Source of the DNA: Gimesia alba
GTDB taxonomy: Bacteria; Planctomycetota; Planctomycetia; Planctomycetales; Planctomycetaceae
DNA: 64,000 bases
Assembly: GCF_007744675.1 (NCBI RefSeq)
Contig: NZ_CP036269.1
Coordinates: 620,001-684,000, forward strand
Reading direction: 5' to 3'
A program made the translations under genes and the position numbers. Shown here one piece after another: positions 1 through 64,000 of this stretch (position 1 is its first letter; every line of letters begins with the position of its first letter). A model generated the notes under the pieces. That model searched no databases. It saw only the letters and a program-made list of their open reading frames with translations, and was not told where the DNA came from.

Positions 1-299
1 CTGCTTTTGCGTCGTCCGGTTTTGGAAGGACCTTTGGTTTCAATGGAAGCGGTCGCATCAAAGTCTTCCAGGACCGGGTTTCCGTCTGCGTCAACACGCG
101 TCAGAATTTCGATTTTCTGTTCGGCTGATTCAAGAGACTGGTAACAGGATCGTAACAGTTTAACGCCCCGTTCGAATTGCTCCATCGATTCTTCCAGACC
201 GGCTGTCCCTTCTTCGAGGGTATTGACGATCTCCTGTAGTTCTGCCAGTGAGTCTTCAAACAGAGGTATTTCCGATTTTGCTGCTTTTTTCTTTGCCAT
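1..299 (-). CDS. xseB: Exodeoxyribonuclease VII small subunit (partial)
   Basis: The reading frame starts at an ATG at 299 and runs off the left edge, so the C-terminus is missing. The visible ~99 residues begin MAKKKAAKSEIPLFEDSLAE and contain the family pattern FEDSLAELQEIV, then LEEG, then LEESMEQFERGVKLLRSC, which form the helical hairpin of XseB. The small subunit assembles on the XseA helices to form exonuclease VII, which degrades single-stranded DNA from both ends. It lies 55 bp downstream of xseA on the same strand, so the two are probably co-transcribed. The tail beyond about residue 75 (DADGNPVLEDFDA) is longer than in short XseB proteins. The call is secure; only the end is unknown. 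Confidence 0.9.
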   Translation of the reverse strand, partial: MAKKKAAKSEIPLFEDSLAELQEIVNTLEEGTAGLEESMEQFERGVKLLRSCYQSLESAEQKIEILTRVDADGNPVLEDFDATASIETKGPSKTGRRKS

Positions 300-354
300 G
301 TGATCAGGTCTTATTCAAATGAGAGTTTTCTGCTGGTTGAAAAACAGTGGTGAT

Positions 355-1590
355 TTACTTGATTGTGTTTGATTCCGGTTCTGTTTTTTGAACCTGGCTG
401 GTGATGGTACCATCAGTCACATGCGTTTGCAGGACATCCCCGGCGTTGATTTGTCGAATTGATTTGACGATTTCTGTTTCTTGTTTTCCGGTTTCAACGC
501 GCGTGATGCTATAGCCGCGGCTTAACACTTTCAAAGGACTGAGTGCATCCAGCGCAGAAGAAAGATGTTTGGTTTCTGATTGATACCGGGAGAGAATTTC
601 GCGCGTGCTGCGTTTCAAGCGGCGGTCCAGTTCGTCCAGTTGTGCCGCACGGTTGTGAATCAAATCCAAAGGTCGGGTCAGTGCAGGGCGAGCCGCGAGT
701 GCATCCAGTTGCAGGCGGGCTTGTCGGGCACGTTGTTTCAGGTTTGCGGTTAGCTGGTCTTTCCAGTGTGTCAACGTTGCCAGCACATCCGACTGCAGCG
801 GAACTGCCAGTTCAGCCGCCTCGCTGGGGGTGAGCGCGCGACGGTCTGCGACGAGGTCGGAGATGCTGATATCAATTTCGTGACCGACGGCACTGATGAT
901 CGGTATCGGGCAGTCAAAAATTGCGCGGGCGACGACTTCTTCGTTAAACGCCCAAAGATCTTCCAGGCTGCCACCACCGCGTCCGGTGATTATGGTTTCC
1001 ACACCTGGAATTCGGGCGGCGATTTCAATTCCTGCGGCAATTTGTTCTGCTGCACCTTCTCCCTGAACGGCGACGGGGACGATCACCAGATCGACGGCTT
1101 TCCAGCGGCGGGTGATGACTTGCAGCATATCGCGGACGGCGGCACTGGTGGGGCTGGTGACCAGTGCGATCTTGCGCGGAAATTGAGGAATGGGTCGTTT
1201 GTGCTCGGGGCTGAACAGTCCTTCCGCGGCCAGTTTTTCCTGCATCTGGCGGAAGGCCAGTTCGAGCGCACCGACTCCCTGTGGCAGGAGTTGTTCGATA
1301 TTCAGCTGGTACGTGCCGCGTGCCTGATAGACTTCAATCGGTCCAGCCGCGACGACTTCCATGCCGTCTTCGAGTTGAAACTTCAGTCGCGAGGCCGTTC
1401 GTTTCCAGATCACGGCGCGGAGTTGGGCGGCATCGTCTTTCAATGTGAGGTAGACGTGTCCCGAACTGGCGATTGTGCAGTTCGAAATTTCGCCGATCAC
1501 CCAAGTATACGGAAAATTGGCTTCGACCAGATTTTTAATCTGACGCGTGGTTTCCGTGACAGACAGGATTTCAGGTTCCAGTGATGACAT
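355..1590 (-). CDS. xseA: Exodeoxyribonuclease VII large subunit
   Basis: A 411-residue protein with the full XseA architecture. An N-terminal OB-fold (about 10-105, with WVIGEISNC and GHVYLTLKD) binds single-stranded DNA. The catalytic domain follows (about 130-310), with KIALVTSPTSAAVRD and the signature GRGGGSLEDLWAFNEE near 203-218. A long coiled-coil region (about 260-350, rich in Arg/Leu/Gln) binds XseB subunits, and a short C-terminal segment contains LSRGYSI. It is the catalytic subunit of exonuclease VII in DNA repair. The ATG at 1590 gives the expected N-terminus directly before the OB-fold. xseB follows 55 bp downstream. Confidence 0.96.
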   Translation of the reverse strand: MSSLEPEILSVTETTRQIKNLVEANFPYTWVIGEISNCTIASSGHVYLTLKDDAAQLRAVIWKRTASRLKFQLEDGMEVVAAGPIEVYQARGTYQLNIEQLLPQGVGALELAFRQMQEKLAAEGLFSPEHKRPIPQFPRKIALVTSPTSAAVRDMLQVITRRWKAVDLVIVPVAVQGEGAAEQIAAGIEIAARIPGVETIITGRGGGSLEDLWAFNEEVVARAIFDCPIPIISAVGHEIDISISDLVADRRALTPSEAAELAVPLQSDVLATLTHWKDQLTANLKQRARQARLQLDALAARPALTRPLDLIHNRAAQLDELDRRLKRSTREILSRYQSETKHLSSALDALSPLKVLSRGYSITRVETGKQETEIVKSIRQINAGDVLQTHVTDGTITSQVQKTEPESNTIK

Positions 1591-1623
1591 GATCTCACTT
1601 TAATTGCTGGTAAACGGTTGAAA

Positions 1624-2406
1624 TCAGGGGAGCAGTGAATTCAGATACGAGATGCCCCGCTGGCAGTCTTCGAGTTTCTGATCGCCTTGCGTACGATCGA
1701 CGGTTAGCCAGCCTTGATAGCCGGTTTCCATCACAAGCGGCAGAAACTGGTCCCACATGACCATGCCTTGCCCGATCGGAACTTCCGAACCACCCCGGTC
1801 CATTTCTCGAATCGCATCCCGCAGACGATAGGACTTGATCCACGTATGCAGTTCGCGAATGGCGGATTCCTGATTCTGATGACTGAAAACCATATCCGCA
1901 GTATCAAAATCGATTCCCACAAATCCCGCATTAACCTTTGAAACTAACTCGCGGATGGTCGATGTGGAATTGGTTTCGCAGGCAATACACAGTTCTGTTC
2001 CAATGTGTGATGCAAATCGTACCAGGTCATTCAGGACTTCACAGACAAGCAGGAAATTTCCACCCTCATCGGTTTGAATCTGTCCCGGATGAATAATCAG
2101 TATCGGCACCCGTAAGCGCCAGGCAAACTCGAGAGCCGATTTGATTTGTGAGACTCGCTGGTCGATAAATTCGGGCTCGGTTAACGCATGTCGGGCGGGG
2201 AGTCGCAAGGAAGCAATCGAGAGGTTGAACTCTTCCAAAAGTTTGCGGAACTGGCGATCGCCGGACGCACCGAACGAGGATGGAGTGATCTCATTTTGTA
2301 CATCCAGTTGCACCCCCCGCGCGCCGATCTGGGCGGCTGTTTTGATTGCCCGTTTGATTGGCAACCCAAAGCTACGGGTGGCGACAGCGAGTTTAAGTCG
2401 TAACAT
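1624..2406 (-). CDS. Sugar phosphate isomerase/epimerase-like TIM-barrel protein
   Basis: A 260-residue protein of the xylose isomerase-like (AP endonuclease family 2) TIM-barrel superfamily. Typical barrel strands are visible: LAVATRSFG at the N-terminus, GARGVQLDVQ, ILIIHPGQ, CIACETN, VGIDFDTADM and the C-terminal GYQGWLTVDRT. Conserved acidic and His residues at strand ends (His in IIHPG, Glu in ACETN, Asp in IDFDTAD) fit a divalent-metal site. There is no signal peptide, so it should be cytoplasmic. Substrate cannot be told from sequence; planctomycetes carry many paralogues. Its end lies 33 bp from the xseA start on the same strand, so it may be the first gene of an xseA-xseB transcript. 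Confidence 0.8.
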   Translation of the reverse strand: MLRLKLAVATRSFGLPIKRAIKTAAQIGARGVQLDVQNEITPSSFGASGDRQFRKLLEEFNLSIASLRLPARHALTEPEFIDQRVSQIKSALEFAWRLRVPILIIHPGQIQTDEGGNFLLVCEVLNDLVRFASHIGTELCIACETNSTSTIRELVSKVNAGFVGIDFDTADMVFSHQNQESAIRELHTWIKSYRLRDAIREMDRGGSEVPIGQGMVMWDQFLPLVMETGYQGWLTVDRTQGDQKLEDCQRGISYLNSLLP

Positions 2407-2635
2407 TCGTTTCCTTACAGGGCATTTCTGACTGAAATTTTAATTGAGTGGAATAATTGCGGTAATTCGGTCAATTGGCAAAGTTTATCTAACCGTTTGT
2501 GAAAAGAGAATGATATCCCGTCGTGAATAGAAAAGGATTGGAAAAACAGGGTTTTCCGTCCAGTTCCCGATTGAGATTCGATCAAAAAATGGACGATCTT
2601 GTAAGTACAGGAATCTTCAAATTCAGGAAAGCTCC

Positions 2636-5317
2636 ATGATACTGTCATCGTTTCTCACCTGCTACCTTGCTGCACTGGCTAGTTTACCCATTGAGGGTCA
2701 TCTGGTGGAAGATACGCTGCCGATCCTGTCTTATTCATTTGAAACGAATCAGGATTTGGACTTTGATGATCTGCCGGATGATTGGTCGCGTCGCAAAGGT
2801 TCCGGTTATCCTCAGTATGTTGAAGTGAGCATCGATCGGAACCAGGGGCGAAGCGGTCAACAAAGTCTGCATTTCGGAGTGAATGGAGGGCATGCTACCA
2901 TTTATTCCCCGCCTGAGAAGATTGATTCTGATCACGCATATGTCTTTCGGGGTTACATCAAAACTCAGAAATTAAAACACGACGCCGCTCTGGTTTCCAT
3001 TTCATTTCTGGATCATAAACGCCAACGTGTTCAGAATTTTGTAAGTCGTGCTGTTTCAGGGACTCATAAGGGGTGGGTTGAAGTCACATTAGGGCCGATG
3101 ACTCCCAAACCTAATGTGCGTTTCATCGTGATTGGGTGCCATCTGGCGCATAACAATCAGAAAGATATTTCGGGCGACGTCTGGTTTGATGATCTTTGGG
3201 TTGGCAGCTTGCCGCAACTTGACATTCTGAATAATTATCATCGCCATTTTGTGGATCATTCGGCAGAAATTCGGGTCAGCAGCCGCATCAGTGGTTTGAA
3301 TCCCCAGAATAAATATCGCCTGGATCTGGAACTGGTTGACAGCATGAATCGCAAAGTGGCCGACTCATCGCTGGAGTTAATGACTGATCCGGAAGACGTT
3401 AAGGGGGTTGCTAACAGCCGATTGCTGGATGGAAACAATCATACGGAAGTCTGGCGTCTGCAGCCGATGGAATATGGATTTTATGAGGTCAGATCAAAAT
3501 TAGTGCGCGATGAGAAATCAATCCTGGCAAAGAAAACCTCGTTTGCCGTGATCGATCTGGCCACTCCCAGAAGCCAGGGAGAGTTTGGCTGGACGATCTC
3601 GCAGGAAAATGATCAACTGCCGATAAACGAATTACCCGACATTGCTGCACAGGCAGGGATCAACTGGATTAAATTTCCTTTGTGGAATGTGATGGCGTCT
3701 GAAGATCTTCAACGACCCAGCCGCATTGCAGAGATGCTGGATGCGTTTTCAAACAGAAGTATTACCCCGATTGGACTGCTGAATCATCCTCCTAAAGAAT
3801 TACGATCGCAATTTGCGAAAGACTGGCAGGGGGTCAGCGGGATCTTTACGATGCCTGCCAGTTTCTGGTCCTCTTCGCTGGAAGAAGTCTTTGCCCGCTA
3901 TACTTCGCTGGTCAATTACTGGCAGCTGGGAGGGGATGATGATAAGAGTTTTATTGGGATGCAGAACCTGAATCAAACTTTGAAAAATGTAAAGTCTCAG
4001 TTGGACCTCATCGGCCGGGATACCCATGTGGGGATTCACTGGGATTGGAAGACGCCTCTGCCTCAAAAAACGATCACAAACAGTTTTCTTTCGATCAAAA
4101 ACGATGAACGACTCTCAGCTGCTGAACTGGCTAGCGCATTACAGAATGCCGGAATCTCTCCCGGGGCCAGCCCGCGCTGGGTTTCCATCACACCACTTCC
4201 CAAAGATGGTTACCTGCCTGAAGAGCGGGGAATCGATCTGGCAAAGCGCATGGTGACCGCAAAGTACATGGGAGCAGATGGTATTTTTGCTGATTCTATT
4301 TTTGATGAGCAACATGGTCTACTCAATCAGAATGGTTCGCCGACTCTGTTGTTTCTGCCTTGGAGAACCGTCGCGCTGGCTTTACAGGGAGCCAAGTATC
4401 AGGGGGCATTCAATATGCCTAATAAGAGTACAAATTATGTGTTTTCACGAGATGATGAAGCAATTATGTTTGCCTGGAATCAAGAACCAATAGAAGAGAC
4501 GATTTACCTGGGCGAAGACGTATATGCGACCGATGTCTGGGGCAGAAGAATCAATCTGGAACGTGATTCTGAAACACGACGTCATATATTACCTGTCGGG
4601 CCTGCTCCTGTGATTGTGCGAAAATGTAACAAGCAGATCGCGTACTGGCGACTGGCAGCACAATTTGAAAAAGGAAAATCAAAGAGTGAATACGGAGGCC
4701 ATCCTGATGCGGTCATCGGCAAGAATACTTTTGCACAAAGTGTTCGCGGGAAAGCCGTGCTCAATGTTCCCAAGGGCTGGGAAGTGGAACCACAGGAATG
4801 GGTCTTCAATACCGGGACAGGTGAGGACTACCGTTTAGAGACATTTATGACACTGCCTTCCAATGCCAGCCTCGGAAAAAAAGATGTCTCGATAGATTTC
4901 GAGATCTTTGCAGAACGCAAATATTCAATTCGCGTGCACAGACCCTATCATGTAGGTTTAGGCGATATTGTGGTGAATGTGGTTGACAAGAAACTCGAAG
5001 GAAATGTGCTGGAAGTAGAGCAGATCATTGTCAATAACACATCGCCGCTGGAAACCCTGCAGTTTCGTTGCAGTCTGTTTATTCCCAGTATGAAACGGAT
5101 GCAACGCTTTATTACAGAGCTCAAAAATGGCCAGGATCGCAAATTGTATTACATACCGAATGCAGATACATTAAAGGGAAAAGAGCTTTGGATTCGTGCT
5201 GAGCAAGTCAATGGGCGACGGATTTTGAACTATCGCTGGATTGTGGGAGAAAACTGGCAGAACCAGGCCCCAACTCCTCAGGAGGAGATCAAGGTCGAAA
5301 CACCAATCATTCGTTGA
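2636..5317 (+). CDS. Large secreted glycosidase-like protein
   Basis: An 893-residue protein with a short hydrophobic N-terminus (about 1-20) that looks like a signal peptide. Residues about 30-190 resemble a carbohydrate-binding beta-sandwich (SYSFETNQDLDFDDLPDDW, SGQQSLHFGVNGG, DVWFDDLWVG). Residues about 315-560 look like a glycosidase TIM barrel: FGWTISQEND, AGINWIKFPLWNVM, ITPIGLLNHP, HVGIHWDWKTP, MGADGIFADSIFDE. The last ~300 residues look like beta-rich modules. The start is supported by AGGAAA seven bases upstream. It stands alone between a divergent and a convergent neighbour. I do not recognise a CAZy family and no catalytic pair can be assigned safely; polysaccharide handling at the cell surface is an inference. 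Confidence 0.7.
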   Translation: MILSSFLTCYLAALASLPIEGHLVEDTLPILSYSFETNQDLDFDDLPDDWSRRKGSGYPQYVEVSIDRNQGRSGQQSLHFGVNGGHATIYSPPEKIDSDHAYVFRGYIKTQKLKHDAALVSISFLDHKRQRVQNFVSRAVSGTHKGWVEVTLGPMTPKPNVRFIVIGCHLAHNNQKDISGDVWFDDLWVGSLPQLDILNNYHRHFVDHSAEIRVSSRISGLNPQNKYRLDLELVDSMNRKVADSSLELMTDPEDVKGVANSRLLDGNNHTEVWRLQPMEYGFYEVRSKLVRDEKSILAKKTSFAVIDLATPRSQGEFGWTISQENDQLPINELPDIAAQAGINWIKFPLWNVMASEDLQRPSRIAEMLDAFSNRSITPIGLLNHPPKELRSQFAKDWQGVSGIFTMPASFWSSSLEEVFARYTSLVNYWQLGGDDDKSFIGMQNLNQTLKNVKSQLDLIGRDTHVGIHWDWKTPLPQKTITNSFLSIKNDERLSAAELASALQNAGISPGASPRWVSITPLPKDGYLPEERGIDLAKRMVTAKYMGADGIFADSIFDEQHGLLNQNGSPTLLFLPWRTVALALQGAKYQGAFNMPNKSTNYVFSRDDEAIMFAWNQEPIEETIYLGEDVYATDVWGRRINLERDSETRRHILPVGPAPVIVRKCNKQIAYWRLAAQFEKGKSKSEYGGHPDAVIGKNTFAQSVRGKAVLNVPKGWEVEPQEWVFNTGTGEDYRLETFMTLPSNASLGKKDVSIDFEIFAERKYSIRVHRPYHVGLGDIVVNVVDKKLEGNVLEVEQIIVNNTSPLETLQFRCSLFIPSMKRMQRFITELKNGQDRKLYYIPNADTLKGKELWIRAEQVNGRRILNYRWIVGENWQNQAPTPQEEIKVETPIIR

Positions 5318-5344
5318 CCTGCTTTAGAATCTTCTCAGCAGATG

Positions 5345-6190
5345 TCAGGCGGCGCTGAGATCTTCGTCTTCAGTATCACTGGTATCCTCTATGACTTCCG
5401 TAGCCTCTTCTTCACTGAGGTCTGATTCCAGTTCAACATCATGCTCTGGAGCAGCTTCAACCAGTTCGTTTTCTGGAGTTGCTTCCGCCGGTTGTGGTTT
5501 CTGTTCGGGGCGAATGCGCAGGGTTTCCCCCATGGGTAAGTCGTCCAGGTTTTTCAGACCAAAGATTTCCAGAAATTTTCGCGTGGATTCATATAGAAAC
5601 GGGCGTCCCAGCGAGTCGTCTTTACCACCAATTCTGACCAGACCACGTTCCATTAACTGCTTGAGCATTTCAGCACTCTGGACTCCGCGGATCGACTCAA
5701 TGTCGGCCCGGGTGATTGGCTGACGGTAAACGACAATCGCCAGCGTTTCCATGGCCGGTGAAGAGAGCTTGAGCGCTGCCTGCCTCTGATGGAGTTTATT
5801 CAACCAGAACGAAAACTGTGGTTGTGTCATCAACTGGTAGCCGGTGGCGACACGTTTAATTTGGAACGCCGAGTTGGTTGCAGTCAGGGCGTTGTTGAGC
5901 TGGTCGATGAGTTCTTTTGCCTCAGCGGCATTCGCCAGCGTTGCCAATTGTGCAATTTTTCGTGTGGAGAGTGCCGTTTCCGCAACAAACAGAACTGCTT
6001 CTACTTTGGCCATTTTCAGGCTGCGCCTGGTGTTGACTTCCTGGTCGGAAGCAAAATGCAATTGATCTCCCTGCTGCTGACGAGACAGAAAATTCCAGCG
6101 GAATGCAGTTGCCTGTCGGCAAGGGGAAGAGCAGAAAGCGTGTCCAGAGCGGGGCTGAAGACAGTTCACAGGAGAAGGACTGGAAAGCAT
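5345..6190 (-). CDS. scpB: Segregation and condensation protein B
   Basis: A 281-residue ScpB. The core (about 60-210) holds the two winged-helix domains: KVEAVLFVAETALSTRKIAQLA at its start, AMETLAIVVYRQPITRADIESIRG in the middle and GLVRIGGKDDSLGRPFLYEST, then FGLKNLDDLP. It works with ScpA and SMC in chromosome condensation; scpA is not in this window. Two features are unusual. About 57 residues precede the conserved start, and after about residue 225 there is a very acidic tail rich in Glu and Asp. The ATG at 6190 is 8 bp after the stop of the upstream lipoprotein gene, so the two are probably translated from one mRNA. An internal ATG at residue 60 is an alternative start. Confidence 0.9.
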   Translation of the reverse strand: MLSSPSPVNCLQPRSGHAFCSSPCRQATAFRWNFLSRQQQGDQLHFASDQEVNTRRSLKMAKVEAVLFVAETALSTRKIAQLATLANAAEAKELIDQLNNALTATNSAFQIKRVATGYQLMTQPQFSFWLNKLHQRQAALKLSSPAMETLAIVVYRQPITRADIESIRGVQSAEMLKQLMERGLVRIGGKDDSLGRPFLYESTRKFLEIFGLKNLDDLPMGETLRIRPEQKPQPAEATPENELVEAAPEHDVELESDLSEEEATEVIEDTSDTEDEDLSAA

Positions 6191-6197
6191 GCGTGGT

Positions 6198-7886
6198 TTA
6201 CCGAACCGTAAAGTTTTGAGTATAGGTTGCCACTTTCTGGCTGATTTCGTCTTCCACAGTTAATTTCATGACGTGGGGGCCCAGTGAGATATTCCGCGGT
6301 ATCTCAAATTTATAGCTGTGGAAGTAGTCTTTGCGTACATTGCGGCAGAGATCTTCGGTTGTGTCGAAGGGAATTTCTGCGACCAGATCCCCATTCGTAC
6401 CGGCTTTGAAAATTTGAATTTTGGATTTCAAAAGAGTTCGATACATGCCGTCGGCCGTCAGTTCGCTGGTGAAATTTTCAATTTCTGAGTAAACGAGTAC
6501 GGGGCGGCCTGGCGTGTATTCATCGCGTTCAAAACGCTCATAACTGCCAAAGCTGTTGATCTTGTGACAGAAGGCAACATTTTTGAGTTTCAGATTGGCT
6601 TTTTCCTGCAGGCGGGCGGTTGCCTGTCTTAATTGGGCGACGGTTTGTGTCGCGCGGTCAGCCTGATCCGGGATAGCCTCATTATCGAAATAGTTGGCTA
6701 CTGCCCAGAAAGTCTGCTGCCAGAATTCCTGGTCGGCAGGTTCAATTCCGGGAATTGCTTCCAGTGCGCGTTCGTGTTGTCCTGCCATCAGATACAACAT
6801 CCGCAGGTAAACATGACGTTCAATAAAATGTTGTTTTTCTTCAGGGGTCGTTCCCGTTTGTAATTGCGAGAGCTCTGCTTCTGCGACTGAAATGAGCTGG
6901 CTCAGTTGCGCTGCTGAAGAATTACCGGTTTCCCCCATTCGTTGTGTGGGGTTGACGGTTGGTGCAGGATTCAGTTCCGCTGGTTCTTGAACGGCTGGCT
7001 GCATTTGTGCGTTTGCTGTTTCGATTGGCTGTGGTGCGCCTTCCTGTTGACCGATAATCGCCGTACTCGTGCGGGAAATGCCGTTTTGCAGTGCAGAAGT
7101 TCCCTGCTGAAATGCCGAAGAGAGCCTTGTTTTTAATGTTCCCACCACAGGAATATGATTCAGTCCCTGGCTGATGGTCTGTGATCTGGAATAGGCCTGT
7201 TGCTGTGTTGGGGAAATGACGGGTAACCCGGTGTCTGTGTTATTCGTGCCGATCGCTTCCAGATTTCCCAGTTGCACGGGATTTGACATGGCATTCGTTT
7301 GACTGTGATCAGGCGATAACTGCCCGGGAGGAGTCATTTGCTGAACGCTGGTTTGAACGACCGGTGATGGAGAATCGCCCGGTTGTGTGTGTCCCAGTCC
7401 GGGAAGGATCATTGAAGAAACGTCTGCGGGATTATGTTCCGCCAATTGCGTTTCCGGCTGCTGATCCATGCTATTCACGATTCTCCGCGTACGGAGAATA
7501 TTGCGGATCATTTCCGGATCCACACCTTTGAAACTGCTCAGATATTGAGCACGTTCCTGGGGAGACGCGTCTTTGAGCTCTTCGTTAATATAAGCCAGGA
7601 GTTCGACATTGTGTGTCGTCACCTTGCCTGTTTTCACTTTGGAAGCAGTCTCTTTGTTTTTCTTTGCTGGAGTATCGTCACGGCTGTTTGAAGTATCATC
7701 CACAGAGACGACTGCTGCTTTTTCGGAAGACTTTGTTGCTGAAGGCTTCTTGGATTTTCCCCACTTCCAGGGCGCAGTGGGCGCTTTCCAGGCCATCGTT
7801 TGCTGGCCTGATGTGGAAGCACAGCCACTCATCAAGATTAAAATTAGAACAGCAGGCAGTACCGTGCTGAGCCGGTGTTGTTTCAT
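6198..7886 (-). CDS. Planctomycete lipoprotein of unknown function
   Basis: A 562-residue protein with a clear lipoprotein signal: a basic N-terminus, a hydrophobic stretch and the lipobox LMSGC at residues 18-22. A Lys/Ser/Thr-rich linker follows, then an Ala/Gln/Pro-rich low-complexity middle (about 130-330), then an ordered C-terminal half. In that half, TPEEKQHFIERHVYLRMLYLMAGQ looks like TPR-type helices, and a beta-rich end (about 455-562, with GRPVLVYSEIENF and KFEIPRNISLG) looks like an immunoglobulin-like fold. I do not recognise a functional family. It is probably anchored in a membrane facing the periplasm. It is the first gene of a two-gene unit with scpB, whose start lies 8 bp after its stop. 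Confidence 0.75.
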   Translation of the reverse strand: MKQHRLSTVLPAVLILILMSGCASTSGQQTMAWKAPTAPWKWGKSKKPSATKSSEKAAVVSVDDTSNSRDDTPAKKNKETASKVKTGKVTTHNVELLAYINEELKDASPQERAQYLSSFKGVDPEMIRNILRTRRIVNSMDQQPETQLAEHNPADVSSMILPGLGHTQPGDSPSPVVQTSVQQMTPPGQLSPDHSQTNAMSNPVQLGNLEAIGTNNTDTGLPVISPTQQQAYSRSQTISQGLNHIPVVGTLKTRLSSAFQQGTSALQNGISRTSTAIIGQQEGAPQPIETANAQMQPAVQEPAELNPAPTVNPTQRMGETGNSSAAQLSQLISVAEAELSQLQTGTTPEEKQHFIERHVYLRMLYLMAGQHERALEAIPGIEPADQEFWQQTFWAVANYFDNEAIPDQADRATQTVAQLRQATARLQEKANLKLKNVAFCHKINSFGSYERFERDEYTPGRPVLVYSEIENFTSELTADGMYRTLLKSKIQIFKAGTNGDLVAEIPFDTTEDLCRNVRKDYFHSYKFEIPRNISLGPHVMKLTVEDEISQKVATYTQNFTVR

Positions 7887-8182
7887 TACGTTGCCCGGAT
7901 CATTGGGGTAAAGGGCTCAATAAATAAGGACACACTACAGGTGCCGCGGTCATTGATTTGGTCAAGGGGATGCACGAATCTGAACAAGACAGAGCCATGC
8001 ATTAGTAAATGATGTGATAGGAGAGTGGGTTTTTTATGAAAAATCGCAGAATGAAGCAAGATCGATTCAAGCGATCCGTGATTTGAACCGCAAGAAGGAG
8101 GGATGTTCGTTGCTTTCTTGTAAATTTTACGGGTTCGGTTTCTCTTAAGTGTATATGTTTAGGTTGTTTACGCGATTTATTT

Positions 8183-8836
8183 TCAGGTAGGGCCGTCCCC
8201 GGATTCTTTCCTGGAATTCACTTTTGATGCGACTCCAAAGAAGTTACCCCCTTTTAATTTCATATCATCTGTGCCCCAGGCAATTTTTTTATCCTGTTTG
8301 GTCAGCAGGGGAATATGTTTTGAGCAATGGATATATGCCTCTTCGACTTCCACCATCACCCAGCGTTCCGGCTTCTTACCATCTTCGGTTGCGATGTCGT
8401 CTCTGATTTCTTGTGGCGTGTTGTCCGATTGCAGGAATTCTTCGTTTTCGACGATAGATGCTTTCCCATTAATGTGCAGGCCAATCGTAGCTTTGAAGAA
8501 ATCGAGGAACATCAAGCCGATGTGCGGATTTTCTGAAATATTACCGAGCGAGGCGAGCACACCGTTGCCCCGGTATTCGGGGTAGGCAAGTTGTTTCTCA
8601 TTCAGTATTCGCACAAAGCCGGGGATGCCGGCGCGAAATGAGCTATCGCATTCACCTTTTGCATCGGATGTGGCGATAAACAGCAACTCCTGTTCCCGGA
8701 TATATTCCTGCATCCGGGGATTCAAATAATCGATCATCTGCCGATCGTAGAAACTGTTGGCGCGTTTTTCCGTTCCGTAACGCTTCTGAAGTTCCCGCTC
8801 ACCTTCAGAGCCGAAACCGGGGTCGTGATAATCCAT
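8183..8836 (-). CDS. Pyridoxamine 5'-phosphate oxidase-like FMN-binding protein
   Basis: A 217-residue protein of the PNPOx-like split-barrel flavoprotein family. Supporting segments are LLFIATSDAKGECDSSFRAG, PGFVRILNEKQLAYPEYRGNGV and GNISENPHIGLMFLDFF, the typical beta-barrel strands that bind FMN at a dimer interface. HINGKASIVE and AYIHCSKHIPLL match the C-terminal strands of the subfamily often annotated as a pyridoxamine 5'-phosphate oxidase family protein. It lacks the C-terminal PdxH signature for genuine pyridoxamine phosphate oxidation, so the substrate is unknown; a general flavin oxidoreductase role is more likely. No signal peptide. It stands 57 bp downstream of the secreted esterase gene on the same strand. 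Confidence 0.82.
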   Translation of the reverse strand: MDYHDPGFGSEGERELQKRYGTEKRANSFYDRQMIDYLNPRMQEYIREQELLFIATSDAKGECDSSFRAGIPGFVRILNEKQLAYPEYRGNGVLASLGNISENPHIGLMFLDFFKATIGLHINGKASIVENEEFLQSDNTPQEIRDDIATEDGKKPERWVMVEVEEAYIHCSKHIPLLTKQDKKIAWGTDDMKLKGGNFFGVASKVNSRKESGDGPT

Positions 8837-8893
8837 TACGTAATCCCAACGTTCCTGGTTTGTTACAGAAGCAGATCTGCGTTTGATGCGGAG

Positions 8894-10858
8894 TTATGGT
8901 AATTTCCAGTTACTGTCAAAGAGTTCTGCCCAGACAGTTTCATTTTCATAGGTGCCATCTTTTGATTTCTTAAACTGAATCACGGCGATGTCTCCCAGTT
9001 TGGGGAAAAGCCAGGAATTGGAAGCCAGAAAATCCTTTTCATGCATCGTGTGTCCGGAGTTGATGACTACATAACGAGCGGGGTTTAACGGGTTCGGATA
9101 GATCAGAGCAACGCCATGATTTTTGGTGTCGTAGCTTTTTCCGTTCACGGTAATCTGATCTGGGGTCCATTCGATGGGCAGGTCTTCGACGACTTTGGCG
9201 ATCAAGGCATTCGAACCCGGGTCACCAAATAGAATCAGGTTTTTGTCAGCGATGATCTGATCCGTGACCTGAGTGTCTTTGATGACAGGGACTTTCGCTC
9301 GCAGCCATTTGTCGAACTCTTTTTCAAATAATGTGAGTACTGATTTTGACCAGGAATTGAGTTCGGGCTCCCAAGGAGAGCTGGTGCCTGTGACGCATAC
9401 AAAGGGGAGTGTAAACGCGTCATCAATCGGGCCTTGCAGATTGTGTCGTTTTCGCTGGTTCGGATTTTCGATGAAGGTTTTTGAGTCTTCATATTTCAGA
9501 ACATCCCAGCCGCTGTTGCTTTTCACGTAATAAACCTGAGGCAATAGCCCATTGGCGGCCGATTCCAGTGGAAGCAGCGTGCCATCCAGTTCCACTTTGG
9601 CAGCCACATTGCGCGCGAGGGAAAGAGCAGCGACATTTTCTGTCGTCAGTTGCAGATTGCCTGATTCGTCGTCGATACCCCCTTCAACGATTGTGGGTTC
9701 ATACATTTCATCGAGTTCTTCAATCGTCAGCCATTCGCACTCATTGAATTTGGGGGTATACGTGATAAAGCGAATCTGTTTTCTTCCGGGCCAGGCAGGG
9801 CGTCCCTGTTTTGAATGGTTCAGAAGGTCAGCGAGAAAATCCTGATAAGCGGGCATGCGTGATTGATGCGCTGCCTCCGGGCTGATATACAGCGGAATTT
9901 CGATATCCAGGTCTTTCGCTTTTTCAACCATCCGTGTGCTGGAGACGAGTTGTTTATCTTTTCCGCCCCCATAGGTCACAACAGGGACATCGGCGGCATT
10001 CAGGGCGTAGTCGATGGAATCATAAATGTGCAGTGTTTTGTGCTGATAGTGCGGAAGTTTTTCTTTGTAGTTTTGATACTGATAAAAGTCGACGAATCCG
10101 GCACCGGGTCCGACGCCGCACCAGAGCGAAGGGTAATGCAGTCCCAGATGCCAGGCGCCTGCGCCTCCCATGGAGAAGCCGCGAAGTGTAATTCGTTTCT
10201 TGTCGATCAGGTGACGTTTTTTGACATCATCAATGGCTTCATGTACGTCGACTTCGCCGCTCCAGCGCCAGCCATTATCGGTGCGGCCAAACGGATCCAG
10301 ATGCAACCAGTCGTGATCTTTTCGCGGTCCTCTGCCGTTAGGACGCGTTAGAAAGAAGACTTCGTTGCGTTTGCCGCCTCGGCCATGCAGTTCAACGTGG
10401 AGCGGCCAGCGATGGCTGGACTTTTCTTTAAAGTCTGCGGGAAAGGTGAGCGCATAGGGTTGAACAGAACCGTCGATTTTTGAGTAGTAACCGAAGATGA
10501 CCGTTCCCGTCTGCTGTGTCCACTCCGGTTTGCCTACTTGCAGTTGCTGTGCTCGTTTTTGCCCCGTTTCCAGAATCTGAAATGTGTCTTTGACATACTG
10601 CGGTTTGTAAAATTCGTTATGTCGCAAAATCCATTCGGCGGCCTTCGCATAAACTTCGACATCTGCCAGAAGCGACTTTTTGATTTTGGGATTCTGCTTG
10701 AGGTCCTTGATTTGTTTCTGCAGATCCTGAAGCTGCTGTTCCAGTTTGGCGCGATCTTCTGGAGCAGGCTCCTGTGCCTGTATCTGTGAAGGATTCGAAC
10801 AGAGTGAAAGGCCAACGATCAGAGCAACAAGAATCGGGAAACAGAAGAGGCGCTTCAT
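8894..10858 (-). CDS. Secreted alpha/beta-hydrolase (esterase/peptidase-like)
   Basis: A 654-residue protein starting MKRLFCFPILVALIVGLS, a classical signal peptide with a likely cleavage after QIQAQ. The same frame is open 39 codons further upstream, but the signal peptide fixes the start at 10858. A helical region (about 30-110, rich in Gln/Lys) is followed by an alpha/beta-hydrolase domain. That domain shows HVELHGRGG (oxyanion region), GFSMGGAGAWHLGLHYP (nucleophile elbow Gly-x-Ser-x-Gly), VPVVTYGGGKD (acid) and EAAHQS (His). The C-terminal ~250 residues form a second domain of unknown role. It resembles PHB-depolymerase/prolyl-oligopeptidase-type esterases. Substrate unknown. Confidence 0.78.
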   Translation of the reverse strand: MKRLFCFPILVALIVGLSLCSNPSQIQAQEPAPEDRAKLEQQLQDLQKQIKDLKQNPKIKKSLLADVEVYAKAAEWILRHNEFYKPQYVKDTFQILETGQKRAQQLQVGKPEWTQQTGTVIFGYYSKIDGSVQPYALTFPADFKEKSSHRWPLHVELHGRGGKRNEVFFLTRPNGRGPRKDHDWLHLDPFGRTDNGWRWSGEVDVHEAIDDVKKRHLIDKKRITLRGFSMGGAGAWHLGLHYPSLWCGVGPGAGFVDFYQYQNYKEKLPHYQHKTLHIYDSIDYALNAADVPVVTYGGGKDKQLVSSTRMVEKAKDLDIEIPLYISPEAAHQSRMPAYQDFLADLLNHSKQGRPAWPGRKQIRFITYTPKFNECEWLTIEELDEMYEPTIVEGGIDDESGNLQLTTENVAALSLARNVAAKVELDGTLLPLESAANGLLPQVYYVKSNSGWDVLKYEDSKTFIENPNQRKRHNLQGPIDDAFTLPFVCVTGTSSPWEPELNSWSKSVLTLFEKEFDKWLRAKVPVIKDTQVTDQIIADKNLILFGDPGSNALIAKVVEDLPIEWTPDQITVNGKSYDTKNHGVALIYPNPLNPARYVVINSGHTMHEKDFLASNSWLFPKLGDIAVIQFKKSKDGTYENETVWAELFDSNWKLP

Positions 10859-11001
10859 GGTGGAGTCCTGATAATGAATAGGAGTGTTTCTCAACGAAAC
10901 AAAACAGCAAATGACTGACGGCCCGAAAGGAGGGCGGTGGTCACACTTAGACCGAACCGCCTGATCGGGAAACATGAGAGCAGGTGCTAGAGCGCATCAC
11001 A

Positions 11002-11067
11002 TTTTACTATAGCGTGCCTCAATCTAATATACTTGGTCCAAATAGCCTTGGAGACGCTACAGTAAAA
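11002..11067. repeat. Imperfect inverted repeat (14-bp arms)
   Basis: The left arm TTTTACTATAGCGT (11002-11015) and the right arm ACGCTACAGTAAAA (11054-11067) are inverted copies with 13 of 14 positions matching, separated by 38 bp. Further out, CTAGA-type motifs occur near both ends (about 10988 and 11080). It sits in the gap between the SLC13 gene stop and the esterase start, both on the minus strand. It could fold into a long-loop hairpin, or be the terminal repeats of a small non-autonomous element. I saw no second copy in the window. Confidence 0.5.
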
Positions 11068-11092
11068 CTGGACACAGTCTAGAGCTAGATTA

Positions 11093-12868
11093 TCACGGAT
11101 GGAAGGGCCAGGCAAGAGGTACGATGATCACGGTGAGGATCCAGACGATCAAAGTCAGTGGGCCGCCGATACGAAGATAGTCAGCATATTTATACCCACC
11201 AGGGCCGAAGACCATCATATTGGTCTGGTAGCCAATGGGGGTGGCAAAGCAGGCTGCTGCCGAGATGATCAGGGTGATCACAAACGGCATGAGATTGACA
11301 TCGAGCGATGCTGCTGCGGCAACGGTGATGGGAAAAATCAGCGTAGCGGTTGCTTTTGCGGTAATCAGGTTCGTGAAGATCAAGGTGATTAACGACAGAA
11401 TTGCCAGCACGATTAACGGGCTGTTATTTGCCACGCCGATGAAGGTGGACGCAATCAGATTCGCGGCTCCGGAATTTTCAATGGCCCGACCAATTCCCAG
11501 TCCGGCGGCGATGGTAATCAACACGCCCCAGTCGATGGAGCGTTTGGCTTCGGTTGCACTGCAGCAGCGTGTGGCCGTCATCAGCCCGGCAGCGACCATG
11601 GCGGCGACGATCATTTTAACATTGAAGAAGGCCACCATCACAATCATCGCCAGCAAGATCGTACGGGCAATCCAGGCTCTTTCGTGGCGCGGCGGTGTGG
11701 AATCTTCCACCTGACTGACGAGGAAAAATTCGCGAGAATTTCGTTGCTGATCAATGAAAGAAGGATGTGCTTCGATCAGCAGGGTATCGCCGCGCTGGAG
11801 TTCAATGTCACCAATTTTTTTGTTGATCCGCTGACCGTTGCGTGCCACGGCGATCACGGCGGCATTATAGTTGGAGCGAAATTTTGCCGTGCGAATCGAC
11901 ATATTGATGAATCGAAAACTGTCAGAGACAACGGCTTCTATTAGGCAACGCTCCGAGCGGGGGCCAGACAGTTTAAAGAGCTGATCGGTGGCTGGTTTGA
12001 GTCCGGGGATTTTTTGCAGGTCGATGACTGACTCTACGACGCCGACAAACACGAGCTGGTCGTTGGCGGCGAGACGTTCATTCGAAGAAACAGCGGCGAT
12101 CACAGTATCCTGCCGGTCGATTTCCATCAGGTACATGCCTGGCAGGTGACGCAAGCCAGCCTGTTCGATTGTTTTGCCAATGAGCGGGCAGCCTGGTTCG
12201 ACCACCATTTCGACGGTATATTCCCGCGGGTCATCCATGGGAGTGATTGCCGGTTTGCGTTCGGGAAGTAACCAGCGGGAACAGATCAACAAGTAGATCA
12301 GGCCAGCAATCATCACGGGGACACCAACCCAGGCAACTTCAAACATGGAGAGGCCAGGGTGATTGTCGTGCTCTTGCAGTAATCCGTCGACCACCAGCGT
12401 GGTACTCGTACCGACCAGCGTGCATAAGCCGCCGAGAATGGCTGCGTAACTTAAAGGGAGCATCAGGTGCGAAACCGAGATCCGCATTTTCTTGGCCCAG
12501 TCAGATATGACGGGCATCATCATTGCGACGACAGGCGTGTTATTGAGAAACGCGCTTAAGACAGCCGAGGGGAGCATCACGCGCGACTGGGCATCGGTCA
12601 GCGACTTAGGGTGGCCGAGCAGTTGTTGACCGGTAAAGGCAAAGCCGCCAGTCTGGCGAATCCCTTCACTCACGACAAACAGGAACGCGACAGCGATCAG
12701 GCCTTCATTGGCAAAGCCGGCGACGGCATCTTTGGCTTCGACTACACCGGTGATAACCAGTATGGTGAGCCCGCCCATGAGAATCGTATCAGCACCGGCA
12801 CGTAGAAACGTGAGAGAGCCAATGACTCCTCCCAATACCAGGAACGTTACTACAATTTGCCAGTCCAT
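11093..12868 (-). CDS. SLC13-type anion permease with two RCK_C (TrkA-C) domains
   Basis: A 591-residue integral membrane protein. About five hydrophobic segments lie before residue 200 and about six after residue 400, the split layout of the divalent anion:sodium symporter (SLC13/DASS) family. Between them are two soluble TrkA-C/RCK_C repeats (about 215-380), each with a GCPLIGKTIEQAGLR-type or VVSDSFRFINMSIR-type motif and a DQLVFVG or GDTLLIEA end. The motifs FLNNTPVVAMMMPV and GTSTTLVV match the conserved SLC13 loops. Family members carry sulfate, phosphate or dicarboxylates. The next gene upstream, 45 bp away, encodes a CysQ-type phosphatase, which makes sulfate the best guess. Confidence 0.88.
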   Translation of the reverse strand: MDWQIVVTFLVLGGVIGSLTFLRAGADTILMGGLTILVITGVVEAKDAVAGFANEGLIAVAFLFVVSEGIRQTGGFAFTGQQLLGHPKSLTDAQSRVMLPSAVLSAFLNNTPVVAMMMPVISDWAKKMRISVSHLMLPLSYAAILGGLCTLVGTSTTLVVDGLLQEHDNHPGLSMFEVAWVGVPVMIAGLIYLLICSRWLLPERKPAITPMDDPREYTVEMVVEPGCPLIGKTIEQAGLRHLPGMYLMEIDRQDTVIAAVSSNERLAANDQLVFVGVVESVIDLQKIPGLKPATDQLFKLSGPRSERCLIEAVVSDSFRFINMSIRTAKFRSNYNAAVIAVARNGQRINKKIGDIELQRGDTLLIEAHPSFIDQQRNSREFFLVSQVEDSTPPRHERAWIARTILLAMIVMVAFFNVKMIVAAMVAAGLMTATRCCSATEAKRSIDWGVLITIAAGLGIGRAIENSGAANLIASTFIGVANNSPLIVLAILSLITLIFTNLITAKATATLIFPITVAAAASLDVNLMPFVITLIISAAACFATPIGYQTNMMVFGPGGYKYADYLRIGGPLTLIVWILTVIIVPLAWPFHP

Positions 12869-12913
12869 GTCGGTTCAAAAATTCATCAACAATACGAAAG
12901 TGAAAGCCGGCGG

Positions 12914-13912
12914 CTATTCATTGATTGCCAGTTCACCCAGAGTTTGAATCAACTCCTGATGAAGAGGTCCATTGGTCACGATGACTCCCTGATTGTTTTT
13001 CAATTCGTAGCCCTGATCAAATTCCAGTGGCTTGCCAGTGATATCCGTCACGGTGCCGCCCGCCTCCTGTACCAGGAGTACTCCGGCAGCGTGGTCCCAG
13101 ATTTTTTCGCGATAACCAACGCGGGTTGGCAGCCGCATGTAAATATCGGCATTGCCCTGAGCAACGACGGCATACTTGGCCTGACTGTCGAGTCTTCTGG
13201 GTTCTTTCTCAATGTCCAGTTTTTCTGCAACCTGCTGTGAATGTCCGTGCGAGCTGTGTCCCGATTCGACCGATTCACAAAAGCGTGATTGTGAGAAGTC
13301 ATCAGTGGTGGTGACTCGAATCGGAAATGCTGCCTGCTCCTGATCCTGATTCAGGGGAATCGCAAAAGCGCCCTGGCCGGCGACAGCGTAGTACAGTGTT
13401 CCCGTGACCGTTTCATCAATCGGGAAAGGCATGTTGGGGCAACCTAAGATGCCGAGCACAATCTTTCCGTCGACAATTAAGGCCAGTGAAACAGCATACT
13501 GTTCTTTGCGTAAAAACCCTTTGGTTCCGTCGATGGGATCCAGAGTCCAGAAACGGCTGCTATACTCTTTGGCGCCCCCCTGATCGATCCAGCGGCAGAC
13601 ATTTTCAGGAGAGGTTTCCGGAATTTGCGCCGCATTGAGTTCGGCGACAATCATTTCCAGGAACGCGCGATTTTCTTCCAGACGTAACTCAGCAGCATCT
13701 TCTTCGCCGATGATGGGGTCTTGTGGAAATGTCTCGTTGAGTGCCCGGCAGATGACGGCCTGGCTGCTGAAATCTGCAATTGTTACCGGGCTTTTGTCTT
13801 TTTTTTCCAGAACTTCATCAGTGATCGCTGCTTGTACAGAGCGGCAAATTTGAGAGGCCTGTTTGACTGCTGACAGAGCAATCTCTAATTCCCATTGAAA
13901 TGGTGTCGTCAT
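12914..13912 (-). CDS. 3'(2'),5'-bisphosphate nucleotidase (CysQ/HAL2-like)
   Basis: A 332-residue member of the inositol monophosphatase superfamily. All metal-site motifs are present: DPIIGEEDAAELR, then WTLDPIDGTKGFLR (the D-P-I-D-G-T signature), and WDHAAGVLLVQEAGG near the C-terminus. The GTKGF form, an insertion before the second motif and the overall length fit the 3'-phosphoadenosine 5'-phosphate phosphatases. These clear PAP made during sulfate activation, acting with Mg2+ and typically inhibited by Li+ and Na+. It is encoded 45 bp upstream of the SLC13 permease on the same strand, consistent with a sulfur-uptake unit. An inositol monophosphatase proper would usually be shorter (~260 residues). 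Confidence 0.88.
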   Translation of the reverse strand: MTTPFQWELEIALSAVKQASQICRSVQAAITDEVLEKKDKSPVTIADFSSQAVICRALNETFPQDPIIGEEDAAELRLEENRAFLEMIVAELNAAQIPETSPENVCRWIDQGGAKEYSSRFWTLDPIDGTKGFLRKEQYAVSLALIVDGKIVLGILGCPNMPFPIDETVTGTLYYAVAGQGAFAIPLNQDQEQAAFPIRVTTTDDFSQSRFCESVESGHSSHGHSQQVAEKLDIEKEPRRLDSQAKYAVVAQGNADIYMRLPTRVGYREKIWDHAAGVLLVQEAGGTVTDITGKPLEFDQGYELKNNQGVIVTNGPLHQELIQTLGELAINE

Positions 13913-14011
13913 AATAGTGCATCATTCACTGAGCTGGTATTGCTGCAGATTTCCAGAATTTGATGATGAAAGTTAATTCAAGCCATTACAAATAGCTTTG
14001 CTAGAGACTGG

Positions 14012-15058
14012 TCACAGTGGAAGCGTCACGGGTTCACTTTTTTGACAACTTAGTGCGACGGCTTCCGTAAACTCCATGTATTTGACGCCCGTCGCGAAGT
14101 CGGTGTGGTGGATGATTTCTTCTCCACGGATGGCTCCGATAAACTCTGCTTCGACGCGCCAGCCTCCCTGTTCTTCTTTCGGGATATGGAGTTCTTTCAG
14201 TTCGTCTTCCCCCATATGGCCGACAAAGATTTTTTCTTCCGGTGTGAAGTGAACTTTAATTGTTCCATGACTGCCATAGAGGTGGATCTGCAGGCCCGGG
14301 CCAAACAGAATCGAACCGCTTAAGTGGTAGATGGCGTTGGCGCCTCCTTGAAGTCTGCTGACGACTTGGACGCTATCAGGGATCGTTACATCGGCATTAC
14401 CCTGGCCTTGAGCGGAAGGCCGCTGTGGCTCGAAGATGGAACATTGAGCGAAGACCCGTTCTGTGGGAGGGGCCCAGCGACTCAAGGTCTCGTGCAAGAT
14501 TCCCATTGTCAGAACATTGTTGCCGCTGATTTCCTTGTCCTGTCGCCAATGCAATTTTTTGCTGTAATCCCAGAAGGAGTCGTCCGCTCCGACGACGACG
14601 ACTTCGCGTAGCGTTCCCAGATATTTTTGGGAGATCAGCTTGATGACTTCCTGGTTGTATTTTAAACCAAAGGGGCTGGGGACGATCTGTGCAATCAGAT
14701 CCGGGCGGGCCTGTGATACTTTGAGCATCTTTTTGGCTTCGTCCAGATTGCGTGCCATTCTGGCTTCAGTCAGAACGTGCTTGCCGGCTTCGAGGGCCAT
14801 GCAGGTAATCTCACAATGCAGATTGGGCCAGGTTCCGATCATCACTGCATCGATTTCAGGGTCTTCAACCAGTTCCTGCCAATGGGCATAGGTCTGTGGA
14901 ATAGCATATTTTCGGGCGACTTTTTCCGTCGACTCTGGTGTGGAATTCACGACGCCGACGATTTCGACATCTTCAATTGCTTGAAATCCCGGAATATGGC
15001 GACTTTTCGTATTTGCCCCTGCACCAACAATTCCAATACGGATCGTTTTTTTTCCCAT
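14012..15058 (-). CDS. Gfo/Idh/MocA family oxidoreductase
   Basis: A 348-residue NAD(P)-dependent oxidoreductase. The N-terminal Rossmann fold begins [20 protein letters not shown] with the GxGxx(N) nucleotide-binding loop. The family pattern [31 protein letters not shown] follows, including the loop before the EAGKHV motif. The C-terminal half is the alpha/beta dimerisation domain. The usual EKP at the active site reads EAR ([12 protein letters not shown]), so the catalytic Lys normally found in EKP is not at its usual place. Family members act on sugars and cyclitols. No signal peptide, so it is not one of the secreted planctomycete paralogues. It is probably transcribed alone. Confidence 0.88.
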
Positions 15059-15290
15059 TAGTGTACGTCGTCCCGATATTCCAAGATGTTATTCAGATAG
15101 AAAGATTGTGGCTGGCTTTCAGCATTTTACCAGCCCGTTTCAGCGTATCCGACGATTCTAACGAGCAGAATTCTGGAGGACCATTCACACAAAACAAACA
15201 ATTACAGGTTCCCCAAATTCTCATTGGAAATTTGGTGTTTTGTGCCTGATTTAACACAATCGAACGCGAGCGGTACTGAAAATATGTATA

Positions 15291-16460
15291 TTACGCGGCG
15301 GATTTCTGCTGAGTTTCTGGCTGGATATGGCTCACAATGGATTTCGCAGCCTGGGCTGAAGCACCGGGAATCACAGTTTCATTATAGAGTGAAGTCAGTT
15401 TCGTACGGGCTCTTTCCAGCGAGAGGGGTGTACTGAGCCAGTCGTTGAAAATTGCCGAGATTTTGGCGACATCTTTTTCCGGTGACCCGACAGAGGGAAA
15501 TTCCGGCATCAATTCTTGATCCGCGATCAAGTTGGGGAGCGACATGTATTTGCAGGTTATCAGTAGATGGGCCAGGAAATACATCCCCCAGTGGCTGCGG
15601 TAAAGAACGACCGCCGGTGTTTTTCTTGCCAGCAGTTCCAGGCTGACCGAGCCTGAAACCATCAGGCAGCAGTCAGCCGCTTCAATGATTTCTGATGTCT
15701 TATTCAAATAGAGTTGGATTGGCAGGTCCGTGGCCTGTTCTTCCTGAATCAGGTTTTGACAGAGTTCAAAATGGGCCTGTCTGTAGCAGGCGACGGGGAA
15801 TGTCGCGTCGGGAAACAGCTCTGACAGTTGGCGGACCACTTGCAGCATGACGGGGAAATTACGGGTGAGCTCACTGGTTCGTGAACCGGGTAAAATGCCG
15901 ACGGTTTTCTTTTGGGACTGCGCGAGTTCACTCAGAACATTCTGGTCTAACGTTTTGGAGACGACTTCATCAAAGAATGGGTGGCCGATGTAATCAACTT
16001 TGACGCCTCGTGACTCGTACCACTGCTTTTCAAATTTTAAACCGGAGAGAATGTAGTCCACATTTTTACGCACGCGTCGAATTCTCCAGGGCGCCCAAGC
16101 CCAGAGTTGCGGAGGCAGGTAATAGAATACGGGAATGCCCAGCGCTTTTGCTTTTTTGGCGACCCACCAGTTGAAGCCGGGAAAATCAACAAGGACGACT
16201 GCATCGGGGCGTTCTGATTCGAGATACTGGCCAACCTGCTTGATGAGTTGGATGAATTTAAAGATCAGCGGCAGGACATTCAGAATTCCCATCACGGCAT
16301 AATCAGTGAGACGTACTTCCAGGTGGCAGCCAGCCTCCTGCATTTCCGGTCCACCGAACGCAGAGAAGCGGGCCTCCGGGCAGCGATTGCGAATTTCTTC
16401 AATCAAATGAGCGGTATGCTGGTCGCCGCTGGGTTCGCCCACTGAAAAAAACAGGTGCAT
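15291..16460 (-). CDS. lpxB: Lipid-A-disaccharide synthase
   Basis: A 389-residue LpxB. It begins MHLFFSVGEPSGDQHTAHLI, the conserved GE(P/A)SGD loop, followed by ARFSAFGGPEMQEAG and DYAVMGILNVLP. Further motifs include VLVDFPGFNWWVAKKAKALGIPVFYY and PPQLWAWAPWRIRRVRKNVD, GHPFFDE, VGILPGSRTSEL and the C-terminal nucleotide-sugar part with DCCLMVSGSVSLELLARKTPAVVLYR. It is a GT19 glycosyltransferase joining UDP-diacylglucosamine and lipid X at the inner face of the cytoplasmic membrane. Its presence supports a lipid A-containing outer membrane. It has no other lpx gene beside it. Confidence 0.96.
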   Translation of the reverse strand: MHLFFSVGEPSGDQHTAHLIEEIRNRCPEARFSAFGGPEMQEAGCHLEVRLTDYAVMGILNVLPLIFKFIQLIKQVGQYLESERPDAVVLVDFPGFNWWVAKKAKALGIPVFYYLPPQLWAWAPWRIRRVRKNVDYILSGLKFEKQWYESRGVKVDYIGHPFFDEVVSKTLDQNVLSELAQSQKKTVGILPGSRTSELTRNFPVMLQVVRQLSELFPDATFPVACYRQAHFELCQNLIQEEQATDLPIQLYLNKTSEIIEAADCCLMVSGSVSLELLARKTPAVVLYRSHWGMYFLAHLLITCKYMSLPNLIADQELMPEFPSVGSPEKDVAKISAIFNDWLSTPLSLERARTKLTSLYNETVIPGASAQAAKSIVSHIQPETQQKSAA

Positions 16461-16633
16461 CTGAAAGTCCTATCCAAGCTATTCAAGCGGTTCACAGGTA
16501 GACTGGAGTCGCGAATTGTATGCCATCATGATCCTCAAAACGGCATAAAGGTATGCGGAATAACAGTTTTTGGTCAACCCCGTTTTCAATGAATGTGCTT
16601 TGAGAGCGCGGATAGGGGACAGGAATGGAGTAA

Positions 16634-16669
16634 TAAAAAAAGCTCCCTGAAAACTGGTTTCAGGGAGCT
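16634..16669 (-). terminator. Intrinsic terminator downstream of rplU
   Basis: A 12-bp perfect stem: AGCTCCCTGAAA (16641-16652) pairs with TTTCAGGGAGCT (16658-16669) around a 5-base loop. On the minus strand the hairpin is followed at once by a run of seven T. It lies about 80 bp past the rplU stop, so it should end the rplU transcript before lpxB. Confidence 0.92.
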
Positions 16670-16748
16670 TGATTCTATGAGAGAACGTGCCGAGACCGGC
16701 AATTCCTACTGAGGAAGAATTGCTTGAACTGAGTTGAGCAAAAGGAGC

Positions 16749-17123
16749 TTAACCTTCCGCGGCAGCGGTTTCTTCTTCAGCAGATTCTTCAACAATTTCC
16801 AGTCCGGGGACGTTAATTGTTTTGATGAGAACCGTTGTGTATTTCTGGCGGTGTCCTGTGTGGCGACGTGAATTTTTTCGGCGTCGAAACTTTTGAATTT
16901 CGAGCTTTTCGCCTTTGAGTTCAGGATTTACGACTTCTGCTTCTACCGATGCGCCTTCGATCGTGGGAGCGCCGATGGCACTGGCTCCACCGCCGTTGGC
17001 CAGCAGAACGCTTTCGAAAGTAATGGCATCACCTTCGTTTGCTGTAGCACGGTAGTCGATTGTCAGGGTATCGCCTTCCTGAATCGTATATTGACGGCTG
17101 CCATCTTCGATTACTACAAACAT
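16749..17123 (-). CDS. rplU: 50S ribosomal protein L21
   Basis: A 124-residue L21. It begins MFVVIEDGSRQYTIQEGDTL, the family start, with FESVLLANGG, GAPTIEGASVEAEVV and the RNA-binding FRRRKNSRRHTGHRQKYTTVLI region near 75-100. It adds about 20 acidic C-terminal residues (EESAEEETAAAEG) beyond the usual ~103. The frame is open 24 codons upstream, but the start at 17123 is fixed by the family N-terminus and by AGAAGG at spacing 7. rpmA (L27) and obg, its usual partners, are not adjacent; the gene is followed instead by a strong terminator. The neighbour upstream is an RNase E/G gene. Confidence 0.96.
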   Translation of the reverse strand: MFVVIEDGSRQYTIQEGDTLTIDYRATANEGDAITFESVLLANGGGASAIGAPTIEGASVEAEVVNPELKGEKLEIQKFRRRKNSRRHTGHRQKYTTVLIKTINVPGLEIVEESAEEETAAAEG

Positions 17124-17373
17124 CCTCAAACCTTCTTTTCTTCTTACTCTTTGATCAATAAATGTGCTGAAGTCGGATTTGTGAATCAAAGTCAATCCGA
17201 GTCATATTCAGAATCAATTGCGCAATGCTATTGATAGTATATCGTTAAACACTTTTGCCTTTGCCGGTTAACTCGTGCCACGAGGGTAGCAAAGCGCAGA
17301 ACCTGTGCTGGTTACACGAATATCGAGCAGGGCATTGTAAAGTGTCACTTTTGAAATTTCGAGTCAGAAACGA

Positions 17374-18936
17374 CTAGAAATTCACTTCATTTCCAATATC
17401 GTCATAACAACGCGCGGTTAGATGCTCTGGTTCGACATCTGTACGTGCGTTGATAATGATTGAGGTTTTGGCAGATTCTTCCAGGTTGGTGATGTCTTTG
17501 CGGCGTTTGTTATTCAGGTAATTAGCGACGTTTTCGTGTACATTTAGTACGAGTCGGGTAATGTTCTTCTTATTCACCGTGGTCATCAGCGTCCGCATGA
17601 CTTCAATCGCCATACTTTCGGCTGTTTTTACCTGTCCTGTTCCGCGGCACGAAGGACAATCTTCATACATGCTTCTGCGGAGTGAGGGGCGAATTCTCTG
17701 GCGGGTCATTTCAATCAGACCAAAGGGGCTGATACGCAGAACTTTCGTTCGCGCGCGGTCACGTTTGACGAGTTCACGCAATCGGCGTTCGACTGAGCGG
17801 CGGTGTTTTTCTTCCCGCATATCGATAAAGTCGATCACAATCACTCCGCCGAGGTCGCGGAGTCTGATCTGACGGCTGATTTCTTCGGCCGCTTTCATAT
17901 TCACTTTAAATGCGGTCTTTTCTGCATTGTCATCGGCGCGGTAATTTCCACTGTTGACGTCAATCGCGACCAGGGCTTCTGTCTGGTCAATCACAATCGA
18001 TCCGCCGCCTTTCATCGGGACGTGCCGATTTTGAATACTGCAGATCTCATCATCGAGATCGCTGTTATAAAAAATGGGATCGTTGCCGGTATAATGTTTG
18101 ATTCGATTGACGTGTTTGGGGAGCACGACTTTCATAAAATCGCGTGCTCTTTGATAAGCGGTGGGCTCATCAATATAGAGTGTATCGATTTCACTGTTAT
18201 AGATATCGCGAATCGTACGAATCATCATGTCGCTCTCTGAGTAAATCTCAACGGGAGCGGGCAGTTTTTTGATACGACCGACGATGGTGCCCCACAAGCG
18301 GAGCAGGTAGTTTAAGTCGCGTTTGAGATCATCTGCCGTTCGATCAATGCCGGCGGTCCGCACGATGAATCCAAGTCCGGGCGGCGGTGCCAGTTGCGTG
18401 AGGATAGTTCGTAATTGTCGTCTGACATCTTCGTCGGTTATTTTGCGACTGATGCCGACACGCTGCAGACCGGGCATAATCACCAGATAGCGTCCGGGGA
18501 TACTGATATAGGTTGAAAGGGTAGGGCCTTTGTTGCCGATGCCTTCCTTGATGACCTGCACCAGGACTTCACTGCCGCGTTTCAGGATTTCCTGAATCGG
18601 CGGTTTGTTGGCTACGCTGCGTTCATTGATGCGGCGGCCTTTTGAGTTTTTACCCCGCCCGGGTTTGCCGTTCCCGTCGCTGCCTTCCGTGAGATGTTTG
18701 TAGTACTGGTGTTCGATGTCACTGACATGCAGAAAGCCGTTACGTCCGACACCAAAATCGACGAACGCAGCTTGGATGCTGGGTTCAATATTGACCACTT
18801 TTCCCTTGTAGATATTACCTACCAGGTTTTCGAGGCTGTTTCGTTCTACATAAAGTTCTTCGAGAATACCATCTTCCACGATGGCGATTCGACTTTCCTC
18901 CGGTTGGAGGACATTAATCAGCATTTCCTTTTTCAT
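17374..18936 (-). CDS. rng: Ribonuclease E/G family endoribonuclease
   Basis: A 520-residue protein counted from the ATG at 18936 (MKKEMLINVLQPEESRIAIV). Longer open frame upstream lacks family similarity. Order of parts: an S1 RNA-binding domain (about 37-120, with NIYKGKVVNIEPSIQAAFVDFG) carrying an unusual basic Gly/Lys/Arg insert (about 85-108); the RNase H-like fold; the catalytic Mg site with LVAIDVNSGNY (Asp near 326) and VIVIDFIDM (Asp near 369 and 372); and the zinc-link CPSC near 427-430. No long C-terminal scaffold is present, so it is closer to RNase G or short RNase E. It functions in rRNA and mRNA processing. rplU follows in the same orientation. Confidence 0.93.
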   Translation of the reverse strand: MKKEMLINVLQPEESRIAIVEDGILEELYVERNSLENLVGNIYKGKVVNIEPSIQAAFVDFGVGRNGFLHVSDIEHQYYKHLTEGSDGNGKPGRGKNSKGRRINERSVANKPPIQEILKRGSEVLVQVIKEGIGNKGPTLSTYISIPGRYLVIMPGLQRVGISRKITDEDVRRQLRTILTQLAPPPGLGFIVRTAGIDRTADDLKRDLNYLLRLWGTIVGRIKKLPAPVEIYSESDMMIRTIRDIYNSEIDTLYIDEPTAYQRARDFMKVVLPKHVNRIKHYTGNDPIFYNSDLDDEICSIQNRHVPMKGGGSIVIDQTEALVAIDVNSGNYRADDNAEKTAFKVNMKAAEEISRQIRLRDLGGVIVIDFIDMREEKHRRSVERRLRELVKRDRARTKVLRISPFGLIEMTRQRIRPSLRRSMYEDCPSCRGTGQVKTAESMAIEVMRTLMTTVNKKNITRLVLNVHENVANYLNNKRRKDITNLEESAKTSIIINARTDVEPEHLTARCYDDIGNEVNF

Positions 18937-19447
18937 GGAATACCCTTTGTCGTGTGGTTTCACGACGAAAATTGTATTCTTCCTCAGTCGCTGAAGAGAC
19001 GGACGTTTCCTGCATCGATCGGATCTTTGCCTGGAGTGTGCCGGTCTGTAGTCTGCCGCTGAAGTAGAAAATCCAGTAGCGGGCAGATCTCTTGGGGGGG
19101 ATTGTATTTCTTCGGCATAAAACCGAAGGCACACAATCAATGAGAGATTTCATGATGCGATTGTTGAGTCGAATCATTTCCTGTGCGATGTCATGAAGGA
19201 GCTTTGATCCTGAGTTTGCTGATTCTGGTTTGCTTACTTCGTCAGTCAGATTATCGGAGACGGAGCACAGCTCAAAAAGCCGGGCATCCATCGCGGTAAA
19301 CTGAGGTGAAGAGCAGGTGGTTCCAGCAAGTGGGGGAGTCCCTCGTTGACTCTGAAAATGTGACATGATAGCCGCAGCATTCCACTTTAAGGCGGCAATT
19401 GCCGTCTTGCTGATTGTTTGCTGTAAATGATCAGGTGGTTTGTTCAT
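18914..19447 (-). CDS. Doubtful small open frame upstream of the RNase gene
   Basis: A 177-codon frame that overlaps the first 23 bases of the RNase gene. The N-terminal two thirds contain helical, fairly ordinary sequence (LLHDIAQEMIRLNNRIMKSL), while the last third is Arg/Ser-rich and looks like untranslated leader read in frame. There is no recognisable domain. It could be a real short gene, a leader peptide, or chance. If it is not coding, the stretch 18937-19447 is a long untranslated leader of the RNase mRNA, which is common for autoregulated RNase E genes. Confidence 0.22.
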   Translation of the reverse strand: MNKPPDHLQQTISKTAIAALKWNAAAIMSHFQSQRGTPPLAGTTCSSPQFTAMDARLFELCSVSDNLTDEVSKPESANSGSKLLHDIAQEMIRLNNRIMKSLIDCVPSVLCRRNTIPPKRSARYWIFYFSGRLQTGTLQAKIRSMQETSVSSATEEEYNFRRETTRQRVFHEKGNAD

Positions 19448-19813
19448 GCTGTCATTGATGTGAGGCGACGGGATGCGGGAATTTCAAACTGACTGGATCT
19501 GATATACCAGATTTGTTTGACGGACTTCCCATTGCATTCCCCTGTGATGCTCACACGTTGTTCGTTTCAGGGCCAGGAAATGATTTTGCAATACATTTCG
19601 TCTTAATGGAATTTGTTCTTACTTGATCCATTCACCACCGAGGTGAACTGGACGGCAGTTGGATGGTTTCATTGAAACCGAGTAAACCAACTGCAAAATG
19701 TAAACGTGAAATTGTGATGATGAATGCTGGTTAAAATTTCGCGTTCATCCGGAAATCAATATGTTCTGTCTGCTTGGTGTCAAAAGAGTGTTCCGCATCG
19801 TAACGTAATCTGG
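19448..19813. other. Intergenic stretch without a recognised gene
   Basis: 366 bp between the RNase leader region and the end of ptsI. I see no convincing open frame, tRNA or strong terminator. It should contain the promoter of the RNase gene and the ptsI 3' end. Confidence 0.5.
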
Positions 19814-21577
19814 TTACAGGGGGAGTTCTTCATCAAACAGATCAGGACAAATTTTATACAATTCTCCTCTTAAATAACTTTCTACGTCACGGGCAACATC
19901 GATGGTCATCGCATGTGCGGCGATTTCCTCTGCCCGTTCTATTGTCAGATGTCTGATTACTTCTTTTACTTCCGGGATCGCCAGTGGAGTGGCACTGATC
20001 TGTCGGATTCCCAGTCCTGCCAATAATGGAATCGACTTGAGATCAGAGCTCATCTGGCCACAGACGGTGACCGGTATATTTTTCTTATGGGCCGCCTCCA
20101 CAACCATTTTAATCAGCCTTAAAATCGAAGGATCTGAAGAATTGTACAGAGGCGATACTGCGGGATCAGAACGATCCACGGCTAGAGTATACTGAATTAA
20201 ATCATTTGTCCCAATGGAGAAAAAGTCAACTTCTTCTGCAAATTCTTCTGCCAGAAGGGCTGCCGCGGGGACCTCGACCATCATTCCAATCGGAATATTC
20301 GGATTGAAGTCGACTCCGCGTTCTTCGAGGTCTTCCAGGACGTCTCCCACGATCATTTTGGCCTGACGCCATTCCAACAGGGTGGAAATCAGGGGAAACA
20401 TGATCCGCACGTCGCCGTGGACGGCGGCACGGAAGATCGCTCTCAGCTGAGTTTTAAATAAAGGCAGGTCGCGCAGACTGAGTCTGACGCTCCGCAGTCC
20501 TAATGCCGGATTCATGCCTTCTTTTGCCAGGTGTCTGTAGCCTCGGGGGATTTTGTCAGCACCCAGATCGAGGGTTCGAATAACAATCGGCCGGTTTTTA
20601 GCAGCTTGAACGACGCGGCAGTAGGCATCGTAGTGGACTTCTTCCGTCGGTTCGGTATTGGACTGGAGATAGAGGAATTCGGTTCGATACAGGCCAATTC
20701 CATCTGCGCCCCGTTCCCGGCAGTGTTCGACTTCATTGGGGAATTCAATATTCCCCATGACGTGGATCCGAGTTCCGTCCTTCGTTTCAGAGCGGATTTT
20801 TCGGCGGGCCGCCAGTCGGGCGGCCATCGAACGCTGACGTTCTCCCGTATCTTTGTATTTGGCGAGCGTTTCTTCGTCGGGGTCGATGATGATTTCGCCG
20901 TTATTGCCATCCACGATGACCATATCACCGCCGGAAATATCCGAGAGAAAGTCACCCAGACCCACGACAGCAGGAATTTCCAGGGCTCCGGCAAGAATCG
21001 ACGTATGACTGGTTCGGCCGCCAACTTCAGTGGCAAAACCGAGTACAAATTCTTTGGCAAGACCCGCTGTTTCACTGGGAGTCAGATTGTTTGCCAAAAC
21101 GATAATGGGCGTGGTTAGATTGGAAAGTTCTTCTCGTTTCTCACCCAGAAGCTGTTTCAGGAGCCGTTTTTCGAGGTCAATAATATCACTGGCCCGTTCT
21201 GCCAGATAATTATCGCCCAGATGCTGGACTAGTTTGGTGTAACGGCGGAAAACCCGGCTGGAAGCATGTTCCGGAGAATAGCATTTTTCGCGAATCAGGG
21301 TTTCGATCTCTTCGCGCAGTCGCGGTGAGCTGACCATTTGCAGGTGAGCTGCGAAAATCGCTCCGTATTGTTCTCCCAGTTTATCTGAAGCGAGTCGTTC
21401 ATTTTCAGCGATTTCTTCACAGACCGCGTCCAAGGCGGATTTCAGTCGCGCTATTTCTGTTTCGATGACATTGACGCTGACGAATTGACGTGGAATGCGA
21501 AAGTCTTCCGTCCCCAAAATGAGCGCGGGGCCGAAATTTACTCCCGGAGAAACTGCAATTCCACGTTTAACAAGCAT
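19814..21577 (-). CDS. ptsI: Phosphoenolpyruvate-protein phosphotransferase (enzyme I)
   Basis: A 587-residue enzyme I. It begins [20 protein letters not shown], has the phosphohistidine motif [11 protein letters not shown] with His191, the PEP-binding signature [11 protein letters not shown], and [21 protein letters not shown]. The C-terminal catalytic Cys sits in [10 protein letters not shown]. The enzyme autophosphorylates from PEP and passes phosphate to HPr. There is no GAF domain, so it is not EI-Ntr by domain layout. ptsH lies 75 bp upstream on the same strand and ptsN and hpf precede that; no sugar-specific EIIB or EIIC is nearby. The chain therefore probably ends at the EIIA regulator rather than at a transporter. 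Confidence 0.96.
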
Positions 21578-21652
21578 TCAATTAGGGCCTACTATGGCGC
21601 TTTCAACAGACAGGCAACTGGCGGGAAGCCACTCAGTCGGTGTGTACGGGGG

Positions 21653-21955
21653 TTATTCAGATGGATCAGACGTTTCTTCGAATTTTTTATACCCTGATTC
21701 AAAAAACTGAACGATTTCTTCCATGAGTTTGCTGGCATCTTCTCCACTGGCTTCTAATACCAGTTCGATATCGGTCTTCGCCTCCAAGGCCAGCAAATCA
21801 AAGGCTTCTTTGGCACTGCCGGAAACGTCTCCATTCGAAATCGTCATTTCACAGTTATAAGTGCGTGCGATTCTGACGATTTCCGAGATCGGACGAAGGT
21901 GCAGCCCCTCTTTCATTTTGACAGTGACGATCTGACGACATACAGATTCTTGCAT
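21653..21955 (-). CDS. ptsH: HPr-type phosphocarrier protein
   Basis: A 100-residue HPr. The active-site motif is GLHLRPISEIV with His19; most HPr proteins read GLHARPA. The regulatory loop reads GSAKEAFDLLAL; aligned with the classical K-S-I-M-G-V-M-S-L helix, the Ser46 phosphorylated by HPr kinase is replaced by Glu50. About 10 extra acidic C-terminal residues follow the fold. It receives phosphate from enzyme I and passes it to the EIIA encoded upstream. The Glu, if the alignment holds, removes HPr kinase control and might mimic the phosphorylated state. It is the third gene of hpf-ptsN-ptsH-ptsI. Confidence 0.93.
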   Translation of the reverse strand: MQESVCRQIVTVKMKEGLHLRPISEIVRIARTYNCEMTISNGDVSGSAKEAFDLLALEAKTDIELVLEASGEDASKLMEEIVQFFESGYKKFEETSDPSE

Positions 21956-22180
21956 GGCACTAATTGATAACTACTCAAGCAACCTGAAAAACAAACCGTG
22001 TCTCATTCAGGAATGATGGCATTTTCAGTGAGATTTCGTAATTACCCCTTTCCTCATTGTCCGACCAGAAATGAGCCAGAGTCGAGCATCTCTTCTGAAA
22101 CTCAAAATGAATGGTCGGCATTGGCGGCAAGTATGAGCTGAATTCGAACAGGTTCTCCCTGACTTTGTGTGTCCAGGTAC

Positions 22181-22654
22181 TTAATCCAGCTGATTGCTGT
22201 CAGCTTCGTTAAGTAGTTCAACAATGTCTTCTATGTTTTTGGATTGACGGAGAAAATTACAGAATTTTTGATTCCGCAAATGGCGGGAAATATTTTCCAG
22301 CCCGCGTAAGTGATCTCCAGGACGATCCAGAGGCGAAATTAGCAAAAACAAAATATAAACATCCTCACCATCGAGACTGGCGAAGTCGACACCTTCCGAA
22401 GAGAGGGCGACTGCGGCGGTCAGATTTTCTACGGAAGAATGTTTGGTGTGAGGGACGGCCACACCATTTCCGATACCGGTTGAACCCAGCTCTTCTCGCT
22501 TGAGAATTGCCGAGACGATACCTTCCTCATCTTCAGCAGAGATGCTGCCTGCATTTTTCAGGCTGGCAACCATCGTGCGGATTGCTTCTTCTTTGGTTGT
22601 TACATTCAATTCCGGAATGATCGCATCCGAAACCACGAAGTCTGTTAACTTCAT
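22181..22654 (-). CDS. ptsN: PTS EIIA protein of the fructose/nitrogen type
   Basis: A 157-residue EIIA. It begins [20 protein letters not shown] with a good AGAAGGAAAG ribosome site; the frame is open 30 codons upstream but those do not fit the family. The phosphohistidine motif is [12 protein letters not shown], preceded by [13 protein letters not shown], and [19 protein letters not shown] is the typical core. The single-domain layout fits EIIA-Ntr, which controls K+ transport, nitrogen and envelope functions in other bacteria. The order hpf-ptsN-ptsH recalls the proteobacterial rpoN-hpf-ptsN-rapZ-npr cluster, though rpoN and rapZ are not here. Confidence 0.92.
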
Positions 22655-22849
22655 GTATTCTTTCCTTCTAACTACATCTGCAAAAAAATCAGTGTCCGCG
22701 GTTAAAGCGCAAGACGTTGTTGTAAATTGCGACAGCTTAAACAACGGAGAATGAGGGGTATTGTTCCGAGCTGATCACACTTCATTATAATTATATTCTA
22801 AGTCAGTACTCTTTTATCACTCAGCCAAAAGTAACTGAGGACACAGGAA

Positions 22850-23200
22850 TTATTCAGATTCTGCTTCCGCAATGTTGTTTTCCGCGATTTCATTCAAAGG
22901 AAGATCACGACGGTGGTCCTGAATTTTTTCCTTATATTTTTTAATTTGTTGTTCCATTTTACTCAGTGCGGAATGAAAGTTTGGTTTAACTTCATCTCCT
23001 TCTGCATGGGCAACAAAATTATGTTTGTGTTCTGCATCAACGAGAATTTCGACCCGATTCTGGTTTTCACCCTGGTCGATCGTTACCTGGATTGCAGTTA
23101 CCCTCTCAAAGTACGTCAGTAACTTTTCAGACTTTTCAGTAATATAATCGCGGAGACCATCTGAAACGCTACCATGACGACAAGTGATCGCAACTTGCAC
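22850..23200 (-). CDS. hpf: Ribosome hibernation-promoting factor, short type
   Basis: A 116-residue HPF/YfiA-family protein. It begins MQVAITCRHGSVSDGLRDYI, then KLLTYFERVTAIQVTIDQGE and VEILVDAEHKHNFVAHAEGDE, and DLPLNEIAEN closes the fold. It binds the 30S decoding region and inactivates ribosomes in stationary phase. It lacks the C-terminal dimerisation domain of long HPF, so by analogy it would depend on another factor to form 100S dimers. The start codon is GTG at 23200, supported by AGGAG at 23209-23213 with spacing 8. It is the first gene of the unit with ptsN, ptsH and ptsI. Confidence 0.93.
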   Translation of the reverse strand: MQVAITCRHGSVSDGLRDYITEKSEKLLTYFERVTAIQVTIDQGENQNRVEILVDAEHKHNFVAHAEGDEVKPNFHSALSKMEQQIKKYKEKIQDHRRDLPLNEIAENNIAEAESE

Positions 23201-23758
23201 GGACTATTCTCCTATTAAAAATACTACCCACGTTGTGTATACGTATGTGAGTTTGTCTGGGTTCAGCAATAGACGATGCTAACAGATTCTAGCTCGCGAG
23301 GTCCAGCAATACCAGTCACTAATTCTCAAGCTTCAGGTTCAAACATCAGGACCTTTTCCTCTTCTGCTGGAATGAGTATGATTCCGATAAGGCAGAATGA
23401 GGGGGCGGATGTGCATGAGGGGCGTGTTGCAAGCCGAGTTCCGCTGGCGTCTATTCACTGTCACATCGGCTATATTACATGAAATCTGCCTGATTTTAAT
23501 GGATTATTCCGTCTTTGTAATGGAAACTAACAATAGGACACGGGTTCTACTGTCCGAGAAGGCTCCTTTTGAGTCTTCAGAAGCTGGTTTCACAGAGAAA
23601 AAGAGGAATTATCCCTGATATTCTCTGGTGGGCCTTGTTTTAGGTCTATCAAAATCTTTGTAAGCTGATGTGATCACAGTCAGGGAAGAACCCAGACTGG
23701 TGAGTTTTGAGGCTTAGCATCACGTTTTCCAAGTCGAGTTGAGAGGTAAAGAGTAGCA
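23201..23758. other. Divergent intergenic region between hpf and the FmdB-like gene
   Basis: 558 bp that should hold the promoter of the hpf operon (minus) and that of the plus-strand FmdB-like gene. Short open frames are present but have no ribosome sites or family resemblance. I see no structured RNA, tRNA or terminator. A GAGAGG ribosome site for the plus-strand gene lies near 23740. Confidence 0.5.
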
Positions 23759-24055
23759 ATGCCTACTTATGTTTATGAAGTGATTAAACCGGACGGAACG
23801 CCGGGTGAGCGTTTTGAGGTCATTCAAAGAATGAGTGATCCTGTATTAACGACCCATCCTGAGACGGGGGAGCCGGTGCGTAAAGTGATTACGGCTGCCC
23901 ATTTTTCCGGAAAATGGTCGGATGCAGAAGCAAAGCGTACATTAAACGACGATAAACGTCTGGGCGAACTCGGTTTCACCAAATATGTGAAATCGTCAAA
24001 AGGGACCTATGAAAAAAGAGCCGGCGATGGTCCGGATCTGATTTCCGCGGATTAA
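23759..24055 (+). CDS. FmdB-like small protein lacking zinc-ribbon cysteines
   Basis: A 98-residue protein. It begins MPTYVYEVIKPDGTPGERFE and continues VIQRMSDPVLTTHPETGEPV, then RKVI. This follows the FmdB/CxxC_CxxC_SSSS pattern (MPTYEY, F-E, Q, P-L, V-R-K-V-I) position by position, but each Cys pair is replaced: the first by KPDG and the second by HPETG. The whole protein contains no Cys. FmdB-type proteins are thought to be small regulators or assembly factors, with no settled function. A derived form that folds without zinc is the simplest reading. It is well placed behind a GAGAGG ribosome site and transcribed alone. Confidence 0.78.
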   Translation: MPTYVYEVIKPDGTPGERFEVIQRMSDPVLTTHPETGEPVRKVITAAHFSGKWSDAEAKRTLNDDKRLGELGFTKYVKSSKGTYEKRAGDGPDLISAD

Positions 24056-24155
24056 TTTTGTTTCGAATATGAAGTTGAAAAATGACAAACGGACGTCATT
24101 GATTGGGATATAGGATTGATCAGAGTTCTGTTTGTTGTGGGAGATTTCTTAAGCT

Positions 24156-24965
24156 ATGAATTTACAGCGCGTGTATTTTGTTTTGATATTCATGCTCGTG
24201 AGCGGGTTGTCTGAGACAAGTCGGGCAGAAAATCAGGCAGCAGCGGTTCAGAAGAAAACAGAATATTCCAACGTTCAATGCGAGGGAGCCTATCCGCATC
24301 ATCTGCAGGGAATCTGCATCGATGGGCAGGGGCACATTTTCTGGAGTTTTACAACGGAGCTGGTCAAAACTAATGCAGCGGGCAAGGTTTTGGTGAAAAT
24401 TCCAGTAGGCAATCATCACGGGGATCTTTGTTTTCAAGGAGGTAAACTTTTTGTCGCGGTGAACTTTGGCGATTTCAATAACCCCCAGGGAAAAGCAGAT
24501 TCATGGGTCTACGTATATGATGCAGAAAAATTATTGTTGATTGCCAAGCATCAGACTCCCGAAGTGATTTATGGTGCGGGTGGCATTGCCGTGCATGCTG
24601 GCAAGTTCATCGTGGTGGGGGGACTGCCGAAAGGTATCGAAGAGAATTATCTGTACGAATATGATCCGAATTTTAAGTTTGTCAAAAAACATGTTCTGAA
24701 AAGCGGCTATACCTTACTGGGAATTCAAACGGCGGCGTTTGCCGACAATCAATGGTGGTTCGGATGTTATGGAACGAAACTGTTAAAAGCAGACACCAGT
24801 TACCAGTTTCTTGCGAAATTTGATCTCGAGTGCAGTCTCGGCATTGATCGAATCAATGACAAGCTGTTGCTCATTGCCCGTGGCGGACGGGAAGGCAAAC
24901 TACATACGGGGCGCGTGCTTCTAGCAGAGCCCACTGAAAAACAGGGTTTTATTATCCGCAAGTAG
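24156..24965 (+). CDS. Secreted protein with propeller-like repeats
   Basis: A 269-residue protein with a signal peptide (MNLQRVYFVLIFMLVSGLSE, cleavage probably near SRA-EN). The mature part has repeated short beta-strand units: HLQGICIDGQGHIFWSF, NHHGDLCFQGGKLFVAVNFG, GAGGIAVHAGKFIVVGGLP, LLGIQTAAFADNQWWFGCYG and SLGIDRINDKLLLIARGG. These resemble the blades of an NHL or SMP-30-like beta-propeller of about five or six blades. No catalytic residue can be named. It follows the FmdB-like gene by 100 bp on the same strand. A binding or lactonase-like role is possible but unproven. Confidence 0.68.
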   Translation: MNLQRVYFVLIFMLVSGLSETSRAENQAAAVQKKTEYSNVQCEGAYPHHLQGICIDGQGHIFWSFTTELVKTNAAGKVLVKIPVGNHHGDLCFQGGKLFVAVNFGDFNNPQGKADSWVYVYDAEKLLLIAKHQTPEVIYGAGGIAVHAGKFIVVGGLPKGIEENYLYEYDPNFKFVKKHVLKSGYTLLGIQTAAFADNQWWFGCYGTKLLKADTSYQFLAKFDLECSLGIDRINDKLLLIARGGREGKLHTGRVLLAEPTEKQGFIIRK

Positions 24966-25015
24966 ACGTCGGTTGTTTCGATTCAGGACGCGTTGAATGG
25001 AATCGGCTTAACTGG

Positions 25016-26494
25016 TTAGCGGCCTCCGCCGCCTCCCTGCAGATTGGATGCTGCCAGCCCGAACAATGCACCTTCCAGCAGGTGACGTTCCACAAAGGCC
25101 GCGATTGCTTCTGATTTGGTGTATTGCAGAATCACATAGTCGCCGGGCTGAATCAGCACGCGTTGACTGGGATGTCGCACCGCTTCATACAAATCGACTT
25201 TGATTGGCAATTGAGTTCCGTTAGGGAGCTGACGCAGGATGATGGCGTTGCTCGCACTGATGGTAACATCCTGGTTCAGCGCAGAAGGGCCGCCATTCGA
25301 TTTGGTATTACTTCCGTTCTGTGATGCCTGGGCGATGGAGATCGCTCCCAGAATATCCAGGTCATAATCGCGGGGCAGCGTGTATTGTCCGCCCCCCAGC
25401 AGCCCACCGGTATAAAAGATTTCCGTGTCGCGGGATTCAATGAACACCACGTCTCCATCATGCAGAATGATATCGTTCTGTGTGAGGTGCACCTGTTCGC
25501 CGGGACTCAGGCGAATGGGGATTTTGATGATTCCGGAACGCTGCATGGTGGAATCATTGATGACTGTGGGGGCCATAAAGTCACCCGAATAGAAGCCGCC
25601 ATCAGAAGAATAAAGTGGCTGACCCACCTGGAATGCCGTATCGCTTGGCAGCGGTGATGACTGAGGGATGGGAGTATAGGTGTCGGAGACCTGTTGGATC
25701 TGTTGACGGTTACCGTCATTGTTCGGGTTGGCAGAACCTGTCTGGATGGGTTGAGGGCAGATCGAATGGTTCATCTGATGGGCGGCGCCGCGAATGATAT
25801 AAATCGAATTTTCTGCATCCAGTCCGGGTAGTCCTCCGGTTTCTGCCAGTGCGTGCAGGACATCGTTATTGTAAGCAGGTAAGTTGATCACGCGCCCCGT
25901 ACCGCGTTTGGATCGTCCTACGTTTAAATTACCGACGGTTGTACCCACAATGTCATTCGCATTTTCCTGACGAATGACAAGCACTCGGTAGGAACGTGGT
26001 TTCTGCAGACTGATCAAAATGCGGTCACGGCCTTCGCGCAGGATCTTTTTTTCTGATGTATATTTGCGGCGGATTGTTTCTTCGAGCTGGGTCAGAGTCA
26101 GTCCGCGGGCAAAGACGGTTCCGATAAGCGGGAGTGAGATCGTACCATCTTCACGGATGGGGATCGGGTAACCCAGGGAAGGGGCGACTTCCTGTGTCTG
26201 AGGAAAATGAACCGGAGGCACATCTTTAAACTGGCCGAGAACGCCTTCGATGTAGACTCCCAGAACGTCTCCGGAATCGAGCAGATAATGTTTCGGCGCG
26301 GGTTGTCGTAGCAGAGAGAGGTCAATCGTCTCTTTGCCGGAGCGCACTTCTCCCTTGTATTCCATAGGCAGATATTGAGCGGGAATTCCCTTGATCGGAT
26401 GAATGGCAGCACAGCCGTTGAAGAGCAGAGGCAACAACAGCGCGCAGAGAAGATGCCACTTGATTGCAGGCATTGTTTTAAGGTGTTTCAGCAT
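25016..26494 (-). CDS. Polysaccharide export lipoprotein (Wza/GumB-like)
   Basis: A 492-residue protein from the ATG at 26494, with the lipobox LLPLLFNGC about 28 residues in. The frame is open further upstream but the signal peptide supports this start or the ATG at 26473. The Poly_export domain (about 65-180) contains YLLDSGDVLGVYIEGVLG, YPIPIREDGTISLPLIGTVFARGLTLTQLEETIRRKY and an ILISLQKPRSYRVLVI strand. SLBB-like segments follow, including the late motif TIKIPIRLSPGEQVHLTQND region and GGLLGGGQYTLPRDYDLDILGAI. It should form an outer-membrane exit pore for capsule or exopolysaccharide. No tyrosine kinase, Wzx or Wzy gene is beside it; the adjacent gene upstream encodes a proline-rich lipoprotein. 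Confidence 0.87.
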   Translation of the reverse strand: MLKHLKTMPAIKWHLLCALLLPLLFNGCAAIHPIKGIPAQYLPMEYKGEVRSGKETIDLSLLRQPAPKHYLLDSGDVLGVYIEGVLGQFKDVPPVHFPQTQEVAPSLGYPIPIREDGTISLPLIGTVFARGLTLTQLEETIRRKYTSEKKILREGRDRILISLQKPRSYRVLVIRQENANDIVGTTVGNLNVGRSKRGTGRVINLPAYNNDVLHALAETGGLPGLDAENSIYIIRGAAHQMNHSICPQPIQTGSANPNNDGNRQQIQQVSDTYTPIPQSSPLPSDTAFQVGQPLYSSDGGFYSGDFMAPTVINDSTMQRSGIIKIPIRLSPGEQVHLTQNDIILHDGDVVFIESRDTEIFYTGGLLGGGQYTLPRDYDLDILGAISIAQASQNGSNTKSNGGPSALNQDVTISASNAIILRQLPNGTQLPIKVDLYEAVRHPSQRVLIQPGDYVILQYTKSEAIAAFVERHLLEGALFGLAASNLQGGGGGR

Positions 26495-26619
26495 CCTGCT
26501 CGAACCTCTCAATTCGAAGACGGCGTTGTTGAAGTGTTGCGACATCCTGTCGTTCATTTCCTTTGAATGAGTTTCGGTTCAGAACACACGGCGACTCAGG
26601 TACAGTGGGTTCTGAGTGA

Positions 26620-27753
26620 CTACCTGTTAATACCAGGCTGCCTTTCCGAAATTCGCGGCAAACGTTGTATGTTTATCTGATTCTGTTGCTGGTATTGATT
26701 TGAAAGCGTTCTACGACTGGGTAACGGTGTATGGATTGGCGTATAAGGATACGACTGTAATTTGTACGGACTCGGTGGCGGATCATCGTTGATGTAAGCA
26801 CGCGGTGCCGGTTTGCCGATTTCCGGCTGGTGGCGTTTTAATGCGGGAGCAGGAATTGTCTGCTGCACATGTAATGGTGGTTTCGGAGCCACAACGGGAG
26901 GCTGACTGCGAGGCTGCTTGGGGGGCAGTATCGGTTGAGCCTGTGGTTGTTTTTTCTGGGGAACCGCCTGGATTGGTTTGGGCTGACTCTGTTCTGGAAC
27001 CGCCGGTGCAGGGGGAGCCGGTAAAGCCAGCGGGGGCTCCGGTAGCGTCATTTTCGGCGGTTGTGGACTTTGATTCTGGTACGGAGTGCTCAGTGGTGCT
27101 GGAGGTGCCGCCTGAGGAGTTGGCTGCGTTGGAGGGCTCTCCTGTCTGTAGGCTGTATTTTCATCCCAGTGATCGGCAACACTCTGGTTCCAGTCCATCA
27201 GAGAATACGGAGTGGCGATTTTATTATAATCGTAGCGTCCATCGGCGAGTGCGTGCTCGGCTCCCAGTTTATATCCGGTGAACCATTCCTGGACTTCCAG
27301 ATAACCTTGCGGTGTTCGGTAATGGGCGGCCCAGTATTCTTCGGGAGGAACAGGTGGGACTTCACCCGAGTCACCTAGTGCGATATCGATGTAGGCTTGC
27401 TGGTATCCTTTGCGAAACGCTTTGGATGGTTTGTCTTTACAACTACAAGCCATTGTCTTTAAGGAGCGCTTAGCGCACTTTTTGGCTGCGTGCTTCACCA
27501 CATATTTATCCAGGTCAGTTTGATATCCTTCCAGCGAACGATACGGATGTGGAGAACATTTATCATGATGAAACAGAAAGCATTTCTTAACACGGCAGGA
27601 GACGGTAGAGCATGTGTCATCATAATCTTCGTCTGTATGAGCGCACCCGGGAAGTCCTGTCAGAATTACAGCCAGAAAAGTGCAGAACAGTAGCCGCGAT
27701 TCTGAGATGAACTCAAGAAAATGAGGACCGTTGTTGTCTATTTTGCAAACCAC
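26620..27753 (-). CDS. Proline-rich lipoprotein of unknown function
   Basis: A 377-residue protein with a hydrophobic segment (LLFCTFLAVILTGLPGC, lipobox Cys near 37) preceded by about 20 residues. Residues about 38-195 form a compact Cys-rich domain: several Cys pairs (CSTVSCRVKKC, KCAKRSLKTMACSC) and the helical FRKGYQQAYIDIALG and WFTGYKLGAEHALADGRY. From about 205 to the end the chain is low-complexity Pro/Gln/Ala. Such tails often span periplasm or bind peptidoglycan. It lies about 125 bp upstream of the polysaccharide-export gene on the same strand and may act with it. No known family. Confidence 0.7.
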   Translation of the reverse strand: MVCKIDNNGPHFLEFISESRLLFCTFLAVILTGLPGCAHTDEDYDDTCSTVSCRVKKCFLFHHDKCSPHPYRSLEGYQTDLDKYVVKHAAKKCAKRSLKTMACSCKDKPSKAFRKGYQQAYIDIALGDSGEVPPVPPEEYWAAHYRTPQGYLEVQEWFTGYKLGAEHALADGRYDYNKIATPYSLMDWNQSVADHWDENTAYRQESPPTQPTPQAAPPAPLSTPYQNQSPQPPKMTLPEPPLALPAPPAPAVPEQSQPKPIQAVPQKKQPQAQPILPPKQPRSQPPVVAPKPPLHVQQTIPAPALKRHQPEIGKPAPRAYINDDPPPSPYKLQSYPYTPIHTPLPSRRTLSNQYQQQNQINIQRLPRISERQPGINR

Positions 27754-28005
27754 TAGTAAGCCACCATGCGCAGATTGAGTGTTTATCGATACGCTTGATT
27801 TATCGGGTTGGCGAGATTGGGGCGTGTATGGTTTTTCGTGTCTTGCGGGTTATAAGGGGGCGTAAGACAGATAGAATCGTTGGATATTCAAATATCGGAT
27901 CAGTCAACGTGTTCCGTAAGGCTTCGCTAGATTGCCTGCCTTGGCGTGTGAGGGAACATGAAAGGGGGGAGAGGAGAGTGGACCGGCGGATTCTGCCGCT
28001 CAGGA

Positions 28006-30147
28006 TTACTCTGCAGCGAAGTAATCTTTTAAGAGTCGGTAGACGCGATTGGCACGTTGCTGGAACAGCTGTGGTTTTTTGACCCATCCCTGTGGTGTAA
28101 TTCGGATCATCACATCGACGCGTGGTGTGGAACTGCGGCTGTTAGAGTTCGCTTTTTTGGCGGCACACCCGAATTCGACTTCCACTTCAACTGGTTTTCG
28201 ATCATCGGTTTTACCCCAGAAGGGGAGCAGTCCTGATTTGCCGAGTTGCATCACGGCCCGGTTTGTGTTGACTTCTGTCAACTTCGCACCATTGTCATTT
28301 ACAAAACCGCCCAGCTTGTAAACGATAATGTCGGAGGAGATCAGTGCCTGGAATGTATTTTCAAAGACCATTTCATCAACGGTCGTCTCTACCGAATCGC
28401 TGATTGGGTCGATGCCGGACAATAGCTGGTGGCTGGTGAGGGAGCAAACCTTGTTGCGGCCTGTTTCTTTTGCGTGGTACAAGGCAGAATCTGCGCGGCG
28501 GAACAGACTTTCTACTGAGTCGCCTTCTTCAACCTGAGCCACTCCGAATGAGGCAGAGAGACCCGTTTTTTCCAGTTTCTCAAGCTTCAGGTTACTGACT
28601 GCCAGCCGCAGGCGTTCTGCTTTTTTCACCGCATGTTCCAAATCGGTTTCAGGGCAAAGAATCACAAATTCTTCCCCGCCGTAGCGTCCGACCAGTTCTC
28701 CCGAATAGGTTTCGTGCTGGAACAGGCGTGCCATTTCAACAAGAACATCATCACCCACCGAATGTCCGTACGAGTCATTAATGTTTTTAAAGTGATCGGC
28801 GTCGATAAACATCAGGCTCAACGGTGTCGGATCGGTTTCTTTGTTGAACCTGCTGAGCATGATCGCCAGTTGCGTTTCCAGTTCGCCTCGATTGGCAACG
28901 GACGTCAGAGCATCCATACTGGCTGCCTGTTTGAGGTCGTTGAATTCTTGAGGTCGTTTTAAGCCGCGGGACAGGTCGCGATAGATTTCTGCGATACCCA
29001 TCAGGTGTCCGTCTTCGCCGAACATGGGAACCGACTGAACTTCAATGTTGATCAGGCGGCCGCCAGGACGTTCCAGCATGAATTCGGTGGTCATCGGCTT
29101 TCCATTAGCAATGACCCGGTTCATCGAGCATTCTGCTCTGGTCAGGCTGGTGCCTTCCTTGTTGGTTAGCGGCAGGCTGTTTGCGGTCCAGGCTTCACCC
29201 AGGATATCGATGGCCCGGATGTCGGCCAGTTTTTCCAGACCCGGGCTGAAGAGGAGAAACTGAAAATCGGCATTGACGATATAAAATCCGTCATACAGAC
29301 TCTCAATCTGAAACAGATAGGAGAAAATGTTGTTGATCAGGTTGGCTTCCTGTGCTTCCTGCTCGCTGAATGGCTTGGGTTGATAAAGCCGGTTGACTTC
29401 AAGAAGTGCATCATGGAAGACGTCTTGTTCATTCTGTTCCCAACGTGAAAGGGCACAGACAATGTTTCCATCAAATTGAGTTCCAGCGGCCTCCATCAGG
29501 ATGGCCATGATTTCATCATGTTTTTTGCCGGCCCGATAGACCTGGTCGGTCGCCAGAGAATCATAGGCATCGGCAATCGCCAGGATGCGGGCACCCTGAT
29601 GCACGTCGCTACCAATATATTGAAAGCCGTTGGTCGCGCCACTGAAGTGGTAGCGGGTTTGTGAGAGTATTGTCAAAACTTCATGGTCGGTCTGACAGGC
29701 CTGCAGAACATCGATACCGATGTTGTGATAATGCGACATCAATTCAATTTCATCTGATGTCAGCTTGCCAGGCTTGAGCATGATATGGTCGGGGACACCG
29801 ATCTTTCCGATGTCATGTAGCAGCGCGGCGATTTCCAGCCGTTTCAGATGAATTCCTTCCCAGCCTAAATTGGTGGCGATTCCTTTTGCCAGGAATGCAA
29901 CGCGGCGGGAATGACATAATGTGGATGCATCGCGGGCCTGAAGTGCGGTGAGTAACTTCCGCAGGTGTTTGCGCGAGATGACTTGATCGACGAAATCCGT
30001 TTCACCCGATTCCAACGAGAATTCTTCGTGTTCGGTCGAAAGGGCGATGAGTTCCTTCAGGATCTGTGAAGAGCCCATATTATAGCTGCCATGCACAGAC
30101 TGTTGCTGTGGCATGGAATTACTATTTGCTATGAGAGGACTGTTCAT
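28006..30147 (-). CDS. HD-domain, PAS and GGDEF signalling protein
   Basis: A 713-residue soluble protein. An HD domain (about 55-240) keeps the metal motif HDIGKIGV at 111-118 but has YHF near 166-168 where HD-GYP enzymes have HHE, and no GYP. A PAS domain follows (about 275-395). The GGDEF domain (about 405-570) has GGEEF at 490-494 preceded by GRYGG and keeps FIDADHFKNIND; the RxxD inhibitory site is absent (SGEL instead). The last ~140 residues are unrecognised. It is predicted to make cyclic di-GMP, with an HD part that probably lacks phosphodiesterase activity and may sense or regulate. A ribosome site AAGG precedes the start. Transcribed alone. Confidence 0.9.
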   Translation of the reverse strand: MNSPLIANSNSMPQQQSVHGSYNMGSSQILKELIALSTEHEEFSLESGETDFVDQVISRKHLRKLLTALQARDASTLCHSRRVAFLAKGIATNLGWEGIHLKRLEIAALLHDIGKIGVPDHIMLKPGKLTSDEIELMSHYHNIGIDVLQACQTDHEVLTILSQTRYHFSGATNGFQYIGSDVHQGARILAIADAYDSLATDQVYRAGKKHDEIMAILMEAAGTQFDGNIVCALSRWEQNEQDVFHDALLEVNRLYQPKPFSEQEAQEANLINNIFSYLFQIESLYDGFYIVNADFQFLLFSPGLEKLADIRAIDILGEAWTANSLPLTNKEGTSLTRAECSMNRVIANGKPMTTEFMLERPGGRLINIEVQSVPMFGEDGHLMGIAEIYRDLSRGLKRPQEFNDLKQAASMDALTSVANRGELETQLAIMLSRFNKETDPTPLSLMFIDADHFKNINDSYGHSVGDDVLVEMARLFQHETYSGELVGRYGGEEFVILCPETDLEHAVKKAERLRLAVSNLKLEKLEKTGLSASFGVAQVEEGDSVESLFRRADSALYHAKETGRNKVCSLTSHQLLSGIDPISDSVETTVDEMVFENTFQALISSDIIVYKLGGFVNDNGAKLTEVNTNRAVMQLGKSGLLPFWGKTDDRKPVEVEVEFGCAAKKANSNSRSSTPRVDVMIRITPQGWVKKPQLFQQRANRVYRLLKDYFAAE

Positions 30148-30615
30148 CTTGCGACCTTAACGCGGATACGAAAATCGAATGGAACTCTGACACAGTTTGT
30201 CACGTACAATTCGGTTTTCTGTTTCGCGCCACAAAAAATCTGATTTATCGCAATGTCTTTGTCAGGAGACGAATTTGTTTTGGTTCAATCACGCGTCACT
30301 ATCACTGGGGAGTGAATAGGTTCTCGTATCAAAACAAAGACATAGTTACTGGGAGCATATTTAAGACACTGATGTCTGCTTGGCGTTGTTAATACAACCC
30401 AATGAATACATCAATGTGGATAGACTATATTTACACTAGGTCGGGAATGAAGGTTGTCAAATCGCAACATGAAATGGGACAGCAGGAACGACGGGCTCAA
30501 ATCCTGATAATCCGAGTGGCAGGTTCGTGGTGAAATCAGCGGTCAGCGCGACTGGTGCGATTGTATGGACTGTGTGGATCCTTTGAAGCGGATTCCGTGA
30601 TGTCGACGAGCAGAC
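30148..30615. other. Intergenic stretch without a recognised gene
   Basis: 468 bp between the GGDEF protein start and the IclR gene stop, both on the minus strand. It should carry the promoter for the GGDEF gene. I see no convincing open frame, tRNA or clear terminator. Confidence 0.5.
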
Positions 30616-31416
30616 TTATCGATTAAATTCCACGGTGGCAGCATTCGCCCGGGATTGAACGATTTGCCCCAGCGATTCGTATTCATCCTGCGGAACTCGT
30701 TCTGCTGGCCCCGTGATCGTAAAGGCGGCGATGGCGATGCCATTCCGATCTCGAATCGGAGCGGCGATGCAGCGAATGCCTGTCAGCCCCTCTTCATGAT
30801 CAATCGCATAGCCGCGTTGGCGAATCAGATCCAATTCATTGAGAAAAGCACGTTTTGAAGTAATCGTTTGTGGAGTGAATCGTTTAAAACGAATTCGATT
30901 CACCAGATCCTCGCGTTCATTTTCCGGTAAAAAAGCAGCGATGGCTTTTCCAGGAGCACAACTGTAGCAAGGCGCACGGGCACCGATCTCCGCAGAGTAC
31001 TTGAAGGCGTGTCGCGCCAGCAACTGTTCGAGGATTACGATCTCGGTATCAATCAGACAACAGAGTTGCGTGGTCTCGCCGGTCATGTCACGCAGTTCCC
31101 GCATCGGGCCAATCGCACATTCTGATAAAGGGCGATCTTGCACGCTGGGAGGAATTAACTGCAGGAAACGGTTCGTGAGATAAAACTTTTTCGTCGCCAG
31201 ATCGCGCGAGACATAGCCCATCTCTTCCAGTGCTTTTCCGATGCGTAATAAAGACGCCTGCGGAATGGAAAGTTGTTCGCTGAGTTCACTGAGGGTGCAG
31301 CCATGCGAATGTTTTGCCAGATATTCGAGCAAGGCAATGCCCCGCTGCAAACTGGGAGAGGCGGCTGCATCGGTTTTCGGATTTGTGCGCGGGACGCTCA
31401 TTGTTGTTGACTTCAT
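30616..31416 (-). CDS. IclR family transcriptional regulator
   Basis: A 266-residue regulator from the ATG at 31416. The N-terminal winged helix (about 22-85) begins SLQRGIALLEYLAKHSHGCTL and continues SELSEQLSIPQASLLRIGKALE and MGYVSRD. The IclR effector domain follows, with ARAPCYSCAPGKAIAAFLP near the middle, FKRFTPQTITS and the signature RGYAIDHEEGLTGIRCIAAPI, then GPAERVP. No strong ribosome site separates the ATGs at 31458, 31416 and 31401. It is divergent from the cytochrome/DUF1501 pair. An inverted repeat TGAAA-N4-TTTCA overlaps its leader and is a candidate operator, so autoregulation and control of the neighbours are plausible. Confidence 0.93.
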   Translation of the reverse strand: MKSTTMSVPRTNPKTDAAASPSLQRGIALLEYLAKHSHGCTLSELSEQLSIPQASLLRIGKALEEMGYVSRDLATKKFYLTNRFLQLIPPSVQDRPLSECAIGPMRELRDMTGETTQLCCLIDTEIVILEQLLARHAFKYSAEIGARAPCYSCAPGKAIAAFLPENEREDLVNRIRFKRFTPQTITSKRAFLNELDLIRQRGYAIDHEEGLTGIRCIAAPIRDRNGIAIAAFTITGPAERVPQDEYESLGQIVQSRANAATVEFNR

Positions 31417-31419
31417 ATA

Positions 31420-31433
31420 TGAAATAGGTTTCA
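31420..31433. promoter_or_regulatory. Candidate IclR operator
   Basis: A perfect inverted repeat TGAAA-TAGG-TTTCA, with a third copy of the half-site TGAAAT at 31438. It lies just downstream of a predicted IclR promoter and between divergent genes. The assignment as an IclR operator is inference. Confidence 0.45.
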
Positions 31434-31443
31434 ATAGTGAAAT

Positions 31444-31472
31444 ATGGTATGGGGTCAAGGCACGTGTGTCAA
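31444..31472 (-). promoter_or_regulatory. Candidate promoter for the IclR gene
   Basis: On the minus strand a perfect -35 box TTGACA (31467-31472) is followed after 17 bp by TACCAT (31444-31449), a -10 with four of six consensus positions. The start site would fall next to the inverted repeat at 31420-31433. Confidence 0.45.
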
Positions 31473-31550
31473 CCTCATCCGCAGGAAATTGACAATCAGC
31501 GATAGAGCAGTCCTCCTTTCGAATCGAACGGCAGCAGAAAGAAACGTGCC

Positions 31551-34500
31551 ATGCGCGCAGGCGAAAAACTTGGAATGGTTTTGACGGCGATTCTCTGGTT
31601 GGGTTGCCCTGTGATCTCTCCAGCAGAAGAGTCCTTTCAAAATAAAGCGACGCAGCAAGCCGACTTTGACCGCGTGATCGCCCCGTTAATTGCCGCCCGT
31701 TGTTTGGATTGTCATGCGGGTCTGGATCCCAAAGCTGGTTTCGATTTTTCCCGTCGGGCGTCAGCCTTTCAGGGAGGAGAAAGTGGCCCCGCGCTGCAAG
31801 CGGGCAAGCCGGACGAAAGTTTGATCTGGCAGTATATCGAGTCCGATGAGATGCCTCCCGAACATCCTCTCTCTGCAGATGAGAAGCGATTGTTCAAACA
31901 ATGGATCCAGGCCGGTGCGCCTTGGGGCACCGATCCCATTGATCCCTTCAGCAAGACAACGAAAAAGCGGGGCGGCTATGACTGGTGGTCACTGCAGCCG
32001 TTACGCCAGACGACTGTTCCAGAGGTTTCCGACAAACAGTGGGTTCGCAATCCGATTGACGCGTTCGTCCTGGCGCGATTGCGGGAGCAGCATCTTGAAC
32101 CCCAGTCCCGCGCCGATCGCAGAACTTTAATTCGTCGTCTTTATTATTCGGTGATTGGCTTGCCCCCCGAACCGGAAGAAGTGGAAGCGTTCGTGAATGA
32201 TCCTGCACCGGATGCTTATGAAAAACGGGTAGATCAATTGCTGGCATCGCCGCACTACGGCGAACACTGGGCGCGGCACTGGCTGGACGTGGTTCGCTTT
32301 GGAGAGAGTAACGGTTTCGAGCGGGATCAACCACGTACGAATGCCTGGCATTATCGGAACTGGGTGATTCAGGCGTTCAATCGGGATCTGCCTTACGATC
32401 AGTTTGTCCGATTGCAACTGGCCGGTGATATGCTGAAGCCCGACGATCCCAGTGCGGTGATCGCGACCGGGTTCCTCGTTGCCGGCCCGCACGATGTGGT
32501 GATTCCCCAGAGTCAGGCGATGCGGGAAACGATGCGTCAGGATGAACTGGAAGACAAAATTGGGGTGGTCAGCCAGACGTTTCTTGGATTAACGGTGAAT
32601 TGTGCCCGTTGTCACGATCACAAGTTTGATCCGATCAGCCAGCAGGAATATTATCAGATTGCCGCTGCACTGGCGGGCGTCGAACATGGCGAACGTGATC
32701 TTCCCAATCCCCAGTACATGCAGGCACAGCAACAGTTGGCCGAACATAGCAAGAAGCTGCAGAAAGTTCAGGCGACTCTATTCGAGTTAGACGCACAGGC
32801 GCGCCAGCGTGTGATGGCCAGTCGCACAACGCAAGATAAAAGTGATCTACCAGTCTCTGTCTCGTCACCGGTTGCTGCCTGGGATTTTCAGAATAGCACT
32901 CTGGATCAGGTGGGGGGCTTAAAAGGGACGTTACACGGTTCTGCAAAACAGACCAAAGAGGGACTAGTGGTGGACGGCAATCAATCGTTTTTGAATACCG
33001 AGCCGCTGAAGGTGAATCTGAAAGAGAAGACGCTCGAAGCCTGGGTAAAACTTGCGGACCTCGATCAACGTGGCGGTGGCGTGATGAGTGTGCAGACGGT
33101 GGACGGAGTTCTGTTCGATGCGATTGTGTTTGGCGAGCAGCAGCCGGGGCACTGGCTGGCGGGAAGTAATAATTTCAGCAGGACCAAATCGTTTCAGGGC
33201 ATCGCAGAACAAGAGGCGGCAGAAAAAGAAGTACAGATTGCGATTGTCTATTACGCCGACGGTAAAATCGCCGCCTATCGCAATGGTGCACCGTATGGGA
33301 TCGCTTACCAGTCGCGACAGTTACAACCGTTCTCAGCCGGGAAATCCGAAATTTTGTTTGGATTACGACATGGATCACCTGCTGGGAATCGACTCTTAAA
33401 AGGTGTCATCAGCAGAGCCCGCCTGTATGACCGGGTACTGACGGCTGAAGAAATACAAGCGTCTGCAAAATGGGGAGGCACTTATTTTTCAGAAGCAGAG
33501 CTGACGGCGGTATTGACGAAACCCGAACAGATCCAGCGCCAAACCCTGCTCAAAGAACGGAAGGAACTCCAGGCAGAAATCACGCGTCTGCAGGCGATTC
33601 AACCGACGAAAGTCTATGCGGCGCTTTCCCGAAATCCGGGCGTGTCGCATGTGTTGCGACGCGGGAATGTGAATGCCCCGGCGGACGTGGTCAATCCGGG
33701 TGGGCTCAATGCAATCAAAGGCGTGAAGGGCGATCTGGGACTGGCGTCCGACAGCCCGGATCGCGACCGACGTATGAAATTTGCACGCTGGGTGACCGAT
33801 TCGCAAAATCCGTTGTTTGCCCGCGTAATTGTGAATCGGGTCTGGCACTATCATTTCGGGCAGGGGCTCGTGAATACGCCCAATGATTTCGGCTTTAACG
33901 GCGGACGTTGTACACATCCGGAACTGCTCGACTGGTTGGCGGCACAACTGATTCGCGAAAATTGGAGCCTGAAATCATTGCATCGTCTGATTCTGATGTC
34001 GGCGACCTTTCAACAATCTTCAGAACCACAGCCCGAGGCATTGAAAGTCGATGCCGACAATCGATGGTTGTGGCGGAAAAGCCCGCAGCGAATCGAAGCC
34101 GAGTCGATCCGTGATTCAATCCTGAAAGTAGCCGGCGAACTCAATCCCAAAGTCGGCGGCCAGGGATACCAGGATGTGAAATCCTATTTCTTCAAAGGGA
34201 CCCAGTTTTACGAGCCGTTGGATCCGGTCGGCAAAGAATTCAATCGTCGTTCGATCTATCGGTTTTCTGCCCGAGGCGGGCGGCATCCTTTGCTGGAAAC
34301 GTTTGATTGCCCTGATCCTTCTACGACGACGCCCGATCGGGCCTCCACTACGACGCCGCTCCAGGCACTGTCGTTAATGAATGCCTCATTCGTGTTGCGG
34401 ATGTCAGATCAGTTAGCCGAGCGCGTTGAGCAACGGGCGGGTTCAAAACAGGAGCAGCAGATTGATGAACTGTTTCTACTGGCGTTTCAACGGCGTCCCC

Positions 34501-34604
34501 GACCGCAAGAGGCGAAGCTGGCACGCGACTTTCTGGAGCAGCACGGTTTGTCTGCGTTGTGCCGCGTGATTCTGAATAGCAATGAATTTTTATATGTGAA
34601 TTGA
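31551..34604 (+). CDS. PSCyt1/DUF1549/DUF1553 cytochrome protein with LamG-like insert
   Basis: A 1017-residue secreted protein (signal peptide about 1-26). Domain order: a planctomycete cytochrome c (PSCyt1, about 40-115) with the haem motif CLDCH at 51-55 and a downstream EMPPE; DUF1549 (about 160-365) with SPHYGEHWARHWLDVVRFGESNGFERD split over positions and a second CxxCH in NCARCHDHKFDP near 349; a LamG/concanavalin-like insert (about 430-630, SPVAAWDFQNSTLDQVGGLKG region); and DUF1553 (about 730-990) with NPLFARVIVNRVWHYHFG and ASTTTPLQALSLMN. Paired DUF1553/DUF1501 genes are a hallmark of planctomycetes and are thought to serve polysaccharide catabolism. The DUF1501 gene starts 4 bp later, so translation is coupled. 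Confidence 0.93.
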   Translation: MRAGEKLGMVLTAILWLGCPVISPAEESFQNKATQQADFDRVIAPLIAARCLDCHAGLDPKAGFDFSRRASAFQGGESGPALQAGKPDESLIWQYIESDEMPPEHPLSADEKRLFKQWIQAGAPWGTDPIDPFSKTTKKRGGYDWWSLQPLRQTTVPEVSDKQWVRNPIDAFVLARLREQHLEPQSRADRRTLIRRLYYSVIGLPPEPEEVEAFVNDPAPDAYEKRVDQLLASPHYGEHWARHWLDVVRFGESNGFERDQPRTNAWHYRNWVIQAFNRDLPYDQFVRLQLAGDMLKPDDPSAVIATGFLVAGPHDVVIPQSQAMRETMRQDELEDKIGVVSQTFLGLTVNCARCHDHKFDPISQQEYYQIAAALAGVEHGERDLPNPQYMQAQQQLAEHSKKLQKVQATLFELDAQARQRVMASRTTQDKSDLPVSVSSPVAAWDFQNSTLDQVGGLKGTLHGSAKQTKEGLVVDGNQSFLNTEPLKVNLKEKTLEAWVKLADLDQRGGGVMSVQTVDGVLFDAIVFGEQQPGHWLAGSNNFSRTKSFQGIAEQEAAEKEVQIAIVYYADGKIAAYRNGAPYGIAYQSRQLQPFSAGKSEILFGLRHGSPAGNRLLKGVISRARLYDRVLTAEEIQASAKWGGTYFSEAELTAVLTKPEQIQRQTLLKERKELQAEITRLQAIQPTKVYAALSRNPGVSHVLRRGNVNAPADVVNPGGLNAIKGVKGDLGLASDSPDRDRRMKFARWVTDSQNPLFARVIVNRVWHYHFGQGLVNTPNDFGFNGGRCTHPELLDWLAAQLIRENWSLKSLHRLILMSATFQQSSEPQPEALKVDADNRWLWRKSPQRIEAESIRDSILKVAGELNPKVGGQGYQDVKSYFFKGTQFYEPLDPVGKEFNRRSIYRFSARGGRHPLLETFDCPDPSTTTPDRASTTTPLQALSLMNASFVLRMSDQLAERVEQRAGSKQEQQIDELFLLAFQRRPRPQEAKLARDFLEQHGLSALCRVILNSNEFLYVN

Positions 34605-34608
34605 AGCC

Positions 34609-36090
34609 ATGATGACGAATCCCTTTGATCAAAATTCGAAAGCCGGTTCTACCTGTGATGCAGACAGTATGTCGCGTCGCGAATTTTTTTCCTGGGCGAA
34701 AACCGGCCTGGCGGGAACGGCGCTGATGGATTTGCTGCTGAAGCAGAAACCACTTTGTGCAGAGGCTCCGGGGAAAACTCTACCAACGGGAACTCATTTC
34801 CCCCCGCGCGTCAAACGGGTGATTCATGTCTGCCTGATCGGGGGATTGAGTCACCTGGATTCGTTTGACTATAAGCCGGCGCTTAAAAAACTGCATGGCA
34901 AGGTTATGCCGACCGAGAAGAAGCCGGAAACGTTTTTCGGTCAGGTTGGATTATTGCGCAAGAATGATTTTGAGTTCAAACAGCGGGGCAAAAGTGGGCT
35001 CTGGATTTCAGACCTGTTTCCTCACATCGCGTCACAGGCAGATGAGCTGACGTTGATTCGTTCCATGAAAGCCGACTCTGCCAATCATACGCCGGCGACG
35101 TTTCAGGAGAATACGGGTTTTCGATTGAACGGCTTTCCGGTACTGGGAGCCTGGCTCTCGTATGGCTTAGGGTGTGAAACCGATGAGCTGCCGTCGTTTG
35201 TGGTATTGCCCGATGTCCGCGGCTATCCGGCGGCGGGAACGATTAACTGGTCGAACGGATTTCTGCCGGCATTGCATCAGGGGGTTCCCTTCCAGACCGA
35301 AGGACCGGCGATACGTGATCTGTTTCCCGGTCGCAAGATTTCGAATGCCACCGAAGTCGCCAGTCGCCAGTTATTAAATCAATTCAATCAGAGTCATCTT
35401 GAACGGACCGGAGCCAACAGCGATCTGGTCGCCCGGATTCGCAGCCACGAACTGGCAGCGAAAATGCAGTTGGCCGTTCCCCAAGTGACGGATCTGTCGG
35501 GAGAGACGGCTGCCACGAAAGCCCTGTACGGCTTCGATTCTGAAGAGACGGCTCCCTTTGCCCGCAATTGTCTGTTGGCACGGCGGTTATTGGAACAGGG
35601 GGTGCGGTTTGTGCAGTTGTTTTCTGGTGGCTCGTTTGGATCGCCGCGGATTAACTGGGATGGTCATGAAGACGTCAAACGAAATCACCTTCGCGAAGCG
35701 ACCCGCATCGATCAGCCCGTTGCCGGTTTGTTGAAAGATCTGAGACAGCGGGGCATGCTGGATGACACTCTGGTTCTGTTTTCAACGGAATTCGGACGAA
35801 CCCCGTTTACTCAATCTGCCTCGAACACCGTGGGGACGGGGCGTGATCATAATATGAACGGTTTTTCCGTCTGGATGGCAGGGGGCGGTCTCAAGCACGG
35901 GATTGATTTTGGTGCGACCGATGAATTCGGCTGGAAATCAGTCGAACAGACGGTTGCCTGGCACGATTATCATGCAACGGTGCTGCATTTACTGGGCATT
36001 GATCACACACGTTTGACGTATTATCACAATGGCATCGAACGCCGTCTGACGAATGTGCACGGCGAAGTGATTCATGATCTTCTCGCTTAA
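34609..36090 (+). CDS. DUF1501 Tat-exported protein
   Basis: A 493-residue protein with a twin-arginine signal (SRREFFSWAKTGLAGTALM, about 22-40). The DUF1501 domain shows VKRVIHVCLIGGLSHLDSFD, SANHTPATFQENTGF, GAWLSYGLG and the late block DTLVLFSTEFGRTPF, GRDHNMNGFSVWMAGGGLKHG and ATVLHLLGIDHTRLTY. The fold belongs to the alkaline phosphatase/sulfatase superfamily, but the phosphoryl-accepting Ser/Cys is not obvious, so activity is unknown. Its ATG is 4 bp after the cytochrome gene stop, which fits a two-protein system at the cell surface. Regulation by the divergent IclR protein is an inference from position. Confidence 0.93.
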   Translation: MMTNPFDQNSKAGSTCDADSMSRREFFSWAKTGLAGTALMDLLLKQKPLCAEAPGKTLPTGTHFPPRVKRVIHVCLIGGLSHLDSFDYKPALKKLHGKVMPTEKKPETFFGQVGLLRKNDFEFKQRGKSGLWISDLFPHIASQADELTLIRSMKADSANHTPATFQENTGFRLNGFPVLGAWLSYGLGCETDELPSFVVLPDVRGYPAAGTINWSNGFLPALHQGVPFQTEGPAIRDLFPGRKISNATEVASRQLLNQFNQSHLERTGANSDLVARIRSHELAAKMQLAVPQVTDLSGETAATKALYGFDSEETAPFARNCLLARRLLEQGVRFVQLFSGGSFGSPRINWDGHEDVKRNHLREATRIDQPVAGLLKDLRQRGMLDDTLVLFSTEFGRTPFTQSASNTVGTGRDHNMNGFSVWMAGGGLKHGIDFGATDEFGWKSVEQTVAWHDYHATVLHLLGIDHTRLTYYHNGIERRLTNVHGEVIHDLLA

Positions 36091-36262
36091 AATTCATCAG
36101 TACTTGTTGATTCACAACCTGAGTACTGGATTTTTTCAAGAACGCAATTTGTGCGCATAGACGAATCGTCTAGAATAGCTATAGTGTGTGCATGAACGAA
36201 ATCGAGGAGGGCGCTGACTTCTGTTTGATTGGTATGAACGTCCTTTCTATAAAACTAGTGTG

Positions 36263-37609
36263 ATGAATACGTTACAGAACCCAGGAAGCAAAACAGAGCC
36301 CAAACGGGTGCTGATTATCGGTGGTGGTTTTGCCGGCTTGAACGCGGCATTGGAACTGGGCGGCGTTCGAGGAGTCGAAGTTACCCTCGTTGATCGTCAC
36401 AACTACCATCTGTTTCAACCGCTCTTATATCAGGTGGCGATGGCCGGACTGAGTCCCGCAGATATTGCCACACCGATTCGCAGCCTGCTCTCAACTTATC
36501 GAAATACCAGCGTCCTGTTAGGGGAAGCGGAATCGATTGATCTCCCGGGGCAAAAAGTCAAATTCGATTTTGGCGAATTGCCTTTTGATTATCTGGTGCT
36601 GGCCTGTGGTGCGACGCACAGTTACTTCGGTCACAATGAGTGGGAAGAATACGCGCCCGGTTTGAAAAACATTTCTCAGGCGACGGAAATTCGTAAACGA
36701 GTTTTATCTGCATTTGAACATGCGGAACGAATTACCGATCCTGAAGAGCAAAAGAAATATCTGACCTATGTGATTGTTGGTGGCGGTCCGACCGGCGTAG
36801 AACTGGCAGGCGCGATTGGCGAGATGAGCCGGTTTACTTTGTCCAAGGATTTTCGCCGGATCAATCCCAGCCATACCCGCGTGATTCTCGTCGAAGCCGG
36901 TCCACGGATTTTGCCGATGTTTTCCGAACAACAGTCCAACCGGGCAGCCCGCGATTTAGAGAATCTGGGTGTCCAGATCTGGACTTCTTCGATGGTGACG
37001 AACATCAACGATGAAGGAGTCGAATTGGGAGATGAGCGAATTCGCGCCGCGACTGTGCTCTGGGCTGCGGGTGTTGAAGCATCTCCCTTGGGGAAATCGG
37101 GAGGTATGGATGTTGACAATCGGGGCCGCGTTGTTGTGGAACCGGATTTGAGTCTGCAGGGGCATGAAAATGTGTTCGTCGCCGGCGATCAGGCCAGCTT
37201 TACACATCAGACGGGGACTCCCTTACCGGGGACGGCACCGGTTGCGTTGCAGCAGGGAAAGTTTATCGGCAAAACAATTCGCGAGGAACTGAAAGGCAAG
37301 CCGCGCAGTAAGTTTCATTTTCGCGACAAAGGGCAGATGGCCACCATTGGTCGCAGTCGCGGGATTGTGGAAATCGGGCGGTTCAAATTATCCGGGTTCA
37401 TTGCCTGGGTGGTCTGGCTGGTCGTGCACATCTTTTATCTGACCGGGTTTAAAAACCGGGTGCTGGTTGTCATGCAGTGGGGCTGGTCCTATCTCAGTTT
37501 CCGGCGTGGAGCGCGTTTGATTGTGGGCCGGGAATGGGATCCGCAAACAGATTCCAAGCCTGAACCCGAGCCTGAAGAAGAGGAAGTTCCCGTTTCCTCC
37601 GAGCATTAA
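36263..37609 (+). CDS. ndh: Type II NADH dehydrogenase
   Basis: A 448-residue flavoprotein. The FAD motif is VLIIGGGFAGLNAALELG and the NADH motif VIVGGGPTGVELAGAIGEM. Further landmarks are LVDRHNYHLFQPLLYQVAMAGLSPADIA, VLWAAGVEASPLG, VFVAGDQASF and the C-terminal membrane anchor FIAWVVWLVVHIFYLTGF. It oxidises NADH and reduces quinone at the inner membrane without pumping protons. GTG at 36260 and ATG at 36263 are both possible starts. A Pro/Glu-rich tail ends the protein. With menaquinone genes (mqnA, mqnC) 11 kb away, menaquinone is the likely acceptor. Confidence 0.93.
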   Translation: MNTLQNPGSKTEPKRVLIIGGGFAGLNAALELGGVRGVEVTLVDRHNYHLFQPLLYQVAMAGLSPADIATPIRSLLSTYRNTSVLLGEAESIDLPGQKVKFDFGELPFDYLVLACGATHSYFGHNEWEEYAPGLKNISQATEIRKRVLSAFEHAERITDPEEQKKYLTYVIVGGGPTGVELAGAIGEMSRFTLSKDFRRINPSHTRVILVEAGPRILPMFSEQQSNRAARDLENLGVQIWTSSMVTNINDEGVELGDERIRAATVLWAAGVEASPLGKSGGMDVDNRGRVVVEPDLSLQGHENVFVAGDQASFTHQTGTPLPGTAPVALQQGKFIGKTIREELKGKPRSKFHFRDKGQMATIGRSRGIVEIGRFKLSGFIAWVVWLVVHIFYLTGFKNRVLVVMQWGWSYLSFRRGARLIVGREWDPQTDSKPEPEPEEEEVPVSSEH

Positions 37610-37698
37610 CGGCGAAAAAATGAGTGAAAGTCTCGTTTTCGCATGCCATTCCTCGTATGCTGAATGACAGATTTTGTCTTTGATCAGTTGAGGAAACC

Positions 37699-38997
37699 AT
37701 GAAACTGCAGATTGCCGCTTTTCGATTTGATGTCACACCTCCCCTCGGCCATTCCTTGTGCGGCGGCTGGATTCCGTCTGCTGCGAAAATTGAAGATCCA
37801 CTGGAAGCGATCGGGTTTGTGATCCTGTGGGAAGGAGCGCCGATGGTGGTCTGCTCGGTCGACTGGACGGGGCTTTGTAACGACGCCCATTATCAGTGGC
37901 GCAAAGCCTTAGCCGATGCGGCGGGGACCACTGCGGACCGGGTGGCGGTCCAGTGTGTGCATCAGCATGATGCGCCGTTTGCCTGTCTGGAGACCGATCA
38001 GATCGTACGAGCTCAGGGCGATTTGCCGCCCAACCTCGATCCGGAATTTTTCAAAGTCTGTCTGCAGCGGGCCGGTGCTGCCGTGCGGGAGAGTCTGAAA
38101 AGACCTCGTCGATTAACACACATTGCGGCGGCCCAATCTCAAGTGGAGCAGGTAGCATCGAACCGTCGGATTCTGAACGAGGCAGGCAAGATCTTAAAGA
38201 ATCGGAGTGTCGCCGCCAGCAGTGATGATATTCGCGACTTACCGGCGGGGGTGATTGATCCCTGGTTGAAGACAGTGGCTTTTTATGACGGCCGGGAGAA
38301 GGTGGCGGCCTGTTATTATTACGCCGTCCATCCCATCAGCTATTGTTGCACCGAAGGGAATGTGACCAGTGAATTCGTCGGTCATGCACGGCGGCTCAAA
38401 GCGGAGCATGATACGCCGGGTTGCACGCACGTCTATTTCACGGGCTGTGCGGGCAATATTAACGCTGGAAAATACAACAACAGTTCCCACAGGGAAAATC
38501 GGCAGGTACTGACACAGCGGATCTTTGCAGCGATGGAACAGGCGTCGGAACAATTGCGACCGGAGCCCGTTAAAAAAATCCGTTGGGCGACGGCTGATTT
38601 TCTGCCTCCCGTGAATCAGGTATTTTCGGCGGACGAACTTGAGAAGCAGATCAACGATCATGCGCGACGGGTGGTGCATCGCAATCGGCCGGCGTTCACA
38701 CTAGCTTGGCTCCACCGCCATGCACAGAAAAAGCCGATTACATTAAGCGCGTTGCACCTCAATCAAATTTCCTTACTCCATCTGCCCGCCGAGCCCTTTG
38801 TGGAATATCAGCTACGTACCCAGATGCTGCAGCCAGACCGCTTTGTCGCGACCGCCGGTTACGGTGATGGGGGCCCCTGGTATTTGCCGACGGCCGAAGC
38901 GTATTACCAGGGGGGCTATGAAGTCAGCGTGGCATTCAGCGGCCCCCAGGCAGACGGCGCGCTAATGCAGGGTATTCAAGCACTATTTGTGAGTTAA
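37699..38997 (+). CDS. Neutral/alkaline ceramidase-like protein
   Basis: A 432-residue protein. The N-terminal part resembles the neutral ceramidase catalytic domain: AFRFDVTPPLGHSLCGGW, FVILWEGAPMVVCSVDWTGL and VAVQCVHQHDAPFAC (a His pair expected to bind zinc). YYYAVHPISYCCTEG, VYFTGCAGNINAGKY and TAGYGDGGPWYLPTAEAYYQGGYE follow. There is no signal peptide, unlike most ceramidases, so it is probably cytoplasmic. Planctomycetes carry many proteins of this type with no known substrate. It lies 89 bp after ndh on the same strand and its stop overlaps the end of the convergent metal-permease gene by 4 bp. Confidence 0.78.
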   Translation: MKLQIAAFRFDVTPPLGHSLCGGWIPSAAKIEDPLEAIGFVILWEGAPMVVCSVDWTGLCNDAHYQWRKALADAAGTTADRVAVQCVHQHDAPFACLETDQIVRAQGDLPPNLDPEFFKVCLQRAGAAVRESLKRPRRLTHIAAAQSQVEQVASNRRILNEAGKILKNRSVAASSDDIRDLPAGVIDPWLKTVAFYDGREKVAACYYYAVHPISYCCTEGNVTSEFVGHARRLKAEHDTPGCTHVYFTGCAGNINAGKYNNSSHRENRQVLTQRIFAAMEQASEQLRPEPVKKIRWATADFLPPVNQVFSADELEKQINDHARRVVHRNRPAFTLAWLHRHAQKKPITLSALHLNQISLLHLPAEPFVEYQLRTQMLQPDRFVATAGYGDGGPWYLPTAEAYYQGGYEVSVAFSGPQADGALMQGIQALFVS

Positions 38998-40322
38998 TCC
39001 GAATTCTCTTCGGGGGGAATCGGGCGGCCGTGCGGGTCCTGGTCGGTTTCGAGGGTATCGGCATTGAGCTTTTCGCGTAAATCGCGGTCAGTAAAGTGTT
39101 CCAGTCGTTCGGCCTGTTTGTGAATGGTTTCGGCTGTCATGCCCGCATGTTCGACCAGATAGTGTTCCCACAATCGATGCGAGCGGACGAGTTGACGGGC
39201 CATGTCGCGACCGGTTTCCGTTAATTCATAAGCTCCGTTGGTGTCCTTGATCTGTCCCTGTTTTGTGAGATAGCGAAGTGTGAGCTGCGTTGGAACAGGA
39301 CGCGAGAACAGAATGTCGCGCAGATAATTGACATCCGGTTTTTGCTGTGGATCGCGTTCTTCGATGCGGTACATGAGTGCGATGATATCTTCGGCGAGGA
39401 TTTTCCAGGCGAGAATCTGGCGACGGACAAAGATGACAATGATCCCGTGCCGGGGACCAAACAGGGCCGCGAAAACGAACAGCAGGCCCGAGGCGACGGC
39501 CATCATGCCGGCGGTCGACGTACTTTGATATCCAAACCAATGGGGGACGGTGATGGCGCTGATATGGCCGGTGATCGCGGCGAAAATCGCCAGGATCACA
39601 CTGAGCACGAGCATGCGGCCCAGTCGATCAGTCAGCATATAGGCGGCTGCCGGCGGTACGACAAACATGGCGACCACCAGAATATTTCCGACCGTTTCAA
39701 AACTGGCGACCGCGGTGACGGCGACCAGAGTCATCAAAGTGTAATGGATCATCGTGGCGTTAAAGCCGGTGGTGGTGGCGAGTGCCGGGTCGAACGAACT
39801 GAGTTTCAGTTCTTTCAGGAAAAAGATCACGAACAGCAGATTGATTAACAAAACTACCGAGAGCACGACAACCACGCGCGGGATTTCCCAGCCCGCAATC
39901 AGGATCGTGTCGAGCGGCGTAAGTTCAATTGCTCCATAGAGAACGCAGCCCGGGTCCAGGTCGACGTGGTCGGCAGCCTGCACGATCATCACCAGTCCCA
40001 AAGCGAACAGTGATGTGAAGACCACACCCATCGAGGCGCCTTCATCGACTTTACCGAAGCCGCGAATCCATTCGGTAAACAGGGCGGTCAGAATTCCGGC
40101 AATCACGGCGCCCACAAACATGGGCAAACTGCTGCGGCTGTCGCTGATCATAAAGGCGGCCGCCAGACCGGGGAGAATCGCGTGTGTGATCGCATCGCCC
40201 AGCATGCTCATTTTTCTTAAGACCAGAAAATTGCCCAGCAGTGCCGTCGAGGCGGCGCACAAAATTCCCGCAACAATAATCCAGCCATCCAGAAACCAGT
40301 TCCAGTTTTCCAGTCCCCCCAT
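38994..40322 (-). CDS. Metal ABC permease fused to a DtxR/MntR-like domain (second permease)
   Basis: A 442-residue protein. Residues about 10-300 are an ABC-3 permease of the Mn/Zn/Fe family, with about eight membrane segments, LGDAITHAILPGLAAAF and GNILVVAMFVVPPAAAYML. Residues about 305-425 match MntR/DtxR: the N-terminal helix AEDIIALMYRIEE, a winged helix ending YELTETGRDMARQLVRSHRLW, and the dimerisation and metal part KQAERLEHFTDRDL. Aligned with Bacillus MntR, the ligands map to Asp312 (D8), His382 (H77), Glu405 (E99), Glu408 (E102) and His409 (H103); the E11 position is Ala. The gene starts on the last base of the preceding permease stop (TGATG). It is the last of four genes. Confidence 0.9.
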   Translation of the reverse strand: MGGLENWNWFLDGWIIVAGILCAASTALLGNFLVLRKMSMLGDAITHAILPGLAAAFMISDSRSSLPMFVGAVIAGILTALFTEWIRGFGKVDEGASMGVVFTSLFALGLVMIVQAADHVDLDPGCVLYGAIELTPLDTILIAGWEIPRVVVVLSVVLLINLLFVIFFLKELKLSSFDPALATTTGFNATMIHYTLMTLVAVTAVASFETVGNILVVAMFVVPPAAAYMLTDRLGRMLVLSVILAIFAAITGHISAITVPHWFGYQSTSTAGMMAVASGLLFVFAALFGPRHGIIVIFVRRQILAWKILAEDIIALMYRIEERDPQQKPDVNYLRDILFSRPVPTQLTLRYLTKQGQIKDTNGAYELTETGRDMARQLVRSHRLWEHYLVEHAGMTAETIHKQAERLEHFTDRDLREKLNADTLETDQDPHGRPIPPEENSD

Positions 40323-41833
40323 CAGGTTGCCCTCCGTGTACCAGACTGGTGTCCGTTGGCTTTTTCCTGCTGGATCTCGATCGCATGCGGGCTCTGCAGG
40401 ACTCCTGCGGTCGACTGACGAACGAGTAGCGTTTCCAGTTCGGCAATGACTTCGGGTTCTAAAACGTGTTCGATGGCGTCGGCATCCTGATCGACTTTGC
40501 TGGCCGCGACGTCAGCGTATGTGATGAGATAGAGTTCCCACAAACGGTGTTCGTGAACAATGCGTGCCGCTTCCAGAAGACCGGCCTTGGTCAATCGGAT
40601 TTGATCTGCCTGCAGGGAGACGACTAACTGGTCCCGCTGTGCCCGATTCACGATTTTTTTCAGTTTGGCCGGTGACCAGCTTCGCATTTTCAGTAAAGTG
40701 GACATGGGGACGAACGTGGATTCTGCGGTCTGTTTTTCGTTGAGCAGTCCCCGTGCTTCCAGATACTCATACAAGCCGCGCAGCAGGTGTTGTCGATTCA
40801 CTTTCGAATTTAACTGATGCCGTCGCAGTTTGCGGATCAGGATGCCGCGGGGAATGCCGAAGACCATGCTGAAGAGAAACATGGCGGTCGCGACGAGCAC
40901 AATCATCGCTCCTGAGGGAAGATTCGGGAAGATGGCACTCATGGCTGAGCCGATCATGCCGCTGAGGGCTCCCAGTATCAGAGCCACGAGTGACATATAC
41001 GCCATTTTTTCTGTCCAGAAGCGGGCTGCTGCGGGGGGGATGACGAGCAGGGAAATCATCAGGATCAATCCAACAGCCTGCAGGCCGATGATCGTGACGA
41101 CGACGACCAGACCCATTAAGAGCATGTCCAGCAGTACTACCGGGAAGCCGCGCGCATTGGCAAAGCCTTCATCAAAACAGAGCAGCGTCAATTCCTTATA
41201 TAATAGGATGGAGATCAGCATGCAGGTCAGACCTGCGGAGCCGATGAGCCAGGCATCGCTGGCGACCATGGAAGCGGTCTTTCCATAAATAAATGATTCG
41301 AGGCCGGCGGCGTGGCCGGTCTGCATCTGTTGGACGATGCCCAAGAGAGCGATCCCCGCTCCAAAGAAAACACTGAGCACAATGCCGAGGGCGGCGTCTT
41401 CTTTTAAGCGAGTCAGGTTGCGAATCAAGAGAATGCCGCCGATTCCAAGCAAGCCGCTGACGGCAGCTCCCGCCAGCAGGATGGGCAGCGATTTCCCGTT
41501 CAGGCCCAAAGAGGTGGCGATGATGAAGGCGATGGCGATGCCGGGCAGGGTAGCATGGCTGAGGGCGTCTCCCATCAGGGCCCGCTTGCGTAATAATGCA
41601 AAGCTGCCGATCATACCGGCGGACATACCGAGCAGTGTGGTGCCGAGGATGACGATGCGGGTGTTGTAATCCTGCAGCAGGAACACACGTTTCCAGTCGT
41701 TCCATTCCGGGATCGCGATACTGCGGTCGGTGATGGATTTTTGAGTCTGAATCTCGTTCGAGTCGGTAGCCGCGAGAATGAAAGAGTGTGGCCAGAGACT
41801 GACGACGAGCAACACCAGCGCGAACGCCCTCAT
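40322..41833 (-). CDS. Metal ABC permease fused to a DtxR/MntR-like domain (first permease)
   Basis: A 503-residue protein. It begins with a signal-like hydrophobic stretch (about 1-22) and a ~40-residue linker before the ABC-3 permease (about 57-330), with MGDALSHATLPGIAIAFI and VGLILMISLLVIPPAAARF. After the last membrane helix comes a DtxR/MntR-like region (about 345-470). Its winged helix looks complete (PAKLKKIVNRAQRDQLVV, then IRLTKAGLLEAARIVHEH). Metal ligands are only partly kept: His429, Asp452, Glu455 and His456 align with MntR H77, E99, E102 and H103, while His349 and Arg take the places of D8 and E11. Its start overlaps the ATPase gene stop by 4 bp (ATGA). A Gln/Lys/Arg-rich tail ends it. 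Confidence 0.9.
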   Translation of the reverse strand: MRAFALVLLVVSLWPHSFILAATDSNEIQTQKSITDRSIAIPEWNDWKRVFLLQDYNTRIVILGTTLLGMSAGMIGSFALLRKRALMGDALSHATLPGIAIAFIIATSLGLNGKSLPILLAGAAVSGLLGIGGILLIRNLTRLKEDAALGIVLSVFFGAGIALLGIVQQMQTGHAAGLESFIYGKTASMVASDAWLIGSAGLTCMLISILLYKELTLLCFDEGFANARGFPVVLLDMLLMGLVVVVTIIGLQAVGLILMISLLVIPPAAARFWTEKMAYMSLVALILGALSGMIGSAMSAIFPNLPSGAMIVLVATAMFLFSMVFGIPRGILIRKLRRHQLNSKVNRQHLLRGLYEYLEARGLLNEKQTAESTFVPMSTLLKMRSWSPAKLKKIVNRAQRDQLVVSLQADQIRLTKAGLLEAARIVHEHRLWELYLITYADVAASKVDQDADAIEHVLEPEVIAELETLLVRQSTAGVLQSPHAIEIQQEKANGHQSGTRRAT

Positions 41834-42645
41834 AGCGACTGCTCCCTGCGTCGCATGGTTTCGGTGGCTTCTTCGAGTAGTGTCAGACGACCGCCATAGG
41901 TTTTTTGAAGGTTCTCTGGTGTGAAGACGTCCGCCGTCAGTCCATGATCGATGACCCGCATATTGAGCAGAATCACATAGTCGAAGTATTCAGGCACGGT
42001 CTGCAAATCGTGGTGGATGACGAGCGCGGTTTTTCCGGCCTGTTTCATTTCATGTAAAATTTGCACGATGGCTTTTTCCGTGGCGGCATCGACGGCGGCA
42101 AACGGTTCGTCCATCAGATACAGGTCGGCGTTTTGAACCAGGGCGCGGGCCAGGAAGGTGCGCTGCTGTTGGCCGCCGGAAAGCTGGCTGATTTGCCGAT
42201 GGGCATAGTCGGCGATTCCCACGCGTTCGAGTGCTTCCATGGCGCGGGTGCGGTGTTTTTTACGCACAGGCAGACACCAGCCGATTTCTTTGTAGAGCCC
42301 CATCGTCACCACATCGAGGGCATCCACGGGGAAGTCCCAGTCGACACTTTCGCGTTGGGGGACATAGCCGACCCGGTGCCGGTTTTTCTGGTAAGGTTTG
42401 CCAAAGATCTGGACGCGCCCCGAAGCCTTGGGAATCAGTCCCATGATGGCTTTGATCAGGGTACTTTTGCCGGCGCCGTTCGGCCCGACAATGCCGACGA
42501 GTTTTCCCGGGGGGATATCGAAGCTCACATCCCAGATGACGGGTTTACGATGGTAGGCCACCGTTAAGTCATATACCGAGAGGGGAGTTTCTGTGGGGGA
42601 CAATTCGGACGGTGTATCCGCGGCGACGCTTTCTCTTGTATTCAT
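41830..42645 (-). CDS. Metal ABC transporter ATP-binding protein
   Basis: A 271-residue ABC ATPase. It has Walker A GPNGAGKST, the Q-loop in GYVPQRESVDWDFPVDALDVV, the signature LSGGQQQRTFLARAL, Walker B LYLMDEPFAAVD and the switch His in TALVIHHDL. The sequence after Walker A (LIKAIMGLIPKASG) and the short Q-loop fit the Mn/Zn/Fe chelate uptake group (MntB/ZnuC/TroB). It powers the importer whose two permeases follow with overlapping starts and whose substrate-binding protein is encoded 105 bp upstream. About 20 residues precede the ABC fold. Confidence 0.95.
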   Translation of the reverse strand: MNTRESVAADTPSELSPTETPLSVYDLTVAYHRKPVIWDVSFDIPPGKLVGIVGPNGAGKSTLIKAIMGLIPKASGRVQIFGKPYQKNRHRVGYVPQRESVDWDFPVDALDVVTMGLYKEIGWCLPVRKKHRTRAMEALERVGIADYAHRQISQLSGGQQQRTFLARALVQNADLYLMDEPFAAVDAATEKAIVQILHEMKQAGKTALVIHHDLQTVPEYFDYVILLNMRVIDHGLTADVFTPENLQKTYGGRLTLLEEATETMRRREQSL

Positions 42646-42750
42646 AAGTCCGGTTTTACTTCATCAAATGATTGAGCGAAATAAGTTTCTCTCAAGTATA
42701 GCAGCTTCGATTGAATTGCGCAGTTTGCGAATGTGTGTTGTCTGTTTTGA

Positions 42751-43746
42751 TCAGCGCGTCAGCTTGCCTTGCATCCCTTTTTCCGGCGCTGTTCCTCCCA
42801 GGGCACGTGCGACAGTGGTGAAGTTGTGATCCAGCATGCCGGTGTAGGTGCCCTCATATGTGCCTGCTTCGCCCATCGCATCGGAAAACAGTTCGCCGCC
42901 GATGATGATGTCATGGCCTTGCGCTTTAGCACCGTCAATCAGAGCAGTGATGTTCTTTTTGGAGACACTGCTTTCGACGAAGACCGCTTTGATGTTTTTC
43001 TTAACCAGCATATCGACGAGTTGATTAATGCGTTTCAGACCCGCTTCGGATTCGGTGGAGATGCCCTGAACGCCCTGAACATCCAGGCCGTAGGCACGAC
43101 CAAAATAATTGAAGGCATCGTGGGATGTGATCAGGGTGCGGCTCGCTTCCGGAATGGACTGCATGGTTTTCAAACCGTACTGGTGCAGCTGCTCTAACTC
43201 TTTTTTATATTCTGCGGCATTCTTCTGATAAACGTCAGCATGTTTGGGATCGACCTGACTTAAAGCATCTTTCACGGCATCCACACATTGAGACCAGGCG
43301 GCCACATCCATCCAGACGTGAGGGTCATAGTGTCCGTTGAAGTCTTCGGGTTCGAGTAGCGTTTTTTCGTCGATCAGTTCCGTCACTGCAAACACCGGTT
43401 TGTTGCGCGAGACTTTGATCAGCGTATCGGCCATTTTGCCTTCCAGCATCAGTCCGGAGTAAAAGACAAGGTCGGCATTCATAATGGTCTGCACATCGTC
43501 ACGGCTGGCTTTGTGCATGTGGGGGTCCACACCCGATCCCATGATTTGGGTTACGTTTACATATTCGCGCCCGACATTCTTGACGAGGTCTGCCACCATG
43601 CCGACAGTTGCCGCGACCGGAATCGGGTATTTGAGCTCAATTTCCGGCTGTTTCTGGTCCGTGGTACTGTCAGGCGAGGTGCCCTCCTTGGACTGGCAGC
43701 CGACAAGCAAACTCAATAGCAGGGTGAAAGCAAGCAGCCTTCTCAT
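42751..43746 (-). CDS. Metal ABC transporter substrate-binding lipoprotein (ZnuA/MntA/TroA-like)
   Basis: A 331-residue lipoprotein with the lipobox LLVGC at about 14-18. The TroA fold shows the metal ligands: GSGVDPHMHKASRDD (first His), GHYDPHVWMDVAAW (second His), LITSHDAFNYFGRAYGLDVQG, and VFVESSVSKK (acidic ligand). There is no His-rich loop between the domains, which ZnuA proteins often have, so manganese is favoured over zinc. A good ribosome site GGGAG precedes the ATG. It is the first gene of the four-gene unit and lies 37 bp downstream of a perfect 22-bp palindrome at the predicted promoter. Confidence 0.94.
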   Translation of the reverse strand: MRRLLAFTLLLSLLVGCQSKEGTSPDSTTDQKQPEIELKYPIPVAATVGMVADLVKNVGREYVNVTQIMGSGVDPHMHKASRDDVQTIMNADLVFYSGLMLEGKMADTLIKVSRNKPVFAVTELIDEKTLLEPEDFNGHYDPHVWMDVAAWSQCVDAVKDALSQVDPKHADVYQKNAAEYKKELEQLHQYGLKTMQSIPEASRTLITSHDAFNYFGRAYGLDVQGVQGISTESEAGLKRINQLVDMLVKKNIKAVFVESSVSKKNITALIDGAKAQGHDIIIGGELFSDAMGEAGTYEGTYTGMLDHNFTTVARALGGTAPEKGMQGKLTR

Positions 43747-43782
43747 TATTCATCTCCCATCAGGGGCAGTAGACAAGTGTTT

Positions 43783-43804
43783 AAATGTAGCCATGGCTAC
43801 ATTT
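43783..43804. promoter_or_regulatory. Perfect 22-bp palindrome, candidate MntR/DtxR-type operator
   Basis: The half-site AAATGTAGCCA is followed by its exact inverted copy. The core TAGC-N4-GCTA matches the enterobacterial MntR box as I remember it. It begins at the predicted transcription start of the metal-transport operon, a position suited to repression. Confidence 0.75.
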
Positions 43805-43810
43805 TGTTTT

Positions 43811-43838
43811 ATTTTAACAGAGTCTGACCTGGTGTCAA
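43811..43838 (-). promoter_or_regulatory. Strong sigma-70-type promoter of the metal-transport operon
   Basis: On the minus strand, TTGACA (43833-43838) and TAAAAT (43811-43816) are separated by 16 bp. The predicted start is near 43804, at the edge of the palindrome, about 58 bp before the substrate-binding protein ATG. Confidence 0.65.
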
Positions 43839-43858
43839 CTCCAGGAGGGCTTGTGAGA

Positions 43859-46630
43859 TCAGGGTTTCAGGTGGCGATCGAAGAAACCGATCACGGTAGG
43901 TCTGAGGTCCTGCTGTTTTGGCTGCAGGTGGAAGCTGTGAGGAGCGCCCTCGATGATCAGTAATTCAGTGGGGATATTCCCCTCTTTCAGAGCGACTGCC
44001 AGGAGTTCGGATTGTTCTACGGGAACCAGCGCGTCTTTGGTGCCATGCAGAATGAGGAACGGGGGATCATCTTTGGTGATGTAGTTCACCGCGGACGCCT
44101 GACGACTGAGTTCTTTTTCTGCCTCTGTGAAGGATGAGAGCATATCGCGTGATTTCGCGAGTGTGGTCAGATCATGCGCACCATACATGGGGACGACGGC
44201 CTGAATGCGCGAGGAGAAGTCGGCGTACTGCGCGTTGGGTTCGAGCTTTGGATCATCGCCGGTGACGGCCAGCATGGCGACCAGGTGGCCACCGGCGGAA
44301 CCGCCGATGGCGCCGATGTGTTTGGCGTCGACCTGATATTGGTCGGCATGTTTTCGCAAATAGCGGACGGCGGTTTTGCAGTCCTGCAGATGGCCGGGCC
44401 AGACCTGCTTCAGATTGTCAGTGAACTTCGATTGTTTCTTAGCCAGCCGATAGTTGATGCTGGCACAGACGTAACCTGCTTTGGCGAGATTGGTGCCGAT
44501 GTTGATTTCGCGGCGGGCTCCTTTGTCGCCACCATGCCAACCGCCGCCATGAATGATGACGACGGCAGGGTAAGGGCCTTTCTGAAATTTCGGATCGGGC
44601 AAGTACAGATCCAGTTTTTCCGTGCGCCCCTCACCCAGATAGCTGACGTCTTTTTTGACGGTGACGTGAGAGAGTTCGCGCTTCACACGCTCGCTGGGTT
44701 CGATGAACGTCACTTTTTCCGATCCTGCCAGTGCGACGAGATCTTTGATGTCGAATTCCTTGAGCAGTCCGAAGCAGAACAGTTCGGGGGCCTGGTTGAC
44801 CGCTTTGTCTTCTTCGAGGATCTCTTTGAGTGAGCCGTAGGAGTTCTGGAGACTGACGCCGTTGATCGCCTCGGGCTTGATTGCTGCTGCAACGAGGGTG
44901 ATGAGACTGCTACGGGGACCTGCTGACTGAATTTGAACAGTCGATTGTCCCTGGTCTTGCTTTAGCCATTCTGCGATGCCGGTGAGCTGATCGGCCTGGA
45001 TGCCCAGCGGTCGTTCTCCGACGGCAGCAACCAGCAGGCCGTAGAGAAAATCGCGCTGGCTGATTTTTGATTCGCCAAAATAAAACGGATCGACGGCGAG
45101 TACATTTTCTCCCTGCGAGAGCAGCTGTTCGACGGTTGCCGCCAGACTCTGGCGGCCGGCGTCAGCGATGACGATCGTCGTCGATTTCGCAGGCTTGCGT
45201 GAAAACTGGACGGCGGGAACGGTCCAGTCTTTGTTGACGTTCAATTTCCAGAATGTGATGGTGGTATTGTCTTCTTTTTTCTGGCCGACTTCAGCTCCGG
45301 TGACTTTTGCTGGTGAGGAATGCACGATTTTCTTGAGCGACTCCCGTTGTTTTTTGGGAGAGGATTTCTTAGCAGGGCGTGGCAGATTCTGACTGAGTTT
45401 CAACGCCAGACTGTGGAAGTCGGCGTTATTCGCAGGGAGTTCAACTTTGAGTTCGTCGAACGACTTGAGTTCCGCGTCGCACTCGATTTCTTTCACCGGC
45501 AGCGGTTTGCCCGGATCGGAAAAATGGGCCGAGAGCATGCGGTACAGGGCTTCGCGATTGTCTTTAAGGAAGTTATGCGTGCCGGGGTCGTCGTTCACAT
45601 GTTTCTGCAGGTTGTCTTCTTTATCGTAGAGTTGATAAATCGGGAACGCCGCTTTGAGCAGTGGTGGCTGGGCATATCCCGATTCGAAGCAGCAGTTGTC
45701 TTTGGAGTTATTAGTGAGCAGAGTCGGACGGGGAGCCCGCATCGCGGTCAGGTGTGTGTAGTCGGCATAGAGGGCGAGGTCATTGGGTGTCTGTTCGGAA
45801 TCGCCGAGGTCTTTGGTGTGATACACGCGTGTCAGGAAGCTCGAATAGCCGGCGACCGGGTTAGAAAGCGTGACGCGTTCATCGAGCGAACTGATGAAGA
45901 TGGTCTGCCAGCCACCGCCTGACAGTCCGGCGACCGCCACCCGATTCGGATCGGCGTTGGGGTGCGACAGTAATACGTTGAGTCCGCGTTTCATGGAAAG
46001 GTAGTGAGGCGCGAGTCCACTGGTACCGCACAAGTCGAGCTGATTCATTTTGTAATGCGTAAAGCCAGGAGTGCCGAGCTGACCCATGCCCAGCCATTCG
46101 ACGTTGAGTGCGAGCATGCCCCGCTTTGCCTGATTGATGCAGCGGACCTGTTTGTAGTCAGCCGCTTTGCCGTCTTTGCGATCATGGCCGTTGACGTTCA
46201 TGACCACGGGCACTTTGCCGGAGAGCTCGTTCGGAATATAGAGCAGAGCGGGCACCCAGAGACCGGGGAGAGCTTCTAATCGGAGTTTCTGGATTTTGTA
46301 TTCGGGGCCGCCGGCAATGGTTTCGAGCCAGACAACATTCGGTTTGGAATCCCGCCATTTGGCGGCTTCGCCACGGTAGACGACTTTGTTCAAGACATCC
46401 TTGCGAATACGGGCGATCGTTTTTTCCCATTCGGCCACACTGCTGACTTCGGGCATGCCGGGAACCTTGGGAGCGATGAATGCCTGCACCTCTTTCCAAG
46501 GTTGATCTTTTTCTAGGATCGGTTTTGCGAGCAAAGTCTTCAGATCGGGTTCGGCTGCCGTCGCTGTTGTGAGGGAGAGGGCAAGCAGGCAGCAGAATAC
46601 ACAAAAACGACTCAATCGTTGGTTGATCAT
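43859..46630 (-). CDS. Secreted multi-domain alpha/beta-hydrolase fusion
   Basis: A 923-residue protein with a signal peptide (about 1-26, cleavage near TATAA-EP). The N-terminal hydrolase (about 40-380) is of the acetyl-xylan-esterase-like type, with GLWVPALLYIPNEL, MNVNGHDRKDG and the nucleophile GLSGGG (Ser237). A second, weaker alpha/beta region (about 455-650) has no clear nucleophile motif and may be a decayed hydrolase. The C-terminal hydrolase (about 655-923) is of the BD-FAE/carboxylesterase type: oxyanion HGGGWHGG at 694-701, nucleophile GGSAGG (Ser778), acid in LHGTKDALVP and His in APHSFH. It is likely to deacetylate plant or algal polysaccharides. It lies upstream of the metal operon but is separated by its own end and a promoter. 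Confidence 0.85.
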   Translation of the reverse strand: MINQRLSRFCVFCCLLALSLTTATAAEPDLKTLLAKPILEKDQPWKEVQAFIAPKVPGMPEVSSVAEWEKTIARIRKDVLNKVVYRGEAAKWRDSKPNVVWLETIAGGPEYKIQKLRLEALPGLWVPALLYIPNELSGKVPVVMNVNGHDRKDGKAADYKQVRCINQAKRGMLALNVEWLGMGQLGTPGFTHYKMNQLDLCGTSGLAPHYLSMKRGLNVLLSHPNADPNRVAVAGLSGGGWQTIFISSLDERVTLSNPVAGYSSFLTRVYHTKDLGDSEQTPNDLALYADYTHLTAMRAPRPTLLTNNSKDNCCFESGYAQPPLLKAAFPIYQLYDKEDNLQKHVNDDPGTHNFLKDNREALYRMLSAHFSDPGKPLPVKEIECDAELKSFDELKVELPANNADFHSLALKLSQNLPRPAKKSSPKKQRESLKKIVHSSPAKVTGAEVGQKKEDNTTITFWKLNVNKDWTVPAVQFSRKPAKSTTIVIADAGRQSLAATVEQLLSQGENVLAVDPFYFGESKISQRDFLYGLLVAAVGERPLGIQADQLTGIAEWLKQDQGQSTVQIQSAGPRSSLITLVAAAIKPEAINGVSLQNSYGSLKEILEEDKAVNQAPELFCFGLLKEFDIKDLVALAGSEKVTFIEPSERVKRELSHVTVKKDVSYLGEGRTEKLDLYLPDPKFQKGPYPAVVIIHGGGWHGGDKGARREINIGTNLAKAGYVCASINYRLAKKQSKFTDNLKQVWPGHLQDCKTAVRYLRKHADQYQVDAKHIGAIGGSAGGHLVAMLAVTGDDPKLEPNAQYADFSSRIQAVVPMYGAHDLTTLAKSRDMLSSFTEAEKELSRQASAVNYITKDDPPFLILHGTKDALVPVEQSELLAVALKEGNIPTELLIIEGAPHSFHLQPKQQDLRPTVIGFFDRHLKP

Positions 46631-46710
46631 AGATGGAACTCCCGTTGTTTTCAGGTGGGATCTGGAATGCAGGTTCTTTTCATTCTGAGAAAAAGCAGCA
46701 GGGAAAACAA

Positions 46711-46733
46711 GTTCGTTAATATAATTAACGAAC
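46711..46733. repeat. Perfect inverted repeat between proC and the hydrolase gene
   Basis: GTTCGTTAAT and ATTAACGAAC are exact inverted copies around ATA. An outer AGCAGC (46694-46699) and GCTGCT (46736-46741) could extend the stem with a bulge. On the minus strand it follows proC and precedes the hydrolase start by 80 bp. It may be a regulator site; the AT-rich stem and lack of an adjacent T-run argue against a strong terminator. Confidence 0.6.
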
Positions 46734-46783
46734 GGGCTGCTAAAAAGAACCCGGGGGCCGTCGCGAACAACAGGACCTTGAGA

Positions 46784-47608
46784 TCAGGATTGTTTGCCAA
46801 GTTCGATCGAGCGATTGGTGGCAGCGGAAACGGCGTTGATCAGGCTGTTTCTCAGTCCGCCGGCTTCTAAGGCATGGATGCCGGCGATGGTGGTGCCTCC
46901 GGGGCTGGTGACGGCGTCTTTGAGTGCGCCGGGATGTTCACCGGTTTCGAGTACCATTTCGGCTGCACCTTTGACAGTCTGGGCAGCCAGTTGTGTGGCG
47001 ATATGTCGGGGAAGTCCCATGCGAACGCCGCCATCGCTGAGAGCTTCGATAATCTGATAGATGTAAGCGGGGCCGCTGCCTGATAGGCCGGTGACGGCGT
47101 CTAGTTGGGATTCGGGAACTTCCACGGCAGTTCCGACGGTCGACAGGAGCGACTCGACGAGACTGGCGTCGGTTTCCGATGCCTGACCGCCGCGTGCGAA
47201 AGCGGAGGCACCCTGTTTGACCAGACAGGGAGTGTTGGGCATCACGCGGATTAATCGTTTTGTCTTACCCAGTTTTTCGACAAACAGTGACAATGGGCAG
47301 CCGGCTGCGATCGATACCAGCAGTTGCTGGTCGGTAAGCGTTCCCTTGATTTCCTCCAGTACTTCGGAGACGTGTTGTGGTTTCACCGAGAGAACGATAA
47401 TTTCGGATTGCTCGACCACGGCCAGATTTGATTCAACCGCCTGAGCGCCTGTTTCCCGGGTGAAGGTTTCTCGGGCTGCATCGTAGGTATCACTGGCGGA
47501 GACATGGTCTGGTTTCGTAAATCCAGATGAGATCAGACCGGCGCCGAGTGCGGTCGCCATCCGGCCAGCGCCGATGAAGCCAACTTTCACGTTTTTATGA
47601 TCTGACAT
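46784..47608 (-). CDS. proC: Pyrroline-5-carboxylate reductase
   Basis: A 274-residue ProC. The N-terminal Rossmann fold starts VKVGFIGAGRMATALGAGLI; IIVLSVKPQHVSEVL and LVSIAAGCPLSLFVEKLG follow, then RLIRVMPNTPCLVKQGASAFARG. The C-terminal signature is LDAVTGLSGSGPAYIYQIIEALSDGGVRMGLPR (given in part) and TSPGGTTIAGIHALEAGGLR. It catalyses the last step of proline synthesis, using NAD(P)H. The ATG at 47608 is directly before the fold. It is divergent from mqnA and probably transcribed alone; an imperfect hairpin lies in its leader. Confidence 0.96.
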   Translation of the reverse strand: MSDHKNVKVGFIGAGRMATALGAGLISSGFTKPDHVSASDTYDAARETFTRETGAQAVESNLAVVEQSEIIVLSVKPQHVSEVLEEIKGTLTDQQLLVSIAAGCPLSLFVEKLGKTKRLIRVMPNTPCLVKQGASAFARGGQASETDASLVESLLSTVGTAVEVPESQLDAVTGLSGSGPAYIYQIIEALSDGGVRMGLPRHIATQLAAQTVKGAAEMVLETGEHPGALKDAVTSPGGTTIAGIHALEAGGLRNSLINAVSAATNRSIELGKQS

Positions 47609-47660
47609 GCTGATTCTGCTTTCTGATGCCTGTAGATGGTTTTTCAGCCTGAATTATACC

Positions 47661-47691
47661 CCCGAATTTCAACCGTCCTTGAATTTTCGGG
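47661..47691. repeat. Imperfect inverted repeat in the proC/mqnA divergent region
   Basis: CCCGAATTTCAA and TTGAATTTTCGGG are near-inverted copies (one extra base) around a 6-base loop. It lies about 53 bp upstream of proC in the region that should hold both divergent promoters. Whether it is an operator or an RNA hairpin in the proC leader cannot be told. Confidence 0.45.
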
Positions 47692-48674
47692 TAGATAGTC
47701 CCTGATAGTGGGGGCATAAACTGCTAGAATATCATATTGTAGGTCGCATTAATTAACGAATTGTAACACCAACGGTCAGAATGTGCATCAGAGTGCGTTC
47801 TGGCGCTGTTTTCACCATATTATAAGCTGATTGCGAGATGAAGACTGCTGGCTATAATAAGTCGGATACTGCAACTGGAAATGAAAGCCAAACGATAATG
47901 TCTGACTTGATTCCGCCTCCCATCCGTGTGGGGGCGGTCTCCTATCTCAACTCGAAGCCTTTGATTGAAGATCTGGAAGATCTGGCTGACAATGCTGAAC
48001 TGATGTTAGATTATCCCAGCCTGTTGGCCGATGATCTGGCAGCGGGGCGGATTGATGTCGGGTTGGTTCCCTCAATTGAGGTCATCCGGAATCCCGATTA
48101 TGAAGTGATTTCGAATGCCTGTGTGGCCACGCAGGGGCCGGTGTTGAGTGTGAAGATGTATAGCCGCGTTCCCCTGGGGGAGATCAAACGGTTGGCGCTC
48201 GATATGGGATCGCGGACGAGTGCGACGCTGGTGCGGATCATGCTGGCTGAGCAATATGGCGTGTTCCCGGAAGTGGAGCCCCTGCCGATTGAGCAGACCA
48301 TCGAAGCGACGGAAGCGGATGCGATTTTATTGATCGGCGATCGTGCGATTCATACTCCGGAAACCAAATTTGTTGCGACCTGGGATCTGGGCGAAGAATG
48401 GTTGCGCTGGACGGGGCTGCCGTTTGTCTTTGCGATGTGGGCCGTGCGGCGGGATCAGGAGACGGGAAATCTGGATACGGCATTGTGCCGCGCCCGCGAC
48501 AAAGGTGTTGCGATGTTGGATGAAATCGCGCGACGGGAAGCACCGAAGCTGGGCATTGACGTGGCGGTGGCCGAGAGTTACCTGAAGAATAATCTGAGTT
48601 TTTATCTGGGACCTGCTGAATGTTGCGGGTTACGTCTGTTTCAAGAATTAGCCATTAAAACGGGACTGGCTCCC

Positions 48675-48681
48675 GAGGGGG
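48675..48681 (+). promoter_or_regulatory. Ribosome binding site fixing the TTG start of mqnC
   Basis: GAGGGGG inside the end of mqnA, six bases before the TTG at 48688. It explains how mqnC is translated from a start inside the mqnA reading frame. Confidence 0.8.
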
Positions 48682-48687
48682 TTCCTC

Positions 48688-49818
<1,131 letters not shown>

Positions 49819-49974
49819 GAGAAAATCGGCCAGAGTCACGTCTGAAAAGAGCCGATTCGCCGTGATAGGCTATGCTTGCTAGTAATAATAACATATAAGT
49901 AAGCCTCTCAATTCAGTGTGACAGTGTGAAACTGATCCTCTGACTACCGCGGGCATTAGGGATGATGGACGGAT

Positions 49975-50736
49975 ATGATTCACGTCGAGCAACTTAGCAA
50001 GAGTTTCGATGATTTGCGTCGTGGCAGTATTGTTGCGCTCGATTCCGTGAGTTTTGATGTTGAAGCCGGCGAGATATTTGGGTTACTGGGACCCAATGGT
50101 GCCGGAAAAACGACGTGCCTTCGCATGTTGAGCACTGTCTTACAGCCGACCGGTGGCGTGGCGACGGTCGCCGGATACGATGTGATGACCCAGCCACAGG
50201 ATGTGCGAACCCATATCGGCTTCATGTCCTGTAATACCGGCATCTATGATCGAATGACCGCCTGGGAAATGGTGGAGTATTTCGGTCGTCTGTATGACAT
50301 TGAAGAAACCGAACTGCAGGAGCGGCTGGATCGTATCTTTACGACGCTGCAGATGAATGACATTCGAGACATGCTCGGTTCAAAGATGTCGACCGGGATG
50401 AAACAGAAAGTTTCGATTGCCCGAACTATCATTCATGATCCGCCGGTTCTGATATTTGATGAACCGACGTCCGGGCTGGATGTTCTGGTCGCGCGTGCGG
50501 TTTTAAAAACCATTGAAGCGCTGCGTGAGGAAGGGAAGTGCATTATCTTTTCCACTCACATTATGCGGGAAGTCGAAAAGTTATGCGACCGCGTGGCAGT
50601 CATCTATAAAGGAAAAATTCTGGCGATCGGCAGTATCCCGGAACTGGAAGAACAATATCACGAGTCCGATATGGAAGAATTGTTTTTCAGTTTAATCCAA
50701 GAGCATGAAGACCAGCTGGCGATGAAGGCCCAATAA
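49975..50736 (+). CDS. ABC-2 exporter ATP-binding protein (NatA-like)
   Basis: A 253-residue ABC ATPase. It has Walker [11 protein letters not shown]-loop [14 protein letters not shown], a degenerate signature [14 protein letters not shown], Walker [14 protein letters not shown] and switch IIFSTHIM. The layout [12 protein letters not shown] at the N-terminus and the STGMKQK signature fit the sodium-efflux NatA group of the drug and ion exporter ATPases. The partner permease gene starts 5 bp after its stop. The exported substrate is unknown; Na+ is a guess from family only. Confidence 0.93.
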
Positions 50737-50741
50737 ATCAG

Positions 50742-53153
50742 ATGATACAGTGGAAGAATATCAAACTTATTTTACTGCGTGAACTGCGTGATCAGATGCG
50801 CGATCGGCGTACGCTGTTCATGGTGGCGATTCTTCCGCTGCTGCTGTACCCGGCCATGGGTATCGGCATGGTGCAGATGACGGTGCTGTTTTCCGAACAG
50901 CCACGCAATGTGGTCGTGCTGGGCGCCAAGGATTTGCCGAAGCATCCACAGTTACTGGAAGGAGACCGATTTGTTTCCAACTGGTTCACGATGCCGGCCG
51001 ACGCAGAGAAGTTGCGCGTCATTACAGATAGCGATGCGGAAGGTGACTCGGCGGAGGATGAGAACCGAGAGAAACTGCTGAAGCAGGCGCGGGCACTGGA
51101 AGTGGTTCTGAAGAAACATCAGGAACTGCTGAGTCAGTGGGATGAGATTGAAGATCAGGAAGATCTGCAGCAGGAAAACCAGTTAGCGCGGGAAATCACA
51201 GAGACGAATGCGCGGCTGAGTAAGCTGTTTGCAGAGAGCCAGATTCAGGTGCTGATCCTGATTCCCAAGGGACTGTCTAAAGAAATTGAGCAGGTCAGTG
51301 CGAAACTGGCGCGGCATGAACCGATTGACTTTGACCCGGCAGATTCGTTGCGGCCTCTGATTCTGGAAAACAGTGCCGACGAAAAATCGATGATTGCCTA
51401 TCGCCGCGTGGAAGAAGTGATGCGGGCCTGGGAGAAAGCAATTCTGCGCGATCGATTGAGCCGGGCGAATCTTCCGGAATCGTTGCCGACGCCCATCAAT
51501 CCGGATGCCATCGATTTAGCCCAGGATGACCAACTGGCGGCCAATCTCTGGAGTAAGCTCTTTCCGGCGCTGTTGATTATTATGGCAGCCACTGGCGCTT
51601 TTTATCCGGCGATCGACCTGGGAGCCGGCGAAAAAGAGCGGGGCACGATGGAGACCTTACTGATCTCACCCGCGAAACGAACTGAAATTGTGTTAGGCAA
51701 ATTTTTGACGGTCATGATTTTCAGCGTTTCGACGGCGCTGTTGAATCTGGCCAGCATGGGCTTTACCGGGCGGCATATGGTCAATGTGGCGGGAGCGGGG
51801 GCGCTTTCCAAGATTGGCGATCTCTCCTTCCCGTCCTTTTCCGCGTTGTTCTGGATTGTGTTGCTGTTGATTCCGCTGTCGGCATTATTTAGTGCCCTCT
51901 GTCTGGCGCTGGCGACTTTTGCCCGTAGTAGTAAAGAGGGACAGTATTACCTTACGCCGTTATTGATGGTGACACTGGGGTTAACCGTGTTCTGTCTTTC
52001 TCCGGCTGTGGAGATCAATGCGTTTTACAGTTTGATGCCCGTGGTGGGTGTGGCGCTGTTATTGAAGGGGATGCTGCTTTCATCCGTGAATGCGGGAATT
52101 CTTTATGTGTATGCGATTCCAGTTCTGGTGACGAGCGTGGGCTACAGTTTGTTGGCGCTGTGGTGGGCCATCGATCAATTTCAGCGTGAAGATGTGCTGT
52201 TCCGTGAAGCGGAACGGTTTGAAGTGGGGTTGTGGCTCAAACATCTGATGCGGACCAAGGATGCGCTACCCAGCTTTGCGGAAGCCGGTTTCTGTTTTGT
52301 GCTCATCATGTTATTACAGTTTGGCGTGATGAATACGATGGGCGATGCGATTCGGATGGCGACTGATGCCGAGCGTCCGTTACGGATGATGCAGTTATTG
52401 ATGATTCAACAACTGGCGATCATTGCGACCCCTGCATTAATGATGGGGATCATGCTGACGACCAGTATGCGAAAAACATTCCGGCTCTATTTTCCGAGTC
52501 TCGGGTTTTTGGCCGTCGGTTTCATTCTGCCGTTCGCGTTACATCCACTGTCACTTGAACTGGCGGTGAGTCTGGACTGGTTTTTCCCGTCTCTGCCTGA
52601 AGGAACCGTGGCGGTTCTGAAAAGTATGTCCGATCCGAACCAGCCGATCTGGTTGATCTTACTGGCATTTGCATTCGCGCCAGCGGTTTGCGAAGAATTA
52701 GCGTTTCGCGGTTTTATCTTGAGTGGGTTTGGTCGTCGGGGCCGGGCGTGGCTGGCGATTATTCTGTCGAGTGTGACCTTTGGTGCAATGCATATGATTC
52801 CTCAGCAGGTGTTTAACGCCACATTGCTGGGGCTGGCGCTGGGAATGATTGCCGTTTATAGTCGCAGCCTGTTGCCGGGAGTGATCTTTCACTTTATCTA
52901 TAACTCCCTGTCCGTGTTGCGCGAACGCATTCCTGAGAGTTGGGTACCCGAGAATGGCTTACAGCATTTTGTCACGATGGGACCGGAAGGTTTGCGGTAT
53001 TCGTGGCCTTTATTGCTGATTTGTGCCATCGTGGGAGTCGCCTTGTTACGTTGGACGGTGTTGCAGTCGAAAACACAAAGCGACCAGGATTCACTACCTT
53101 CTGAATCCCTGAGTTCTTCCTCATTCGACCGCCGCCTGACAGATACCAAATAA
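50742..53153 (+). CDS. ABC-2 permease (NatB-like) fused to a CPBP intramembrane protease
   Basis: An 803-residue membrane protein. The N-terminal half is an ABC-2 permease of the NatB type: a first membrane helix (about 20-45), a large charged extracytoplasmic domain (about 50-270) with a coiled-coil-like Glu/Gln stretch, and GAGEKERGTMETLLISPAKR before a group of membrane helices (about 280-480). After about residue 540 comes a CPBP (CAAX/Abi) domain with EELAFRGFI (Glu-Glu near 649-650, Arg), MHMIP (His) and PGVIFHFIYNS (His), which form the glutamic-protease site. Export and a membrane protease function thus share one chain. The ATPase gene ends 5 bp before. Confidence 0.92.
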   Translation: MIQWKNIKLILLRELRDQMRDRRTLFMVAILPLLLYPAMGIGMVQMTVLFSEQPRNVVVLGAKDLPKHPQLLEGDRFVSNWFTMPADAEKLRVITDSDAEGDSAEDENREKLLKQARALEVVLKKHQELLSQWDEIEDQEDLQQENQLAREITETNARLSKLFAESQIQVLILIPKGLSKEIEQVSAKLARHEPIDFDPADSLRPLILENSADEKSMIAYRRVEEVMRAWEKAILRDRLSRANLPESLPTPINPDAIDLAQDDQLAANLWSKLFPALLIIMAATGAFYPAIDLGAGEKERGTMETLLISPAKRTEIVLGKFLTVMIFSVSTALLNLASMGFTGRHMVNVAGAGALSKIGDLSFPSFSALFWIVLLLIPLSALFSALCLALATFARSSKEGQYYLTPLLMVTLGLTVFCLSPAVEINAFYSLMPVVGVALLLKGMLLSSVNAGILYVYAIPVLVTSVGYSLLALWWAIDQFQREDVLFREAERFEVGLWLKHLMRTKDALPSFAEAGFCFVLIMLLQFGVMNTMGDAIRMATDAERPLRMMQLLMIQQLAIIATPALMMGIMLTTSMRKTFRLYFPSLGFLAVGFILPFALHPLSLELAVSLDWFFPSLPEGTVAVLKSMSDPNQPIWLILLAFAFAPAVCEELAFRGFILSGFGRRGRAWLAIILSSVTFGAMHMIPQQVFNATLLGLALGMIAVYSRSLLPGVIFHFIYNSLSVLRERIPESWVPENGLQHFVTMGPEGLRYSWPLLLICAIVGVALLRWTVLQSKTQSDQDSLPSESLSSSSFDRRLTDTK

Positions 53154-53225
53154 CCGTCGGTCTGGTATAATGCCGCGGTTGTTTATTCTCTTGCACCCTA
53201 CTTCCGTTTTGATCAAAGCAGAATT

Positions 53226-54452
53226 TTGGAACGTCAGATCTTAAAAGCAGGCTGGGTTTTTCCCGTCGATGGACCACCGCTGGAAGGCGCTGTCGTTGAA
53301 GTCGAAGGTTCCCGGATCTCTGCCGTGTATGCCGGCGATCACCCTCGGGCGATTGACCTGGGCAATACCGCTTTGATTCCCGGTCTGGTAAATGCGCATA
53401 CGCACCTCGAATTCAGTCATCTTACACAACCGCTGGGGCCAACAACTCCGTTCACCGACTGGATTCGGTCGATCATGAAGTCGCGGTTTGAGTCGACTGT
53501 GCCTGTGGAACAGAGCATTCAACAGGGAATGACAGAAAGTTTAGCGGCGGGCACAACCTGTCTGGGAGAGATTGCAACGAGTGTCGAAAGTGTCCATCAA
53601 CTGGAGCAGACTGCGCCGGCGCCACGTGCGGTGGTATTTCGAGAGTGCCTTGGGTTCTCGGCTGAGCGAATTGCCGGTCAGGAACAAATGGCGGCTGAAT
53701 ATTTAGAACAGCAGACATCCGGGGACGCGTATGACCGTTTGCGACTCGGGCTGAGTCCGCATGCGCCTTACAGTGTGCATCCCGATTTATATCTGAATCT
53801 GATTCAGCAGGCCCGCGACCAGGGAGCGCCGGCGGCCGTCCATCTGGCTGAGACACAGGCGGAATTGGATCTGCTGGAACATCAAGAAGGGCCGTTTGTT
53901 GATTTATTGACCGAGCTGGGGCTTTGGGATCCAGGCATCCTGAAACAGGGAATGCGGCTGTATGATTATCTGGTACCGCTGGCTGAGCTCACATCGGCTC
54001 TGGCCGTGCATGGAAATTATTTCGGAGCCGAGGAACTGGAGTTTTTGAAGCAGGCTCCGCAGATTACGGTCGTCTATTGTCCGCGGACACACCATTATTT
54101 CGGGCATCCCCCTCATCCGTGGCTGACTCTGATCGGGCAGGGCATCAATGTGGCGCTGGGGACGGACAGCCGGGCGTCCAATCCGGACTTGAGTCTCTGG
54201 ACTGAGTTACTCTTTCTACGTTCGTCATTTCCGGGTGTTTCTACCGATCTGATTCTGGAATGCGGCACCTTAGCGGGAGCACGTGCCTTGGAACTGTCAG
54301 AAGAGATCGGTTCGGTGACGGTGGGAAAACGGGCTGATTTGGCTCTGATTCAGTTGCCAGACCATGCTGAGGGGCTTTCCGGCAGTGATCTTTTGTTAAA
54401 TTCCCAGTCACATGTTTCTCGTGTGATGCTGAATGGGTGCTGGATCAATTGA
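53226..54452 (+). CDS. Amidohydrolase, possible aminofutalosine deaminase
   Basis: A 408-residue metal-dependent amidohydrolase. The metal and catalytic residues are seen in GLVNAHTHLEFSHL (His58, His60), LGLSPHAPYSVHP, AAVHLAETQAELD (His and Glu), VYCPRTHHYFGHP and NVALGTDSRASNPDLSLW (Asp). This is the cytosine deaminase/chlorohydrolase group. It begins at a TTG at 53226. The closeness of mqnA and mqnC (about 3.4 kb away, same strand) suggests it may be the 6-aminodeoxyfutalosine deaminase of the futalosine pathway, but SAH/MTA or guanine deaminase cannot be excluded. Confidence 0.8.
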   Translation: MERQILKAGWVFPVDGPPLEGAVVEVEGSRISAVYAGDHPRAIDLGNTALIPGLVNAHTHLEFSHLTQPLGPTTPFTDWIRSIMKSRFESTVPVEQSIQQGMTESLAAGTTCLGEIATSVESVHQLEQTAPAPRAVVFRECLGFSAERIAGQEQMAAEYLEQQTSGDAYDRLRLGLSPHAPYSVHPDLYLNLIQQARDQGAPAAVHLAETQAELDLLEHQEGPFVDLLTELGLWDPGILKQGMRLYDYLVPLAELTSALAVHGNYFGAEELEFLKQAPQITVVYCPRTHHYFGHPPHPWLTLIGQGINVALGTDSRASNPDLSLWTELLFLRSSFPGVSTDLILECGTLAGARALELSEEIGSVTVGKRADLALIQLPDHAEGLSGSDLLLNSQSHVSRVMLNGCWIN

Positions 54453-54610
54453 TTTCGCAAGAAATACCGTTACCCTATAGTCTCCAGTTGGCGCAAATTG
54501 GTGGTGTCTCACCGGGCTCTGCTGACCGGTATTTCAATTGTCGTTCTAGAAATCGATCCTGGAAGGGTGTTCTGAGCGAAAATCTTTCGGGTTGTTGGGA
54601 ATACATAAAA

Positions 54611-56518
54611 ATGGAAGAAACAGTGTCAATCGAATTTGGTCAGTCAGTACCCCAACAGATCGTTTCCTTATCGGATGAAGAATTTCTGCAGGCGATTCAA
54701 TGGAAATCGAAACCGTCCGGAGATCTGATGAAGGGGGCCCAGGCGGGCGATCTGAATCGGTTCACGAAAGGCCTGTGTGCGCGACTGAAAGAAACGGCGA
54801 AACAAAAGAAGCAGGTCAAACATGCAGCAGAGATGATGTGGGCTTCGCTGTGGTCAGAAGAGACGGATGACGAAACGTGCCGTGCATCGGATTTAATCAA
54901 ACTGATCAAGTCCGTCCAGGAGTTGCCTGGCAAGAATAAAAAAACATCAAAAAGTGGAAAGCGAAAAAAGACACCTGAATTGAGTTGGGATGAAGTCAGT
55001 CGTCTGCTACGTGGCTGGCTGGATCAGGTGACCACTTCCGAACCTCTGCGACCTTACGAGTTGCTACTGTTAACCGAGCTATTGGAAAATGTGGGTTCTC
55101 GTTTAGCGCCTGCAGCGCTGATAAGCATGTGGCGTCAGTGTCTGTTTGCCGCTGCCTCACTTTGTTTTAATCTGGAAGAGACCGATTTTTCAGAGACACC
55201 GGAAGATCAGGTGATTCTGATTTCCGGCGAGTTGCCTTGGCGTCTCAGTTTTCTGTTCTCGGAAATTTCAGGAGCGAAACACTTTCGTCAACTGGGCCAG
55301 CAAAATCTGCGTGACTGCTTTTTTGATCGAACTGATAACGACGGCACTCCGCATGCGGATTATCTGCCTCGAATCGATTTCTGGCTGGCAACGTTGACGC
55401 GTTCTCTCTTCACAGGCCAGGTCTGGAAAAAGCCGGTCTGGGATAAAGAGGCATTGGAACGATTTCAATTTTCGGTTGAGAAGCTGGCGGCTGCCTGTGA
55501 CGTTTCCGGTAAGATCGCAGTGTGTCCGACGCATTCCGTGGCGCATCTTGGCCTGCTGACATTAGCGGCTTACTTTGCAGAGCTTCCCGGCAGAAGTGCC
55601 GAGAGAATGTATTTGAATTCGTTGTCCGTTGATAAGAAAAAGCGTAAGAGTTTCTTGATTCAAGCAGAGGACTATGCTTCGAGTCAGTCGGACTGGTCTG
55701 CTCTGGCATTGATGCGAAATTACTGGTCGGATGCGGCGAATCTGCTGGCGGTCACCTGGAATGATGAGTTGCCGGTGTTGAGTCTGTCGGCGATAGGCAA
55801 AGCCTTGTTTGGAGGGGCCTGGGACTTTTCATTGACCGTGGATGGCAAGGAAATTACCGGAGACGGCGATTGGAGTTCGGTCTGCTGGAATTCGGATGAA
55901 GATGCAGACTATCTGGAACTGCAAATGAATCTGGAATCGGGATACACGCTGGAACGCCAGATTTTACTGCCCCGCAATCAGCATTTTGTATTTCTGTCTG
56001 ATATTGTGATGGGAACCGAAACCGCCAATCTGGAATATCGGTCTGTGATTCCTGTAGCACCGGGAATGACGGGTACATTGGATGACGAAACTCACGAGAT
56101 GGTGCTTAAGACAAAAGGGTTGTCAGCACGTGTGTTTCCAATTGGTCTGCCACAGGAGCGGGATTTCTTTCAACCGGGCAGCCTGACGTTGAATGATCAG
56201 AGTCAACTCGTATTGCAGCAACAAGTTTCCGGCGCCAATGGCTTGTATGCACCGCTGATCATTGACTGGGAGCCGGGATTAAAACGCAAACCGGCAGACT
56301 GGGCGAGTCTGACCGTGAGTGAGGGGGGCAATATTTCCGCCCGAGATGAAGCCTCCGGGCATCGTTTGCGAATTGGAAAACATCAGTTGTTGGTTTATCG
56401 CAGCTTGAAAAAGGGAGCGCAAGCGCGGGCCGTGCTGGGGCACCATACGAATTACGAATCGGTAATCGGGCGGTTTGATACGGACGGCGATCTGATGCCT
56501 TTGCTGTTTGTGGAGTAG
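54611..56518 (+). CDS. Unrecognised large cytoplasmic protein, heparinase-II/III-like shape
   Basis: A 635-residue protein from the ATG at 54611 (MEETVSIEFGQSVPQQIVSL). The frame is open 58 codons upstream into the amidohydrolase end, but those residues look non-coding. The first ~370 residues are helical; a Lys-rich segment (KNKKTSKSGKRKK) sits near 115. The last ~230 residues are beta-rich (WDFSLTVDGKEI, LEYRSVIPVAPGM). Helical toroid plus beta-sandwich recalls heparinase II/III lyases, but there is no signal peptide and I see no catalytic motif I trust. It lies 158 bp after the amidohydrolase gene. Confidence 0.62.
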   Translation: MEETVSIEFGQSVPQQIVSLSDEEFLQAIQWKSKPSGDLMKGAQAGDLNRFTKGLCARLKETAKQKKQVKHAAEMMWASLWSEETDDETCRASDLIKLIKSVQELPGKNKKTSKSGKRKKTPELSWDEVSRLLRGWLDQVTTSEPLRPYELLLLTELLENVGSRLAPAALISMWRQCLFAAASLCFNLEETDFSETPEDQVILISGELPWRLSFLFSEISGAKHFRQLGQQNLRDCFFDRTDNDGTPHADYLPRIDFWLATLTRSLFTGQVWKKPVWDKEALERFQFSVEKLAAACDVSGKIAVCPTHSVAHLGLLTLAAYFAELPGRSAERMYLNSLSVDKKKRKSFLIQAEDYASSQSDWSALALMRNYWSDAANLLAVTWNDELPVLSLSAIGKALFGGAWDFSLTVDGKEITGDGDWSSVCWNSDEDADYLELQMNLESGYTLERQILLPRNQHFVFLSDIVMGTETANLEYRSVIPVAPGMTGTLDDETHEMVLKTKGLSARVFPIGLPQERDFFQPGSLTLNDQSQLVLQQQVSGANGLYAPLIIDWEPGLKRKPADWASLTVSEGGNISARDEASGHRLRIGKHQLLVYRSLKKGAQARAVLGHHTNYESVIGRFDTDGDLMPLLFVE

Positions 56519-56782
56519 TGGCCCATGAATCCGGAATAGACAGGTGATCAATATCTGGCGAGTACGCCAACGAGCGTGCGGACCATTTTGGGCGACATTT
56601 CATTCCAGGTCTGATAAGACAGTAGATTCTGCGAAATAGAGTGAATCTTCTCTTTCTGGATTGGCAGGGTACTCAGGGACTTCGAGAATTCTTACAATGG
56701 AATTCAATCGGGGGAATCCGAAGCGAGCCACTTGTTGGCAGAGGCCAGTCAAACTGAAGCGACCAGAAATAAGAGAAGCATT

Positions 56783-57964
56783 ATGTCTGAAGATATCTTT
56801 ACAACCCTGGAAGAGTTACAGCAGCAATCACCGGAAGCCGTGCTGGATCGGTTGATTGAAACATTGACTGAACAGAAGAATTACCATCGTCTGTTTGATG
56901 CCTTGCTGATGAAAAAGAAACAGGCACTGGGTGTTGAGTTGCTGCAGCCGACCTCGTTTGATCCGGTTCCCGAGGAACAGAAAAAAGAGTTTGAGCATGC
57001 GTATATCGATGCGGCCCGTAAGGTCGGCAGCCTGTTTCTCGATGAAAAACTCTATTCCGATGCCTGGCTCTATTTCCAGACAATTCAAGAACCGGAGCTG
57101 GTAGCCGAGGCATTGAACAAGATCAATCCGCGGACGATTCCTGAAGGCAAGGTCGAAGAACTGATTCAGGTCTGCGTGTATGAAGGCGCGAACCCGGAAA
57201 AAGGGTTTGAGATTATGCTGCAGGTGAATGGCATCTGTAATACGATTACCGTGTTTGATCAGATGAATGCGCAGCTCAAGCCGGAAAGCCGTCAGAAGGT
57301 GGCACGGTTGCTGGTCGATCAGCTTTACAGCGATCTGGTGCAGTCACTGCAGTATCAGGTTCAGCAAAAAGTTCCGATGGCACCGCCGACTGAGAATCTG
57401 CGGGAGTTGATGGCAGGCCGAGACTGGATGTTCGAAGGGGGCGCCTATCATATTGACGTTTCGCATTTGAATTCCGTTGTGCGGTTTGCCCGACTGTTGA
57501 ACGATGACGACCCGAGTCTTGCCAAAGTCATCGAGCTTTGTGAATACGGTTCCCAGTTGGATGAGCAGTTTCAGTATCCGGGAGAAGCGCCGTTCGAAGA
57601 TTTTTATCCGGCCCATCAGCATTTCTTTAAAGCGCTGACGGGAGAGGACAGCGATCGGAATCTGGGAATCGCTTATTTCGAAAAGAAGCTCGAACAAGAG
57701 CCGGACGATGAAGACAAGCAGATGATTGCCTATGTGTTGATCGATTTATTAACACGTGTGGATCAGAACGAGCGGGCGATTGAACTGGCGGAAACCTATC
57801 TGAGTCAGTTTGAAGATCCGAATACATTTTCGTTTACGGATCTGTGCCGCAAGACCGATCATCTGGATGTATTGCAGCGCGTGGCACGTGGCAAGGGGGA
57901 TCTGGTGACCTTTGCAGGTGCGTTGCTGGATGCACAGAGTCAAACGCAAGCTCAGGAATCTTAA
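56783..57964 (+). CDS. Unrecognised helical-repeat protein
   Basis: A 393-residue protein from the ATG at 56783 (MSEDIFTTLEELQQQSPEAV). It is acidic and almost entirely helical by composition, with TPR-like pairs (EKLYSDAWLYFQTIQEPELVAE, NERAIELAETYLSQFEDPNTF). There is no membrane segment or signal peptide. A repeat-scaffold role is possible, but the family is unknown to me. It is 26 bp upstream of the methyltransferase gene and in the same orientation, so the two may be co-transcribed. Confidence 0.65.
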   Translation: MSEDIFTTLEELQQQSPEAVLDRLIETLTEQKNYHRLFDALLMKKKQALGVELLQPTSFDPVPEEQKKEFEHAYIDAARKVGSLFLDEKLYSDAWLYFQTIQEPELVAEALNKINPRTIPEGKVEELIQVCVYEGANPEKGFEIMLQVNGICNTITVFDQMNAQLKPESRQKVARLLVDQLYSDLVQSLQYQVQQKVPMAPPTENLRELMAGRDWMFEGGAYHIDVSHLNSVVRFARLLNDDDPSLAKVIELCEYGSQLDEQFQYPGEAPFEDFYPAHQHFFKALTGEDSDRNLGIAYFEKKLEQEPDDEDKQMIAYVLIDLLTRVDQNERAIELAETYLSQFEDPNTFSFTDLCRKTDHLDVLQRVARGKGDLVTFAGALLDAQSQTQAQES

Positions 57965-57990
57965 GCACGGCCTGTTAGCGAGAGTTCCCC

Positions 57991-58788
57991 ATGTCACACC
58001 TGCCCATCAACCGTAGTGCCTGGAATCGGTTGGCAGAGGTTCGCAGCCAGTTTACCAAGGTCGCGACTGATGACGAGTGCCGTGCTCCTTTACAGACATT
58101 GGATTCCCGCGGCTGGTTACCCGCTTCCGTAGAAGGGAAGCAGGTACTGTGCCTGGCATCGGGGGGCGGCTGGCAATCGATTCTGTATGCGTCTGCCGGA
58201 GCGCAGGTCACTGTGGTTGACTTGAGTAATAAGATGCTGCAGTTGGACGAACAGGAAGCACGCCGACGTGGTTTGCGTGTGCGGATTGTGGAAACTTCGA
58301 TGGATGATCTGTCTGAGTTGCGTGATGCGCAGTTTGACATCGTGCATCAGCCGGTGAGTACCTGTTACGTGCCGGATGTGGAGGCCGTTTATCGTGAAGT
58401 GGCGCGGGTCCTCAGGCCGGGGGGGCTCTATATCAGCCAGCATAAGACGCCGACCAGTTTGCAGATTACCAGCCGCGATCAGCAGAATCAGTACGTGATC
58501 GGTCTGGAATATTATCAGCAGGGGGCGTTACCGAAAGCGGACGATCGATCGTACCGGGAAGAAGGGGCGACGGAATACCTGCATCGCTGGGATCAACTGG
58601 TGGGCGGTTTGTGCCGCCAGGGATTTGTAATTGAAGATTTACGTGAGCCGATGCGTGCAGACCCCAGTGCGCCAGTCGGACACTTTCGGCACCGGGGTCG
58701 GTTTGTTGCGCCCTATGTACGCATCAAAGCGCGGCGCATCGACAATAGCACGAATACTGAAAGCCCGTCTGCAATCTGGGTTCCTTAA
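57991..58788 (+). CDS. Class I SAM-dependent methyltransferase
   Basis: A 265-residue protein. The SAM-binding Rossmann fold (about 48-160) has motif I VLCLASGGGWQSILYASAGA, motif II VTVVDLSNKMLQLDEQEAR and a later RVLRPGGLYISQHKTPTS. The sequence FDIVHQPVSTCYVPD marks the substrate-side strand. It resembles methyltransferase-11-type enzymes; the substrate is unknown. The stop is 8 bp from the stop of the convergent apt gene. Confidence 0.88.
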   Translation: MSHLPINRSAWNRLAEVRSQFTKVATDDECRAPLQTLDSRGWLPASVEGKQVLCLASGGGWQSILYASAGAQVTVVDLSNKMLQLDEQEARRRGLRVRIVETSMDDLSELRDAQFDIVHQPVSTCYVPDVEAVYREVARVLRPGGLYISQHKTPTSLQITSRDQQNQYVIGLEYYQQGALPKADDRSYREEGATEYLHRWDQLVGGLCRQGFVIEDLREPMRADPSAPVGHFRHRGRFVAPYVRIKARRIDNSTNTESPSAIWVP

Positions 58789-58796
58789 GGTTGCTG

Positions 58797-59330
58797 TTAT
58801 TCTGAGTCGTATTCGATCAGTGAAAAGACGTCACAACCATTCATTTTCTCGCGCCCTTTCAGGAACGAGAGTTCAATTAGAAACGCGCAACTGACCACTT
58901 CAGCATGCGAATGTTTCGCCAGCTCGATACAGGCGGAGATGGTACCGCCGGTAGCCAGCAGGTCATCCACGATCAGCACGCGATCATCGGAATGAATGGA
59001 ATCAGTGTGCATTTCCAGCGAATCGGTGCCGTATTCCAGTTCGTAATGGAAGGCCTTCGTTTCGAACGGCAGTTTCCCCGGTTTGCGGACTGGAATGAAC
59101 CGAGCGCCCAACGCGAGCGCCAACGGGGCTGCAAAGATGAAGCCACGGGCTTCGGCTGCCAGGACTGCCGTGATTTGTTTATCACGGTAATAGTCTGTCA
59201 GGCGATCGATGACTTCTTGAAAGACTGCCGGTTCGGCAAGCAGAGGAGTGATGTCGCGGAAGAGAATTCCCGGTTTGGGGAAGTCGGGGATTTCACGAAT
59301 ATAATTTTTCAGATTAATCGAATCATTCAT
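58797..59330 (-). CDS. apt: Adenine phosphoribosyltransferase
   Basis: A 177-residue Apt. It shows [58 protein letters not shown], and the PRPP-binding signature [13 protein letters not shown], followed by the usual short tail. It salvages adenine to AMP. Its start overlaps the end of the upstream Ser/Thr kinase gene by 8 bp on the same strand, so translation is probably coupled. The convergent methyltransferase gene ends 8 bp beyond its stop. Confidence 0.96.
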
Positions 59331-61056
59331 TCTCTGGTTCAGCTTTCTGAGTTTCGGTAGGAGCGTCTTCTGCCTGATTCAGTTCGGGCAGGTTCGCAAG
59401 GTTTCGTTTCGCTTTGTCGATCTGCTTTTGAGCCACTTCATTGGGATCTTGACCATATAATACAATAAGCGCTTTCCAGACGTCGGCTGCTTCTTTGTAT
59501 TTCTTTTCCTTGAACAAGGTATCCGCATTCGACATGGACTGAGTCAGCATCACATAACGCTGCGCTGTTCTTGTTGCGTCCTCTCTTAAAGCGTTGAGCA
59601 TGAGTTCGGCAACATCGCGCATCTCCTTTCGCTCAGTGTCTCCCTGCAGTGCATCGACCAAAGCAGACAGAATAATTTCCGCCTGTACCAAATTACCTGC
59701 TTCCAGATAATGTTGTGCCAGCATAATGAATCGTCGGGGTTCATTTTCCTGTCCGCTGCGTAATCTGCGCCTGGCGGTCATGCCTGCTTTGGAGCGCAGT
59801 TCATAGGTATTTATTTGATTTAAAGACTTTTTTATCTTCTCTTCCAACTCCGTGGGCGGTGATTCTAAGAGAGGCAGCAGGTATTTATCGCGGGCAGTAT
59901 ACCATTCGGGATTTTCAGGCTGTTTGAGAATCTGTTGGGCCTTTTCGAACATTTCATACTTTGTTAACTCTCGTTCCTGGAACCAGAAGTATCCACCCAG
60001 TACCAGAAGCGCCAGTATTCCCAGCAGAAAAAACGTGTTGTCAAAGAGCTGGCTCAGTTTGGAGCCGGTGCTGTCTGCTTCGAGTTGTGCCCGCATTAAG
60101 CCCTGCATCAGAGTACCGGAACCGGCTTCCTGGTCGGACGCGGATTGCACAACGGTGGGAGTCACGGAAACATCGCTTGTTCCTGAGAGGGCGTAGGTGT
60201 CCTCCGAAGTTGACATCTCGTATTTGTTCAAGACTTCCTGCAGGCGGCGGGAGAGTACATAGGCATCGGGAAAGCGTTTTTGAGGATCTTTTTCCAGTAA
60301 CTGGCAGACGATTTCTTCCAGCCAGACCGGGAGGTCGTCGACATATCTGCCGGGGCGATCGAACTGACCGTATTTTTGTTTCTGGATGATCGCCAGCATC
60401 GTTTTGCCGCTGAAGGGAGGCTTGCCGGTGAGCATGACGTACATCACGGCTCCCAGAGAATACAGGTCGCTCTGTCGGCTGACGCGCTTTCCTTCCGCCT
60501 GTTCGGGAGACATATACTCGGCAGTCCCGATAATTCCGCCAGTCACCGTGAGTTTTTCGGTCGCGAACAACTGGGCGACTCCAAAGTCAGCCAGTTTGAC
60601 CGTGCCGTCGTCTTTGAGCATCAGATTGGACGGTTTCAAGTCACGATGAATAATGCCGGCGTCGTGTGCTGCTTTGAGTGCCGAGCAGATCTGAATGGAA
60701 ATCTCGATCACGGTTTTCCAGTCGATCCGTTTATCGCGGCGAAGTCGTTTGGTGAGCGTTTCCCCATCCACGTATTCCATGACGTAATAGTAGATGTCGT
60801 TTTCGACGCCGCTGTCATAAAATTCAATCACATAGGGATTGTGCATTTTTTTCAGGGCTTCGATTTCACGATGAAAGCGTTCGACAAAACCGGCTTCCCG
60901 TGCAAGCGAACTAGGCAGAATTTTGATGGCAACCACTTGATCGGTATGGACATTGGTGGCGAGGTAGACTGATCCCATACCACCGGCGCCAATTTTTTTT
61001 CCGATCAGATATTCGCCGAGCCTGTCCGGGGCCGATTCGTGTTCGTGTGTGTTCAA
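59323..61056 (-). CDS. Membrane Ser/Thr protein kinase with C-terminal repeats
   Basis: A 577-residue protein. The kinase domain (about 13-275) has the Gly loop [18 protein letters not shown] (ATP Lys), the catalytic loop [17 protein letters not shown] and [12 protein letters not shown], then [11 protein letters not shown] membrane segment (about 343-362, [21 protein letters not shown] in part) splits it from a C-terminal region (about 365-560) rich in short helices that look TPR-like. The last residues are Glu-rich. It is a PknB-type eukaryote-like kinase, so the C-terminal part should face outside. It overlaps apt by 8 bp. Its target is unknown. Confidence 0.95.
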
Positions 61057-61219
61057 GGTTGCTACTCGATTTTGAAGTGAATTGATCGCCGCTGGAGTGT
61101 GACGTTGTTCCGAGAATTACTGGTTGCAGATTGTACAGTGTCCGAATGCAGCCGGGAGTCTATAATCGCACCGGTGGTTGCGTAAGTAAATGCTGGTACT
61201 TTCTATTATGGTTGAATTC

Positions 61220-61600
61220 ATGACTGATGCAAGAACGAAGGCAGTTCTCCTGATTGCGCATGGCAGTCGGCGCGATGCGGCCAACCAGGATCTTGTGAAA
61301 CTCGCAGAGATGCTGCGGGAGCGAAACCTGTTTCCCATCATCGAAATTGCGTATCTGGAGTTGGCAGAACCGACGATTCCCGACGGAGCGGCGCGTTGTG
61401 TTGCTGCGGGAGCAGACGAGGTGTTGATGTTGCCATATTTTCTGTCGGCGGGAGTGCACGTGCAAAACGATCTGGAGCAGTATCGGAGTGAATTCTGTAC
61501 CACCTATCCCGAAACCCGATTCCGGTTGTGTGCTCATCTGGGATTACATCCACTGATGCTGGAAATCGTGCTGGATCGGTTGAATGAACTTGAAGATTAA
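61220..61600 (+). CDS. CbiX/SirB-like chelatase
   Basis: A 126-residue small chelatase of the CbiX/SirB type. It shows KAVLLIAHGSRRDAANQDLVKLAEMLRE (first active-site His) and VLMLPYFLSAGVHVQNDLEQY (second His), with IAYLELAEPTIPDG between. Such proteins insert Co2+ or Fe2+ into sirohydrochlorin, for cobalamin or sirohaem. The ATG at 61220 leaves a short N-terminus typical of the family; ATGs at 61190 and 61205 are alternatives without better ribosome sites. It is divergent from the kinase gene and followed by a strong two-way terminator. Confidence 0.87.
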   Translation: MTDARTKAVLLIAHGSRRDAANQDLVKLAEMLRERNLFPIIEIAYLELAEPTIPDGAARCVAAGADEVLMLPYFLSAGVHVQNDLEQYRSEFCTTYPETRFRLCAHLGLHPLMLEIVLDRLNELED

Positions 61601-61626
61601 CCGACGTGAACGGATCGCTTCCCAAT

Positions 61627-61658
61627 AAAAAAGGGCACTCCGAAGAATGCCCTTTTTT
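61627..61658. terminator. Bidirectional intrinsic terminator
   Basis: AAAAAAGGGCA (61627-61637) pairs with TGCCCTTTTTT (61648-61658) around a 10-base loop. T-runs follow on both strands. It lies between the convergent chelatase and DUF1573 genes and should end both transcripts. Confidence 0.92.
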
Positions 61659-61684
61659 CTCGCAATGAAGAACCAGTGGTGAAA

Positions 61685-62698
61685 CTAGTTCGTTTTCGTA
61701 TCAGAAATTTTACCGAAGGCTTTGAATGTGATTGGCTCACCACGTCCGGCAATGGTCACAGTGAATTCTTCTGAATAATCACCGGGTTTGTTGGGAGGCA
61801 TGATGGTCAGCGGCAAAACGTGAATCGGCTGAGTTGTTTTAGGCATCCGAATTTTGAATGCTTCATCATCAGACTCACACTCGATTTTGTTGATTTCGAA
61901 TGGCTTTTTACCACGCAGAACCACATTGACCGTTTTTTCCTGTCCGGGGATCATCATTCCCAGTGAAACGACTTCGGGAGTAATCGTGATATCCGACTCG
62001 ACCTTTGCTTCAACCAGTAGAGGCACGGTTGTGAAGTTGACATCGTTTGTTTTCAACATGATCTGCTCACGAATGGGACCCAGGGGCGTTTTGGGAGACA
62101 GATTCAGTACGATATTATAATTCACGCGTCCGCCGCCACGACCGGTTTCGATGGCTTTCACTGTCAAAGAAGGGTCTTTGGTTTCGATGCCGGTTATGGC
62201 CCAGTCATCACGGCCCGCATAGGCCAGTGCGACAGTGGTTTCAGCGCCTTTGCCGACTTCGACAGAACCGAAGTTGGCAGCACCGGGTGTGAAGACAACA
62301 TCGGTACGGATATAAGCAGTAATAGGAACTCGGATTTCGGCATACTGCGGTGCATCGATGGTTACGATGACGTTGGAATCTTTACGTCGCTGAAACCGAG
62401 CGGTATCCATTTTGACCTGGATGTAACCTTCTTCGCCAGGTTCCAGAATACTTTTGGACGGTTCTGCAGCAGAGCAACCGCAGGTGGTACGGACGTTTGA
62501 AATATGAACCTGGTTAGGGTAGATATTTTTAATTTTCAGACGGTATTGAGCGTCAGAACCACGGGCAATGACACCAAAGTCAATTTTGTCTTTGTCGAAC
62601 ATCTTCTGGGCCCATTCCTGAGCGTAGGAAGGAGCGGTGGTCAACACAAACAAAAACAGGCTCAGAATACCAAATCGGAAACTACTCTTTTTTAACAT
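61685..62698 (-). CDS. Secreted DUF1573 protein
   Basis: A 337-residue protein with a signal peptide (about 1-26, cleavage near SYA-QE). DUF1573, an immunoglobulin-like domain, starts with IDFGVIARGSDAQYRLKIKN and the conserved TTCGC motif (VRTTCGCSAAEPSKSI) and PGEEGYIQVKMDT. Two more beta-sandwich repeats follow: FTPGAANFGSVEVGKGAETTV and VSLGMMIPGQEKTVNVVLRGK. It is a periplasmic or surface protein, common in planctomycetes and Bacteroidetes, with no known activity. Transcribed alone; a terminator lies 27 bp past the stop. Confidence 0.9.
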   Translation of the reverse strand: MLKKSSFRFGILSLFLFVLTTAPSYAQEWAQKMFDKDKIDFGVIARGSDAQYRLKIKNIYPNQVHISNVRTTCGCSAAEPSKSILEPGEEGYIQVKMDTARFQRRKDSNVIVTIDAPQYAEIRVPITAYIRTDVVFTPGAANFGSVEVGKGAETTVALAYAGRDDWAITGIETKDPSLTVKAIETGRGGGRVNYNIVLNLSPKTPLGPIREQIMLKTNDVNFTTVPLLVEAKVESDITITPEVVSLGMMIPGQEKTVNVVLRGKKPFEINKIECESDDEAFKIRMPKTTQPIHVLPLTIMPPNKPGDYSEEFTVTIAGRGEPITFKAFGKISDTKTN

Positions 62699-63702
62699 TA
62701 TAGAATCTCACTTCTGCAAAAGTATTAACTTCGATGTATGAATAAAGTTGAGCTACTGAGATTGTTAAAAGGCAGGCGAGTGGACCGACTTTCAGCACGC
62801 AACTTTTCAATCATAATTAGTGCAGAATCCATTCACAGAGACGTTTCACACTACTTGTAAAATCGGGCTTACATAAACTCTTGCCGTTGTCTGAAACTCA
62901 GAAGTAGGAACAGTTCATCAGGCCTAAATCAGATCGCCAGCATTATAGTGCGTTTATGCATCCGAGATCAATTTTGATATTCAGAACATAAGCAATTGGC
63001 GTATGTGTGACAAATACATCAGTCGGCATCGACACTTTGGTGGTGGCAATTTAGTTCGCATACGTGGAATTGTCAATGTTGTCTCTTTCAGTTCGAAACT
63101 GCTAGCCCTTGCCGGCGCAAGCGGATTAATCCGACTCGATTCAAGCCCTCTGATGCGGATGTTTGTGATGTCGCAACTAGCTTCTGTAAATAGATTTGGG
63201 TGAATACTGGTTGCATACGGATTTTCAGTAAAACTGGTGAAAATTGATGCAATCGATTCCCCTGAACGACAAAGTTTTCCTTATTTTAACAGGCTTTCCC
63301 ATCTTGGTTGAGGTGAGTTTTTTACCGGTTCGAAAGGACTCTCAAAGCAGTTCAACTCAATTCGCGAAAAACCGGCTTTCTCTGAATTCCATTCTGCATG
63401 GCTGATGGGGAGTGATACGTTTGAAAGTAGAGTGTGCTGCATTTGAAGTCACTCTGACAAATACACCATGACCAACAGACAAACATCGAGTTTGTCTGAC
63501 GATGTGATAAGGGAGACGGGATGTCTTTCGCTATCAGACTGGCTTCATTCTCCTGAGTGTGAATGAACTGGTTCGTTTCATACAAAAAAGCGTTTTGAGT
63601 TGAGAGTTGCTAAAGCGAAAAGATGAGAAACGTCACTGTGTGCTCAGTGACACTGGGAGAACTTCAGTTCGGTCTCATTATAACAGGGAGTATTAGGTTA
63701 AA
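62699..63702. other. About 1 kb without a recognised gene
   Basis: The largest gene-free gap in the window. Short open frames exist on both strands, but none has a ribosome site or family resemblance. It contains two adjacent palindromes near 63108-63133. It should carry the promoters of the DUF1573 gene (minus) and of the following plus-strand gene. I cannot identify a structured RNA, though the length would allow one. Confidence 0.5.
63108..63133. repeat. Two adjacent palindromes
   Basis: CTTGC-CGGC-GCAAG (63108-63121) and the perfect CGGATTAATCCG (63122-63133) abut each other in the large intergenic region. Their role is unknown; they could be a regulator site or chance. Confidence 0.4.
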
Positions 63703-64000
63703 ATGATGAACATAAAAACTGCCAAGGCAGGTCTGACCGGACTGATGGTTCTGGGACTGGTCTGGTTGGCATCGCCGAACCAGGTCGAAGCTGGTCACCA
63801 TAAATGTGGTAAAGGTCATTGCGGTCGGGGTGGTCTGTCTCTGTTTCATTCGGGTAAATGTTGCAGCCCGTGGAAGCTGGGACATAAACATAAATGTCGA
63901 ACCGGTTGCGGGGAAAGTTCCTGTGGCTGTGGTTCAGGTTCAATAGCAGATCATTATTATCAAGGAGCCGTCTATGGTTTGGGAAACAGTTCGCGCGTTG
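63703..64000 (+). CDS. Cys/His-rich secreted protein (start only)
   Basis: An open frame from the ATG pair at 63703/63706 runs off the right edge. The visible ~99 residues begin MMNIKTAKAGLTGLMVLGLV and form a signal peptide ending near VEA-GH. The mature part is rich in Cys, His and Gly (HHKCGKGHCGRGG, SGKCCSPWKLGHKHKCRTGC, then GESSCGCGSGS), followed by DHYYQGAVYGLG. About ten Cys and several His in 45 residues suggest metal binding or a disulfide-rich surface protein. Similar Cys/His-rich secreted proteins are known in planctomycetes, with no clear function. The C-terminus is outside the window. Confidence 0.75.
   Translation, partial: MMNIKTAKAGLTGLMVLGLVWLASPNQVEAGHHKCGKGHCGRGGLSLFHSGKCCSPWKLGHKHKCRTGCGESSCGCGSGSIADHYYQGAVYGLGNSSRV

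Follow-up and report, generated by a model that had tools for sequence, protein, structure and literature searches.

In Gimesia alba (Planctomycetota), a probable manganese importer has two permeases, A and B, that each end in a cytosolic domain of the DtxR fold, and the sequences and predicted models lead us, on balance, to favor the reading that these domains were recruited as allosteric metal sensors that throttle transport. Kept metal ligands, the loss of the helix-turn-helix (HTH) signature, a fixed linker register and an operator tied to a separate MntR together make it most likely that the tails are cytosolic metal sensors. The operon lies in a window of 64,000 nucleotides, the whole stretch of DNA that was analysed, to which the coordinates in Table 1 refer.

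Cassette layout and fold of the tails

The open frames form one cassette of permease B, permease A, an ATPase and a ZnuA-type binding protein. It combines PF00950 permeases with a cognate ATPase (PF00005) and binding protein (PF01297), and the best structural match to the membrane part of both A and B is PsaBC (7kyp/7kyo). We assign the encoded importer to the MntABC/PsaABC type, with Mn2+ as its probable substrate; indirect pointers to manganese are an operator that accompanies an MntR-equivalog regulator, and PsaBC as the nearest solved relative.

Table 1. Features of the importer operon, in window positions
Feature	Position	Strand	Basis
Permease B, 442 aa: ABC-3 15-288 and C-terminal DtxR-like tail	38994..40322	-	Pfam, fold model
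Tail B metal-binding/dimerisation domain, residues 368-436	39015..39221	-	PF02742, E 1.5e-20; ligand string DHEHEEHDH
Tail B decayed winged helix-turn-helix, residues 311-367, holding ligand Asp312	39222..39392	-	HTH score 4/12; no PF01325
Permease A, 503 aa: ABC-3 57-325 and C-terminal DtxR-like tail	40322..41833	-	Pfam, fold model
Tail A metal-binding/dimerisation domain, residues 415-470	40424..40591	-	PF02742, E 5.7e-12; ligand string HHEDDEHSH
Tail A decayed winged helix-turn-helix, residues 348-414, His349 at the place of SloR Asp7	40592..40792	-	HTH score 6/12; no PF01325
ABC ATPase, 271 aa	41830..42645	-	PF00005, E 2.4e-33
ZnuA-type metal-binding protein, 331 aa	42751..43746	-	PF01297, E 5.3e-78
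22-base perfect palindrome AAATGTAGCCATGGCTACATTT, operator-like box TGTAGC-N4-GCTACA	43783..43804	.	upstream of operon

As an earlier note on this DNA had proposed, both ABC-3 permeases carry a DtxR/MntR-like domain after their last membrane helix, with Pfam placing ABC-3 and then PF02742 (Fe_dep_repr_C) in each. The PF02742 matches (73.4 bits in B, 45.9 bits in A) exceed the gathering cut-off of 27, so that the tail domains are more than chance; the same family was found in 93/93 relatives scanned, which had been selected for a full tail. The MntR-like fold was borne out by predicted models and structural matches. The model of tail B superposes on the Mn repressor DR2539 at 1.5 A, and on repressors of the SloR/ScaR and DR2539 type at 1.1-2.0 A across about 130 columns. 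Tail A matched DtxR chains only at an E value of about 0.01, and the permease A model reaches a pLDDT of only about 60 in the ligand-bearing helix around 441-460. A Pfam scan found no FeoA domain in the proteins of the window.

In the AlphaFold model of permease B, a single helix (294-323) runs from the membrane edge into the putative sensor. Among relatives, 117 of 129 fused tails (61 A, 56 B) could be aligned, and the ligand and linker figures given here describe these full tails; a coverage filter removed the other 12, which are short or degenerate (in L115-L121, L123, L125, L138 and L140). All 117 aligned tails have a linker of 15 residues; the profile ends at the same position in 109 of them and one position earlier in 8. 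Near the tail start there is no conserved Met column (column 317 in B is Leu in 58% and Met in 21%), and we therefore reject a free tail produced from an internal start.

Metal sites and the DNA-binding half

The ligands that the earlier note had named by comparison with MntR are correct: Asp312, His382, Glu405, Glu408 and His409 in permease B, where Ala315 stands at the place of MntR Glu11, and His429, Asp452, Glu455 and His456 in permease A. It had missed a second site in B, where Glu386, Asp429 and His431, together with His401, are also kept. SloR, as described in PMC9253540, binds Mn through His76, Glu80, Cys123 and His125 at site 1 and through Asp7/Glu99/Glu102/His103 at site 2. His382/Glu386/Asp429/His431 of permease B align with the former and Asp312/Glu405/Glu408/His409 with the latter, and all eight positions of the two sites are kept in the alignment, with Asp for Cys123. 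By this comparison SloR is a better template than MntR for tail B, and from superposition and alignment we infer that the ligands converge on sites.

Most ligand positions of B show little variation. His382, Glu386, Glu408, His409 and Asp429 are kept in 56/56 B tails, His431 in 55, His401 in 54 and Asp312 in 49; Glu405 is weaker, with 39/56 tails keeping it and the others carrying His (7), Asp (6), Met (3) or Ser (1). Six of the 14 invariant tail columns in a 37-sequence B alignment are ligands, and none of the 14 falls within 320-370. The ligand positions of A tails are looser than those of B tails. The changed N-terminal position of tail A is occupied by His349, a possible ligand itself, and His is the commonest residue at this position (36/61 A tails); the remaining ligand-type residues of tail A are His429, Glu433, Asp448, Asp452, Glu455 and His456, followed by Ser481 and His483.

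The inequality of the two copies, already pointed out in the earlier note, recurs in relatives: with a canonical ligand set that was defined after the alignment had been seen, exactly one subunit carries this set in 41 of the 50 two-permease cassettes having a full tail, B in 33 of them and A in 8. The pattern fails in 9/50, seven with no canonical copy (the best copy being one position off in each) and two with a pair. Both permeases are full-tailed in 43/63 two-permease cassettes and only one in 7/63, counts of architecture and not prevalences, since loci were chosen by match to permease B or PF02742, with close relatives counted apart. The tails are not needed for transport, given that 13/63 cassettes have no full tail, six of these with strongly degenerate ones. 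At ten loci a lone permease gene has a full tail (L124, L126, L127, L132, L134-L137, L139, L145), and three genomes (G024, G087, G105) have A at one locus and B at another, which makes a pairing of the two tails less certain there. The labels A and B were assigned by best score and are arbitrary for lone permeases; a cut A gene labelled B (L128:5766-6545) stands outside the ligand reading of cassettes.

Judged from sequence, the DNA-binding half of the tails is decayed while the metal sites are kept. The N-terminal DNA-binding domain PF01325 was found in 32/32 standalone regulators versus 1/93 full-tail fusions (0/44 B tails; 1/49 A tails, at E 0.038), and Pfam gave no match to it in permease A or B of the window. 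The standalone set comprised 37 regulators (39 minus two cut fusions), of which 32 were scanned; L103, L111, L114, L130 and the 344-aa L146 frame, whose starts are uncertain or whose composition is unusual, were excluded. The fusions scanned were the 93 that had a tail score above 100 after thinning at 85% identity. The ratio of pairwise identity in the recognition helix to that in the C-domain is 1.09 (0.97-1.24) for standalone regulators, 0.56 (0.48-0.63) for A and 0.49 (0.42-0.58) for B, calculated from sets thinned to 28, 47 and 40 sequences, respectively. The standalone set itself served to define the 12-position HTH score used in Table 1, for which PF01325 is the independent check. In the tail tree, 36/37 standalone regulators form one clade without fused tails (support 0.993; deep nodes are poorly supported), and on this ground we reject that the tails were captured recently from a regulator gene next door. 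The permease tree is compatible with a single fusion event as well as with several.

The upstream palindrome

We take the box TGTAGC-N4-GCTACA to resemble the MntR box of E. coli. The genome of Gimesia alba itself encodes a standalone MntR of 139 aa (C1:6958054-6958470), which scores 163.2 bits against the NCBIfam MntR cut-off of 153. The co-occurrence of box and regulator was followed in 37 of 38 genomes, with G024 left out, where the binding-protein gene is missing at the locus, and G200 counted as an MntR genome on a 56-residue fragment at a score of 90 bits. A box within two mismatches occurs in 22/24 genomes with a standalone MntR versus 2/13 without (p = 6e-6, a nominal value since the genomes are related). 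The exceptions are G034 and G203, with MntR and no box, and G199 and G206, with a box and no MntR, both of whose records are titled MAG. At five loci (L042, L045, L051, L056, L059) the gene of the standalone MntR is divergent and adjoins the cassette.

The palindrome most likely serves as the operator, here predicted, of the standalone MntR, whose gene lies at another place in the genome, and not as the target of the tails, as the earlier note had suggested. Because the HTH has decayed and the operator accompanies the standalone MntR, we also reject that note's picture of membrane-tethered, DNA-binding tails that regulate their own operon through this palindrome. This leaves its other suggestion, a putative gating of transport by the tails, as the most plausible one.

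Possible roles of the tails and known systems

In the mechanism that we propose, the tails of A and B would form a DtxR-type (hetero)dimer underneath the membrane, close to the ATPases. Cytosolic Mn2+ would fill the sites of the canonical tail, which is B here, and the filled pair may then shift and brake the ATP-driven cycle, a form of feedback or trans-inhibition. Tail A would act as a conserved partner with different ligands, while the separate MntR would run transcription through the TGTAGC-N4-GCTACA operator.

The tails could also serve as acceptors that take Mn2+ at the pore exit and store it or pass it on without gating, in keeping with conserved ligands next to a DNA-binding part that is not conserved, and with the two-site, SloR-like arrangement in B. 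We regard this as unlikely: a linker in fixed register and the retention of the dimerisation fold point to conformational coupling, and it is not obvious why a buffer should require a canonical ligand set beside a fixed variant one. An assembly clamp, in which the dimerisation fold merely holds the A-B heterodimer and the metal is structural, would explain why the dimerisation domain is kept with the HTH free to drift, and why most two-permease cassettes are full-tailed on both permeases; however, the cassettes with a full tail on one permease only, and the ten lone-permease loci where an A-B pair is absent, make a clamp quite improbable.

Planctomycetota and Chlamydiota belong to one superphylum and the metal ligands are kept in the tails, two points in favor of a tail that is cleaved from the permease and represses the operon metal-dependently. 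The architecture speaks for it as well, being that of Chlamydia YtgCR, whose released YtgR is described as a repressor of the ytg and trpBA promoters (PMC5599777, PMC7755916). We nevertheless give such cleavage little credence, since the HTH signature is gone in both tails and in relatives, the linker is helical and of fixed register with no loose hinge, and the operator accompanies a separate MntR. That the tails stay attached to the membrane and bind the operator there seems to us highly improbable. The winged-helix fold is still present in the model, the helix 2-3 segment has a positive mean net charge (+3.9 in A and +2.9 in B, versus +2.2 in standalone regulators), and a few tails, of which two stem from lone-permease loci (L126, L135, L145), reach 9/12 on the HTH scale. 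Yet the recognition helix is not conserved, the operator tracks the standalone regulator, and a different palindrome, TTTTGA-N4-TCAAAA, appears in cassettes with a longer standalone regulator (220-281 aa) nearby, exactly in 4 of 15 (L120, L121, L122, L127) and within two mismatches in two more.

Beyond Gimesia alba, we tentatively put forward that Planctomycetota may possess a widespread class of Mn ABC importers whose paired, asymmetric metal brake on the permeases derives from a repressor fold stripped of DNA recognition. Each transporter would have one canonical two-site Mn sensor; the partner tail would have settled on other ligands or disappeared, and the sensing copy would have switched subunits in evolution. 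Control of MntABC/PsaABC-type importers is described chiefly at the level of transcription. If true, a built-in sensor of repressor fold would add direct feedback control to such an importer and show a route from transcription factor to allosteric transporter domain, and the cleaved repressor of Chlamydia YtgCR might represent a single offshoot of a more ancient fusion that usually acts at the membrane.

YtgCR of Chlamydia trachomatis (CT069) is described as an ABC-3 permease whose C-terminus carries a DtxR-like domain with conserved DtxR metal ligands (PMC5599777), and, compared by description only, it shares with Gimesia alba the position of such a domain behind an ABC-3 permease in a metal importer operon. 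In that description only YtgC is fused, not YtgD, and YtgR is cleaved and binds DNA, whereas Gimesia alba has tails on both permeases, which have lost the HTH signature. The absence of a separate MntR/DtxR belonged to our working description of a YtgCR-like system, and Gimesia alba has its 139-aa MntR. The apparent HTH decay and the predicted fixed linker argue against tail release and promoter repression. The permease-DtxR fusion is thus already known, and its double, apparently DNA-blind form is new; among the papers listed, judged partly by title or the start of the abstract, no such fusion, planctomycete or other, was found outside Chlamydia.

The Mn-responsive DtxR-family repressors SloR/ScaR and DR2539 have a fold like that of tail B, in which both SloR metal sites are homologously placed; unlike these repressors, tail B is fused to a permease, shows no FeoA domain, carries Asp for Cys123 and does not conserve the recognition helix. 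PsaBC, the Mn importer of S. pneumoniae, has one permease gene, not two. Its membrane part is like that of A and B, and its PsaC chains, unlike A and B, are tailless, as their 258-290 residues imply. Substrate-binding regulatory domains on ABC importers have a precedent in MetNI and ModABC, and according to PMC10710835 the known trans-inhibition domains are located on the ATPase and not on the permease, which counts against our proposal; on the 271-aa ATPase, PF02742 was absent among the best 25 of 31 Pfam matches. In MetNI and ModABC inhibition is reported as demonstrated, whereas in Gimesia alba the domain is on the permeases and inhibition would be its presumed effect. Substrate bound to a cytosolic regulatory domain slows the cycle of MetNI and ModABC (PMC10710835), and the importer of Gimesia alba may be controlled in the same mode.

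Two fused permeases in one cassette

Both ABC-3 permeases of the metal importer, A (503 residues) and B (442 residues), carry a C-terminal DtxR/MntR-like domain, as the earlier note had claimed; Pfam matches and alignment bear this out residue by residue.

Genes of the four-gene importer cassette and domains of its permeases
Feature	Positions	Strand	Pfam domains
Binding protein gene	42751-43746	minus	
ATPase gene	41830-42645	minus	
Permease A	40322-41833	minus	ABC-3 57-325, then Fe_dep_repr_C 415-470 (E 5.7e-12)
Permease B	38994-40322	minus	ABC-3 15-288, then Fe_dep_repr_C 368-436 (E 1.5e-20)

Permease B is 87-92% identical to that of Gimesia relatives (L038, L040, L057). The fusion is real, and a fused tail occurs in at least 48 of 199 planctomycete genomes sampled evenly across the phylum: permease-B-like frames matching from the membrane part to residue 420 or beyond were counted among the matches listed, hence a lower bound, and six of the 48 genomes have degenerate tails (G015, G043, G083, G101, G163, G190). 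Records titled Bdellovibrionales or Candidatus Kuenenia (L050, L048, L054) hold cassettes that share 60-63% identity with the planctomycete cassette, probably through binning errors. In three genomes (G024, G087, G105; loci L104-L107, L109, L110) A and B are encoded apart: an ATPase gene accompanies A, and none lies near B.

The AlphaFold models (mean pLDDT 86.7 for B, 85.2 for A) agree with an MntR-like fold, and Foldseek matches tails to DtxR-family structures. In the B model a single helix, residues 294-323, links the membrane edge to the tail; after it come helices 331-338 and 342-354, then a wing of two strands and another three helices. The membrane part of B resembles PsaBC, a Mn importer; its tail resembles the Mn repressor DR2539 (8pw0; 1.5 A, TM 0.86 of target) as well as SloR, IdeR and DtxR. 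For permease A the match to PsaBC is strong, that to DtxR-family chains reaches only E about 0.01, and the ligand-bearing helix around 441-460 has a pLDDT of about 60. From superposition and alignment we infer that the ligands converge on one site. All 117 tails passing the coverage filter (full tails; 61 A, 56 B) have 15 residues between the end of the ABC-3 profile and the first tail helix, the profile end being identical in 109 and one position earlier in eight. Because linker length is constant and the helix continuous, the tails appear mechanically coupled to the membrane domain rather than hung on a loose, cleavable hinge.

Metal-ligand positions kept, unequally, in the two tails

Judged by alignment, SloR is a better template than MntR for the metal sites of B. 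Its two Mn sites (PMC9253540; for the ScaR site, PMC4805248) comprise Asp7, Glu99, Glu102 and His103, on which Asp312, Glu405, Glu408 and His409 of B align, and His76, Glu80, Cys123 and His125, on which His382, Glu386, Asp429 and His431 align; all eight positions are thus retained in B, one of them as Asp in place of Cys. The B ligands named earlier stand, and MntR Glu11, given there as lost, counts as no ligand under the SloR scheme. Among the 56 full B tails, His382, Glu386, Glu408, His409 and Asp429 are invariant, His431 is kept in 55, Asp312 in 49 and Glu405 in only 39. The ligand positions of A hold His349, His429, Glu433, Asp448, Asp452, Glu455, His456, Ser481 and His483. Because the residues of this altered set recur across many of the 61 A tails (B numbering: His at 312 in 36, Asp at 401 in 46, Asp at 405 in 40, Ser at 429 in 35), they seem to form a fixed variant and not a decayed site.

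Permeases were scored at 82 loci. The 63 two-permease loci have two full tails (43), one (7) or none (13); the 19 one-permease loci are contig-end cuts (3), split A/B loci (6) and lone genes (10). The unequal ligand sets noticed earlier recur in relatives: of the 50 two-permease loci that retain one full tail or more, 41 have exactly one subunit with the canonical ligand set (carried here by B, ligand string DHEHEEHDH), which is B at 33 loci and A at 8. The canonical class was defined after the alignment was seen, so that fresh genomes are needed to test the pattern. Both subunits are canonical at two loci and neither at seven; at these seven the closest copy differs from the canonical set at a single position, usually 405. 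The canonical tail is B in Gimesia and A at L120-L123, L129, L130 and L133, where the B tail is a stub or was not found. The tails of both permeases have degenerated at L115-L119 and L125, loci that also have a standalone regulator next to them. The asymmetry would suit a transporter that needs a single sensor, whichever subunit bears it.

Decay of the DNA-binding half and a separate regulator

The recognition helix is not conserved in the tails, unlike the C-domain. Against 37 standalone (unfused) DtxR-family proteins from the analysed loci, the 117 full tails are at least as conserved in the C-domain (mean identity without ligands 0.42 in A, 0.38 in B, 0.33 standalone), whereas the ratio of recognition-helix to C-domain identity is 1.09 in standalone proteins, 0.56 in A and 0.49 in B, and the bootstrap ranges of standalone proteins and tails do not overlap. 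On a 12-position helix-turn-helix (HTH) scale every standalone protein scores 9-12 and the tails 2-9, with a 9 for only three of 117 (L126, L135, L145), a 6 for the window's A and a 4 for its B. As an independent check, the DNA-binding model PF01325 matches 32 of 32 standalone proteins scanned, none of 44 B fusions and one of 49 A fusions (E 0.038).

The case against DNA binding is weakest for lone-permease tails, because some have weak, below-cut-off matches to other winged-helix families. The lone permeases of L132, L134-L137, L139 and L145 have tails about 75 residues longer than usual and may be complete three-domain DtxR fusions, since in L135 and L137 the extra stretch matches FeoA weakly, below the Pfam cut-off. 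A 344-residue DtxR-like protein with two FeoA stretches (L146:3743-4774), in tandem with an ordinary 220-residue regulator, falls beside the fused tails of L124, L126 and L127 in the tail tree, with weak support. On Deinococcus plasmids (L150, L151) permease B runs about 75-90 residues past its ABC-3 match, in an extension that lacks PF02742 and is at most weakly winged-helix-like; it may be related to the planctomycete tails in reduced form. In D. peraridilitoris a 131-residue MntR-like gene overlaps the 3' end of the permease B gene.

The palindrome at 43783-43804 (TGTAGC-N4-GCTACA), offered earlier as a target of the tails, is real and conserved but most likely serves another regulator. It also lies 5' of the cassette in Gimesia relatives and more distant planctomycetes; at L042, L045 and L051 it separates the cassette from a standalone MntR gene that points the other way (149-195 residues as called), and the window's own genome encodes an MntR of this kind (139 residues, C1:6958054-6958470) above the NCBIfam MntR cut-off. 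Because the box (up to two mismatches) tracks MntR over 37 genomes, present in 22 of 24 with that MntR and in 2 of 13 that lack it, each of these two a MAG record, the operator is associated with standalone MntR and not with the tails. Two more such boxes stand in tandem in the same genome (C1:6942410-6942456; L156:6411-6456), just 5' of a gene for a prepilin-like protein (N-terminus [34 protein letters not shown]) and about 280 bases from a divergent 132-residue frame, possibly a second MntR target. A second palindrome, TTTTGA-N4-TCAAAA, is exact in four of 15 cassettes with a longer standalone regulator (220-281 residues) nearby (L120, L121, L122, L127), within two mismatches at L095 and L096, and absent from the remaining nine. 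It lies upstream of the binding-protein gene at those four loci and L132, with one mismatch at L123, and at the four adjoins a divergent regulator of 220-250 residues.

A putative metal brake among known systems

Altogether, sequence comparison and predicted models show the fold, the conserved ligands, a decayed HTH, the constant linker register, a regulator encoded separately and the asymmetry; the function proposed for the fused tails is both testable and unusual. By analogy, we lean slightly towards metal occupancy of the paired tails acting as a brake on transport; the tails could possibly serve instead as a metal acceptor or as an assembly clamp. A cleaved repressor has a precedent in Chlamydia, where the permease-DtxR fusion YtgCR undergoes cleavage and its YtgR part acts as a repressor of promoters (PMC5599777, PMC7755916), but it is unlikely here, as linker register and continuous helix speak against a cleavable hinge. 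The fusion as such is thus known from Chlamydia; doubled in planctomycetes, and apparently DNA-blind, it is new, neither feature having been described among the open-licence papers listed. The brake predicted here would resemble MetNI and ModABC, importers braked by methionine and molybdate, respectively (PMC10710835).
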